DNA from: Hexactinellida sp. DTS-2022
Taxonomy: Eukaryota; Porifera; Hexactinellida
Assembly (NCBI GenBank): GCA_028753945.1
Contig: JAPNXP010000001.1
Span: forward strand, 17,102,501-17,166,500
Length of the DNA stretch: 64,000 nucleotides
Direction: 5' to 3'
A model generated the notes under the pieces. It was not told the origin of the DNA, searched no databases, and worked only from the letters and a program-made list of their open reading frames with translations. This document shows positions 1 through 64,000 of the stretch, piece by piece (the first letter of the stretch is position 1; every line of letters begins with the position of its first letter). The position numbers and the translations under genes are program-made.

Positions 1-124
1 CGCTGTGTGACGGACGTCCTGTGACGGTAGGAAATATGGCGCGGGGAATATCCTCTCCCGCAAACCCAGCCTTACACATTCCAGAGCCGTTGTCAAGGAC
101 CAATGCAATATTATCGTCTCCCAT
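1..124 (-). CDS. Actin, first coding exon (partial at window edge)
   Basis: Reading leftwards from an ATG at 124-122 gives about 41 residues beginning [20 protein letters not shown], followed by [18 protein letters not shown]. The block [13 protein letters not shown] is the signature N-terminus of actin, which forms the phosphate-binding loop contacting ATP in cytoskeletal filaments. The frame is open to the window edge, so the rest lies outside. It is more divergent than usual animal cytoplasmic actins, which read DDAPRAVFPSIVGRPRHQ here, so it may be a divergent actin paralogue or an actin-related protein. No intron is visible inside this piece. It points away from CSE1L, on the same strand and downstream of it. 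Confidence 0.85.
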
Positions 125-642
125 TATTATATTGATTAATTCGATTGAAGTTGAATTTATTTCAACATTTGAGAGAATACGGATATTTATATTCAAGTAG
201 ACAGCAGTCCATACTCTAAATATCTCTATATAAGGATCGGTAGCGAAGTGGTTTTGATGGCTATATTAACTCCATATAAGTGCACAATACAGCAGTGTCT
301 ACATTATTGCTGATTGAGTCATTACTATATTAGTTTTGATATAGAGAAATAGTAGTAATTGGTATTTGTATGAAAACCCGTGTATTATACTATATACAAC
401 TAAATATTTGTAAACTCTCATTAGTACGAAGACAAGGGAAAATTAGAAATACTATGTTTGCTTTATTCCTAATTTGTATTAACAGGTGTTAATAAGTATT
501 ATAAAGGTATTGAAGTGTAACAATTGCACGCAGGTAGTATGTATACTACATGTTTTGTTTCGATTAAAAAGATTTGGACAAGTTAGGTTCGGTTTATTGG
601 GTTCTCATTTTATAGATACCGATAGAAATTGTATACTTCACT

Positions 643-1061
643 CAGGGTTGTTTGATTTAAATCATTGATTTAAATCATGATTTAAATCAATGATTTTTAT
701 TAATAAAAATCATGATTTTAATCAAAAATCTGATTTTAATCAAAGAAGTTTGATTTAAATCAATAAAGTCGGACTTTTTTGATTTAAATCAAACTTTTTT
801 GATTTAAATCAGATTTTTTATGTCTATTGTTTTTTGCGAAAAAAGAAAAGAAATACATTGATAATGAATCAAATTACATTGATAATGAGTCATTAACAAT
901 GTAATTAATCTATTAGCCAAATAATATACGCCAGTGTGATATAGATTGCAAAAAAAACAATTAAAATCAAAATTCTGATTTAAATCAAAAAATCTGATTT
1001 AAATCAAAAAAATCGGATTTTTTTGATTTTTAAAAAAAAATCATGATTATTATCAACCCTG
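643..1061. mobile_element. hAT-type MITE rich in GATTTAAATC
   Basis: Ends read CAGGGTTGTTTGATTTAAAT and ATTATTATCAACCCTG, flanked by the perfect 8-bp duplication ACTTCACT (635-642 and 1062-1069). The interior is mostly overlapping GATTTAAATC palindromes. A second full copy in inverted orientation lies at 31592-32005 and a minimal one at 8041-8129. The CAGGG terminus and 8-bp TSD fit the hAT superfamily. It has no coding capacity. Confidence 0.85.
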
Positions 1062-3107
1062 ACTTCACTAATCCGAACGAATTCACAAATCGGAACATAA
1101 TTTTTTGAATCGGAACATCTCTGTTCGGATTAGCGAGGGTGTACTGTAGTAATATTACTATACAATAATTAAGATAAGACACAAATAATTTAAGTGCATT
1201 ATACTCTTGATACTAAAACACCATGCACCATGGGATCATCGATATTTTTTGTATTATCCGGAAATTCGTATTAACGGAGTCAGTTGAATGCATTGGCTAT
1301 GGGAAATAAACTTTGTTCATAAGCATATTCTTATTAACGAGAGTATACTTTACATTAATTAATAGAAGCAAGATAAATACTATTAATCTGAATAACAAAT
1401 CTGTTTACACTATTTCAGTAATCTCTCTTTTAGAAGACTGACATGACTAAAGTTCCTTAGTACAATCTCGCTTCCTCAAGCTATAGCAGAAGTTATTCTC
1501 TTATCGACATAGCATGCTACTGATAGACATGGTATTATTAATAAGCAGAAAATAATAATTAAAATATTATATAATTATTGTACCAATTCGTGACAGATGA
1601 TATTCTGACACAACTATAATTCTGCATAAGAATGCATTGTAATATAAGTAGTATGGGTGTTTGAGCTAGAATAATGAATTATAATTATTTCTAATTAGTT
1701 ACTAATAATTATCTTTAAATAATACTCCAAATTGAGTATTAATACACAAGTATATAGTGTATATATACACTATTATACAGATACCTTGTAGGGTAGAATA
1801 ACTGGCATATGGATATCTAAACTCGTGTACTAATTATACTTCTGTATGTAAGAGTTCATAGCAATAGAGATAATACTAATCCTGTTAGTAACTACCAACA
1901 TGTTATATGTAAAGGTTCTGCCTGAAACCTGAGATATCAGCTAGAGATAATATTGCTTATAAGACAAATTGTATGCCGCAGCTAAATAAGAATACACAAT
2001 CATACACAATCTAATTAATTAAACTTATTTCCTGAATAAGTGTAGGGTGATTCCAAAGTAAATCCAGTATAATTCGGTTAGTATTACTGTACTAAGTTTA
2101 AGTACTAATTCTATTGAATAGAATTTAAGTCTACTTGCAAATAAGATTATGGTTGTTGTTAAGTTGAGATAACTAACTAGGAATAAAATTGTTATATTAA
2201 TGAATTAAGTGATCCGTCGCGAAACGACCGAGACCAAAGGGCTCGTGTTACTACAAGTAATCTATTTTCCAATAACTATATTTGGCATTGATAAAAACAA
2301 CCATTTATTTAGAGAAGATTCGATTTATTTTAATTTGGTATATCCATATTAGCCTCTAGGTATCTCCATTAGTATTCGGATGCCTTATAAGAGATTAATT
2401 ATAAAAAATAATAGCAATAAAGTAAATACAGACATCTCCGTAGAGTCTGTCAGTTAATTAACTTAATTTGCTTATAGTATGCATTGATCATCGGCTTAAG
2501 GAGAATATACGTACAGTGCAGAGCGATATATAGAGTTGGTAGTAATAATTTAATAGTATTCATAGAAATATATTTAATTAAATATCAAATGTCAGGTATC
2601 TCTATAAAGTAGTATCAATTAGTTTAATTATAACGAATTTCGGTATATTCGTTCCTTCCAAACGAATTTTCGCTGATGTCAAATATGAAGTTATTGCAAA
2701 ATACGACTAAAAGGGATGCAAATTACATATGATATTTTCGTTTATCCAGGGTGATAAAAAGGTGAGTGATATAATATCATAATACCGTATTTATTTAGCC
2801 CTATTCCAGTATTCCGCCAAACTCACAATTCAAAAAGCATATTATAATAGCTACTACCTTTCATATCTACCGTATTTACTCGAATAATCGGCCCCCTAAA
2901 TGGTTTAAAATTAATATTAGCAAATAAATGTTAAATATATCTACATCTAAGTAGGTAAATCAGAGAAAACATTATCATACAACACCACATAAGCACTTGA
3001 GGGGTGTTGGTTAACAGGTTAATGATATTTAACGTAATCCCTCAAATAGTAAATAGTAGCTCAACTCAAATAGTAACTCAACTAAAAAAATAGACTCAAT
3101 TCAAATA

Positions 3108-3230
3108 CAGTAGATATCGGATATAAGAACATTCTACTGGAAAACGGTTGCCATATACCCTATATTATTTATACCGGTTATAAGAACATTATATGCAGTT
3201 CCCGACGAATATCTTATAACTGGCATCCAG
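3108..3230. mobile_element. TA-flanked MITE (Tc1/mariner/pogo type)
   Basis: Starts TACAGTAGATATCGGATATA and ends with the near-inverted ACTGGCATCCAGTA. It is a diverged sibling of the better copy at 7222-7378. Confidence 0.55.
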
Positions 3231-4712
3231 TAATAGGTCAACTCAAATAATAGCCCATAATGACCTAGGCTACTATTCGAGTAAATACGTTAGTTAGTAC
3301 AGAGGGATTTATTACAGATTAGGTTAACGCGTGTTTCGCCTCGGCTAAGGCTCATCAGTCAGGCTGCCATTCTCCTGATACACACTAATACAGTATATGC
3401 TCTGCTGCTTATAGGAGACCGATTGTATTGTTAGCTCAGATACTAAAGTAAAGTTATATACCAGTTAAATGGATTCATCTCAGATAACCTAAATTTCATT
3501 ATAAATCATAGACAATCAAATTAGCTGTTTTTAAAACTTGCGAGACAATAAGAATGGAGTTTCCCATTAGATTGTGCTATAATTGTTTGTTAAAGAATTC
3601 CTATATGCAGGGACAGATAACTTAACCTATGCCATCTCATACCTCACACTATAATTTAGGCCCACTAAGCAAGACAATAACTGAGTTCTTATCCATCCTA
3701 TGGACTACTAGTGTACTAGTGTAAGTGTAAACTATTGTATGGTAATTCAATATGCTAAGCTTATGTACGTATATCCCAGTTGAGAACCACTATCTGAGGT
3801 AGGTTAATGAGGATATACAGTTAGTTATATCTGAATCAAAGTGCGGGTTGTATCAAAGCTGGCATACACTAGTCTATATATGTATAATATTTGTGTATTA
3901 GTGTGATAAGAAGAATGACAGCTGACTGATAGGAGCAGATTGTATTTGGGTTAAAGCAGGAAATATTTTGTAATTTTTCTGAGTCCGTAAAAGAAAATGG
4001 AACCATTATATAAATATGTAAATTATGTAATACAGATTACCATGAATAGTCAATAGCAGGGAAGCCAATTTATATACGGTATATACGGTATCCCTTGGAT
4101 GCTACCCATGTACGTGTACTGACTAATTCGCCATATAACTGAAGTACCCAGGGAAGGGTTTTAAGGCCGATCTTGGTGTAAATTTTGCACCAAGTTTTTT
4201 TTAAACTTACACCACGATTCGGGTCGGCCGCGGCCGCTGCAGTGTTGAGTTACACTAAGGTCTCAACCTTAAAAAACCCTGCTCTAGGGAATATTATCTC
4301 CTATGAACCCTGGGGCAACTGCCCATTATTCCTGTTCAATAGCATATACCATGTACGGTAATATAATTATACTGTCTGAATATTGCACCCAATTTAATAC
4401 GATTCAGTTAGTTGTTAGTTGGTGGGTTTGCCCAATTTTTTTGAAGTTAATTTTGATAAAAAGCTGCTACCAATTTGTTGTAATTATCGAACATAGTATA
4501 CGTATATGTTGAATTATATTTTAATATTCTTTTACCCAATTAGAAATGCGACCTTATCTTTTTTAAATATGTTATGTATACAAACAGCGGAGAGTATGGT
4601 ATTACACTGAGAAGCTTCATACAGAAATCGACTTCAAAAGAATAGAACGAGAATATATTAAGTCCTTCGTTTCCTCTCAGTTCGATTATAAACCTCTTAG
4701 CATACATACATA

Positions 4713-4906
4713 CAGTAGAACCTCGTTAACATGAACACCAACGGACGGTAAAATTTGTTCGCTTTATCCGGAGTTCGTATTAACCGGAGTAATATCCATT
4801 GAATATCCATTGCAGGGACCTGATTTTGTGCAACTGTTTCTTCGTCTTATCCGGAAATTCGTAATAACCGTATTCGTACTAAGTTACTACTAACGAGGTT
4901 CTACTG
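4713..4906. mobile_element. TA-flanked MITE with CAGTAGAACCTCGTTA ends
   Basis: Inverted ends CAGTAGAACCTCGTTA and TAACGAGGTTCTACTG. It is the same family as 9258-9400. The terminus is like that of pogo/Tigger-type elements, which target TA. The right-hand TA is eroded here. Confidence 0.7.
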
Positions 4907-4991
4907 ATTATACATACACGTAGTATATAATATAATCAAATACTATACTATTAGCATGGGATAATACACAAGGTGGCTATACAGTACATAC

Positions 4992-7900
4992 CCTCCACAG
5001 CTTGTCCACCAGCAGAGGCACCACTTTCTCCACACACTCAGAGAGCTCAGACCCGCACCTGACCATAACTCTCATAACACACTTCATAGCGTACTCGTTC
5101 TCCTCGCTGCCCGGCGCTGCTAGCATCATAACCAGGTTAGACAGGATAGGGAGCACCAGCGACTTTATAGACTCCAGCTGCAGGGACTGACCACTGGTAC
5201 CAGCCTACGTAGTAAATACATAGAGATTGATACATAGATAGATAAGTAAATACATAGATAGATGAATAAATAAATAAATAAATTAGTAAATACATAGATA
5301 TAGATAAATACATAGATAAGTAAATACATAAAGAGATAGATAGATAGATAAATAAATAACTACCTAACTAACTAACTAATTAACTATCCAACTATAAACA
5401 AAACTAACTAATTAAATAAATAAATAAATAATTAATCAACTAAATAAATAAATAATTATTAATCAACTAAACAGCTAACATACTAATTAACTAATTAACT
5501 AACTAGTATCTAACTACACTGTAACCAGAGGCGTAGCCAGGGTGCGGCACTTGGGGCACAGGCCGCACCCTAAAAATTTGTGCCCACAAAAATGCCCATT
5601 AGTATAATACTATAGTGCGGAAATGCCGCAACCATAACCTACCAGTGCCGCACCTTCATGCAGGCCTAGCTACGCCTCTGACTGTAACAGTATATACTAA
5701 ACTAAATAAATAAATAAATAATTAATCAACTAAAATACTAAATAAATAAATAAATAATTAATCAACTAACTAACTAACTAACTAACTAACTAATTAACTA
5801 ATAAACAAATAGCTAAATAACTAACTAACAAACAAATACACAAACACTTGACTAACCAAGAAGAATATCTTCTCGCAGCATGCCGCTGCATAGCTGCTCA
5901 CTACCTTACTGCTACTCAGCAGCAGAGAGGCCACTGCCGTCAGTGCGTCAGTTAGCACCTCTGTCGAGAGGAGACTCCTGAAGTGCAGCACGTACGTAAC
6001 AGCTGTTGCCTCCAGCATGGGGAACCGCGTCTCGGAGCTGCTCTTGAGCTCTATGGCCACCTGGCTCCAGTATATGTCTGCTATGTTAACCAGACCGCTT
6101 ATCTTAGTGATGCCGTACCGCTCGGTCTTGCCCCGACTGGCCAGCGACAGGATCAGGAACAGAGCTGCGTCCTTCTGTCTCCAGCTAGTGGCGGGACTCA
6201 CCCCGTACTCGCCTAGCCAAGCGGAACCATATTAACGTAATGCCATACATTACGAGCGGAACCACAGTAACGTAATGCCATACATTATGAGCGTAACCAC
6301 AGTAACGTAATGCCATACATTATGAGCGTAACCACAGTAACTTAATGACATACATCTATATTACGAGCAAGGAATTATCCAGGAGCGCGAGACTCTCCTT
6401 TTGGAGGATGATTTTTGGAAATTTTTATTTAGGAGGCGAAAATTTGAAGTCTTCTCCTATACCGTAACATTAATTTGTGAATTAGGCGTATAGAATTGGA
6501 TCAGACGAATTAGGAGCGTATTTACAAATGGCTGTATACACTTAGAACTTACGAGCCCTTCGGCTCGTCGCTTCGCGGAGGATCACTCTTAAACAGAGAA
6601 TCGAGACTGCGTAGCGGTGGAGTGATCCGTCGCAAAGCTAGCATAATATTCTGAGGACAAAAGTTAATTCGGGATTGCAAATGATAATATGAGTAATACA
6701 CTTAATTAGATCAGGAGTAGTAAATAATTTTTTCGGGAGATCCCAAGGAAAAATTCGCATTTTTTTGGTATAATTAAACAGCTTCTTAAACTCAAAATAA
6801 TAAATACACTTTATTTTAGAAGTGAACTCCCAGAAAATATATTTTGGAAATGTTTGCCCCCCGGAATTTTGGCTAAACCCCTCGTCAGAAGTCCTGCACC
6901 CCGAAAATTGGAGGGAACACTGATGTTAACTATGTATCATGCGCTGCACAAATTAAACTTAAGCAAAGTACGTACTGAGCATCTGTTGTATGAACTTGTT
7001 GAATATTCCTATCACTTCTTGCTCGAAGTGTTTGCATAGAGACTTGATGAGATGGCAGGCAGCGTGTCTCCTCGTGTCCACATCAGAACCTATATTACAC
7101 AGCACAATATTATATACAGACAGAATGATATAACTGTATTCTATAAAGACTGTAATTGGTATAGAACAGAGCATATCAGTGGCAAGAAAAACTGTTCAAT
7201 AACGGTTCAATAAAGTAATTACAGTAGATGTCGGATATAAGCACACCGGTTATAATAACATATCGGATATAAGCACACTATATTGGGAAACGGTTGCCAT
7301 ATACCCAGTATAATTTATGTCGGTTATAAGCACATTAAGTGCAGTTCCCGACGATGTGCTTATAACCGGCATCCACTGTATATCTACAAAGATATTCAAT
7401 AGAATGAGATAATACTTAAATTGAGCTCTGTGTTAATTCCAATAATTGGTATCCATAGTTCAGTAATACAAACTGTACTGAGTGTTAATTTAAGCAATTG
7501 AGTGAGATCATGAGACTTTCAATTTCAAACCATGGATATAAACTGTCTATCTACAGTGGGTGGTGTTCCGTTAAAGCAATTTCTCTAATAATAATATAAT
7601 ATTGCTCTATTAGCAAGCAATTTCGTGCAAAATGTGACTAGCTATTACGCTAACACCACCATTCCTATTGTCTATCAGTATCTATCTACCTTCCAGATCT
7701 CTGCGTATGTACTCCTCCGGGTTGTCCTCGAACTGGTCCTCATCGGACTCCCGTAGCTGCACGTTGGGGAGTATGACCTGCGAGCAGATGGTCAGCAGCA
7801 CCCCCTCCCCCTCGAAGAGACTCTTGTAGATGTTCTTCTCGGCCACGCGGGCCAGGAAGTCTATCGCGTTACACATCAGTATGTCGTACTTAGGCTTGGG

Positions 7901-10900
7901 ACCCGTGCTCACGAGCAGAGTCCAGATGTCCTCCACGAACTTGGGGAGATAGTCCTAGGAATATTAGATTATAGCATTCTATTACACAGGGCTGTATCAT
8001 TATGAGTTTGTACAATAAACTCAGTTGAAGCAGTCGGAAACAGGGTTGTTTGATGTAAATACAAAATTTGATTTAAATAAAAATCCGAGTTTTTTTAATT
8101 AAAATTTTTTATTACTTTTATCAACCCTGGCCGGGAATTAATTTTACTTACTGGTATTATCAATTACATATTACCTCTTAGCGTTAACTTAATAGCTTGC
8201 TATAGTCCTGTGGAAATACAGTGAACTTTTCTGGAATTTTGCGCTACGTAACATTTGAACTGTCTACTTAGAGTATTATGTTGTTCGTGTTTGTATTGTA
8301 TTATGAAATTTAAAAAGAGTTAATGCAGAAAGACAAAGGGTGCCTGGTCTCTAGTTCTATAATTACAGTGAACTCCAGTTATAACGAAGTAGGATATAAC
8401 GTAATGGATATTTCCCCCCATATCACTGTTGTATGACGGTTTACTTAACTCTATTACGTAACTATAATCATAATTAACCAGGGATACTTAATACCGTATT
8501 TCCCCGAATAAGCGCCCCGGCGCTTATTGTTTTCGTGGGCCAAAATTATCCAGAAATTTTTGTGAAAAATCCAGAATATAATAATTATGTGGGTTCTAAT
8601 GGTTTCTATCAACAGTATACCTACTGAAGTTACCAAAATCAATGGAATTACATTATAGTGATCAACTAATGTATATAAATTTTATCATACCAATGTCATT
8701 TTTATTGACCCGGCGCTTATTCAAGCCCCCGGCGCTTATTCGGGGAAATACGGTATCTATGACGGTTTACTACAGTGGGGTCCACGAGATGTATTACGGT
8801 CGATAGGAGGGGGTCCACAGAATGTGTAATATTTACTATAAGGGGTCCAGGTTTAAAAATGTTGGCTTGATATAACTAATCAATGAATTAGTGACTAATA
8901 ACAGAACAAACCTTGAAATCCTCATCGAACTTCTGCGCGTACAGCGCCACGTTATCGCAGACCTGCGACTTGACCAGCTGCAGTACTCCCACCTCTGAGT
9001 CCAGCTCTGTCTCCACCAGCTGATTCTCCAGCTGCAGCAGATGGTGGAACTTATCCATCCACACAGGCATGTTCTCCTCGAAATGATCGGGCAGCTCCTG
9101 GTAGTTCAAACTATGTACACACACATTTAATAAAATTGTAATTGATTCTACTCGTTTTACATAATCAGAAATATAAACTCTCTTCATGTTAAACTCAAGT
9201 AGTCTCAAAAAATAGATAACAGATAAAGAAATAATTATATGTATAAGAATACAAATACAGTAGAACCTCGTTAGTACGAACACCAGGGGACCGTGAAAAT
9301 GTTTTCGCCTTATCCGGAATTCGTATTAACCAATATCATTTGTATTTGAAAATGCTTTGAAGGGGACTGAAATTGTGTTCGTATTAACGAGGTTCTACTG
9401 TATTTATAATGTAGTTTACAGTTCAGTTATTATGTAACAGTTAGCTTGATTGGATATACAAATATTTATGATTTCCCAAATTTATACGAAATATATTTTG
9501 GGATCTCTTGTTCGGATTAGCCAGGGTGTAATAATTATATAATATACGTATAACCCTATACATACGTAGTACATAGGAACATACCTGTGGAATATCTTAG
9601 TGGACAGGAGAACAGACTGGTATAGAATGGCTATAGCCTTCTGGTCAGTCTTATGAGTCTCACACAGCTCCATTGTACTAACGAACATGCGACTGAAAGC
9701 ATCAGCGAAGTTGTCAAGCACAAACTTTATTTCTTCCCATAAAGTCTGGTTCTTGATTTCGTATCTACATAGCAACGAAATATTGAAACAGAAATGTATG
9801 AATTATAATGTGGTTTTCAAATTCGTTATTTGAACAAATTATAGACTGAAAGGATTGCAGTATATATAGTAGGTTATTATCGCATTTGTAATACAGACCA
9901 GAGGTCTCAACCAGGCTTGGGGCTGATTACGATTACAATCGTAATCGATTGTAATTGATTACAACATTTCCTGTAATCGCAATCACTCACTAGTAATCAG
10001 CCCCAGGTCTGGTCTCAACCAGTGTATTTATATACAGACATTTGTAAATACGCTCTAATCCTCGTCTGATCCAATTTTCATACGCCTAAATCACAAATTA
10101 ATGTTACGGTATAAGAGAAGATTCCAAATTTTCACCTCCCAATTAAAATTTTCCAAAAATCATACTCCAAAAGGAGCGTCTCACAATCCTGGATAAGTCC
10201 TTGGTCTCAACCTTCTGGTCTGATAGTGATAGCCAAATATCAAATGTTAGAAAATCTCGTGATACACAACTGAAGTTAAGGATCTAGCAAACTGTATATC
10301 ATACAAATCGAGGATATTATTAAGTTGCTAATTAATAATTGTTAACCTGGTTGCGACATTTGATTAGCATAATTTACGCGCCTAGAAAACTTTCCTTCAA
10401 ATTTTACGCGCCTGGCTGAAATCTGTATACCTAAGTTGATTACACACAGTTCCAGGGGCGCCGAAAGTGGGGTGGAAGGGTGGGTGTGGACCCACCCTAA
10501 AATTATTTAGGGTGGGTTTAACCCACCCTATAATAGTGCTCAATATTCCAATCAATATTTTTATTCAAATGACCAAAGTAATTGCTGTTATCCAAGATCC
10601 AATTTTTTAAAAGATTTGTTCACAATTTGTCACCAAATTTTTGCAAGTTCATAGACAATCGGAATGTATAACAAGTATATGTTATCTATAACCCCTCTGG
10701 AGGTTTCTAATTAATGATTATATATAATTTTTTTAGTTACATGTTTTTTTTTATAACGAACACTAATTCAAATTTCAGGTTGAAGTTCCTTTTTTATTTT
10801 GTCAATTTCAGCCTCAAAGTTCCTTATCGGTTCCTTAATTTTTGGGCTTAACATTGTAAAGTTTCTATTTGACAATATTGAATTTATCCTATAGAAATAA

Positions 10901-13325
10901 TTTTAGTAAATTTAGAAATAAATTATATGTACGTGAATGTAATAATGAATTCTATCTCAGCCTGGAGTTCCTTATAAAGGTATTCCTTATAAACAAAAAA
11001 CGTGTATTCTCGTTATTAGTCTTATTGAAAAAATATTTAATTTTATGTATATCGGGAAGTATACCCACCCTGATACAAATGAGTTCCGGCGCCCCTGCAC
11101 AGTTCTCTCTAATAGTCCACCAGTGGGAAATTGGCTCAAAGTTGATTAGTAGAGAATATGGACTATTTACAGATATATAAATAATTGATTTGGACAAGTA
11201 AATAAGTGGACTATTAGAAAAGTGCACTATTAGAGAGAACAGACTGTAATACGCTATCCATTAGTACGTATTATCGCTAAATCTATGACGTATAGTACGT
11301 ATTACATTATACGTAATACGTATTAGATAACTAAGCTCTATACCAGTGCGTACCTGTATTTCTTGAATAGCGAGTGCGCGGTCTGCAGAGCTCCGTTAAT
11401 CGCGTGGAAGTCTCCAGACTGCAGTTTGCCTGAGAGCTCTTCCAGCAGACCAGGCCAGTCCTTGGGGAAGTCTCTCCTCCCGATAATGCTTATAGCGTCC
11501 GATATCTGCTTCTGCACCATGTCAGGGCTCTGCAGCATCAGGGACACCACGTGCTGCTTTATACCCTGAGCATACAAACTCACGTTAGGACATATACAAT
11601 AAGTAACTGTTTATCATGTCCGGATATATTGCATTATTATCTTATGAATATAAACGTACAAAATATAGGCTATAAACTTGTGTAAAGTCCCGTTATAAGT
11701 CGGATATTACATTCAGGTTGTTTTATTATGAACATTCAAGGGAACAAAATTGTGTTTATACATAAGAACATAAGAACACCGGTTATAATATCTACAATCT
11801 AGACCCTAGGTCAGCATTTCCCAAGTGGACCCCCGATAGCAAATTCTCCCATTGACCGTAATACAAATTTTGAGGTATTGAGATCCCAGGCTAGGGCTAG
11901 GAACCAATGTCCTAGGATTCAAACTATTTACTTTCTTCTTTTTCGGACCGACTTCCTTGGTCACCCAACTTGGCTATAATTAAATTATAATTTACATTTT
12001 TGGCTATAGACTATCAGGCGATCCTAAAATATATTTGGCTCTAAAAGTCCCCCAGTCCTACGAAGGTGTTGATAAATAATTATATATTTCTATACAGTGC
12101 TGCCAACCTAAAATATCCCAAAAGTGGGACCTATGGCGGGAGTTTCATCTAAAAGCGGGAGGTTGATACTTTAAAAGCGGGAGAAAAAGCGGGAGGTCAG
12201 TATTTTAGTTAAATTAGCAAGAATACCTGAATTAAATGCATTATAAAAACATTTCTCTACCTATCAATTAGTTTCTGCCCTCTCATATTGAAATATAAGG
12301 TAGCAGTGAGCATTTTTTATTATTATAAAATATTTAAATAAATAAAAATTTCCCAAATGATGTGTTGTAAAAATTTCCTAAATGATGTGTCAGAATGGAA
12401 AATTGGAAATACAAGATAATATACAGAATTATGGTATTTTAAAATAGACAAATTTGTTTCTGGGGTTAGAGTAAATTAGTTAAGTGAAGACTTCTAAAAT
12501 ATATTGCTTGTAATTATAAAATTAAGATCCTAATATTTACATATACAATCATCCAAAAAGCGGGAGGTTTGAGAGGGGAGGCGGGAGAGCGGGAGGAAAC
12601 ATCAAAAAGCGGGACCCTCCCGCCGAAAGCGGGAGGGTTGGCAGCACTGCTATACCGTATTTCCCCGAATAAGCGCCAGGGGCTTGAGTAAGCGCCGGGT
12701 TGTAAGCGCGTATTGGGGACCCCAGCGTTTTAGGGATCGGTCCCCATATCATTAGTGTTTTATATCCCAGGGCCCCCTAAACGCTGGGGTCCCCAAAGCC
12801 GCTTACACCGGGTCAATAAAAATGACATTGGTATGATAAAATGTAAACACATTAGTTGATCAGTGGAATGTAATTCCATTGATTTTAGCAACTTCGGTAT
12901 TTATACTTTCGGTGAGAACCCATTAGAACGGACCTAAATATTATTTTTGGAATTTTCAAAAAAAAATTAGGATTTGTGATTTGTCCCATGAAACAATAAG
13001 CCCCGGGCGCTTATTCGAAGCAACACAGTATCCTAGCCCTGGCTAGAGTCAATATGAGCTGTACCTGTCTGTCCTGAGGCGATATAGAGTCGGGTCCCTC
13101 TCCGGGGTCCCAGTATGACTTCACGAAGTTCTTGAATGCGATAGCCGCCGCCTGTGACGTGTGCGGGGGTAGCGCGGGCTCCTGTATGAGCTTTAGGAGC
13201 AGCAGAGAGTACCCGGGCTCTGAGTGCAGCGTCTGCAGACTCTGCTCGGCCGGACGCCGGACTGAGGCCTCAGGGGAGAGAGTCTGGTTCAGGTACTCAC
13301 TCACGGATAGGAGAGTGGAGTCCAT
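4992..13325 (-). CDS. CSE1L: Exportin-2 (CSE1L/CAS), N-terminal 600 residues, eight exons, 3' part not found
   Basis: Exportin-2 is the RanGTP-dependent carrier that returns importin-alpha from nucleus to cytoplasm; it is an importin-beta-like HEAT-repeat solenoid. Exons, 5' to 3': 13325-13065, 11565-11354, 9764-9585, 9110-8912, 7954-7690, 7089-6976, 6212-5857, 5204-4992. All junctions are GT-AG and the phases agree (0,2,2,0,1,1,0), giving exactly 600 codons. The start MDSTLLSVSEYLNQTL matches the family N-terminus. Diagnostic blocks are QISDAISIIGRRDFPKDWP, NGALQTAHSLFKKYRYE, VCDNVALYAQKFDEDF, EDNPEEYIRRDLEG, QKDAALFLILSLASRG and PGSEENEYAMKCVMRV. Family members are about 970 residues, so roughly the last 370 are missing although exon 8 ends in a proper donor (GTATGT). 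Exons are much richer in GC than the introns, which are full of MITEs. It could be a truncated gene, a gene with a very long last intron, or an assembly break. Confidence 0.9.
5215..5820. repeat. Simple-repeat tract in CSE1L intron 7
   Basis: Long runs of (TAAA)n, (GATA)n and (CTAA)n-like tetranucleotides fill this intron on both sides of the MITE at 5526-5680. Confidence 0.9.
5526..5680. mobile_element. hAT-type MITE, 155 bp
   Basis: Ends CAGAGGCGTAGCCAGG and CTAGCTACGCCTCTG, with the perfect 8-bp TSD ACTGTAAC (5518-5525 and 5681-5688). It lies in CSE1L intron 7. Confidence 0.9.
6366..6540. repeat. Dispersed repeat of about 170 bp, copy 1
   Basis: Begins AAGGAATTATCCAGGAGCGC and ends near GGAGCGTATTTACAAATG. 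It is repeated in inverted orientation at 10037-10203 and directly at 30138-30303. The shared core contains ATTAATTTGTGAATTAGGCG-like sequence. No clear TSD, so the class is unknown. Confidence 0.7.
7222..7378. mobile_element. TA-flanked MITE in CSE1L intron 5
   Basis: Ends CAGTAGATGTCGGATATAAG and TATAACCGGCATCCACTG, with TA on both sides. It contains internal TATAAGCACA repeats. Confidence 0.75.
8041..8129. mobile_element. Minimal 89-bp copy of the GATTTAAATC hAT MITE
   Basis: Ends CAGGGTTGTTTGAT and ATCAACCCTG. The flanks GTCGGAAA (8033-8040) and GCCGGGAA (8130-8137) match at 6 of 8 positions, as expected of an aged TSD. Most of the interior is deleted. Confidence 0.7.
8494..8753. mobile_element. 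TA-flanked MITE with AATAAGCGCC ends
   Basis: Ends CCGTATTTCCCCGAATAAGC and its reverse complement, with TA at 8492-8493 and 8754-8755. GGCGCTTATT is also repeated inside both ends. Relatives lie at 12655-13028 and near 31297-31530. It is in CSE1L intron 4. Confidence 0.85.
9258..9400. mobile_element. TA-flanked MITE with CAGTAGAACCTCGTTA ends
   Basis: Inverted ends CAGTAGAACCTCGTTA and TAACGAGGTTCTACTG, with TA at 9256-9257 and 9401-9402. It is in CSE1L intron 3. Confidence 0.9.
9912..10011. mobile_element. hAT-type MITE, 100 bp
   Basis: Ends CAGGCTTGGGGCTGATTAC and GTAATCAGCCCCAGGTCTG, with the perfect TSD GTCTCAAC (9904-9911 and 10012-10019). The interior is GATTAC/GTAATC palindromes. 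Confidence 0.9.
10037..10203. repeat. Dispersed repeat of about 170 bp, copy 2 (inverted)
   Basis: Reverse-complement relative of 6366-6540; the shared parts include CTGATCCAATTTTCATACGC and CCAAAAATCATACTCCAAAA. Confidence 0.7.
10453..11097. mobile_element. hAT-type nonautonomous element, 645 bp
   Basis: Ends CAGGGGCGCCGAAAGTG and GAGTTCCGGCGCCCCTG, with the perfect TSD CACAGTTC (10445-10452 and 11098-11105). No transposase frame. It is in CSE1L intron 2. Confidence 0.9.
12095..12649. mobile_element. hAT-like MITE with GCGGGAGG ends, 555 bp
   Basis: Ends CAGTGCTGCCAACC and GGTTGGCAGCACTG, with GCGGGAGG repeats inside each end. The flanking direct repeat is only CTATA (12090-12094 and 12650-12654). 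It is related to the nested pair at 47693-49016, and lies in CSE1L intron 1. Confidence 0.8.
12655..13028. mobile_element. TA-flanked MITE next to CSE1L exon 1
   Basis: Left end CCGTATTTCCCCGAATAAGC with TA at 12653-12654; the right end is decayed (TTATTCGAAGCAACACAG, then TA at 13029-13030). It ends about 35 bp from the exon 1 splice donor and abuts the hAT-like element on its other side. Confidence 0.7.
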
Positions 13326-13863
13326 TGTATGTACACAGCTGTAGCAATAATATGTTTATTCTATAGTACCGATTGGCAAACTTTTGTAAACCGTGGACCT
13401 GTCTGTCACTGGTAAATTGGTCCCGAAAAATTGTCCTAGCCTGAAATTTTTGGTCCTGTCACTGAAATTTTGGTCGGCCCCTTGGAATATTGTTCCGGGG
13501 GGACCAAACATGGAAATTTGGTCCTTCTGAAGTTTGTGTTTATTTAGTTACCATATTTACTAGAATAGAAGCCTAGGCTATTTTTCGCCATATTGGGACC
13601 AAAAAATATTATGAATAAGCTTGTCACTGGAAATTGGATTATTTCACTTTCTGACTTTAGTCTTTTTTACTGTGCCGACTATACTATAGTATAGTGGCCC
13701 AGTATTGAAATCACTGCCTTTATTATTTATATTTATATTTTTTCTCCGTAGACGGTGCCCTGGCCAGAGCTTTATAGTTGATGGCCTGAAACTTGGCATG
13801 TAGGTGCGTATGGACCGTCTATGAATGAATGGCATTAAACTCTTGATGGTTTATGATAGAAAC

Positions 13864-15651
13864 CACGGACTACTATATTACCGGACGCGACAAAGCCAAA
13901 CCACAGTCAAAGATGCATAGGCTGAACATTGTATGACTGAAAATATGGTCAATTCTGTATTTTTAGTCACTAAATTTGGTATCTAACAGAATCTTTGGGC
14001 GCTGAATTCAAAAATGGCAATTTCAAGGTTCAAAAACTCACTCCCCGCCTTAATTTTGGCAAAAAGGCGTGGTCACACCCAAATATGGTCAATCCCATAT
14101 TTTTGTTCTATTACTTCATCATAACACTAAATTCGCAATATCCTCTTAACTAGGAACGATATTGATGAAAATATGATTAATAAATTGTTCAGCTAAATAT
14201 ATATTGCTACGTGACGGTCGTGACCTTCGGTATACAAGGCCTGCATTGCTAGGCGAAAATTTGTGTACCATGGATTACTTAAAGTTCATTGAAAATTGGA
14301 GAATTGATCCATATTCCAATAATTAGCAATGATAGAGCTGAAAAGTGTATTATAACTATATAGGAATATGGTATCCAGGTATACATAGCACCCTCCAGAA
14401 TTGTGATATGTCATCATCTGATGACGTTATGGTAATTTTGGTTGCGAATTATCTTGTTTTTCTAGCATACTTTTAACATAGTCAAACGCGTTATAAATGT
14501 TCAAAATTGGAACATGGTTATACCCAGAAATAGTTGAATAAAATATATCGAAATTATAAATGGAATGTGACACATTCCTCGGTTCCCATGGAAAATGTAT
14601 ATTTCCTAAAATGTGCCATAACTCAAAAACTATAAATGTTATGTAAACTAGGCTAGTACTGATCTATCCGGAATAGGTAACTTCCTATTCATCGATAATA
14701 CATTTTCAATGCCTAACTTCAATAATCTTTGAGATAATGAGATAATTAACACTTAATTCATTATTAGGTAATGACTCACTATCTCAAAGATTATTGAAGT
14801 TAGGCATTGAAAATGTATTATCGATGAATAGGAAGTTACCTATTCCGGACAGATTAGTACCAGCCTAGTTTACATAACATTTATAGTTTTTGAGTTATGG
14901 CACATTTTAGGAAATATACATTTTCCATGGGAACCGAGGAATGTGTCACATTCCATTTATAATTTCGATATATTTTATTCAACTATTTCTGGGTATAACC
15001 ATGTTCCAATTTTGAACATTTATAACGCGTTTGACTATGTTAAAAGTATGCTAGAAAAACAAGATAATTCGCAACCAAAATTACCATAACGTCATCAGAT
15101 GATGACATATCACAATTCTGGAGGGTGCTATGTATACCTGGATACCATATTCCTATATAGTTATAATACACTTTTCAGCTCTATCAATGCTAATTATTGG
15201 AATATGGATCAATTCTCCAATTTTCAATGAACTTTAAGTAATCCATGGTACACAAATTTTCGCCTAGCAATGCAGGCCTTGTATACCGAAGGTCACGACC
15301 GTCACGTAGCAATATATATTTAGCTGAACAATTTATTAATCATATTTTCATCAATATCGTTCCTAGTTAAGAGGATATTGCGAATTTAGTGTTGTGATGA
15401 AGTAATAGAACAAAAATATGGAATTGACCATATTTGGGTGTGACCACGCCTTTTTGCCAAAATTAAGGCGGGGAGTGAGTTTTTGAACCTTGAAATTGCC
15501 ATTTTTGAATTCAGCGCCCAAAGATTCTGTTAGATACCAAATTTAGTGACTAAAATACAGAATTGACCATATTTTCAGTCATACAATGTTCAGCCTACGC
15601 ATTTTTGACTGTGGTTTGGCTTTGTCGCGTCCGGGTATCTAGTAGTCCGTG
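13864..15651. mobile_element. Palindromic (foldback) transposon, copy A
   Basis: A nearly perfect inverted repeat of 1788 bp whose two arms of about 860 bp meet around an AT-rich centre near 14755. Ends are CACGGACTACTA and TAGTAGTCCGTG. The flanks are TAGAAAC (13857-13863) and TAGAAAA (15652-15658), a 7-bp duplication with one mismatch. No transposase; open frames inside are mirror artefacts. Two further copies lie at 23732-25503 and 35776-37565. Confidence 0.9.
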
Positions 15652-15872
15652 TAGAAAAAAACTTCAAATTTATCTACCGTACCCAGGGTGTTATCCAGGC
15701 GTGCTGGGTAATACAAGTTGACTAATCTAAGCGTACAAAATGAAAACTGAACGAGCTCTAACAAAATCTAGGAGTGGGGTAATATTTTCCTGGATGAAAG
15801 CCTGACCGTACCTTGTGACTCGGACCAGTTAACAAATGGTTCTTGACACCTTGAGGCGTTGATGACTTGGCG

Positions 15873-15999
15873 AAAAAAAAATCCAAAATTGCAGCCTGCG
15901 CCGGCAGCATGTTCTTTTGGAGGCACTATCAATAAAACACCAACAAAATATAGTGCCACCAAGGAACATGCGTCGGCACAGCTGAAATTTTGATTTTTT
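15873..15999. repeat. Hairpin repeat, GCAGC-TGTGCCG-CATGTTCC family
   Basis: Imperfect inverted repeat: the left arm has ATCCAAAATTGCAGCCTGCG and the right arm GTCGGCACAGCTGAAATTTT, around a TGGCACTA-type loop region. It is in the opposite orientation to 38751-38879. Confidence 0.75.
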
Positions 16000-16979
16000 T
16001 TTCTATTCGTGATGATTTAGCTTACGTCAATCACATAAGCATACATATTAAATATTACTATCAAAGTAATTCAACTATTTACAAACAATTTTTCTATGCA
16101 GTAAATCCTGGGTTAGTAAATAACATGAATTAATTAATTAATTAGTTGACATACTTGGGTCCCAAATAGCAGCATACAGAATTGAGTACGTGTAATTTAC
16201 AAGTCAGAGGTTTAACTTATTTAATATGATTGATATTTCTGGAGAGTTAGGCCGTGAAGCGGCCGTTAATTAATTGTGATCCGTCGCGAAGCGACCGAGA
16301 CAGAAGGGCTCGTATATTAAAAGCGGAATTGTTGTGTGTGTGGATGTTTGTCCGTAATTAATTGAAAAGACCATCTACCTAGAAAGCTGAAATTTGGTAT
16401 ATAGGAGTAGTTTGTCATAGCGACATGGGTCTATTACTTTTCTAAGCGAAATATTGTGAGTATGACATCACACGGTAACCTTTTCCTTAATAACTTTTGC
16501 AAATTTGACTCGATTAGTATAAATTTTATATAAAAATAAACACATAATGGAACACTTTTGCGAAAATTCTAAAACTTTACGCACTTACTTAACGAAAGTT
16601 ATTAGTTAAAATGTGTCCTATTATTTGTAGCACTATGTGGGTGATCTGATTTGTTTGGTTAACAAGAATGCACTACTAGAGTAGTTTACTTCTCTGATGC
16701 ATTGTTTATTTATTACACCTATATTGGCTTCCTATTTAATAAGACTATGAATTGAATTTCGTAACTTCTAACCTACTGAAATTAAGAAATTAAGTAATTT
16801 ATTCATCTATGATTTAGGTTCTGTCTAATGATGAGAAGTATATTTATTATGTTAATTATTGCTATCAGTTAAATTAATTAATTCACTAACCCAGGATTTA
16901 GCTCATGTAAAATAAATGGTTTATAGTGAGATGTATGATATTTGTTACTATACTATCAATTAATTAAATATTTGCAACC

Positions 16980-17080
16980 CTGGATTTACCTCTGCATAAT
17001 AATGGTTTAATGGTGAGAATAAGACCGCGAAGCGGCCTTATTCCACCTTTAAACCATTATTATGCAGAGATTAAATCCAG
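16980..17080. repeat. 100-bp palindrome with GCGAAGC at its apex
   Basis: The left arm starts CTGGATTTACCTCTGCATAA and the right arm ends TTATGCAGAGATTAAATCCAG-like sequence. The centre at 17023-17037 is CCGCGAAGCGG. DNA with the core GCGAAGC is known to form an unusually stable mini-hairpin. Similar hairpins recur in the window. Confidence 0.8.
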
Positions 17081-17496
17081 AATTTATAATTACTTTGCAA
17101 TACAATTTACTGAAATAATTAAGTGCGTATAATTTACCAACCAAAAACATGTTTTCAATTATTTGAACTAACAAGCTAACCTTTAATATAGCTGAACGAG
17201 CCACCCTTAAGAATCATCAGCTATTAATTAACTAATAAGTAATAACTATTGAGGAATGAGAATAATTTACATAACATAATTTACCAAACAAATTACAGTA
17301 ACTAATCACAACTCAAATTAATTTAGGCGCGTTATTAAGTAATAGTGTGTACTGTGTAATTCACTAGCCACAGGAAAACTCATTATTAATGATATTGCTT
17401 TTGGGGAGGGAAAGGCCGCGAAGCGGACGTTAATAGTATCACGTAGTGCCTAACACGAACGAACAAAAGTCGCAAAGCGACTTTTGTGAGAGAGTG

Positions 17497-18114
17497 CAGG
17501 GCCAGATTAAGGCGGGGGCTGATGGGGCTGCAGCCCCAGGCCCATCTTGTAAATAGGCCCACCACTTTGTGCCATAGTACCCGAAAGCTTAGTCAAGAGT
17601 TGGTCTTGGTTGGTCACTAGAAGCACCCGGTTTGATATGCAGGCTTCTAGTTTACCTATGGGAAATATTATCACGTTAAGTTGATTATTTCATTGGAAAA
17701 TGCCAATGATTTATGTGGCTGTACTTCTAACTCTACGTATGTGTCCAATTAATTTTTGACTAGACAATAGTTTAAGTTTTCATTGTGAGATTGATTTCTG
17801 TCAGTAACGTTTTATATCTTATTAAATATCACAGAACAATGTGATCCACCGGCATAATTTGTATTTATAGTTTACTTCATTCCTTTATTTATCTACTGTA
17901 CATAGAAATGAATTTTTGCAAGAAATGATGTGGTTTACGATGAAAGATTTCGCAAGTAGAAAAGTACGTAAGCAGCTTTATAATGTAAAATTTCTTTTAG
18001 TTACCGAATAAATCTATTGAGTATTTATTCAGTAACCCATATAGGAATCGTCACGTAGGTAGGCCCATCAAAATTATTTAGCCCCAGGCCTACTAGGCCC
18101 TTAATCCGGCCCTG
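17497..18114. mobile_element. hAT-type nonautonomous element, 618 bp
   Basis: Ends CAGGGCCAGATTAAGG and CCTTAATCCGGCCCTG, with the perfect TSD AGAGAGTG (17489-17496 and 18115-18122). It split a hairpin-rich module whose other part ends in GAAGGGCTCG near 18156. A second copy, itself interrupted, lies at 53106-55372. Confidence 0.9.
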
Positions 18115-18674
18115 AGAGAGTGATCCGTCGCGAAGCGACCGAGACCGAAGGGCTCGTTATCTTAATTACTAAATATGTCAGCTAATGTGCTTTTTGTTAA
18201 TTACTAAATGTGTCAGCTAATGTGCTTTTGGCTAATTACTAATTAGCACCTAATGGATCTATCCGCTTAATGGCGTCAAAATTCGATGGATTAGTAGGAA
18301 GGAATTACATTGTGGCTTAAAATATATTCGGTTAAAACCCTTGTACAGATATAATAATTTCCTGTACAGAACAGCCAAATGGTTAAAATCCCTGTAGGGT
18401 TGGCAATTGGCAAGTATGTCAGGTATTCACCCTGTCAAGATATAGCCATAGTAACAATATTTATTCATTGAAAAATTGGGTTTCCCGAACCTGTTTGACG
18501 AAAAGATGAAAAAGATGGAAATTCTCAGCGTATTAGACACAGTGTACTCAGTGTATTTTTCCTAAAATAGTACGCATTGGAAACCATATAATACTGTTGT
18601 AAATAAGATTAGGTTAATGTGTCCTTTGTATATAACCTACTACACTGGTTTAGCTAGATGAAATCAACAATTGT

Positions 18675-19988
18675 ATGCCGAACTCTATGTTATTATATGT
18701 TTTACAATTTAGTTTCCTTGTCCATGTGTATTCTATCAGAATACAAGTAAAACCGGAATTATATGTTCGTAATTGGCCGCATAATGCTAATGCTAATTTC
18801 TCGAAGGATTGGTCTGATGAGTGTGATGTTCCGTGTGTGTGGACTGGTAAAGCTGATAGAGCAGACGGAGTATTCTATATAATTAGAAGTAATGAAGATG
18901 CAAACTGGGCCTTTAATGATAAGAAAGTTGCTCCTATCTCTATCGGGGGCACTACTGAAGGGGCACATTATTATTTTCTGCTTAACATCCCAACTTTCGA
19001 AAAACATTTCACTGCGAGTTCATTTATCGATTTAAGATCAGATATTCCTTGGGTATTGAAGGTGTCTAGTTATGAGGATATGCAAAGTGTCCCACAGGTT
19101 CAAAATCCAATCAAAAAGGCAGTCACAGCAATACTCAACTGTGGTTCTAAGAACAACCGCGAGACTATTGTAATGGAAATGAGTAAAATCGTCCCAATTG
19201 ATAGCATAGGAAATTGTTTAAGGAACGCGCCCTGGCCGATATGTGGCGATCGAGCATGCAAAAAGGACGAAGTCCTCAAGAAATACATGTTCTGCCTTGT
19301 ATTTGAAAATGGTGTAAGCCCTGGGTTTGTAAGTGAGAAGATCCACCAATGTTTTAGGACGGGTTCTCTGCCCATTTGGTATGGAACGGAAGATGTTGCA
19401 CTGTTAGTACCAAAAGGATCCTATGTAGACATGGCAGATTTTGAATCGCATTTAGCATTGGCAGAGTACATGGTCAAACTAGCTAACAATGAAACTCTCT
19501 ACAATAGCTACTTTCAATGGAAGAAGCGTCCACTGGATCCAGACTACGTCAGAAGGAACAAACCATTCTGGGAGTATAAGGTTCAATGCAGAGTGTGTCG
19601 ATATGTTTGGGTGAAACAAAGAGGTCTCACATGGGATAGGGTAACACAGAACGCAACCGTCATTCTTAATGCATCTCCTGACACAAACGAGTTAAATCTC
19701 ACATTGGATAAGGTAACACATAACTCAAGCGAAGTATTACCCTCATTGGAAATGGTAACACAGAATAATTCAATATATTTCACTGACATGAGCGTAGATC
19801 CAGGCTATGTTAATGATGATATAATATCACTACTAATACTTTCGAATCATGATGAAAAGATGGCTAAATCAAAAACATATGGGATAATTATTTTCTTTTT
19901 TATTGTCCTGTTTATACTAATTGCATACTTAGCCAAACTGCTACGATTTAGGAACTACTTACTTTTTACGTGGTTTCGAAATCGTTAA
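18675..19988 (+). CDS. GT10 alpha-1,3-fucosyltransferase-like protein with a C-terminal membrane segment
   Basis: Single-exon gene of 437 residues. The catalytic GT10 region is clear: FENGVSPGFVSEKI (209-223), where the family reads FENS...GYVTEK(I/L), then LPIWYG (232-237) and PKGSYVDMADF (246-256). These residues bind GDP-fucose, which is transferred onto N-acetylglucosamine-type acceptors in the Golgi. Residues 1-20 are hydrophobic, a signal or type II anchor. Unusually there is a second hydrophobic stretch at about 402-420, followed by basic residues, whereas typical family members end after the catalytic domain. Between them, 318-365 holds three degenerate units with the pattern LxxDxVTxN, carrying several N-glycosylation sequons (NAT, NLT, NSS, NNS). 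The ATG at 18675 is the first in frame. The C-terminal tail could anchor or space the enzyme; the sequon-rich stalk is an inference. Confidence 0.85.
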   Translation: MPNSMLLYVLQFSFLVHVYSIRIQVKPELYVRNWPHNANANFSKDWSDECDVPCVWTGKADRADGVFYIIRSNEDANWAFNDKKVAPISIGGTTEGAHYYFLLNIPTFEKHFTASSFIDLRSDIPWVLKVSSYEDMQSVPQVQNPIKKAVTAILNCGSKNNRETIVMEMSKIVPIDSIGNCLRNAPWPICGDRACKKDEVLKKYMFCLVFENGVSPGFVSEKIHQCFRTGSLPIWYGTEDVALLVPKGSYVDMADFESHLALAEYMVKLANNETLYNSYFQWKKRPLDPDYVRRNKPFWEYKVQCRVCRYVWVKQRGLTWDRVTQNATVILNASPDTNELNLTLDKVTHNSSEVLPSLEMVTQNNSIYFTDMSVDPGYVNDDIISLLILSNHDEKMAKSKTYGIIIFFFIVLFILIAYLAKLLRFRNYLLFTWFRNR

Positions 19989-20246
19989 CAGTTAATTGGA
20001 TCTTTTTGAATAATTTCTTTCATAAAATTACCTTTTTTGTTATTTAGTTGGCTTTGTTTGCCATTTGTATTAATTAAGCCTTGTTTAATAAATTAAGTAT
20101 CTTTTCGTCTGGAGCGGCGCAAAAGGGGGGCAACCAGCCTGCCGCCCTTCTAGCTTGGAAATTTTATGACATTATTTGAGTGTGCATTGAATTTAATACA
20201 ATTATGACTTAAACTTGACCCAACCAGCAAAATCAACCTGGAGTCC

Positions 20247-20680
20247 CAGGGGCGGATCCAGAGTTTAAAAAAATGGAGGGTTGTTAATACATAAGCGAGC
20301 ATTTCCAAGGGGGATCTGGGGGCGTGTCCCCAAGAAAAAAATCGACCCTTATACATCTGGAGATGATTTTAGATGCCATTTTATGACTAGCAAACATACT
20401 ATTATTATCCAATTTTATTATGTTGTTCAATTGATTCTTTACTACTATCACAGCGTTATTGCGAAAGTTAGTTATCTTATCCAAATATACTAGTTTAGAT
20501 ACTACTTATTAGTACATCCTATAGCTAATCGGTGGACTTTGTAAGAGTGTGTTTCTTATCATGAGGTGCAGCACAAGTATCTGTGGTAGAATGGAAACTC
20601 ACAAGTAATGCGATAGAGTTACCACTCAACACAAAAGGGGGGGTTGCAACCCCCTAAACCCCCCCCTGGATCCGCCCCTG
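20247..20680. mobile_element. hAT-like MITE, 434 bp
   Basis: Ends CAGGGGCGGATCCAGAG and CCTGGATCCGCCCCTG, with purine-rich GGGGGG/CCCCCC inside both. I see no clean TSD (GGAGTCC against GGTCC). A right-end remnant of a similar element is near 21340-21417. Confidence 0.75.
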
Positions 20681-21435
20681 GGTCCTTATAATTTTTTCAA
20701 TCAATTCTGAATATTCAAATAATATTTATTAGAAATAACTTATATGTATGTAGACCTTCTTTAAATAGACCACTTTTTTCTTAAATACTATTGCCCATAG
20801 ACGGCAGGGGCTTTTGGTCTACATAATTTATAGACAGTCTACTAATTTTGCATAGTTTGTATGGATTTTTTATAGACCGTATATAAATAGACCTACATAT
20901 AAGGAAGTTCTATTTATTAACTCTTTGGAGCCAGTGAAAACTGCTTCAGAAATGTAGATTTAATTTATAAGCTTTAGAATTCCGAAGAAGATGTAAGGGA
21001 TTACAATCATCCATTTGGTTAGTCATGTTGGAAAATATAATCTTTACTGCCTCTAAAACAAGTTTCTCATCAATAGGGTTATTATCATAAAATACTGTAT
21101 TACTCGGTCAATTATCCGATTGGGTCAACCAATTATCCGATTTGGCAACCAATTATTCGATTCAATTATTTGATTTCATTGGCTTATCTGTTTAGGATAT
21201 TGGGTTGATTAGTATAAAACAAACTAATACGAAATAAATATGAGATTACTCTTAGCAAAATGAAATCCAAACGGAAGTGTGTGGCTGACTATTAAAGGGT
21301 AATTTTTTTATGGGGGGCATGCCCCCCAGACCCCCCTTACCGTCGCTCGTTTACTCGCTCCATACCCCTCCAAATATGGCCCCCCCCTGAGTAGAAGGGC
21401 TGTATCCGCCCCTGCCCTAAGGGAGAAATCTGAAC

Positions 21436-21947
21436 CTAAGGGCCACATTCCCAGGGGACCGCTGGCACTCCGACACCGTGATGTGAATACTCATTAGAGA
21501 GTTCACACTTATGGCCTTTCCCAAGGACCATACTCCCGAGGCCATGATCATAAGTTTCATAACAACTTGGGAACGTATTGCATATTATCGATCTGCTGTA
21601 ATGCGCCAGAGGCCAGATAGCTTGGATCTTATGATAAATCAACGAACGCATGTCCTATTGATACCTCAGTATCAACATAGTTCTGTAATTTACTATTTCT
21701 TTGTTCCCATTGAGTCTATAACTCGTGAAGTGGTCACGATTTCTATATCTTAATTGAGCTATTTTCTGTAATACTAAAATATATAGAGAGAGAAAGTAAT
21801 CACTTTACATGATTCTAAGCAAAGGTTTCTCAAAACCATGTGCTGACTTCTACCATACCGAATTTGGTATCTGAAATATTATCGAATTATCTAGTATCTA
21901 GAAATTCTCGAGTACCATAGAAATAGCTTTCTTTCTATACTATAGGG
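21436..21947. repeat. Inverted segmental repeat, copy 1
   Basis: Matches 33160-34040 in inverted orientation over the whole length, except for an insertion unique to the other copy. The part around TTTCCCAAGGACCATACTCC is also shared with the hammerhead-bearing repeat at 63541-63830. The open frame at 21511-21753 occurs in both copies but resembles no protein I know. Confidence 0.75.
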
Positions 21948-22275
21948 CAGTGGTTCCCAACCTGGGAGGAATTGCTCCCTGGGGAGGAATTTGGCCATCC
22001 TCGGGGAGGAATTCCACATAGGTATACTTAGATATATTAATGAAATTTTATGGATTACTTTGTCTCACTGAATGATTTAATCACTAAGTAATTAAAAATA
22101 CCTTGCATTGATTATATTGACAGTTCTCATTGACAGTATTATTTATATTTCACTTAGTTTTTCAGTTATTTCCGTACCAAAATTTTTACATTGTAATCCT
22201 GGGGGGAATTTTAGCAAAAATATAGCTTAGGGGGGTAATATCCTGACTTTTATTGGAAAAGGTTGGGAACCACTG
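21948..22275. mobile_element. hAT-type MITE, 328 bp
   Basis: Ends CAGTGGTTCCCAACC and GGTTGGGAACCACTG, a widespread hAT terminus, with the perfect TSD CTATAGGG (21940-21947 and 22276-22283). Confidence 0.92.
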
Positions 22276-23382
22276 CTATAGGGTTAGGAATCAATCATTA
22301 ATTGAGGAAAGTTTCCTCGTTGTGCAAAAGAATGTCAATAAAGCTCGGAATTTGACATTTAAGGACAATTTTATATCAATAAAAAATCTAAAATTACAGC
22401 TGTGCCGACCTTTGGTAGCACTATATTCTGTTGGTTGGTTGATTAATAGTGTATTAGTGTCTTAATCTTGTTGATTAATAGTGATTTGAATTAACCATCA
22501 TTAAGGAACTGTACAATCCTTGGACCCAGGTGGGAAACAGTTATTACTTTGATTGGTAATTGGATATCAAATAGAACAATGGAATGTTAGAAATGTAAAC
22601 TAAACAGACGAAACACAAATAACTTATTGGATGTATGAATTTACTCTCGAACAATTAAATTAAATTCTCAGATAAGCATTTTATAATGCACACTTAACAA
22701 ATGATAGAGACACTAAAATCAAATTATATTAATTGAATGCTAGCTGCTAATTAATACTGGAACAACCCTCGAATTTGATTGACTAAAAGTTTTGTTACCA
22801 TTTGTGAGGTAAGATGTGAAGATTTTTCTTATATATTTGAAATTATCCCTAGAAAGATACAGTATTTCCTATTTTTCTACCAAATTTCAGGTCTGAAGCT
22901 CTTACCACTTTCTCAATCAATTCCAAACAAACAAACAAAAAAGTAGTATAACATTTTTTGAATTTTGGACAAGAAATTTTTTTATAGGTGTTAAAAACTG
23001 TCACTACACCTATAAGCCAATTTTCAGTTCAGCCCATCAACTATAAAGCGCCAGGGCACCGTCTACGGAGAAAAATAAATAAATAAAATAAAGGCATTGA
23101 TTTCAATACTAGCCGATTACGTAGTAGTCGGCACAGTAAAAAGAAAGAAAGAAATAGTGGGTTAATTGGTTTTATTTTTTAGTTGAATATCAACAGCATT
23201 CGATACTGTTGAGAGTGTATCTTAATATTGAATTCAAATATTGTATCCCAATTTATATAATGCTTATAAATTATAATGGATAAGTATTTCCAGAAGTCAA
23301 AACCAAAACCAGATTGTTAAAGAAGAGTTAAGGAAATCAAACAAATGTTAACGAAATATATTCGCCAATCGAATATACAGTA

Positions 23383-23483
23383 CAGTATATTCTGCTTAAT
23401 AGAGCCATCGCTTAATATATTTCTCCTCTTAATCGGGTGAAATAACCTAGTTCCGTGGTGACTCTATTAAGAGGAGTCGACTG
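23383..23483. mobile_element. TA-flanked MITE, 101 bp
   Basis: Starts CAGTATATTCTGCTTAATAG and ends CTATTAAGAGGAGTCGACTG, with TA on both sides. It is similar in type to 33607-33800. Confidence 0.7.
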
Positions 23484-23731
23484 TAGTACTGTTATACAAT
23501 CTACTCGAAAGTCGATGCCAATTCTAACTCAAGTTTATAATGATGTTCAATCACATTCCGGAGACTCAGATGAAAATATTTACCAAATCAGGATACTTAT
23601 TGTTTTTGCTTGCAACCGAGTGAAATACAATTTGTTATCGACCATGTTTACATACAAAAGGTGTGCCTTTGTTGTGACCAACTTCTTACGTAATCAAATC
23701 GATCCTGTGACTCTTGTCCGGTTTGTAGAAC

Positions 23732-25503
23732 CACGGACTACTAGAATACCCGGACGCGACAAAGCCAAACCACAGTCAAAAATGCGTAGGCTGAACATTG
23801 TATGACTGAAAATGTGGTCAATTCTGTATGTTTAGTCACTAAATTTGGTATCTAACACAATCTTTGGGCGCTGAATTCAAAAATGACAATTTCAAGGTTC
23901 AAAAACTCACTCCCCGCCCTAATTTTGGCAAAAAGGCGTGGTCACACCCAAATATGGTCAATTCCATATTTTTGTTTCTATTACTTCATCATAACACTAA
24001 ATTCGCAATATCCTCTTAACTAGGAACGATATTGATGAACATATGATTGATAAATTGTTCAGCTAAATATATATTACTACGTGACATTCGATATACAAGG
24101 CCTGAGTGCTAAGCGAAAATTTGTGTACCATGGATTACTTAAAGTGCATTGAAAAATGGAGAATTGATCTTTATTCCAATAATTAGCAATGATAGAGCTG
24201 AAAAGTGTATTATAACTATATAGGAATATGGTATCCAGGTATACATAGCACCCTCCAGAATTGTGATATGTCATCATCTGATGACGTTATGGTAATTTTG
24301 ATTGCGAATTATCTTGCTTTTCTAGCATACTTTTAACATAGTTAAACGCGTTATAATTGTTCAAAATTGGGACATGGTTATACCCAGAAGTAGTCGAATA
24401 AATATATCGAAATTATAAATGGAATGTTGACACATTCCTTGGTTGCCATGGAAAATGTATTTTCCTAAAATGTGTCATAACTCAAAAATTATGAATGTTA
24501 TGTAAATTAGGCTGCTACTGATCTATCCAGGATAGGTAACTTCCTATTCATCGATAATACATTTTCTATGCCTAACTTCAATAATCTTTGAGATAATGAG
24601 ATAATTAACACTTAATTCATTATTAGGTAATACACTCATTATCTCAAATACTATTGAAGTTAGGCATATAAAATGTATTATCGATGAATAGGTAGTTACC
24701 TATCCTGGATAGATCAGTAGCAGCCTAATTTACATAACATTCATAATTTTTGAGTTATGACACATTTTAGGAAAATACATTTTCTATGGCAACCAAGGAA
24801 TGTGTCAACATTCCATTTATTATTTCGATATATTTTATTCGACTACTTCTGGGTATAACCATGTCCCAATTTTGAACATTTATAACGCGTTTAACTATGT
24901 TAAAAGTATGCTAGAAAAACAAGATAATTCGCAATCAAAATTACCATAACGTCATCAGATGATGACATATCACAATTCTGGAGGGTGCTATGTATACCTG
25001 GATACCATATTCCTATATAGTTATAATACACTTTTCAGCTCTATCATTGCTAATTATTGGAATAAAGATCAATTCTCCATTTTTCAATGCACTTTAAGTA
25101 ATCCATGGTACACAAATTTTCGCTTAGCACTCAGGCCTTGTATATCGAATGTCACGTAGTAATATATATTTAGCTGAACAATTTATCAATCATATGTTCA
25201 TCAATATCGTTCCTAGTTAAGAGGATATTGCGAATTTAGTGTTATGATGAAGTAATAGAAACAAAAATATGGAATTGACCATATTTGGGTGTGACCACGC
25301 CTTTTTGCCAAAATTAGGGCGGGGAGTGAGTTTTTGAACCTTGAAATTGTCATTTTTGAATTCAGCGCCCAAAGATTGTGTTAGATACCAAATTTAGTGA
25401 CTAAACATACAGAATTGACCACATTTTCAGTCATACAATGTTCAGCCTACGCATTTTTGACTGTGGTTTGGCTTTGTCGCGTCCGGTATTCTAGTAGTCC
25501 GTG
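23732..25503. mobile_element. Palindromic (foldback) transposon, copy B
   Basis: A 1772-bp inverted repeat with ends CACGGACTACTA and TAGTAGTCCGTG, flanked by the perfect 7-bp duplication GTAGAAC (23725-23731 and 25504-25510). The interior is the same as copies A and C with scattered substitutions. The mirror-image open frames near 24077-24277 and 24959-25159 are by-products of the palindrome. Confidence 0.92.
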
Positions 25504-26029
25504 GTAGAACGAACAGATGCCCAAGCCAGATTCATAATACATATATCGACAACTGATGTCCAATTTATTACTGGGGTATTTTAAGGGTGACTCCAAAAAT
25601 TTGGGGTCACATCTCCCAAATTTATATTCAGTTGTATAAACTGAGGGTCTTCCCAATAATGGGAAAGTCCCCAAAACATATTCAAAGTTAACAAATTAGA
25701 GGGAATCCATCCTAAATTAAATCCTACAGGCCGTAAAAGTGAAATCAATGGTTGTTAATAGTATTTACAAATACGAATGTAACATAACTTAATTGTAACC
25801 CTGTATTTAATGAATATAAGGAATAGCAATTATAGCAGGTTAATGGCCTAAAGATACATTAGATAACATGAATTGCGGATATTAGAATAGATAAATAGCA
25901 TGTTATCGGATATAAGCCTAGAAAATAAATTATTCAAATAAAGCAAGGGGATAATGATAGATATTACTGAGCGAATAAAGGTAAGTTATTGAGCGAATAA
26001 AAGTAAGTGTTTGAGCGAATAATGATAAG

Positions 26030-29000
26030 TTAGCTAGGGATGTACATCCTCTTGGCATCGGAAATAGCCCTCACTAGATCACTCCTTGCAGACCTGTCAA
26101 TATCATCTATTGCATCAGCTGTCATTGTTTCATTAATCTTATTGGGAGTAATCGTTTTGTCTGCCGTTTTCATAATTGCAGCTAGTCCGGCAACATGAGG
26201 GCAAGCCATTGATGTTCCACTCTTTTTAGTGAAATCTAGAAGAGATCGGTTTTTATATCAGTATTTAAAAAAAAAAATGATAATTATTGGCATATTTTTA
26301 AGGAAACCGATATTTCGTTTACATGACGTTTTAATCCATGAGATAGTTTGTGTATCAAAATGTCTGTATCGAAACATCGTGATCAAAAATCGGTATTTCA
26401 ATATCTCAAAACAAATATAAATGAAATACTCTCATCAGATTGGCTATTTTAATCGTACAAGAATGGGATTATACAAACCTGTGTTACTCTTATATGAGGC
26501 ACTACTAATAGAAACCCCTGGAGCCATGATGTCAACACACTTTCCGTAGTTTGAGAAATATGCCATTGGTTTCTTGCAAGTTGCTCCTATATAATCGTGA
26601 GCTCCTACGTTAATACCCAACTTAGCCCTGCCTGGGCTATAATTGCATGCATCTTTCGCCTTATTCATACTAGCTGTCACTACTACAACACCATTTGTTA
26701 CAGCTCGATTGACATTTATATCCAACATTACTGATGGACCACCTCCCAAAGACATGCTTATGATAGTCCCAACGTAATCAGTCCTGGAAGATAGATAATT
26801 ACATAACATACTATACTTTCCTATTACTGTAGAAATGCTAAAATATTATATACTAGAACTATACTTATATGTATAAACAAATACTTGATAGCAATATATA
26901 ATAATACGAGCCCTTCGGTCTCGGTCGCTTTGCGACAGATCGGTGCTACGCACCTCAAGTTAACGGCCGCTGAGCGGCCTTACTCCTCACATTTTCTACC
27001 ATGGAAATGGTAGATAGCTATCTAATTTTCATTAATTTGTTTACCTATTTGTGTAAACAACAACAACAACAAATACTCATATTAGAATTTTATAAATGCG
27101 AAATTCGTGTTCAGCACACTTGTTTACTTATAATACCTATTGAAAGTTAACTTCTAGGTTGATTTTGAATTTTAATTAATTTGTTTACCTATTTGTGTAA
27201 ACAACAACAACAAATATTAATATGAGAAATTTATAATCGCGAAATTCGTGTTCGGCATACTTGTTTACCTATAATACCCGTTGGAAGCTAACTTCTAGGT
27301 TGATTTTGAATTTTAATCAATTTGTTTACCTATTTTGTATAAACAACAACAACAAATATTAATATGAGAAATTTATAAACGCGAAATTCGTGTTCAGCAT
27401 AATTGTTTACCTATAATACCCGTTGGAAGCTAACTTCTAGGTTGATTTTGAATTTTAATTAATTTGTTTACCTATTTTGTGTAAACAACAACAACAAATA
27501 TTAATATGAGAAATTTATAAACGCGAAATTCGTGTTCAGCATAATTGTTTACCTATAATATCCGTTGGAAGCTAACTTCTAGGTTGATTTTGAATTTTAA
27601 TTAATTTGTTTACCTATTTTGTGTAAACAACAACAACAAATATTAATATGAGAAATTTATAAATGCGAAATTCGAAATCAGCATACTTGTTTACCTATTA
27701 TAACATTTGTTTGCCAATTATAACATTTGACAGTTAGTTTATATCCCAATATTAATTGCGGTTTCTATTCCCCCATCACTTTAATACAATCCGGACAAAC
27801 AAACAAACAAACAAACAAACAAACAAACAACAATCGAGATTTAATAATATAGATATTGTTTATTATTAAAAATTTAAACTTGCTACATACCTACTTATAT
27901 GTAGCATTTAAACTTGCTACATACGTATTACCATTATTATTTGTAATATAATATACAGTACGTAGAACTTGTGTTATCCGACCCCCCTATAAACCGGAAT
28001 TCTCCTTAATCCGACACAAATTTCGTATTTCAATGAGTGTCGGATTAGGAAGTTTTTACTGTACGTAATTAACGTAAATTAATCATATTATGATAATGTT
28101 ACATTTTTCTAAACCTGCTATAAAAAGGTATTTTGATTTGTGGAGAGGATATGCTATGGGAATGCCATTTATCATCTTAAATTGACCAGTATATGAGTAT
28201 TTAGCCAAATTTGAAGACCCATGAGAGAAAATATCCTGAGGTCCGCTAGTCTTCTTGGCTATCATATAAATATATACAGCAGTCGTGTTCGCGTAATAGA
28301 AAAAGTAGCTATTTTGCACGAAATTTCCTTGCTAATAGGCGAACTTGCTATTATAAAACACAATTATCATTTAATAATCGCTTGGGACTGAAAATAACTT
28401 GATAATATTAAAATATTTCTATTAGAGCAATTACTATTGCCCCTGACTCAATTTATTAATATTAAATTGCTTAATTTTAACATAACGTTAATCATTTACA
28501 TTGAGATTAATCATACGTACGTACCTTCCCCCATAATAAATTAATTCGTTGAATATTAATACAGTAAAACCTCAAAAAGTGAACACCTCCAAGAAATGAA
28601 CAACTCCAAAATATGAACACTTTTTCTCGGTCCCAAATTTTCCCCATTGCTTTAGATACACATTATAATAAACCATGAAAAGTGAACGTTTTGGCTGGTC
28701 TCCAGGGTGTTCACTTTCTAAATATTTACTGTACTACGTATTATAAATACCTGTCCTTATTAGCAGTGTGTTGTTTTCTAACATATCTAACACCTCTTAT
28801 AAACCAACTAGTATATCCCCATCCATCGCAACCCAATACTCTTATGCTGTAGAGATTGGCTTTTTTTGCTACTCCACTGTATATACATCCAGCAATGCCT
28901 GCACAGTGTGTACCGTGCCCTTCACAATCGCTTCCTTTTAAATTAGTTTTGTATTTCTCATCAACAGGATCGAAACCGCCATACTTTGCTCTGGTAACGT

Positions 29001-30078
29001 TGCTACCATTAAGCCACCTAAATAAAACATTTACCGTCAGTTTTCTCTTATTGTCCACTTCTCTAATTGTCTGTGTTGGTATACTATATACGTATATTAC
29101 CTTTAATGTTACTTAAGGCTACATTATTTGCATAATTTTTTTGTTAATTCAGTTAGTTTTAAAAACACATAAAACCAAAGTGATGTGATATTTGAAAATT
29201 CTAGTAAGTAGTATGGTAGTGCGGTGCTTATTATGAACTATTGCTTTACACTTAAGGCTCTATATAATATTAATTCATGGCTTATATTTGTAGTAATCCG
29301 TATTTTGAATTAGTATATCTTAAGGACCAAGATTAATTGAATTTATTTTGAATTTACCCAAAGTCTTTATGATTATAGTTGATTCCAGTGTCAAGTATGT
29401 AGATATCAGCTCCTTCTCCATAATTAGGAGGTTTATATGTGCCATCAGTGCAGTTTACATTATCGATAATGTCCAAGTTGTAATTAGATGTCTTAGTAGA
29501 TATGTCAGAAATCTCGAGATCATCAATGGAAATCTCATCTGAATGTTCAATGTTTTTTTCAAGATAAATAATCCCATCTTTCTCAACTAATTTTACAGTA
29601 TTCAACTCAGAAATCTAAGATTGAATACATTATAATCTGCATAATTCGACACTCTATAATCCGGAATTTAGAGAACCGACACTTTTTCTTCCCAATGAGC
29701 GTCGGACTATGCATTAGAGCCTACATAATCCGACATTTTCTCTATCCCAACGGGTGTCGGATTATACAGGTTCTCCTGTAGTTAGTTTAGATTTTACAAA
29801 GTTCAATATTGATGATTAAATTAACTAACCTTATCAGCAGTTTCTTTACTGATTTCTCCAAAGATCATCGGTAGCAGAGTATTGTCTGACTCTATGAAGA
29901 GCTCTTCCCTTTGTAATCCCTCATGTCTCTCCAACAGTTGAATGACTTCTTCTATCTGCTCATCTGTAACCCCTTCCTTCAACAGCAACATGTACTTTTC
30001 CCTCTCAATGATAACTTTTCCGGAAAATGTTACAGCCAAAGTCGCCAGTAGGAATGCACACACAATTTGAACCTTCAT
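26030..30078 (-). CDS. Secreted proteinase K-like subtilase (S8 family), five exons, complete
   Basis: Exons: 30078-29830, 29605-29358, 29017-28751, 26783-26479 and 26235-26030 (TAA stop at 26032-26030). All are GT-AG with matching phases, giving 424 residues. Residues 1-20 are a signal peptide (MKVQIVCAFLLATLAVTFSG), followed by an I9-type propeptide that acts as intramolecular chaperone and inhibitor until cleaved. The catalytic triad is present: Asp in ILDTG (about 155), His in GHGTHCAG (about 200), Ser in GTSMACPHVAG (about 365). SLGGG and NYSPG are conserved, and an Asn aligns with the oxyanion-hole Asn in the SMN segment before NYSP. Length and order match secreted proteinase K-like enzymes. 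Intron 3 (28750-26784) is large and holds MITEs and a satellite-bearing element. Substrate is not predictable. Confidence 0.92.
26906..27856. repeat. Composite repeat with an array of about 140-bp units, copy 1
   Basis: Starts GAGCCCTTCGGTCTCGGTCG, followed by two small hairpins (GGTCGCTTTGCGAC, GGCCGCTGAGCGGCC). Then come about five tandem units of roughly 140 bp, each containing AATTTGTTTACCTATTT and AACTTCTAGGTTGATTTTG. It closes with a (CAAA)n tract and ATTTAATAATATAGAT. A second copy in the same orientation is at 45786-46635. No TSD was found, so it could be a Helitron-like or other replicative element. Confidence 0.75.
27956..28061. mobile_element. TA-flanked MITE, 106 bp
   Basis: Starts CAGTACGTAGAACTTGTG and ends AGGAAGTTTTTACTG, with TA on both sides and ATCCGACAC/GTGTCGGAT inside. 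It is in intron 3 of the subtilase. Confidence 0.6.
28562..28731. mobile_element. TA-flanked MITE, 170 bp
   Basis: Ends CAGTAAAACCTCAAAAAGTG and CACTTTCTAAATATTTACTG, with TA at 28560-28561 and 28732-28733. It carries GTGAACAC-type internal repeats. It is in intron 3 of the subtilase. Confidence 0.75.
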
Positions 30079-30137
30079 TTATTGTCTAGTATAACTATTT
30101 TCAATTTTGAAATTGGAAATGCTTATAGTTTCCGCAT

Positions 30138-30303
30138 ATCAAGGAATTATTCAGGAGCGCGAGACGCTCCTATGGAGCATGATTTTTGGAAAATTTGAAT
30201 TTAGGAGCGCGAAAATTTTGAATTCTTTCTAATAGCGTAATATTAATTTGCGATTTAGGCGTATGAAAATTGGATCAGACCAGGATTAGGAGCACATGCC
30301 TGT
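30138..30303. repeat. Dispersed repeat of about 170 bp, copy 3
   Basis: Directly repeats 6366-6540: AAGGAATTATTCAGGAGCGC at one end and ATTGGATCAGACCAGGATTA toward the other. It lies just upstream of the subtilase start. Confidence 0.7.
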
Positions 30304-31591
30304 ATAATATACTTACGCATATATAGTACACATCCGTTAATTCGAACTCTCAAGGGAAATACATTTGCTCGAATTAGCGAATGTTCGAATTAATGGATGT
30401 TAACTGTATTTTTTAAAGCATTTACGTCGTTTTTCCTAAGCTCTATTGTTGTGAGTAACTTTCGTATTGTTTTATGTAGATAATAGATGTTATTTATACT
30501 TCGGGTGTTAGATTCAAATAATACAAATACTCACATGTTATAGAGACCAACTCATGTTTTCATTGATATAACAGTATCAAACGATTCTATAATATATAAT
30601 ATATATTGTTTCTTTAGCGTCTTTCATGACTCGTTGGTGTGGTCACGATTAATTTATATTTCTTCTATTTTCTGTGATAAGAATAATAATACTAAAATAT
30701 ATTTGGAATGAAAAGTAATTACTTCACGTGATACAAATAGAGGTTTCTCAAAACTATGTTAAAATTCACATGAAACCGAACTTGTTTGTAAAAAATCAAA
30801 AAAATCTATAATTTACAAAGAGATAGTGACCTATAGCATAACTCACCATACTTTGAGAAGTTTTCTTTATCACAAAACTAATATTTTCTTGCATTGGAAT
30901 TGCTGCTCATATTTATAAAATGAGAGATCCATATTTTTTATTATTTTTCCATCAACAATAAAGCAAATTTTACTAAAGAATTACTTACATATAGGCCAAC
31001 ATATTTTCTAATGTAATTTCAGGCTCTGACAAGGAAATTTTGCTTAACAACAAATGTTCACCTTATAAAGGTGTTGTCTCTATAAATAGTAAGGCAATTT
31101 TATATACTATACAATAATATTTTATAAAATAATGCCCAATTCTACATTTTACCTTTTATCATACTTTTGTAATGCTCCTTCTCTTACTCGCCACATTACA
31201 GCTCTTTTATAGTGGATAATTGATGTATTCTTGCTTGATTATTAACTCAATAACTACCAAATATACTACTAACTTGTTTTTCCACACTAATTTCATACCG
31301 TATTTATTCGGGTATCACCCGGAGCGTGTTGTTTTCGTTGATAAAATTACAAAAAGAAAATATTCTGAAAAATCAGAAATAATATTATTGGATTTTAATT
31401 GCTATCAGCGACAGTATATTTATTAAAATCAATGTAATTACACTTCACTTATCAATTTATTGGTATTAATTTTATTATACAAATGCCATTTTTATTGACC
31501 CGGCACTTATTCGAGGCAATACCATATTTAGATGTAGCCTAATGTAGTTGTTATGAAACGAGGTCACATTATAGTATGAGAACTAGCCAAT

Positions 31592-32005
31592 CAGGGTTGA
31601 TAAAAATCATGATTTTTTTAAAAAAATCAAAAAAATCCGATTTTTTTGATTTAAATCAGATTTTTTTGATTTAAATCAGAATTTTGATTTTAATTGTTTT
31701 TTTTTGCAATCTATATCACACTGGCGTATATTATTTGGCTAATAGATTAATTACATTGTTAATGACTCATTATCAATGTAATTTGACTCATTATCAATGT
31801 ATTTTCTTTTCTTTTCGCAAAAAACAATAGACATAAAAAATCTGATTTAAATCAAAAAAGTCCGACTTTTTTGATTTAAATCAGACTTCTTTGATTAAAA
31901 TCAGATTTTTGATTAAAATCATGATTTTTATTAATAAAAATCATTGATTTAAATCATGATTTAAATCAATGATTTAAATCACTTGATTTAAATCAAACAA
32001 CCCTG
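31592..32005. mobile_element. hAT-type MITE rich in GATTTAAATC, inverted copy
   Basis: Ends CAGGGTTGATAAAAATCATG and GATTTAAATCAAACAACCCTG-type sequence, with the perfect TSD TAGCCAAT (31584-31591 and 32006-32013). It is the inverted counterpart of 643-1061, and the next feature downstream is the hammerhead motif at 32034. Confidence 0.9.
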
Positions 32006-32033
32006 TAGCCAATTAATAAAATCTCACTTCGTG

Positions 32034-32085
32034 GGTAGTTTCATCCCATCACAGGGACTCATCAGGAGGATAACCCTCGACCACC
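32034..32085 (-). ncRNA. Hammerhead ribozyme motif 2
   Basis: On the minus strand: stem III 5' GGTGGT, cleavage-site C at 32079, stem I hairpin GAGGG-TTA-TCCTC, core CTGATGA, stem II GTCCC-TGTGAT-GGGAT, then GAAA and the stem III 3' strand ACTACC. All invariant core bases (CUGANGA, GAA, A15.1-U16.1) are present. Stem III is the open helix, so the order is that of a class III hammerhead. The base pair next to the core in stem II is G-U rather than G-C, so activity may be reduced. Confidence 0.8.
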
Positions 32086-32124
32086 ATGCATACTGCCGTA
32101 AAACCATGTTACTTCTATCCAGGC

Positions 32125-32501
32125 TTTCTTTTTACAAAAGAATGAGCTACTTAATCAAGAGGATAGAAGGAGAGTTCGACAAACAATTGGGAAAACCTGC
32201 CATTACTCACTACAGAGTTATTATTGTAGATAAACAGGACTATAACAAGTCTCACTATGACGCTGTACAAATGAATTATCAGCTTAAGATCGGTGAAAAT
32301 AGCGAAGTATTCTATAACATAGATAATGGCACCTGGGAAAGATACTTAAAAGCTGACGACATTATATCAGTCAGAATCTATTTTGATATCAATACTCAAC
32401 CACATCTTCGAACAGTGCCTAAATTTAATGCTACTAAGCTTGATACAGCTGAAATATCCTATATTGATCCATTTTCTTTTATCGTACCTAGAAATAAATA
32501 G
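32125..32501 (+). pseudogene. TRAF/MATH domain fragment (C-terminal half)
   Basis: The open frame to the TAG at 32499 encodes the C-terminal part of a TRAF-type MATH domain: FDKQLGKPAITHYRVIIVDK and NYQLKIGENSEVFYNID. It closely parallels the relic at 35205-35645 (SIKRIEGEFDEQFG, NYQLKIG). The MATH fold in TRAFs binds receptor tails and trimerises. The zinc fingers and the first MATH strands are missing. Upstream sequence is unrelated repeat, including the hammerhead motif on the other strand. The ATG at 32031 lies inside that repeat, so it is not a credible native start. This is probably a 5'-truncated copy. Confidence 0.65.
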
Positions 32502-33159
32502 TATATATTTTTCGATGTCATTAGTATTCCTATTAGTTAAGTCGTATTTTTAGATTCTTGTAGTGATTAATCATGGATAGTTAAATAACGTACAATTCTG
32601 AGATTATCATGTTGTTCTGAGATTCAGTTTTGAATCCCCAAATTCACTTGTCGTTTGTTGCTATATATCGTAATATTAAAATATTGCTCTTTGTAGTATT
32701 ATAGGGAAACTGATTATCTTTAAAAATGTATTAATGCAGCTAATCCCAACCTTATTAAACAGTGGACCCCCTATAGCAAATACCAAACATTATGTGGACC
32801 TATTTTGCAGGTAATACAATTTTAGAGATCTTGTGGACGGTCGTCTGTGAATCACAAGGGGTCTATGGACCGAAAATCCAAGTTGGGAATAAAATTCAAT
32901 TTTTTTGAAGATGATTAAATCATTTATAAAGATTTTTTTTAGTAGAATTGATTGAGGAACTGGTAAGAGCTACAGCTAGAAATCTGGCAGTTTATTGTAT
33001 CTAAAAACTAGTTCGAATATCTAAGAAAATATTCACTATGACTAGCTATGTCTTGGACTAAAATCCAACAATTTTTTGCAAAATATCAATTTATCTTTAA
33101 TTCTCAAAATAGTTTGTAGTAAATAGGAGAGCTCTCCATTAATGCTCTGCTCATTACTA

Positions 33160-34040
33160 TAGTATAGAAATAGCTATTTCTATGGAACTCGAGAATTTTT
33201 AAAAATCTAGATAATTCGATAATATTTCAGATACCAAGTTCGGTATGGTAGAAGTCAGCACATGGTTTTGAGAAACCTTTGCTTAGAATCATGTAAAGTG
33301 ATTACTTTCTCTCTCTAAATATTTTAGTATCACAGAAAATAGCTCAATTAAGATATAGTAATCGTGACCACTTCACGAGTTATAGACTCAATGGGAACAA
33401 AGAAATAGTAAATTACAGAACTATGTTGATACTGAGGTATCAATAGAACATGCGTTCGTTGATTTATCATAAGATCCGAGCTCTCTGGTCTCTGGCGCAT
33501 TACAGCAGATCTATAATATGCAATACGTTCCCAAGTTGTTATGATCCCTAGACTCGGGAGCATAGGCGGTAGAATATTCAGATATTCTATTTGGGTTTAA
33601 TAGATACAGTAGACTCCGCTTACTAGAGCAACTGGTTAATCGGATCAACCTGACTAACCGGGTCACTTGGCTAGAAACAGAAACATTTAAATAGCGTTAA
33701 ATTACTCCGGTTAATCGGGCCAACACCTTTATTCCGCTTAATCGGCTCAAAATGGCCTGGTCCCGACTCCCGGTGTGACCCTATTAAGCGGGGTAAACTG
33801 TAAATTCTGTAATTATGTACTATATTAATAGTCACTTAGTCAGCTATTATTTGGGCCTATTTTTTGTTTTTTGGGCCTAAATGAGGAGTGCTCGCACCTA
33901 CATCTAAATGCTTCCGCCGCCACTGCTCGGGAGTATGGTCCTTGGGAAATGCCATAGGTGGAAACTCTCTAATGAGTATTCACATCACGGTGTCGGAGTG
34001 CCAGCGGTCCCCCGGGAATGTGGCCCTTAGGTTCAGATGT
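33160..34040. repeat. Inverted segmental repeat, copy 2
   Basis: The inverted match of 21436-21947, interrupted by the hAT-like element at 33561-33925. Shared blocks include the ATTACAGAACTATGTTGATA region and GGAGTATGGTCCTTGGGAAA. Confidence 0.75.
33561..33925. mobile_element. hAT-like MITE, 365 bp, holding a TA-flanked MITE
   Basis: Ends CATAGGCGGTAGAA and TTCCGCCGCCACTG, with the perfect TSD CTCGGGAG (33553-33560 and 33926-33933). The paralogous copy near 21533 has a single uninterrupted CTCCCGAG at this site. Inside, 33607-33800 is a TA-flanked MITE starting CAGTAGACTCCGCTTAC and ending TTAAGCGGGGTAAACTG. Confidence 0.9.
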
Positions 34041-34622
34041 TCCCCTTAGGGTCAGATGTCCTCCCGTCTGATTCTTCACACTAGGGTTCCAGAACGCTTA
34101 AATTTCACAATGCACATCACAAAGTTTTATATTCTACATAAAAGTGTTCCATATCTTCTCATTATAGATTGATATCACTTTAATTTAGTAACAATATGCT
34201 AGTGAAATAAATTTGCAGTAATACATGTTGTAGCAATTCAATAGTTTTCAACACGTATCTGTGTCAGGATATGGGATAGTTGCCCACAGAGGACATCTGG
34301 CCTAGGGTGAGTAGCCCGAGTGGGGGACATCTGATCCTGAGGGGGGTCAGCTGCACTAGGGATAATTTATCGATTATGATTTAGCCTATTTTAATATTTA
34401 ATACTACTAAATATTTAATAGTAGTCAGTAAGTTAAACAACAAGGAAGATATCACATTTCTACTGAACTATAAGTACACAGATAGAAGCCAACTAGAATA
34501 GCTTAGGAGAGAAATATTGAGATAACTTTGATAGAAATGGCATCAAAAACTACTAAACCTACCTGACAACATAAATGATATACTATATGTAAAGACAACC
34601 GTTAAAGGAAAGCAAAAGTATT

Positions 34623-35645
34623 GTGGGCATAGGAGGGAGTACTTGTAGCGAAACACCAGACAAGTTGAATGCTGTAAATATTGTACAGAATTCAGTAGCA
34701 CAGTGTGATATAAAATGTCCAATTCTCAGAAACTGCAAATGGAAAGGGAAACTTTCAGAAGCAGAAAAGCATTTGAAAGTTTGTAATAATTTTCTAATCA
34801 AATGTGCTGATTGTGAACAGATATTTCCTAGGAAAGAAGAACACCACCATATAAATGAGAAATGCTAAATTCGTAAAATCATTTTCAATTACAGGTGTGG
34901 GAAATTCGGTTGTGCCAAAGATTTAGAAAAACATGAAAAGTGTTGCACAAAAAAAATCATTTTATGTCCGAATGGTTGTGAGATGGAATTTCCTCAAGAA
35001 GACTCCTCTGTAAACAGGAATGTATGTGAATTAGAGGAGATCACCTGTCCTTATGCTAAATACTGCTGTAAAGATAATCCAATGCTAAGAAGATACTTAT
35101 AAGCTCACAAGCAAGCAAACCTAGTGGAACATACAGACTTCAGCTTAAAAAGAATAGAAAAACTTTAAAACGAAAAAAAGAATGTTGAATGTACAATGAA
35201 ATAGTTGGATAAATTTGAATGGGAATTCCAATATAAGGCTTTTTCACATTATGAACTTATAGAGGGTCCTACTTTCTATATTAACAACTACAAACTGAGA
35301 CTCTATATTATGCGTAATACCACTCCACAGACTGTATTATCTCTCCTTTTAACTACAAGCAGAGGAATGTCCTTCTCTATCAAGAGGATAGAAGGAGAGT
35401 TCGACGAACAATTTGGAATAGCTGCCATAACTCACTACAGAGTTATTATAGCCTACAAACAGAAATATAGCAAGTCTCATTATGCAGAGGGATCAATGAA
35501 TTATCAGCTTAAGATCGGTACATATAGCGAGGAATTCTATAGTATAGATGATGCCACCTACAGAATGTACTCAACAGCTGATAACTGTATATCGATCAGA
35601 TTTCATTTTGAAATCCACTACTCAACCACTTGGAGAAGTGCCTAA
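34623..35645 (+). pseudogene. TRAF-like zinc-finger/MATH relic with in-frame stops
   Basis: One reading frame runs for about 1 kb with TRAF architecture. Cys/His-rich zf-TRAF repeats come first (CPILRNCKWKGKLSEAEKH, CGKFGCAKDLEKHEKCC, ILCPNGCEMEF), then a MATH domain (WEFQYKAFSHYELIEGPTFY, NYQLKIGTYSEEFYSID). TRAF proteins are cytoplasmic adaptors that link receptors to ubiquitin-dependent signalling. The frame is broken by in-frame stops near 34866, 35101, 35167 and 35203, with no frameshift between 34623 and 35645. A degenerate RING-like piece (YCGHR) lies upstream near 34615 in another frame. The rest of the window uses the standard code, so this is most simply a pseudogene. Confidence 0.7.
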
Positions 35646-35775
35646 AGATAATATTGCTACCATGCTCACAAGCACGAAATATTCCGATATTGATCCATTT
35701 GATTGAAAATATTACCAACAATGGGAAAGTACTGTTGTATGAGTATGACGGTTTACTTACATCTATTACTATAAC

Positions 35776-37565
35776 CACGGATTACTAGATACCCGGACGC
35801 GACAAAGCCAAACCACAGTCAAAAATGCGTAGGCTGAACATTGTATGACTGAAAATATGGTCAATTCTGTATTTTTAGTCACTAAATTTGGTATCTAACA
35901 CAATCTTTGGGCGCTGAATTCAAAAATGACAATTTCAAGGTTCAAAAACTCACTCCCCGCCCTAATTTTGGCAAAAAGGCGTGGTCACACCCAAATATGG
36001 TCAATTCCATATTTTTGTTCTATTACTTCATCATAACACTAAATTCGAAATATCCTCTTAACTAGGAATGATATTGTTGAAAATATGATTAATAAATTGT
36101 TCAGCTAAATATATATTACTACGTTACGGTCGTGACCTTCGGTATACAAGGCCTGACTTGCTAGGCGAAAATTTGTGTACCATGGATTACTTAAAGTGCA
36201 TTGAAAAATGGAGAATTGATCTTTATTCGAATAATTAGCAATGATAGAGCTGAAAAGTGTATTATAGCTATATAGGAATATGGTATCCAGGTATACATAG
36301 CACCCTCCAGAATTGTGATATGTCATCATTTGATGACGTTATGGTAATTTTGGTTGCGAATTATCTTGTTTTTCTAGCATACTTTTAACATAGTTAAACG
36401 CGTTATAAATGTTCAAAATTGGAACATGGTTATACCCAGAAGTAGTTGAATAAAATATATCGAAATTATAAATGGAATGTTGACACATTCCTCGGTTGCC
36501 ATGGAAAATGTATATTTCCTAAAATGTGCCATAACTCAAAAACTATGAATGTTATGTAAACTAGACTGGTACTGATCTATCCGCAATAGGTAACTTCCTA
36601 TTCATCGATAATACATTTTCTATGCCTAACTCAATAATCTTTGAGATAATGAGATAATTAATACTTAATTCATTATTAGGTAATGACTCACTATCTCAAA
36701 GATTATTGAAGTTAGGCATAGAAAATGTATTATCAATGAATAGGAAGTTACCTATTGCGGATAGATCAGTACTAGCCTAGTTTACATAACATTCATAGTT
36801 TTTGAGTTATGGCACATTTTAGAAAAAATACATTTTCCATGGCAACCGAGGAATGTGTCAACATTCCATTGATAATTTCGATATATTTTATTCTACTACT
36901 TCTGGGTATAACCATGTTCCAATTTTGAACATTTATAACGCGTTTAACTATGTTAAAAGTATGCTAGAAAAACAAGATAATTCGCAACCAAAATAACCAT
37001 AACGTCATCAGATGATGACATATCACAATTCTGGAGGGTGCTATGTATACCTGGATACCATATTCCTATATAGTTATAATACACTTTTCAGCTCTATCAT
37101 TGCTAATTATTCGAATAAAGATCAATTCTCCATTTTTCAATGCACTTTAAGTAATCCATGGTACACAAATTTTCGCCTAGCAAGTCAGGCCTTGTATACC
37201 GAAGGTCACGACCGTAACGTAGTAATATATATTTAGCTGAACAATTTATTAATCATATTTTCAACAATATCATTCCTAGTTAAGAGGATATTTCGAATTT
37301 AGTGTTATGATGAAGTAATAGAACAAAAATATGGAATTGACCATATTTGGGTGTGACCACGCCTTTTTGCCAAAATTAGGGCGGGGAGTGAGTTTTTGAA
37401 CCTTGAAATTGTCATTTTTGAATTCAGCGCCCAAAGATTGTGTTAGATACCAAATTTATTGACTAAAAATACAGAATTGACCATATTTTCAGTCATACAA
37501 TGTTCAGCCTACGCATTTTTGACTGTGGTTTGGCTTTGTCGCGTCCGGGTATCTAGTAGTCCGTG
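35776..37565. mobile_element. Palindromic (foldback) transposon, copy C
   Basis: A 1790-bp inverted repeat with ends CACGGATTACTA and TAGTAGTCCGTG, flanked by the perfect 7-bp duplication CTATAAC (35769-35775 and 37566-37572). It is the same family as copies A and B. Confidence 0.92.
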
Positions 37566-37969
37566 CTATAACCAAGGATACTTTCTATCCATGACGGTTT
37601 ACTTACCGTCTTTGTTATGGCTTCACACTTTATACTTCCTATTACACATCTATACTTTAATATAAGGATTCACATCTCACATTAATTAGTAATTATACTC
37701 TCCTCTAATTCTTCGATATCTCAATTAGATTCATAGATCAAATTCTAATTCTTTTGACGCTAATTTAAATTAATGATGCACATGCCTACAAGATACGCAG
37801 GATTTTTGATCGTGTGAAATATTATTAATGAAAAATACAAATAAAAGATAACTCTTATTCTATAACAATAGCATCACTAAAATTATACATTTTTTGAAGG
37901 AAGAATGTCTGCTATGTATGAGGTCGATAAATGGCTCATAGTAATTAGATTGGTTCGTCAAATATAGAG

Positions 37970-38490
37970 CTAAATTCTGTATCTGTGGTTGTTGGAACAG
38001 TACCTATACCATATTGAGTGAGATTCATTTCTCCTTGAATCAGAGTGCAGATTCGAAACGAATATATCAGCATCAAGCATCTTAGAGAAAGCAATGATCT
38101 CAACATCTGTACACCATATATTATTCGAATCCATTTGAGAATTTTTCAAATATTCACTAGGTGTAATATTTTCAAATTTTGTCATCAGGTATCGGGAAAC
38201 AAAGCTTGAACCCTGCGCAAAAATATGCGACAAATCAAGCGCGAATTTTTGAAAAACTATTAATCTACGAAAAAATTAATATATAAGTAGTATAAGATTC
38301 GTGTTTAAAATGTAAAACAATAAGAACTGACATATGTACGTATATCTTTTTGCATTCCTCTCCACGTGTAGTTTTGAATAATCATAGTGGTGGTAGATTA
38401 ACTCCGCAGTGTTCCGGGTCATGATAAAGTTTGAGGATATTCGGCACATCGTCTGATATTGGACAACACAGCAAGCGCTTATTTCCATTT
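37970..38490 (-). pseudogene. Possible OTU-type cysteine protease relic
   Basis: The minus-strand segment 38233-37970 contains EYLKNSQMDSNNIWCTDVEI followed by IAFSKMLDADIFV, resembling the second half of OTU domains (YL..S.MD..G.WGTDVEI.A.A..L...I.V), which are common in mobile-element proteins of invertebrates. Upstream, 38488-38350 could be the decayed DGN-Cys start (NGNKRLLCCPISDDV in another frame), but the catalytic Cys is not placed with confidence. At least one frame change separates the halves. OTU proteases remove ubiquitin; this copy looks non-functional. Confidence 0.35.
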
Positions 38491-38750
38491 GATCTATGAA
38501 TCTAATAGAAATATCGAAGAATTAGAGGAGAGAAATAGCTAAAAACTTTTGAATAATAAATTACTTGGCTCACCTTGTGCCCCTTCACCTAACTGATAAG
38601 AAGAAGCCCGCGCATTAATTAAAAGTTTGCCTATCAGAATTCGAGGTAAACTATTTCGAATACGTAAATCCATTCTTCAAGAATTGGAAATGTCATAATA
38701 GTCCAAAATATACATACTAATATCAAAATTAATTAACTATGCCGTATTAA

Positions 38751-38879
38751 AAAAAAATCCAAAATTGCAGCTGTGCCGACAGCATGTTCCTTTGGTGGCA
38801 CTATATTTTGGTGGTGGTTTATTGATAGTGCCTCCAAAGGAACATGCTGTCGGCACAGCTGCAATTTTGGATTTTTTTT
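38751..38879. repeat. Perfect-arm hairpin repeat
   Basis: The left arm contains TTGCAGCTGTGCCGACAGCA and the right arm its exact complement, giving about 45 bp of near-perfect pairing around a loop with TGGCACTATA/TATTGATAGTGCC. Related copies: 15873-15999, 41801-41897 (left arm lost), 52602-52737, and a partial near 22390-22450. Confidence 0.85.
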
Positions 38880-40294
38880 CGCCATCTCATCATCACTATG
38901 AAGGTGTTAAATTATTTCAGAAAGGTGTTTCAAAAGGCAACGACCCTTAGTAAGTAGGAAGTTTCGTTTTAGCTCACTTCATTTCAAAGATATTCAAGTT
39001 TCAGTAGAATATAATAAGTGATGCGTCAGCATTTTTAATGTGCGTGCTGGGTGATCGGATCACCCAACACCAACCAACCCATTCGAAATATAGAATTCAC
39101 AAAATTGTAAAAACACATTTTTTTGATGATGTCATCATCACCTCAAGGTGTCAAGACCTATTTATAGAGGTGTTACGTGGCATAAGGATCAATTGATAAA
39201 TTGGAAATTTGTTTCTATCTTCTATAATCTCTGAGATTAATGATATTTAATTAATTAGTATAAATAATTTTTAATATTATTTATAATATAGCATCAATTT
39301 CAATGTCAACTTACAATTATTAAGTTAAATTATTTTGTCATAAATAATTAATTAATTAATTTGGCTATCAAATTTCAATTCCGCACACTCGATAACCCCT
39401 AATAAACAAATTGGAAGCACCTATATAAGTCATATACTGACTGAATTAATTATAATTAATTACGTCAGTATATTTATAGGACAACAGTATTCCTGCAGTA
39501 AATATAATCACAAAATCTGTCGTTGTTAAGGAATGTAATATCTTAGTTTTCAATTAGAAAATAGAAGCCTACTCGATCTCACAAGTTGAATCAATATAAT
39601 TATTACAAGTTGAAACAATATAATTATAATTAACACTTTCATTTGAACTGAAGTGTTAGTAAACAAAGGGAATTTTCAACTCAATTGTGGCACAAACGAA
39701 ACCCAGTTTAAAATTCGTGCACTGTGAAAGGTGTAGAATTAGATTCTCTATCGAATGCATATAAATTGAACTTTCGCGCACTATTTATTGTTCCTTTTCT
39801 AACATTGAACAGGTGTAAAAATGTGTCCAAAAAAATCTAACAAAAAATCGTGACCCCAGGTGCACATCTGTAACCCATGAGACACCTGTCCTGAAATTTT
39901 CAGTTCTTAGTAAATATAACTCTGTTCTGTGGAGAGGATAGAGAAGGATAATTACCTACCAAAGCAGTAAGATTAGAACTGGGCCACTATAGTATAGTCG
40001 GCACAGTAATAATGAGATAGTGAAAATGAGATAATTATAATATACTTTCTGGCTGACTTAATATGAATTTGTTCCATATTCCATAACTAGCAGACTCTTT
40101 GGTTACCATGATGTTATGTTAGAGTTAGCACCTGGTTAAATAATGAATAATTATTCCAGGAATTATATGCTTGCGTGAGTTTAATTGCATCAAGTATAAT
40201 GAACTATTGAACTAGCAAGCAAAGTATAAATATATCCATTTATTGTAAAATAATAAATATACTGAAACAAACAAGTAAAGATTCAAATACACAA
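38880..40294. other. Repeat-derived AT-rich sequence upstream of the NHL gene
   Basis: No gene recognised. It shares diverged blocks with 41900-42480 and 51630-51815 (the AAATTTGTCTGGTCCATAAC, GTGTGAGTAAAGAAAG and related stretches), so the NHL genes sit among copies of one long repeat family. A tract near 39987-40012 resembles other dispersed fragments containing AGTCGGCACAGTAA. Confidence 0.5.
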
Positions 40295-41551
40295 ATGGCG
40301 ACTCAAATACCTGAGCTAATCCCAGTGCCAATCGTAGACCCCGTGTCGATACAAATCAACCAATCGATAGACATGTTGATGCTCTGTCTCGAGCAGAGAA
40401 GGAACCAGCTGTTGACCGACTTAAGGGACAGACGAGAGGAAATCAGAGCCAATCGGGTGACGCGTCAACAAATGCAACAACAAATAACCGAAACCCGCGC
40501 ATTTTTAGAAGGTCAAATGACGCACAATTTGCTACATTCCTTTCAGGAAAAAATAGTCACAGATTTGGAAGCCAAAATGGCAGAATTGCAAGTGGCAGCA
40601 CCACCTCAAGAAGTGAGCTACCTCTGCGACACACGGGACCTAGAGGAACGTATCTCCCGTATGGGAGAGATTCTACAACTCGAGACTCCGCCCATCCCTC
40701 CTGTGCCAGCGATACCAAACTATGCCACATTCCAACAACCCATTGTTGCTGTTGGTAAACAAGGATCAGCTCCTGGAGAGTTTAACGGCCCAAGAGGTGT
40801 CTCAATCGATACGGAATCCGGACGTATTTATGTGGAGGAATTGGGCAACAAAAGAATTCAAATATTCTCAGAGACAGGAGACTATATCAACGAATTCGGA
40901 CAACACCTGAAAAGTCCATGGGGCATATTAATCCATCAGGATAGCATTTATGTCACGGACACAGACCAACACGCTATCTTCCTATTCAAGCTTCCAAATC
41001 TCACAATGGTAAAGCGAGTAGGGAAGCAAGGATATGGAAATGAAGAGTTCATTTCTCCGAGACAACTGGCCATATCTCCCAATCAACGCCTCTACGTGAC
41101 TGATACAAACAACAACAGAATCCAAATTATGTCTACAGATCTAGCATTCCAAGGTTCGCTTCGACATCAAACAATGACAACACCTGTTGATGTTAAGTTC
41201 ACAAGAAATGAAATGTTTGTGTTAAGCCATGAAGACAATCCCTGTATCCACGTGTTTACACTATCAGGAGAGAAGTCCCGCTCCATTCAAGTTACCGGAG
41301 GAATTGGAATGCAAGTGGACCACCCATACTTCTTCTGTTTTGACAAACGCAATAACATCGTCATTAGCGACTACTATGGACACAGTATCAAGGTATTCTC
41401 TCCCGAAGGAGACCTACTACACACCATAGGGGGATCAGGACATAAAACTGGATTGTTTTCCCGCCCTACTGGCATAGCAATCAACAACAACAACAAACTC
41501 GTTTGTGTATCTGAAAACAGGAAATTTGGACTCCAAATATTTTCTGCATAA
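40295..41551 (+). CDS. Coiled-coil NHL-repeat protein (TRIM-NHL-like without RING or B-box)
   Basis: Single-exon frame of 418 residues. Residues 20-125 are charged and heptad-like, consistent with a coiled coil; a Pro-rich linker (132-142, TPPIPPVPAIP) follows. Residues 150-418 form a six-bladed NHL beta-propeller, with blades marked by repeats such as GEFNGPRGVSID, RIYVEELGNKRIQIF, SIYVTDTDQHAIFLF, RLYVTDTNNNRIQIM, NIVISDYYGHSIKVF and LFSRPTGIAI. NHL propellers bind RNA or protein; in TRIM-NHL proteins they sit behind RING, B-box and coiled coil, and here those fingers are absent. The ATG at 40295 is the first in frame, and upstream sequence is repeat-like. A broken relative lies at 50291-51525. 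Partner and role cannot be inferred from sequence. Confidence 0.85.
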   Translation: MATQIPELIPVPIVDPVSIQINQSIDMLMLCLEQRRNQLLTDLRDRREEIRANRVTRQQMQQQITETRAFLEGQMTHNLLHSFQEKIVTDLEAKMAELQVAAPPQEVSYLCDTRDLEERISRMGEILQLETPPIPPVPAIPNYATFQQPIVAVGKQGSAPGEFNGPRGVSIDTESGRIYVEELGNKRIQIFSETGDYINEFGQHLKSPWGILIHQDSIYVTDTDQHAIFLFKLPNLTMVKRVGKQGYGNEEFISPRQLAISPNQRLYVTDTNNNRIQIMSTDLAFQGSLRHQTMTTPVDVKFTRNEMFVLSHEDNPCIHVFTLSGEKSRSIQVTGGIGMQVDHPYFFCFDKRNNIVISDYYGHSIKVFSPEGDLLHTIGGSGHKTGLFSRPTGIAINNNNKLVCVSENRKFGLQIFSA

Positions 41552-41670
41552 TTGTTGACAATTTGCTCAATTAATTAATGCTTAATAAAATGCTATAACA
41601 CAATCGAATGTTACCAGTTAGGTTAAATGATACTACAACCATAAATTTTAATTTCACTGATTTTAACCGA

Positions 41671-41795
41671 CAACCAAACAACCAACCAACCAACCAACCA
41701 ACCAAACAACCAAACAAACAAACAAACAAACAACAAAAACCAACCAACCAACCAAACAACCAAACAAACAAACAAACAAACAAACAAACAACAAC
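41671..41795. repeat. (CCAA)n/(CAAA)n microsatellite
   Basis: Alternating runs of CCAA and CAAA units. The tract replaces the left arm of the hairpin repeat that follows at 41801-41897. Confidence 0.95.
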
Positions 41796-41800
41796 AAAAA

Positions 41801-41897
41801 ATGTTCCTTTGGTGGCACTATATTTTGGTGGTGGTTTATTGATAGTGCCTCCAAAGGAACATGCTGTCGGCACAGCTGCAATTTTGGATTTTTTTGC
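41801..41897. repeat. Half copy of the hairpin repeat
   Basis: Keeps the loop (GGTGGCACTATATTTTGGTG) and the full right arm ending GCAATTTTGGATTTTTTT; the left arm outside ATGTTCCTTTGG is lost to the microsatellite. Confidence 0.8.
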
Positions 41898-42980
41898 CAA
41901 GTCATGAACGCCTCATGGTATTTAGACTCATTTAACAAGTTGTTACGGGACAAAGGAACGATTGTTGAATGTGAAGTTTATTTCTATCTTAAACCATCTT
42001 GAATTTAATGCCATTCATTCATTATGTATTGATAATAAATTATATAAATAGTTAATTATTTTAGCAATGTTATCCACTGTGAGGGAGTTAAGTCAACAAA
42101 TTACTTATATAATATTATTTTATTTAATCCATTGTATAGTAATACTACAATTAAATAGAAGCCAGCTGGAATTTATTAGTTAAATCAATATATTTATCGC
42201 AAGTTGAAACAATAGAGTAAGATTTAACAAGATAAATCAATATAATTATTACAAGTTGAAACAATGGAATTAGATTTAATACTTTTACTGAAACTGAAGT
42301 GTGAGTAAAGAAAGAAATTTCAACCTCCATTTATGGCCTGAATTTAACCCATTATCAAAATTTGTCTTTTCCTATCAGACGTAGAAGTTTATGGCGATTC
42401 CAATAGTGAAATAGAAATTGGGGGTTTAATAAAACATTTCTTGAGTTATGGACCAGACAAATTTTGAAAGCTGTCAAAAATGTATCCAAATTGTGTTAAT
42501 CTAAAATCGTAACCCCAGGTGCAAATTAGACGGTCCATTCGGACCTACATGCCAAGTTTTAGCCCATCAACTATGAAGCTCTGGCCAGGGACCGTCTACG
42601 GAGAAAAAAAATAAATGCTGTAGGCACAGCTGCAATTTTGGATGTTTTTCGCCATGTCATAATCACTATGAAGGTGTTCAATTATTTCAGAAAGCTGTTT
42701 CGGAAGGCAACGACCCTTAGAATGGTGGAAGTTTTCATTTAGCTCGCTTCATTTTAGAGATATTCAAGTTTCAGTTGAATAGACAGGGGCGTATACTCGT
42801 TTTGGAGATTGGTAGGGCCCTTATAGGTTGGATGTAGGTGTGGTAGGGCCATCTTGGCATATTTGTGTTAGCTTCTATGGAGAAAAGACAATTATTGGTA
42901 GGCCCATGACTCTACCAGCCCTACCGGAGCCTACGCCTATGTATATGTATAATTACTAATTAGAATGTGATATGTGAATC

Positions 42981-43535
42981 CATAGCATTCTATACATAAG
43001 GCAATGATACGCACACAAATTTCTGGACCAGGGATTAACTAGTAGGGTCAACTAAATAGATGCAACTCAATTATTCTTCGAAATAACTAATCAAGGGTGC
43101 TTCTACTTATGTAATTGTTTTTTATAAAGGTAGTCATGTACAATACGCATATTTTTGAGGTGCCACTTGGGCGAAATGACGTCACTGTATTGTCTAATAG
43201 TCCAAATATGCCAAAAATTTGAACGCATGTAAAATGTTCAATTTCGCTTTTTAAAACAAATCGCTGTGACAAATCCATCTAGGAGTCATTTTACATAAAA
43301 TATCTCAGAATCAATTATGGAATGTTGATACATTCCTCTGTTGCTATGGAAACGTGATTTCAATGCTTGAGGTCATATCTCGAGAAGAAATATAGATACA
43401 GCTTAGTCAATGGATCCAATTGATAGCCCGTCCTCAACTTCCTATTCAATGATAATACATTTCGATGCTCAATCTCCAACCAATTTTCTGAGAATTGTGA
43501 TTATTGTAATATACATTCAAACGGTTATACACATT
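42981..43535. mobile_element. One-armed copy of the palindromic element seen at 56914-61414
   Basis: Starts CATAGCATTCTATA, the terminus of the large palindrome downstream, and follows its left arm (AATTATTCTTCGAAATAA, CATATTTTTGAGGTGCCACT, AACTTCCTATTCAATGATAA) to the centre, then stops near 43535. The second arm is missing. Confidence 0.75.
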
Positions 43536-43546
43536 TTTGGGTTCTG

Positions 43547-44275
43547 CCGCAAAGCGACCTAGCAAACGAGGCGCCCTAGTCTATATAGATATACTATAGC
43601 ATCAATCTATATAGATACTAGCGCGCTTTGCGGCAGAACCCAACCACACACCAACCGCTTCGCGGTTGGTGTATGGTTTATACACTTCCAACATTGATTA
43701 TAAAGCGTAAATAGGCCTAAATAGTCAAATTTAACAATGTGAAATTTTAGTGATTACGTCATCATGCGATAATGAGTAAGCATGTTGGCAATCTGGTGTG
43801 ACCAACGTGCATGGGCGCCGAAACTCTCAAACGCTAGGGGGGGTGTGACGTAATATTCAAATGTCAAAGTTAAAAAAACAATGCGTATGGGGATAATTGT
43901 ATAGATATATACATCATCAACTGAAATTTATACAAACTCATTATGGAATCAGTAATTTTCCATTTTTCTTCCCTGACTTCTCCTCAGCCACGGGGGGTGA
44001 CACCCTCCCTGACCCCCCCACTTTCGGCGCCTATGCCAACGTGTCCGCATCATTAATGTGCATGTTCTATTAATTTTTCAGATTTTTATCTCTTAGAGGG
44101 CGCGAATTATGTGCGATTAAGTGAATTTTCGAGGTTCTCGAAATGTGACAATGACGTCATAACTTGTCGAGGTATGAGAAATTTTGAGTGAAAACCTAAA
44201 ATTGTTGACGGGTGCCAAAAGTTACCCCTATATGCCAAAAATCACATTTGGAAACCGGAAATCTAATCCTTTTTA
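43547..44275. repeat. Long repeat with hairpin-rich head, interrupted copy
   Basis: The head is an inverted repeat of GGGTTCTGCCGCAAAGCG and its complement, then a hairpin ACCGCTTCGCGGT. The rest matches 51843-52262 nearly base for base, except for the MITE at 43810-44035. No coding frame recognised. Confidence 0.8.
43810..44035. mobile_element. hAT-like MITE, 226 bp
   Basis: Ends CATGGGCGCCGAAA and CTTTCGGCGCCTATG, with the perfect TSD CCAACGTG (43802-43809 and 44036-44043). The paralogous repeat near 52050 has a single CCAACGTG and no insert. Confidence 0.92.
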
Positions 44276-45785
44276 AAAATTTTAAATTGGAGCCTCTCAG
44301 ACTCAAGTTAAAAACCCCGAGATCGCGAAGTTCCAGTCCTTATCTAAAGGAGTCTATGGGTGATGATGACATTGGTTAGGGAATTTTACCTCAAATTATA
44401 GGTAAACCTTGAAAAAAATTGTTACCAAACAATTTCTACACTAGAGTCTTCTTCTGGACCCAAATAAACATAGAAAAAAGTTGCAAGCCCAAACCCGTGA
44501 GGAAAACTTTTTACACGGGTTGCAGTTTCTGATTTTCCATAGTAAATCGCCGACATTTCTGGAGCTAACTTTCTCAAATCAGCTCCAATCAACTTATCAT
44601 CACCATATTGGTACTCTGCGTTAAATTTCCAGCAATTTGATATATCACATGTCCATATTTGGAAGAATTTTTCCATAGCAACGCTGGAATGTCTTAGGAA
44701 TGTGTAAAAATTCCATTATCAAATTGTGTTCCCACTTAATCAAGTGACCCCTCATTCGACTCCATTCAGCTACCTGAGTAAATTATACACATACCGACAC
44801 TCTAAAACGTGATTTTATAAAATTATTCGAGATTTACAGTTGGCAACCCTACCCAAATCTCATCGTCTATCAATTTGATTTCAATTAATTATTGTGTAAC
44901 TAAAACATAAACCTGAGAGGAACCAATTTTCCAAGGGGACTAAAATTTCCGTGACTAATGGCATATTTCACCGTGGCTTACTTCCGTCTGCCCACAGAGC
45001 CACGTCTGCACTGGACTCCTGCGGGGAGTCCTGACCTCCGAGAAGGATGCTATATTCACTTGATAACAAGAGCAGTAAGCGCTCTTCAATTTTTGGTGCG
45101 AGCTTTTTGTGCTCTTTGCATTTACATATTATATGATCAGATTTAGTTTGCATCTAGGAAATTCGATTTGGAATTAGGACAAAATAATCATTTTGCTGAC
45201 TAAGTATCATGATTTTAATGGTTTCAAGGAAAAATCCAACAGTTTTCAAATAACATAGCATAAGTAAACTCAAGTACCGCAGAGAGGAAGATAGGCTGTG
45301 CGGCCTGTGCCTGCCCTCCAAAAATGATGATAAAAATATAATGTTAAAAAGTTGTACTAAATAAATTGTAGGCTAACAAGTATCATGTTTTTCCACCGGA
45401 CACTGTGTATTATGGAGGATAGCCAAAATCACACTTGGTGGGAAAATTCGGCTCCCTCTATGCATGCATACCTTCTCAAACATGAACCTCCGCAAGAAAG
45501 TAAAAAAGATGAATCCTGGCGTCGCACCTGACGCTATAATCCAAATTGCTTCTCGCCTAATCAATTGAATCTCATCATTAAACAATCTATTATGCAGAAA
45601 CTAATTCCTGGCTTAGTAGATCATTACAATTAGTCAATTACCTTTGCTCAGCAATAACAGTTTACTGAATGATTTAAGTAGGTCTAATTTAGCAAGCACA
45701 TATTAAATTATTAATTTTAAGTGTTTATTTTAGAATGAACTAACCTTATAACGCGCTGAAGCTACCCTTATGAATTTATTGAACT
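44276..45785. other. No gene recognised
   Basis: Short open frames at 44422-44676 (-), 44958-45146 (+) and 45373-45585 (-) resemble nothing I know. The sequence is moderately AT-rich and may be the body of the repeat starting at 43547. Confidence 0.4.
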
Positions 45786-46635
45786 ACGAGCCCTTCGGTC
45801 TCGGTCGCTAAGCGACAGATCGGTGCTACGCACTTCAAGTTAACGGCCGCTATGCGGCCTTACTCCTCACCCTTTTTGCAATCGAAAATGGTAGAAAGGT
45901 ACGTTATATACTGTACATCCATTTATACCATTTTCCATAGTTTTTATTGTTTACCAATAATACCCGTTGAAAGTTAACTTCTAGGTTGATTTTGAATTTT
46001 CATTAATTTGTTTACCTATTTTGTGTGAACAACAACAAAATAATAAAATTCGAAATTTATGAACGCGAAATTCGAAATCAGCATAATTGTTTACCAATAA
46101 TACCCTTGAAAGTTAACTTCTAGGTTGATTTTGAATTTTCATTAATTTGTTTACCTATTTTGTGTAAACAACAACAAAATAATAAAATTCGAAATTTATG
46201 AACGCGAAATTCGTATTCAGCATAATTGTTTACCTATAATATCCTTTGAAAGTTAACTTCTAGGTTGATTTTGAATTTTCATTAATTTGTTTACCTATTT
46301 TGCATAAACAACAACAAAAATAATAAAATTAGAAATTTATGAACGTGAAATTCGAAATCAGTATACTTGATTACCTTAATACAAGTTGAAAGCTAACTTC
46401 TAGGTCGATTTTGAATTTTCATTAATTTGTTTACCTATTTTGTGTAAACAACAACAAAAAATATTAATATTAGAAATTTCTAAATGCGAAATTCGAAATC
46501 AGCGTACTTGTTTACCTATTATAACATTTGGTCTCTATTTCAATTATAAATGCGGTTTCTATTCCCCCATCACTTTAATACAATCCGGACAAACAAACAA
46601 ACAAACAAACAACAATCGAGATTTAATAATATAGA
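45786..46635. repeat. Composite repeat with an array of about 140-bp units, copy 2
   Basis: Same head (GAGCCCTTCGGTCTCGGTCG) and same tail (CAATCGAGATTTAATAATAT) as 26906-27856, with about four internal units. The head hairpin loops differ (GGTCGCTAAGCGAC, GGCCGCTATGCGGCC). Confidence 0.75.
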
Positions 46636-46886
46636 TTAACTAATTAATTAATAAGTTAGGAGAATTAGAGTGAACCATGACAAATTGAGGGTAACTTGAG
46701 AAAGTACACCGCGAAATGGTCTAGAATTTTAGACGAGCGGGTACGAGCGATGCAGAAGATAAAACATGGGTTAAATAAATATCCTCTTCCGAATAACAAC
46801 TGAATAAGTAGTTGTAGTGTGTAATTTCCAAGCCACAGGTTGACTTATTTATCATTAATATTATTGTTTTTTTGAGGGGGGAAAGG

Positions 46887-47160
46887 CCGCAAATCGGCCA
46901 TTTATTGTGTCGCGTAGTGCCTAACACGAACGAACAAAGGTCGCGAAGCAACCTTTGTGAGAGAGCGATCCTTCGCGAAGCAACCGAGACCGAAGGGCTC
47001 CAGGGGCGTAGGCAGGGGGGGTTTCCCGTTGCCCGGAAACCCCCCTAAACCTCTTAGATATACGTAACAGTAGTCTAAGTGTACAGAGTCGACTGTACTA
47101 GTAAGCTGTTTGGAAACCCCCCTAGTGACCACCCTGGCTACGCCCCTGGGCTCGTTATAT
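46887..47160. repeat. GCGAAGC-hairpin module interrupted by a MITE
   Basis: Contains AGGTCGCGAAGCAACCT and GATCCTTCGCGAAGCAACC, and ends GACCGAAGGGCTCG, split by the MITE at 47001-47148. It parallels 17410-18160, where the same module was split by a hAT element. Confidence 0.7.
47001..47148. mobile_element. 148-bp MITE with 5-bp TSD
   Basis: Ends CAGGGGCGTAGGCAGG and CCTGGCTACGCCCCTG. The flanking repeat is only GGCTC (46996-47000 and 47149-47153). Similar size and ends are seen at 61433-61579 and 62719-62864. Confidence 0.8.
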
Positions 47161-47327
47161 TAATTTAACTTGTGAATTCGAGCTGGCTTCTATTTAATTG
47201 TAGTGTGATGACGGGCTGACGGGAGTGTACTAGAGGGATCCTAGTGTAGGGGAGTCGTACCTAGTACCTGTGGTAGGAGAACGGTATGGCTCACTGGTAA
47301 CTAGAACTGGAGTAGACCAGTTGTAGT

Positions 47328-47377
47328 GTGGTCGAGGGTTACCCTCCTGATGAGTCCTTGTGATAGGACGAAACCAC
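47328..47377 (+). ncRNA. Hammerhead ribozyme motif 1 (best copy)
   Basis: Plus strand: stem III 5' GTGGT (47328-47332), predicted cleavage after C47333, stem I hairpin GAGGG-TTA-CCCTC (47334-47346), core CTGATGA (47347-47353), stem II GTCCT-TGTGAT-AGGAC (47354-47369), GAAA (47370-47373), and stem III 3' strand, the last A of GAAA plus CCAC (47373-47377). All three stems pair perfectly and every invariant core base is present. Stem II covaries with copies 2 and 3: the fifth pair is U-A here and C-G there. The host repeat spans roughly 47213-47460 and has no protein. Confidence 0.88.
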
Positions 47378-47692
47378 TTCCACCACATGTAGTATCTCGG
47401 TGGGTGTGAGATACATTTACGGTGTCTCAGGCTCACCACAGTAGTATTACATATTATAGAATGGATTAATGCAAATAAAATAAAATAGGAATTTGTTGAC
47501 TTAACTCAACCTACCGTGGATAACATTGCTAAATAATTCATACAAACTGCTCGTCCGCGCTAACGCGCGTTCTTCAACTTGCACTCGGGCCTGAGGCCCA
47601 CGCTTGTATTTCAAACACTTCCCTTTTCAAATAAAATGCCGGTTGTATTTAATTACATACTCATTATATACCCCGTCCCTACATCATGCTTT

Positions 47693-49016
47693 CAGGGATG
47701 CCAACCTCTGAAAACCAAAAAGCGGAAGGTTTGCCATTTTTTGGCAGGAGTTTTACCAAAAGCGGGAGGTCGAAGATGTAAAGCGGGATAAAATCGGGAG
47801 ACTCAAAATATATACTTTTTCTTTGAATCTATCATGAATAGAAAGATACAATATGAATAATTTTTATGTTTGAATATCTACAATTAGGAAACTCATATTT
47901 CTCAAGTTCTATCTATCAAATTTCTTCTCGCATATCTCGTATTCACCCAATGTATGCAATAATACAACAAAACGAAATAGCTAGATTATTGAATTATAAT
48001 TTTTTATAAATAAAGTTTTTTTATTAGATATACGTAGATGCAGCAGATTTAAATATCTTCAAAAGTTCTCGTCATTTATGGACTTTTTTCTAGATATTTC
48101 AAGGAATTTCATGACGATTAGGCCATCAAATTTGTAAATACAGTATGTTGTAAAGCTTATTCCACCCTTGGTTGCATTGATTGCAGGGTTGCCAACCCTC
48201 CCGCTTTTTTCCTTTTTTTCTCCCATCCTCCCGACCTCCCGCCAAACTTTTAAAACTCCCGATTTTTGGAACTTGTTTATATATTTAGATTTTATGATAA
48301 TTTAGTAAAATAGCGGGATTTGTTTAAATTATTCAAGTAAATTAGTCAACCTACGTTTTAGTTTAGTTTTTTTCCAGGTTTTTTCAGTTGTAGTTTTCAG
48401 TTTTTAGCTTTTTTATCAAGTACCAAGTTTTTTTCCTAAATATAGATATCAAAACATACTAAATAATCATTATTACATCGTTCTATTCATGATAGATTTT
48501 TTAAATAGCATATATTTTGAGTCTCCCGCTTTTCTCCCGATTTTTCATCTTCGACCTCCGATTTTTTGATAAAACTCCCGCCAAAATGGAAAAATCTCCC
48601 GCTTTTTGGTTTCCAGAGGTTGGCATCCCTGTTGATTGACATATAAACTAAACGAGAAAAAAATCAGCATCATATCTGGTATAACAACTTTCTGGAGGAT
48701 GTAAGCCACCCGGGATATTTGTAAGAATTTCTTCCAAATTTGAATTAAAACATAATAGTACAGTGTAATAATAAGGGGGCTAAAGAATCTTGACAAACTT
48801 ACAAGTATATGAGTAGGACAAAAGTTAGTACTCGTATCTAGACTAATTTTTGCAAAGAAATCCAGTTATTTACTTGTATATCATAAAATCATAATATAGG
48901 AACAATTTCCAAAAAATCGGGAGCTTGAAAAGTTCGGCGGCAGGTCGGGAGGATGGGAGAAATAAAGGCTAAAAAGCGGGAGACTCCCGCAAAAGCGGGA
49001 GGGTTGGCAACCCTGC
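47693..49016. mobile_element. hAT-like MITE carrying an inverted copy of its own family
   Basis: Outer ends CAGGGATGCCAACCTCTG and GAGGGTTGGCAACCCTG, with GCGGGAGG-type repeats inside. The flanks ATGCTTT (47686-47692) and CTGCTTT (49017-49023) match at 6 of 7. The copy at 12095-12649 is related. Confidence 0.7.
48184..48631. mobile_element. Inner inverted hAT-like MITE, 448 bp
   Basis: Ends CAGGGTTGCCAACCCTCC and CAGAGGTTGGCATCCCTG, flanked by TTGATTG (48177-48183 and 48632-48638). The two ends differ, and their order is opposite to that of the surrounding element. Confidence 0.75.
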
Positions 49017-49023
49017 TGCTTTT

Positions 49024-50290
49024 GCCATTTTGTAATAAAAGGACGGGCTATAACGCTTACCCTTTGAGCATTACTTAATATTCAAAGGCCCTATACACAG
49101 GTTGATTATTTACGGGGAATTATATGGGTAATATTTAGGTGACCGCTAATGACCCACGTAACAGTAATGTTATTGTTTCAGAGTAGGGCTGTGCCCCCCT
49201 AAGCTGTCCGTGGGCTCCAGCCATAGGTATTAGGTATATGCATACAAGGACAGAGCAAATATATGGGGAAATACTAATCAATGCCGGAACTGTTGAATAT
49301 TTATGCTAATTAGAACTGATAATTTTATAGATACCAAAGCTTGTCTGTGTATAATAATATACCAACTTCAAATGTAAAATTAAGAGATTCTGCAAAGATA
49401 ATTATTAGGCAACCATGACACAGTGGGCAAATAGGTGAAGTAGAGCATTTTTTTGACAAACTCAGATCTCAATTATATTGTAATAATTGAATTCCTCATA
49501 CTCTAAAACCTAGGTAACCGAATTTGGGAAGTAAATATCATCAAATATTTCAGTTATGCTGTCCTGATGGAATGTCAATTATTGGATCAAAAAATAACTT
49601 TTTAATTCTAGAATCGATATTTATAGATTTAAACAAAATCTGTATCACTGGAATTAACTGCGTTCGGACAAATCTCATTTTGTTGATATAGTGCTGAAAT
49701 ATATCGTGGGCATTCGTGGGCAAATGTTATTAAGGTATTAAATTGAAGCTAGCCACAAAAGCATGAATTTAAGATATTTTTCAAGGGCGCGAAATGACGC
49801 GACGTGGGTCACCTAATGACTTTTAAACAAAATATATTAGGAATTTAACTATTTTTGAAAAATTATATCAGGTTCAAGAATTATAATCATTGATCATGGT
49901 TGAACAATAAATTTTTATTAACAAACCTTAAATATAATTTATGAGTGAATTATCATTAACCGTCTAGAACTGCGCTTAGGAGACTACATACACGTATATC
50001 ATTTTTGATAATGTCATTCAGTTTACAGCTACCGATAACCTATGTCAATAATACTTCATTAGAGTCTATCTAGCATAGTTTTCCTACTTCCACTTACACC
50101 CCTGAATATGCCCACTGTGCATGAATGAGTTAATTTAAACGATTAATATTTAACTACTAAAAGTGATTATTATGTATGATTACTTCGTAAACCTAAATAC
50201 TTCTCCTGTACTGTACTTGTATATTTTATACTTCACAACAATACCTTCCTTTCAATAGCACTAACTAGCTAACTATTAAATAATAACAAA
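49024..50290. other. No gene recognised
   Basis: AT-rich sequence without a convincing frame, immediately upstream of the broken NHL gene. Confidence 0.5.
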
Positions 50291-51525
50291 ATGGCCATTC
50301 GATTCCCTGACCCGATACACCCCGTAGACGTATAGACCCTGTCGAGTTGGAAATAAATCAACTATTCGACCACATAATTGTGTGTGTCCAGCAGCGACGA
50401 GTGGCACTCATAACCACATACCGCGACACACGCGACGAAATAGCCGTTAGACCCATAGCCCCCGCGCGGAAAGAAGAAGAACTGATCGCACTGAAACCGT
50501 AACCGAGCGTCTCCCAAATGAACGAACTGAGAGAGACCCAGGTATTCTAGCGGAACTAGAACAAGCGCTAGCAGAGGTGAGGGTACCCCAGCCCGAGACA
50601 CGCGTGGTGTTCCGAGGTACCTGTGGACACCTGGAGCAGGTGATCACAGGTGTGGGAGAGGTAGTCGAGGAGGAGGTGCCCGTTATACCCCGATATGAAG
50701 AAATGAGACCGATTGTAACTGTCGGGAAGAAAGGAAAGCTCCTGGAGTGCTCTGGAATCCTTGTGGTGTCGCTATCGATGGGAACACAAATCTAATTATG
50801 TCGCAGAAGAGTTAGGTTCCTGTAGAGTCTCAATCTTCACAGAGACAGGCGAATTCCTAAATTCTTTCACAAATCAAGACATGAGAAACCATGGGGTATA
50901 GCGATCCATCGAGACAACCTGTACGTGACGGACCAAGGAGTATACGCTGTGTTCCAATTCAAAATAGAGGCTGACATGCGTCTCGTCGCTAGCCTAGGGA
51001 GTAGGGGATCTGGTTTGGGACAGTTCGATTACCCTTTCGGACTCGCCGTCTCTACCAACGGAGATGTGTTCGTAGCAGATTATGGCAATCACAGAATCCA
51101 AATCCTAGATGACTCCCTACACTTCCAAAGATCCATAACGCATCAAACAATGAAACGCCCGCTTGACATTAAACTGACACCAGATGAGGTGTACGTGCTC
51201 TGTATGGACTCTCCCTGCATACACGTGTTCTCTCACGCAGGAGAGAAGATACGCTCCCTAATCACACGAGGTACAGGAATGCAGATAGGATATGCTCGCT
51301 TCTTCTGTTTGGACAGAAAACAGAATTTGCTGATCAGTGATTATCATAATGATCAAGTTTAGAATATTCTCGAAAGAAGGGACACACCTCCACACTATAG
51401 GGGAACTAGGACATGAAGTCGGAATGTTTAATTTCCCTCATGGAATAGTTTTAACTGAAAATCTAAAATTAGTAAATGTGTCTGAGAATAATAACAATTC
51501 ACTACAAATATTTTCTTGTCAATAA
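50291..51525 (+). pseudogene. Broken coiled-coil NHL-repeat gene
   Basis: Relative of 40295-41551. The ATG (MAIRFPDPIHPVDV) hits a TAG after 14 codons, while the continuing homology (DPVELEINQLFDHIIV) is in another frame. The clearest segment, 50925-51362, encodes NHL blades (GQFDYPFGLAVS, DVFVADYGNHRIQIL, NLLISDYHNDQV). A further frameshift near 51350 moves the last blade (FRIFSKEGTHLHTIG to SLQIFSCQ) into a third frame. Base composition is GC-richer than the flanks, like the other genes here. Decay looks recent, because most of the protein is still readable. Confidence 0.8.
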
Positions 51526-51842
51526 TTGTTTGTTTTATGAACTAACATATACGGTTTTGTTTTACAACGAAAGAGTATATAGTCATTCGAACGGTTTATC
51601 AATTTGTTTATCTCATTTTGGACACATTTTTAACACCTTTCAAAATTTGTCTGGTCCATAACCCAAAAAAGTTATACTAAAGCGCCATTTTAATTAATTT
51701 CACTATTGGATTCACGATAAATTTCTGCGTCTGATGGGAATAGACAAATATAATAGTTTTAATTCATGCCATAAATGGAAGTTGAAATTTCTTTGTTTAC
51801 TCACACTTAAGTTCTTGTGAATTCGAGCTGGCTTCTATTTAT

Positions 51843-52262
51843 AGTATACTAGCGCGCTTCGCTTGCTAGGTCGCTTCGCGGCAGAACACAACCACACACC
51901 AACCGCTTCGCGGTTGATGTGTGGTTTATACACTTCTAACATTGATTATAAAGCGTAAATAGGCCTAAATAGTCAAATTTAACAATGTGAAATTTTATGA
52001 TTACGTTATCACGCGATAATGAGTAAGCATATTGGTGATCTGGTGTGACCAACGTGTCCGCATACATGTTCTATTAAATTTTCAGATTTTTATCTCTTAT
52101 AGGGCGCGAATTATGTGCGATTAAATGAATTTTCGAGGTTCTCGAAATGTGACAATGACGTCATAACTTGTCAAGGTGTGAGAAATTTTGAGTGGAAACC
52201 TCAACTTGTTGGCGGGTACCAAAAGTTACCCCTATATGCCAAAAATCACATTTGGAAACCGT
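51843..52262. repeat. Long repeat with hairpin-rich head, uninterrupted copy
   Basis: Matches 43620-44275 without the MITE. The head contains CTAGGTCGCTTCGCGGCAGA and ACCGCTTCGCGGT hairpins. Confidence 0.8.
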
Positions 52263-52601
52263 CCACTTTCTTCAATCAACTCGGAACATTCAAACAAATA
52301 TATATATATATATGTACACACATCCACCCTTTTGTTTTAATAGTATAGATTACTATACAATGGATTAAAGCAAATTAAATTAATTAATTAATTTGTTGAC
52401 TTAACTCAACTCACCGTGGTTAACATTTGCTAAAATATTTAACTATTATATAATCTATTATCAATACTATACATAATTAATTAATGGCATTAAACTCAAG
52501 ATGGTTTAAGATAGAAAGAAGCTTGAAATTTATCAATCGTTCCTTTGTCCCATAACCACTTGATAAAGGGTGTAAAGACCTTGAGGCGTTCATGACATGT
52601 C

Positions 52602-52737
52602 GGAAAAATCCCAAATTACAGCCTGTGCCGAAAGTATTTCCCTTTGTGGAGGCACTACTAGTTACCCAACTACCAAATGTAGTGTCTCCAAAGGGAAATA
52701 CTTTCGGCACAGGCTGCAATTTTGGATTGAAAAAATC
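52602..52737. repeat. Hairpin repeat, sequence variant with matching arms
   Basis: The left arm reads CTGTGCCGAAAGTATTTCCC and the right arm its complement GGGAAATACTTTCGGCACAG. Both differ from 38751-38879 at the same paired positions, so the pairing is kept. Confidence 0.85.
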
Positions 52738-52899
52738 CATATTATTAGGCATGTGTCATACACTAGACACTGGACAAGTGTATTGAATTTCAGACTAAAC
52801 TCTGATGTATATTTCCTTATTTGTAAACATACAGGTTAAATGTTAATGGCTTGGGGGACAAAAGGAACTGCGTTTAATCTTAAATAATTTCTGAGGAGG

Positions 52900-53060
52900 C
52901 TCGTCCATATGGTACCTCTTCCATCGTAGCGACACACCTAGGCCTGCTCTCTCTCACTGTGTACACAGCTCCAGCAGTGCCTAGTCCTCCTGGGAGTGAC
53001 TCGCCTTTGTCGTGCCCTTTGCACTTCGTGACAATACCTATTTTTGAATTCTCAGAATTA
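52900..53060 (-). pseudogene. Decayed exon of a subtilase (His region)
   Basis: The minus strand resembles exon 3 of the subtilase at 28751-29017 at the nucleotide level: AAGGGCACG followed by CACTGCTGGAGCTGTGTACA, where the gene has GAAGGGCACG and CATTGCTGGATGTATATACA. The catalytic GHGTH is disrupted by a small insertion. No other exon was found nearby. Confidence 0.4.
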
Positions 53061-53105
53061 ACCATTCATTCGGCTACTAGCATACAAATAATGAGCATTG
53101 AATCT

Positions 53106-55372
53106 TAAATCGTGATGCCCCACGCCAACCACGTTGTGCCATAGCCCCGAAGGCTGAGCCAAAAGTTTGTTCTGGTTGGGCACTAGAAGCACCCGGATTT
53201 CATATGCAGGCTTCAAGTAGACCTATGGCAAATTCTCATCATGTTAAGTTGATTATTTCATTGGAAAATGCCAATGATTTATGTGGATGTAGTGGCCGAT
53301 GTACTCTACGTTTCCAATTAATTTTTTGACTATACAATAGTTTTTTCATTGTGAGATTGATTTTTGTCAGTAAGGTTTTCTGCTATTAGACGGACATACC
53401 TAAATTCCGGAACGGGACGGTATGGAACGGTACCATTCCGGAAAATCAAAGTACCTAAATTACGGAACGGTACCATTCCGGGAAATCTAAGTACCTAAAT
53501 TACGGAACGGGATAGCCCCCAAGGTATTGGTTATTATAGACTTTAGAAACATTTGGTCTTGCATCCTGACATACTATTTTGTACTAAATGTGCTAAATTA
53601 TGAGGATAAATTGAAACAAACTGGCGTAAGCGCGTTTAAGGACCCAGGGGCCGAAATAGCTAACCTATTGTGTTCTTGTGGTGCCCTAAATCACTAGCGA
53701 TTTAGGGATCCCGCGTTTTGCATCGCCATCCCTTATTCATGAAAACCATAATTTTGCCATCACTTGAGTCAATGTTTAAATGAAACCCTGGTATTCCTAA
53801 CTATACCACCTTGTCTACAGTCTACACATCAACACGTGTCACTTATACATACTTAGTGTTTAGGCACTTGCGAACGTTTTTAATGATTACTCTCATTGTT
53901 AAAGCACATTGTATCACTGCCCTCCTTCCTAAGTGCGACACTTAGTTACTATGACTTGCTCCAATAATAATATAATACTTTTTTAAGGGGCATCTGCGCG
54001 GGTCGTATGCGGGTGCCGCCCCCGCCCCACAAAATATTCAGATCCTTTGACCCGCAACCCGCATTTATTATCTTGCCCCGCGCAGAGGTCTAGTCCATAT
54101 CACTGGATTCATCCCTACATTTAGCGATTTCGGACTAAGCGGGGGCCGGGGGTAAAGAAATAAAATAGGACTTTAGAGGGTAAGACGGGAAAGGAAGGTT
54201 GGAAATTGGAATCACTATTTTGGTTTACTCGGGGTTCGGTAGAGTATCCACGGGATTGCATATATCTTTCGATCGGCATTTTGTTTTGACTTAAATGGAC
54301 CCCCTACAGATTTGGACCGGGGGGTCCATTTCCGTCAAATATGTAAATATAGATAGTGTTTGACGGATTTGGATCCCCCTTTAATAACATAGTAAATAAC
54401 CTATGAGTTTACTAAAACTCAATTTTACTTATTGTAATCTTCATTAATTTCTCTAATTTTTGGAATTGCCTGTAATCAAGGGGCCTGAGTTTCACAGATA
54501 TACAGAATAATTAACTTGAGTGCTCAGTATATCTTTGATAGTGTATTGATAAATGACACAAATTTACAGAAATGTTCAAATAAGAGTAATATCAAGAGAG
54601 TTGGGAAGTAAGCATGTATGATGACAAACAGGAAATAAAGGCTCAATTTTGATGACTTGATTATCAAGTTAAAGGGGGGTCCAAATCCGTCAAACACTAT
54701 CTATATTTACATATTTGACGGAAATGGACCCCCCGGTCCAAATCTGTAGGGGGTCCATTTCCGTCAAAACAGATACCTTTGTTCTGTAAATTAGGGATCA
54801 AGATTTACGGAATCGAAAATTCCGGAAAATAGGCATTTAAATTTCCGGAATAATTTTGTTCCGGAAATTAGGCATTTATAATATCCGGAATCGAATATTC
54901 CGGAAAATAGGCATTTGAATTTCCGGAATATTTTCGTTCCGGAAATTAGGTATTCATATTTTCCAGAACCGTTCCGCGGAATTCCGTAATTTAGGTACTT
55001 TGATTTTCCGGAATGGTACCGTTCCATACCGTCCCGTTCCGGAAATTAGGTATGTCCTATTAGACTATGTATTTCATATTAACTTAAATATCACATAACA
55101 ATGTGGTCCACCAGCATACTTTGTATTTATAATTTACTTAATTCCTTTATTTCTCTACTGTGCATAAAATGAACCTTTGCAATGTGGAGTCTATGATTAA
55201 AGATTTCGCAAGAAGAAAAGCACGTAAAGCAGCTTTATAAAGTACAAATCTTTTAGTTCCGAATAAATAAAATCTGTTTGTCGTGTATAAAATTATATGT
55301 ATAGAATTGTCAAGTAGGTAGACCCATCAATTTTATTCAGCTCCAGGCCTACTAGGCACTTAATCCGGCCCT
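53106..55372. mobile_element. Second copy of the CAGGGCCAGATTAAGG hAT element, interrupted
   Basis: Matches 17555-18114 in two parts (53106-53391 and 55066-55372), including AGAAGCACCCGG and the right end CTTAATCCGGCCCT. The left end is not recognisable. The interruption is the element at 53392-55057. Confidence 0.75.
53392..55057. mobile_element. 1.67-kb element with GGACATACC ends
   Basis: Ends GGACATACCTAAATTCCGGA and TCCGGAAATTAGGTATGTCC, with the perfect 8-bp TSD TATTAGAC (53384-53391 and 55058-55065). Each end carries reiterated TTCCGGAA-type units. An inner inverted repeat (about 54285-54370 against 54674-54775) contains GGACCCCCTACAGATTTGG. No transposase frame is visible, so the superfamily is unknown. 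Confidence 0.85.
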
Positions 55373-55832
55373 AGACTCGGCATAGTGTGTTCTGTATTGC
55401 CAAATTCATACAATATGAAATTATAATTGTTAATCATTTTGGTAAATATTAGTGTAAATACACATATTATTCTACGGGCAACTTATCTTCGTCTTGTGTG
55501 CAACAGTTCGAAAAGCCATTCTCTACAATCAAAGAATCTAAAGCCTTAAAAATATATCAATTAATAGTTGAATATTCATTAATACGTACTCTATACATCA
55601 GAGATGATAACTTGTCAAATACTTTAAGAAACCTTTAAATTAAATCAGAAGTATCCCAACAATTAGGTTGCCCTTTAAGAGTATAAATTGTCAAGTAAGA
55701 CTAATTGCTAAATTGATTATTCCCTAATGCTATATAACAAAGCTAAGAAAATTGATGCTGTAAACTAGCAACAAGATTACTCCTGTGTACAATTGAACAA
55801 TTTACTATGCTTAATCGTAAATACTTTTATCA

Positions 55833-56714
55833 ATGCGGTTAATAGGGTCTTGTCACTGTGTACGCTGGTACATTACTTTTCTTATTCTACTAACATTAAG
55901 CCTCATCATGAAAGAATTTATAATCCCTATAATATCTTCTGGAACTCCTATAACCTGCTACTCCCTATCTGATAAGAATATTATAAGCCTAAGCCATGCT
56001 AATAACGATAAGATAGGTGTGCCATTATACTCACATTCTCTCAATGATAAGATCCCTCACCACTTTCACTACATAATGGTGTCTCCTACACTTACGCAGA
56101 CCAGCAATAATATATCCATCAGCATTAGAATGACAGCTAACATTAAGTCATGTATGGATATGCATCCGGAATGGAAGTTCACTGTATGGACAGACAGAAA
56201 AGTAACAGTTGAATTTCCAGAATTAATTGAATTGTTATTGAAAACGCAGATTATATCTGTTATGAGTGACATCATTAAGATGAATATACTAGCCAGATTC
56301 GGAGGTATATATATGGATTCAAATTTTGTTTGTCTAAAGCCATTTGATGGTTTGTTGAATAGAACATTTGCGAAAGCATTCGCTGGAAACGAAATATCAA
56401 ACGTTGACAATGAGTTTGTAGATTCCATCAGCAGTTCTATTATAGGTGCAGTCCCCCAGCATAATATATTAATGAAGGCAGCTAGCCTTGTACAAGACAG
56501 AGCTCTAAGAGTGGATCCTCATAACATAGGGACTGGGTCCCATTTCTTCGGCGAAATGATTAAAAAGTACAATTCGTGTGACAGTTCTATTTATGTGTTC
56601 TCAAGATACAAGTTCTTCCCTTGCGCTTTCAGGGACAGAGGAGATTGTTGGGCGAGTATAGAAACATTTAGGAATTGGAATTCTGTATATGCTGTCCATT
56701 TATGGGAATTGTAA
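55833..56714 (+). CDS. GT32 glycosyltransferase-like type II membrane protein with an altered DXD motif
   Basis: Single-exon frame of 293 residues. Residues 11-34 form a membrane anchor after a short N-terminal tail, as in Golgi type II enzymes. Family landmarks, in order: IPHHFHYIM (74-82, usual IPKIIHQ.W), HPEWKFTVWTD (111-121), SDIIKMNILARFGGIYMDSN (145-164), SSIIGAVPQH (201-210), GTGSHFF (233-239) and VHLWEL at the C-terminus. GT32 enzymes transfer sugars such as GlcNAc, galactose or mannose from nucleotide sugars; the relatives alpha4GalT and alpha4GnT act on glycolipids and mucin glycans. The DXD motif that binds metal and nucleotide is normally D-T-D in GGIYLDTD, but here it is D162-S-N164. 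The start is the first ATG in frame. Donor and acceptor cannot be told. Confidence 0.82.
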   Translation: MRLIGSCHCVRWYITFLILLTLSLIMKEFIIPIISSGTPITCYSLSDKNIISLSHANNDKIGVPLYSHSLNDKIPHHFHYIMVSPTLTQTSNNISISIRMTANIKSCMDMHPEWKFTVWTDRKVTVEFPELIELLLKTQIISVMSDIIKMNILARFGGIYMDSNFVCLKPFDGLLNRTFAKAFAGNEISNVDNEFVDSISSSIIGAVPQHNILMKAASLVQDRALRVDPHNIGTGSHFFGEMIKKYNSCDSSIYVFSRYKFFPCAFRDRGDCWASIETFRNWNSVYAVHLWEL

Positions 56715-56935
56715 AATTACTTATTATTCAATTTACCTATAATTTAATATCGATCATATTTTTGTGGTTTCATTATGCTATACATTTACGACACAACAAA
56801 ACTGGACACTGCATACTGGCAAAGCTAGGGAGTTTCTTTATGAGTACTGTGACGGAAAGGTTCCTAAGTAGATTTAATAGAGAATCTATAGAGAACAACA
56901 ATTTAAGTTATGGCATAGCATTCTATACTCTAAGG

Positions 56936-57139
56936 CAGGGGTCGGCAACCCTAGGCACGCGTGCCACTTATGGCACGCGAAGTGTTTTCCATTGCACGCC
57001 AAATGATTCACCAAACATTTTCCGTGGTGACCATATTATGTTTTCTCTAAAAATAAATTATGTTTGGCACGCAAGGTCATAAATATGTTGACATTATAGG
57101 TAAACTGGCACACATCATTCAAAAGGTTGCCGGTCCCTG
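56936..57139. mobile_element. hAT MITE in the left arm, 204 bp
   Basis: Ends CAGGGGTCGGCAACC and GGTTGCCGGTCCCTG, with the perfect TSD CTCTAAGG (56928-56935 and 57140-57147). Confidence 0.92.
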
Positions 57140-58106
57140 CTCTAAGGCAATCCCGCGGTTGAATGGACTTGGACCATGGATGAACTAGTATAGTTAACTA
57201 AATATATGCAATGCAATTATTCTTCGAAATAAGTAATCCAGGGTGCTTCTACATATGTAATTGTTTTATATTAAGGTGGTCATGTACAAGACGCATATTT
57301 TTGAGGTACCACTTGGTCGAAATGACGTCACCGTATTGTCTAATAGGAAAAATATGCCAAAACTTTGAACGCATGTAAAATGTTCAATTTCGCTTTTTCA
57401 AACAAATTGCTGTGACTAATCCATCTAGGAGTATTTTACATAAAATATCTCAGAATCAATTATGGACTGTTACCACATTCCTCTGTTGCCTTGGAAACGT
57501 GAATTCAATGATTGAGGTATTATCTCGAGTAGGAATATAGTCACAGCTTAGTCAATGGATCCAATCGATAGCCCGTCCTTAACTTCCTATTCAATGATAA
57601 TACATTTCGATGCTCTATCTCCAACCAATTTTATGCAAAATGTGTATACTCATTTGAATGTGTATTACAATAATCACAATTCTCAGAAAATTGGTCGGAG
57701 ATAAGAGCATCGAAATGTATTATCATTGAATAGGAAGTTAAGGACGGGCTATCGATTGGATCCATTGACTAAGCTGTGACTATATTCCCACTCGAGATAT
57801 TACCTCAATTATTGAATTCACTTTTCCAAGGCAACAGAGGAATGTGGTAACATTCCATAATTGAGTCTGAGATATTTTATGTAAAATAACTCCTAGATGG
57901 GTTAGTCACAGCAATTTGTTTGAAAAGCGAAATTGAACATTTTACATGCGTTCAAAGTTTTGGCATATTTTTCCTATTAGACAATACGGTGACGTCATTT
58001 CGACCAAGTGGTACCTCAAAAATATGCGTCTTGTACATGACCACCTTAATATAAAACAATTACATATGTTGAAGCACCCTGGATTACTTATTTCGAAGAA
58101 TAATTG

Positions 58107-60746
58107 GGGGGAGTTACACTAGTCAGAATTTCGGAGTTGTCACAAGTCAGAATATTGCTAGTTGTCACAAGTCAGAATGTCTTTTTGGACTGTTGTCACA
58201 AGTCAGAATGTTTTTTTTGGACTATTGTCACAAGTCAGAATTGTTTTTTTGGACAGTTGTCACAAGTCAGAATTGTTTTTTGGACTGTTGTCACAAGTCA
58301 GAATTGTTTTTTGGACTGTTGTCACAAGTCAGAATAGTTTTTTGGACTGTTGTCACAAGTCAGAATAGTTTGTTTGGACAGTTGTCACAAGTCAGAATAG
58401 TTTTCCATTGTTGTCACCACAGTTCTCACTTTTAAGAATCCTCAATTAGTTTTAGTTCTTCGATTTATTTTTCACACTTATAGATACAATTAATGTTATA
58501 TAATTTCATCACTTCTGATACATTTGAAGATTATTCGTTATGATTTGTCACTGAAATTAGGCCGATTTCTGGACTCTAATCGTAGGCAATTTATTAATTT
58601 TAAGTTTTATAAACGAATATGGAATATACTTTACAAGAGTACAAACGTCGTGAAGGAAAAGTGTTTACAACTTCAGATGGACATAAATATATTCGGTCAA
58701 AAATCACTGAAAAATATGTTTACCTGAAATGCGGATTATTTAGACAGAATGATTGCAAGGGAACTAGCAGACTAAATCGGGAAACTGAATTAATTACTCC
58801 ATTGACACGGCACCATCACAGTAATGAAGATTATCAATCAAATGTCTTTGATCTAAAGACAAAATGTAAAACCCTTGCCAAACACACACAAACAAATTTT
58901 AGGAAAGTATTTAACGATGCAACAAGAACAGATCCATCATGATATATCTTTCGCAGAATGTGAAGCTGCAATGTATCGTGCAAGGAGGACTTCGCAACCA
59001 AAAATACCTCAATCAGCTTCAGAATTCTCTGAGATGTTATCAACTACACCTTTGGGTGATTATCACAAATTCACTGTCACGCGTAATGGCCAAATAGGAG
59101 TGGTTTTCTTTTTCCGACCAAATGAAAACTTTCATGCCTGAAGTTACTAACAAACAGTTTGATGGTACTTTCTTTACAGTCCCTGTTCAATTCTTCCAAC
59201 TTTGGACGATATTTGTGTCTATCGGAAGAAACACTTTACCAGCAATTCACTGCCTGTTGACTGCAAAGAATCAAGAGTTATATCAAGCTGTTTTAGAAAG
59301 CCTCAAAAAAAAAATCCCTCTATTTACACCCATCGCTTCCATGTCCGATTGGGAACCTGCAGCAAGGAATGCTTTTAGAGAAATTGATCCCCAAATGAGG
59401 ATTTTTGGATGTTGGTTCCATTATACCCAGCGAATTTGGGGCAAAACACAAAAGCTTGGGCTTAGCCAAGAGTTTAAGGACAAACCACAAGTTGCAAATT
59501 TTATCAGAAATCTAATGGCCTTACCTTTTCTACCTGCTGCTCTCATTAATTCTTCCTTTACCTTCCTCGAGCTGCCTACATTGGATAATATTACAAAGAT
59601 GAAACTTGACAAACTAGTGAAATATTTTAAAAAAGCGTTGGCTGAACCAAATTTCCTCAGAAGAACTTTCTATTTTTGAATTAGATATAGCAACGAATAA
59701 TGCTGCCGAAAGCTATCATTCAAAGCTGAAAACAATGATAAAAACTTGCCATCCAAGAATATGGACGTTTCTTGATACACTAAACGAGGTTATTCAAGAT
59801 ACCGACAATGAAATAGGTCGCTTATGTCTCGGAAAAGAAATTACTAGGCAAAGGAAAAGGAAAGCAATCAGAAACGATGATTGTCGGAGTATGCATAAAC
59901 AAAAGTTAAGGGAAGGGATTTATACTCCAATGGAATATGTTCAGGCTATCAGTCATACTATTGGTAAAATATCTATAGAAGACAGTTACCATTCAAGCGA
60001 TTCAGAATATTCTGATAATGAAACTCCTTATCAAAGTCCTAATGAAAGTCTTAATCAAGGAAATAGTTGTGTCGTTTGTCTCTCTCCACGAGCAACAACT
60101 TGGATTTTTATGCCATATCGCCATGCAAGTTGTTGTTCAAGCTGTAGCCAACAAATTGTAGAGTTGGGACAACCTTGTCCAATTTGTCGATCAAATATCG
60201 AAACTCGATTTGAAATATTTACTTCATAAATGGCAATCAATTCACTCTCTCTTCCATTTCATTATCCATCCAACAAGCTATAATTTCATTTTGTGTTTTT
60301 TCATTCCTTTATCAATATTTCATTAAACAGTCATTATAATTACAATACGGAAAAAAATTTCAGGGAAATGATAATTTTGAAAATATTAATAATAATTCTC
60401 ACTTGTAACAAAAATTTATAAAAACTATTCTGACTTGTGAGAACAATTTAAAACCATTCTGACTTGTGACAACAGTCTAAAAAAACTATTCTGACTGTGA
60501 CAACAGTCCAAAAAAACTATTCTTACTTGTGACAACAGTCCAAAAAACTATTCTGACTTGTGACAACGGTTCAAAAAACTATTCTGACTTGTGACAACTG
60601 TCCAAAAAAACAATTCTGACTTGTGACAACAGTCCAAAAAGACATTCTGACTTGTGACAACAGTCCAAAAAAACATTCTGACTTGTGACAACTAGCAATA
60701 TTCTGACTTGTGACAACATCGAAATTCTGACTAGTGCATGCGCCTC
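58107..60746. mobile_element. Mutator-like element (MULE), 2640 bp, with minisatellite termini
   Basis: Perfect 9-bp TSD GAATAATTG (58098-58106 and 60747-60755), in the Mutator range. Terminal parts share CACTAGTCAGAATTTCG. Each end is then an array of about ten units built on TTGTCACAAGTCAGAAT, direct on the left (to about 58410) and inverted on the right (from about 60405). The outermost 11 bp of the two ends match only partly. It encodes a decayed transposase. Confidence 0.9.
58619..60229 (+). pseudogene. MULE transposase with FLYWCH-like and RING fingers, frameshifted
   Basis: Parts in order: an N-terminal FLYWCH-type finger (GHKYIRSKITEKYVYLKCG ... HHHSN, from 58619); a linker; the MULE catalytic core at 59122-59679 (FDGTFFTVP, ASMSDWEPAA, FGCWFHYTQRIW, where the D of DGTF and the D of SDWE are likely catalytic acids); NNAAESYHSKL near 59700; and a C-terminal RING-HC finger (CVVC ... 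HASCCSSC ... CPIC, about 60070-60195). Frame changes near 58940, 59135 and 59655 break it, so this copy cannot make the full protein unless those are unrecognised introns. The cut-and-paste enzyme would bind the terminal repeats. A RING finger in a transposase is uncommon. Confidence 0.82.
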
Positions 60747-60829
60747 GAATAATTGCATTGCATATATTTAGTTAACTATACTAGTTCATCCATGGTCCAA
60801 GTCCATTCAACCGCGGCATTGCCTTAGAG

Positions 60830-61392
60830 CAGGGGTGCCCAACCTGTGATTCGCGAATCAAATGTGATTCTTTTCCTGAAAAATATGATTCGCGAAACAT
60901 TTGCTTCTTATTTTAATATACTATAATTTTTGAAAACAGCATTTTACTTATTTTATCGTAAATACAATTATTATTGAATACAGTTAAAATTGATGATTCT
61001 ACAAATATAATTAAGTTATTTCAATATTTTAAATCGTTCGTTTATTTCTTCCAAAAATCTTTGAGTAACTGTTGTAACTTTATTCATGGAAGTCAAGGAA
61101 GATTGTGTGAGCGAAAATATATTTTGTTGGTATTTCTTTACAACATTTAATGGACTCATTGACAATTTTGTATCCAATTGCAAGCAGTACCAACCATCAC
61201 ATTGATAAGAATTATATATTATTTATTTATTATAATAAATATATTAGAAATACATTTGATAACACCTGCTTTTTGTTTATTAATATTATTTGTTAATTAG
61301 GGGGTTTATGGAACCTCATTGTGGTCTATGATTCGAAAATTATATATCATTTGAAATGTGATTCACCACATGAGAAAGGTTGGGCAGCCCTG
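60830..61392. mobile_element. hAT MITE in the right arm, 563 bp
   Basis: Ends CAGGGGTGCCCAACC and GGTTGGGCAGCCCTG, with the perfect TSD CCTTAGAG (60822-60829 and 61393-61400), which is the complement of the TSD used in the left arm. The interior is unrelated to 56936-57139. Confidence 0.92.
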
Positions 61393-61432
61393 CCTTAGAG
61401 TATAGAATGCTATGGTTATGGTATACATATAC

Positions 61433-61579
61433 CAGGGCCGTAGTCACTGGTCAGGTTGGTCAGGTTTCAACCTGACCACTTTTAGTTGGTTGGACAGGTT
61501 AACCTGAACCCTTGGCCCTGTTGGTACTGTATCCAGCCCGGTCTTTTCTGACCACTTTTAATTGGTGGCTACGGCACTG
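61433..61579. mobile_element. 147-bp MITE with 5-bp TSD
   Basis: Ends CAGGGCCGTAGTCACTGG and GTGGCTACGGCACTG, flanked by TATAC (61428-61432 and 61580-61584). Three AACCTGACC-like units lie inside. Confidence 0.8.
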
Positions 61580-61739
61580 TATACAGTACATAAGATATAG
61601 GATCAACTAAAGCTAAGTCTATGTAAAAGCGTTATGGGTTGGTTCTAACGAATCTGTCACATTACTCTCCTCGAAATATAGTTGGCTGGTTAGTGACAGT
61701 CGATTCTAATTCTAAAGCCTCTGTTTAGCCCTACCTTCG

Positions 61740-62535
61740 TTAGGTTATATAATCCTCGTAGCTCTTGGGCTTCCTGTCTCTATTTGGGTATCTGCGCTGC
61801 TCAATTGTAGTCCCCGTAGCTTCTGTGTTGCCATTGTTTTCCGTTGTGCCGTCTGTCTCGACTTCTACTTCTGCGGCCCCTTCCGACTGGGCTGGCTCTT
61901 CTGGTTCGATGTTGGCTTCTGTTACTCCTGATTCCTCACTTATAGTTCCTGGGACGGTTATCTTCATGTCATTTCCTTCCCCCTCGTATAACTTGCATCT
62001 GTTGCCGTGAACCCATTTGCTACCTCTATCCCTTTTGATTTTGAGGTTGGCTCCTCTCCGCGCGACGACTTCGAAAGGTCCCTTGTACCTCACGTCCAAT
62101 GAGTCAGTCCGCGTTTCATTTCGTTCTAGTATGAAGTCCCCGGGTTCTATTTCCGCACTCCTGGCATTCTTGTCGTAGCGTGCCTGTCTCTTGACCTTGC
62201 TTAGTTCGTCGTTTTCTCTAGCAATTCTGTTGAGTTCGTCCTTACGTTCATTTAGTCTTTCTAGGTGGTGTTCATGCAAATCCATCACTGAGGGTGAGGG
62301 ACTCCAGTTTCTATTAGTGCGTCGATTGGAGACACGGGTAGTCTGCCGGTAATCAAGAGTTGGGCTGGAAACTTCGTGGAGTTTTCGGAGTTGTTGCAAT
62401 AAAGGTAACCTCCGGGAGTTGGCTGGGCCATGAATCTTTGCTTAGCTTCCTATCAAGTGTCAGACACCTTGCCACCTGTTTCACCAAGCCTATACTTCTT
62501 TCGGCCAATCCGTCAGCTTGTCGATGGTATGGTGA
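61740..62535 (-). pseudogene. Ty3/Gypsy-type pol relic: integrase C-terminal region
   Basis: The minus strand carries the last part of a retrotransposon integrase. It starts at about 62535 with SPYHRQADGLAER, typical of the end of the catalytic core, then a frame change near 62410, another near 62290, and an open frame to a stop at 61740. That frame includes an integrase C-terminal beta-barrel (GDFILERN, RYKGPFEV) and a hydrophilic acidic tail. Reverse transcriptase, gag and LTRs are absent from this window. It is a truncated, frameshifted fragment. Confidence 0.75.
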
Positions 62536-62718
62536 GGTAAATTAATGAGTAAATTAATTCATCCAATGATTCCAATCAGTTATTTGTGTTCCGTTTGTAT
62601 AGCTGTTGTATTCCTATTTGATTTCCCATAATATAAACAACAATTGAATATACATATAGACCAATAAAATTCAACCTTACATTTGTGTTGTTGGACAATT
62701 TAATAGTCATACCTATTG

Positions 62719-62864
62719 CAGGGCCGTAGGAACACGGGCGGCAGGTGCGGCATAGGCCGCACCAATATTTTAGGTGCCCGCATCATAATTCGGGTTATAC
62801 ACTGCGAATCAATTAAGTGACGTCACTTGGCCGCACCAATAATAATTGGCCTACGACGGGCCTG
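62719..62864. mobile_element. 146-bp MITE with 5-bp TSD
   Basis: Ends CAGGGCCGTAGGAACACGGG and GGCCTACGACGGGCCTG, flanked by TATTG (62714-62718 and 62865-62869). Confidence 0.8.
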
Positions 62865-63540
62865 TATTGCTATAGTATATAGATCGGGTTGACATATTTT
62901 GCCAACTTCAGTCATAATTGACATACTAAATCCAAACTTGTTATTAAACTATTACGTATGCCACTTAAAAAACGTTCGCGTGTTGGTAATGATTGTAAAA
63001 AAACGCCCAATACAGCGAGAAAGCGATTAAAACGTGAAAATGAAACTTACCACCAAATACAAAGCGTATAAAACGTAGTAAACTGGCAGAAAAACACCTC
63101 CCGGAGGGCGGCTTTTCGGCTAGTTTAGCATAAAAGGACTTAACACTTTATCTGTGATGATTGTACCTTCCGGTGGTGGCATAAATATTTCTGCATCGTA
63201 GAGATCAAAATTGTTGACTGTCTCTGAGTGATAGGACTATATGTTCAGTTACTGCATCAAATTGAGGAAGCACAGTATGTGGATTAGCAATACGTATCGG
63301 TGGTAATAGGTGTAGATATCCAAAAGAAAAACATTCAAACATCCTAGCATGAAACAATAATAATGATTTGAACTTACATAATAGCTATGTAGGTCGTCTT
63401 CGTGTAGGATGTTATTCTAATAATCTTCAGGAACTCCGTAATAGAGAGGCCAAATATTGGTTTCCTGTTCAACACTGATTCATAGATAGGTATTGTGGTG
63501 AAGCTTTATCTATCTTAGATATTTAATCCATTGATATGAG

Positions 63541-63830
63541 ATGAGGCCACGCACTAGTATGAAGACTAGCCGCTCTAGTCGACCTCAAATCATAGGGATG
63601 ATATGTGAATGGTTTCGTCCCATTGCAGGGACTCCTCAGGAGAGTAACCCTCGACCACCATGCGTACTGCGGTCATGTGCCCTTAGCACACCCGTATTGC
63701 CCATGTGTCCTTCCACATGGTACCAGTCGTACTGCCGGACTTAACCCTACAGACTTACTCATGAATGTAGTGTCCGTACTGCCACCTATAGTCTTTCCCA
63801 AGGACTATACTCCTGAAGGCTACAGGTAAT
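63541..63830. repeat. Repeat bearing a hammerhead ribozyme
   Basis: GC-richer than its surroundings. The right part (TCTTTCCCAAGGACTATACT) is shared with the repeats at 21436 and 33160; the left part holds hammerhead motif 3. Open frames here are not conserved proteins. It resembles the small non-coding retroelements called retrozymes in having a ribozyme and no protein, but two tandem ribozymes were not found. Confidence 0.55.
63608..63659 (-). ncRNA. Hammerhead ribozyme motif 3
   Basis: Minus strand: stem III 5' GGTGGT, cleavage-site C at 63653, stem I GAGGG-TTA-CTCTC, core CTGAGGA (position 7 is naturally variable), stem II GTCCC-TGCAAT-GGGAC, then GAAA and stem III 3' ACCATT. Upstream flanking sequence GCAGTACGCAT is close to GCAGTATGCAT beside motif 2. 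Confidence 0.82.
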
Positions 63831-63844
63831 GTCTATAACACCAA

Positions 63845-64000
63845 CATTGATCATTTTCGTTATCAATCACCTTTATGAAGAGTGTATCTTTGATGTCTCT
63901 ATTTACCCGTTCAACTGCTCCCTGGCACTCTGGATGGCGAGCCTTGCCATGAACAATCTTTATATCCTGCTATTCTTTTGCAAGAGTTGAAAACAAGAGA
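63845..64000 (-). pseudogene. Integrase core fragment (retroviral-type, SCAND3/KRBA2-like)
   Basis: The minus strand contains KIVHGKARHPECQGAVER followed by VNRDIKDTLFIKVID, matching the catalytic-core end of integrases of the Gypsy/GIN kind that are often domesticated in animals (VHGKPRHPQSQGSVER.N). An in-frame TAG lies just before it. The frame runs to the window edge, so length and intactness beyond are unknown. Confidence 0.6.

Follow-up and report, generated by a model that had tools for sequence, protein, structure and literature searches.

Probable LTR retrozymes carrying type III hammerhead motifs in the genome of a glass sponge

Three type III hammerhead motifs in a 64,000-nucleotide stretch of a glass sponge genome (the window, C1:17102501-17166500) lie inside repeats that are best explained as solo or broken LTRs of non-autonomous LTR retrozymes. 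The probability of this reading is put at roughly 0.86. Self-cleavage, RNA circles and mobilisation by Gypsy machinery are predicted. The support for the retrozyme reading, all of it drawn from sequence, consists of the order LTR, hammerhead, primer site (PBS), purine tract (PPT) and LTR within target duplications, covariation of the hammerhead stems, two tRNA complements, Gypsy-like elements, and the forms that the insertions take.

The three hammerheads, here called those of copies A, B and C, had been described in a first-pass annotation of the window, with coordinates, strands and stems that proved correct (Table 1). All of them reach the gathering score of 48.5 bits of RF00008, the Rfam model for type III hammerheads. 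The type III order, with stem III as the open helix, agrees with both the Rfam model and the order of the helices. Conservation of the core in every copy, which had also been claimed, needs one correction: copy C has CTGAGGA instead of CTGATGA, a difference at a core position that we take to be variable. The activity of copy B is doubtful because a G-U pair of its stem II adjoins the core.

Pairing kept in spite of sequence change had been offered as evidence for a functional fold. Three copies are a thin basis for this, and the window's copies alone give moderate evidence because their single folds are unremarkable. Their z scores are -1.71, -1.29 and -0.59, equally good folds are reached by 9/200, 23/200 and 58/200 shuffles, and the minimum-energy fold of the third copy differs from the exact hammerhead. 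The genome-wide set makes the argument strong.

Table 1. Features of the window and of selected loci. Plain numbers are window positions; positions beginning with C refer to contigs of the assembly.
Feature	Position	Strand	Details
Type III hammerhead, copy A	47326-47379	+	RF00008 58.3 bits, E 2.2e-10
Type III hammerhead, copy B	32033-32086	-	RF00008 48.7 bits, E 1.2e-7
Type III hammerhead, copy C	63607-63660	-	RF00008 48.7 bits, E 1.2e-7
Decayed hammerhead-like motif	3331-3383	-	RF00008 27 bits, under cut-off
Predicted cut, copy A hammerhead	between 47333 and 47334	+	
Predicted cut, copy B hammerhead	between 32079 and 32078	-	
Predicted cut, copy C hammerhead	between 63653 and 63652	-	
Copy A, solo LTR	47204-47440	+	family A, 237 bp, TGTGATGA...TCACCACA, hammerhead inside
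Target duplication flanking copy A	left 47200-47203, right 47441-47444		4 bp, GTAG
Copy B, LTR remnant	32031-32097	-	~67 bp, hammerhead and about 20 flanking bases
Copy C, solo LTR	63532-63840	-	family C type, 309 bp, TGTTATAG...TCATATCA
Open reading frame near copy C	61743-62441	-	233 aa
Complete family D element L061	C2:5624853-5625446		
Complete family D element L069	C11:12237938		
Candidate partner L073			Pfam: zinc knuckle, aspartic protease
Candidate partner L072			Pfam: reverse transcriptase, RNase H
Candidate partner frame L082 (overlaps L067)			Pfam: reverse transcriptase
Unit with inverted ends	57135-60834		88-bp ends, 57135-57222 and 60747-60834
Long hairpin, three copies	14648-14868, 24503-24732, 36563-36778		~220 bp each
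NHL-repeat proteins	40211-41551, 50826-51362		

The assembly to which the window belongs comprises 112.4 Mb in 18 contigs. The pattern GGTCGAGGGTNANCCTCCTGANGAGT has 346 matches in it with up to two mismatches (173 per strand), and the reversed control pattern has none. A search with the type III model, proposed earlier as a check, brought further copies to light: 64 of the 68 places scored lie over the cut-off, a count that is a lower bound with 68 of 12319 candidates scored. The same model gave no matches in 14 control genomes. RF00163, the type I model, likewise has no match in the sponge assembly, a result that proves little given that it also has none in the 14 control genomes. The exact motif is absent from the IMG/VR viral contigs.

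Covariation was assessed on 64 hammerheads taken from the window and from loci cut out of the assembly, 42 of which are distinct; 41 were aligned, one 60-nt variant being left out, and the hammerheads of loci L078-L081 stand outside the alignment. The copies were selected by their core pattern, so that they are uninformative on conservation or decay of the core. Among 615 stem cells, 98.5% are paired, against a shuffled mean of 93.9, whereas structures slid along the alignment reach at most 63.9%. Compensatory changes occur in 28 cells (shuffled mean 6.5), a figure reached in 0/500 shuffles, and both-sided changes in 5 of 15 pairs, which 2/500 shuffles equal. The best covarying pairs include columns 34-41 of stem II (C-G 27, U-A 13, U-G 1), in keeping with the change from U-A to C-G already noted at the fifth pair of that stem, which is real. 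They also include columns 32-43 of stem II (C-G 35, U-A 4, A-U 1, unpaired 1) and columns 5-52 of stem III (U-A 31, G-C 6, A-U 1, unpaired 3). Stem I shows no double changes in the 41-copy alignment. The observation of type III hammerheads is thus confirmed, and is stronger than first stated.

The repeats around the hammerheads fall into four families, named A, C, G and D. They align poorly outside the hammerhead, often with little beyond it; between families that can no longer be aligned in the rest of the LTR, the hammerhead has been kept. Repeat ends are sharp and mostly of the form TGT...ACA.

In the window, copy A has ends that are common to its relatives at other loci. Copy C has no exact target duplication (flanks ttgg and atgg). 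Copy B sits between other repeats, and its homology is confined to the interval given in Table 1. Copies A and C are thus solo LTRs and copy B is a fragment; with a single hammerhead in each, they would release no circle by themselves.

Complete elements are found in family D. Loci L061, L069 and L071 each consist of a 5-bp duplication, an LTR with a hammerhead, an internal part, a second LTR with a hammerhead, and the same 5 bp again. The LTRs are 222-237 bp long, and the internal part is 149 bp long, non-coding, begins with TTGGCGACGAAGGTGGGAT and ends with AAGGTGAGAGGAG. Hammerheads in both direct LTRs around a short non-coding part are also found in L023, a member of the other families. 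The two LTRs of a copy agree at 220/222 (L061), 190/219 (L069) and 217/221 (L071) aligned positions, and the distance from one cleavage site to the next is 372, 380 and 371, respectively. L070 agrees with them in its internal part and is flanked by a 5-bp duplication, but its 5' LTR is a short piece without hammerhead. A subfamily (L078, L080 and L081) has TTGGTGCATTGGCCGGGAA in place of TTGGCGACGAAGGTGGGAT.

In L069, two LTRs from different subfamilies are joined inside one 5-bp duplication. A difference of this size would be unexpected for a single fresh cDNA, and the mixture suggests template switching or gene conversion.

Two primer sites can be matched to tRNA genes of the same genome. 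TGGCGACGAAGGTGGGAT is the exact 18-nt complement of the 3' end of a tRNA-Ser(GCT) gene (15 bases and CCA), and TGGTGCATTGGCCGGGAA is the exact 18-nt complement of the 3' end of a tRNA-Gly(GCC) gene with CCA. ARAGORN places the 3' end two bases further out; the canonical seven-pair acceptor stem and the discriminator base were used here. With two mismatches allowed, the tRNA-Ser site is present at 10 places; with one allowed, the tRNA-Gly site is present at 8. Either control gives 0. The tRNA-Ser end pattern itself has one exact match in the genome and two more with two mismatches, which we read as primer regions of Gypsy-like elements; its reversed control has one match. Among the retrozyme copies examined, a PBS complementary to a tRNA was seen in family D only.

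Purine tracts stand before the 3' LTR in family D (AAGGTGAGAGGAG), L060 (AAGGGGGGTGA) and L023 (AAAGGGAAGGTGA); these tracts, like the hairpins beside LTRs described below, were judged by eye and without a control. By its anatomy, family D qualifies as an LTR retrozyme.

A different view is that the copies are MITE-like short DNA transposons that happen to contain a hammerhead, the 4-bp duplications and TGT...ACA ends being the work of a transposase. Many copies are indeed single units of 230-330 bp with imperfect inverted ends and 4-bp duplications, and inverted pairs occur. Family D, however, combines two direct LTRs with a PBS that matches a tRNA, and its second LTR is preceded by a purine tract; direct LTR pairs with a purine tract are also found in L060 and L023. 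Primer sites and purine tracts exclude a DNA transposon for family D; for families A, C and G, the case against one rests on purine tracts together with the common hammerhead and end type. A MITE-like origin of the copies is accordingly judged distinctly improbable.

An exact 4-bp target duplication flanks 8 of 20 solo copies, compared with 0 of 380 mispairings, and a 5-bp duplication flanks 0 of 20. All eight belong to the 17 solo copies from families A, C and G; the other twelve, including all three solo copies of family D, have no exact duplication of 4 or 5 bp. The solo set was drawn from the 64 copies. Left out were 25 whose nearest neighbour lies no more than 900 bp away, 2 from two-LTR insertions, 3 that repeat a single block almost identically, and 14 whose ends were not callable. 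The end patterns used had been corrected in view of the results of two automatic counts that had called wrong LTR ends. The first of these counts gave 9/48 against 24/2220 mispairings for 4 bp and 0/48 against 8/2220 for 5 bp; the second gave 3/19 against 1/342.

Insertions with several LTRs lie within a single duplication in 11 of the 13 cases examined, the outer ends having been set by eye. The duplication is 5 bp long in 6 of 7 insertions of family D and 4 bp long in 5 of 6 from families A, C and G, and no duplication surrounds L080 or L012. L018, L027 and L078, with two hammerheads or LTR pieces, stand outside the 13.

L061 and L069, complete copies that are independent of each other, share ACATG as their 5-bp duplication, which may point to a target preference. 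Elsewhere, hammerhead LTRs that are almost identical and share CATG flanks recur over ~0.3 Mb (L063-L066, C1:13.05-13.36 Mb); they probably stem from the duplication of a single block.

Families A, C and G, which make up most of the copies and include those of the window, have the hammerhead, the LTR-type ends, purine tracts and duplications in common with family D. Inspection by eye of L012, L023 and L026, among the few copies with two LTRs, found no TGG primer site following the LTR. A hairpin stands there instead, directly after the LTR, its 3' arm complementary to the last LTR bases, and a similar hairpin adjoins the inverted LTR of L062.

The insertions take several multi-LTR forms. These include direct LTR pairs, abutting LTRs (L059) and an LTR followed by a hairpin and an inverted LTR (L026 and L062). 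L023 is a palindromic multimer of 2184 bp with five LTRs inside one duplication, which fits copying from circles. Solo, full and multimeric cDNAs are what the authors of the plant retrozyme study, in the portion available, expect from circles (PMC4918200). Ordinary recombination between LTRs is another source of solo LTRs. The internal part of L023 is present at full length three times, only in its own locus, and partially (42-55 bases) at five other places; a genome search with this part found no partner element for families A, C and G.

One tentative and rather unlikely explanation treats families A, C and G as another, self-primed kind of LTR retrozyme, in which the hairpin abutting the LTR takes the place of the tRNA. 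Snap-back copying of a circular RNA would then yield the palindromic LTR-hairpin-LTR insertions of L026, L062, L012 and L023. If this were true, animals would own, together with family D, old and diverse LTR retrozymes that are separate from those of plants.

Candidates for the autonomous partner of family D can be found through the primer site. Eight of the 10 places with the tRNA-Ser site were cut out. Four are the retrozymes L068-L071, L068 being the locus of L061. Three others (L067, L072 and L073) have coding frames downstream of the site and no hammerhead core within the stretch examined; immediately before the site they have ...TTATTACA, the eight bases with which the retrozyme LTR ends. 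The remaining locus, L074, has no long frame. Pfam matches were obtained for 4 of 7 frames scanned (Table 1). Neither of the two gag-like frames has a Pfam match, and no integrase is among the frames scanned.

We read L067, L072 and L073 as Ty3/Gypsy-like elements. The gag-like frame of L073 has 401 relatives; the best 120 of them include one fish protein and one that we take to be from Ephydatia, a sponge. A second LTR of L073 was not found near C1:7723258, and the first half of the query used for it has ~40 matches in the genome and looks like another repeat. The PBS and the 3' end of the LTR are common to retrozymes and Gypsy-like elements, while the partner's PPT and LTR 5' end were not reached.

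In the window, an open reading frame ~1.1 kb from copy C resembles, by eye, the integrase end of a Gypsy element; it has no Pfam match.

The proposed life cycle would begin with a transcript of an element with two LTRs. Cutting by both hammerheads would release a monomer, 371-380 nt long in family D and 486 nt long in family C, and a host RNA ligase would close it into a circle. The tRNA-Ser or tRNA-Gly would prime a Gypsy reverse transcriptase on this circle, and cDNAs of varied length would be inserted by an LTR-type integrase. Folded as a circle, the 372-nt monomer of L061 has an energy of -141.3 kcal/mol with 69% of its bases paired; 60 mononucleotide shuffles average -110.9 kcal/mol (sd 5.8), and none is as low.

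Alternatively, the hammerhead might be a passenger or a device for 3'-end processing, and the copies might move as ordinary TRIMs via linear RNA. TRIMs of animals that are moved by Gypsy elements exist, with no hammerhead reported in the part of the source available (PMC10886601), and circles in the sponge are predicted from the letters of the genome. Against a mere passenger stand the retention of the hammerhead where the rest of the LTR can no longer be aligned between families, the covariation of its stems, and the five-LTR multimer inside one duplication. Movement as ordinary TRIMs is therefore considered improbable.

LTR retrozymes with type III hammerheads, PBS and PPT are described from plants in the available text of three papers (PMC4918200, PMC7761336, PMC7229834). 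Animal retrozymes are described there as type I repeats without LTR, PBS or PPT, apart from a full tRNA in schistosome repeats. Such non-LTR retrozymes, with type I hammerheads in short tandem repeats and Penelope-like or LINE machinery, are the hammerhead carriers that the accessible part of PMC7229834 describes in animal genomes, and the sponge repeats resemble them in being short, non-coding and hammerhead-bearing, with expected monomers of a few hundred nt. The sponge hammerheads differ in being type III, with LTRs, PBS, PPT and duplications of 4-5 bp. The LTR anatomy of family D contradicts an identity with the known metazoan kind, which has almost no probability. The first-pass annotation was right that these are functional-looking type III hammerheads and that type I carriers (metazoan retrozymes and Penelope-like elements) do not match. 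Its suggestion that the carrier may be undescribed stands in part: the anatomy is that of a plant LTR retrozyme, a described kind, but the literature searched yielded no report from a sponge.

The likeness to plant LTR retrozymes, as far as these are set out in the part of PMC4918200 available, extends to type III hammerheads in both LTRs, a non-coding internal part, PBS and PPT. It further includes 4-bp duplications (families A, C and G in the sponge), many solo LTRs, and a PBS and LTR ends in common with Ty3/Gypsy elements. By the same source (PMC4918200), the sponge elements differ in their animal host and in their primers, Ser(GCT) and Gly(GCC) as opposed to Met in plants. Family D is smaller, with LTRs of 222-237 against 300-400, an internal part of 149 against 300-600 and a monomer of 371-380 nt against about 700. 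It also has 5-bp duplications; palindromic multi-LTR insertions are a further difference, and families A, C and G have a hairpin where plants have the tRNA site.

Two other animal systems are similar in part. The Helenus-group TRIMs are also tiny LTR elements with PBS, PPT, many solo LTRs and 4-bp duplications, moved by Gypsy elements, but they have a tRNA-like sequence in their LTRs and, in the available text, no reported hammerhead (PMC10886601). Type III motifs in animals or their agents are described from flies, termites and HDV-like RNAs; these have a long-helix architecture (helices I and II), a loop-loop pseudoknot and, in the part of the source available, no reported LTR carrier, whereas the sponge hammerheads are compact and fit RF00008 (PMC7936874).

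In the literature searched, mainly open-access and without preprints, no animal case of an LTR retrozyme was found; earlier reports may exist. The same literature yielded no report of type III hammerheads in Porifera, and no word beginning with "ribozyme" occurs in the main text, as available, of the genome paper on the glass sponge Aphrocallistes vastus (PMC10282587). Four points seem to be new: an animal as host, a pair of primer tRNAs, duplications of 5 bp in family D, and insertions that are palindromic.

The published division, in the text available, between plants (LTR, type III) and animals (non-LTR, type I) would be broken by a glass sponge with plant-type anatomy. The sponge provides an animal in whose genome two primer tRNAs and candidate Gypsy partners occur together. 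It becomes possible to test for an ancient, horizontally transferred or convergent origin of LTR retrozymes. There is also a bearing on the proposed descent of viroid-like RNAs from such elements.

Other features of the window concern its host and its further repeats. Its NHL-repeat proteins belong to a family of at least 328 close relatives, and among the best 120 of the 328 all named ones are from Oopsacas minuta, a glass sponge. A fucosyltransferase reading frame has 26 relatives, the best named one being from Oopsacas minuta (61% identity over 81%), with others at 84% over 94% and 91% over 60%. From the relatives of these frames we conclude that the host is a hexactinellid sponge.

The unit with near-identical inverted ends in Table 1 has internal repeats and contains reading frames for a MULE transposase and a RING-finger protein. 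It is likely a MULE-type DNA transposon. Finally, the long hairpin present in three copies resembles the plant microRNA family MIR7723 (84-88 bits against a cut-off of 200 bits), and is more likely a MITE family than a set of microRNAs.
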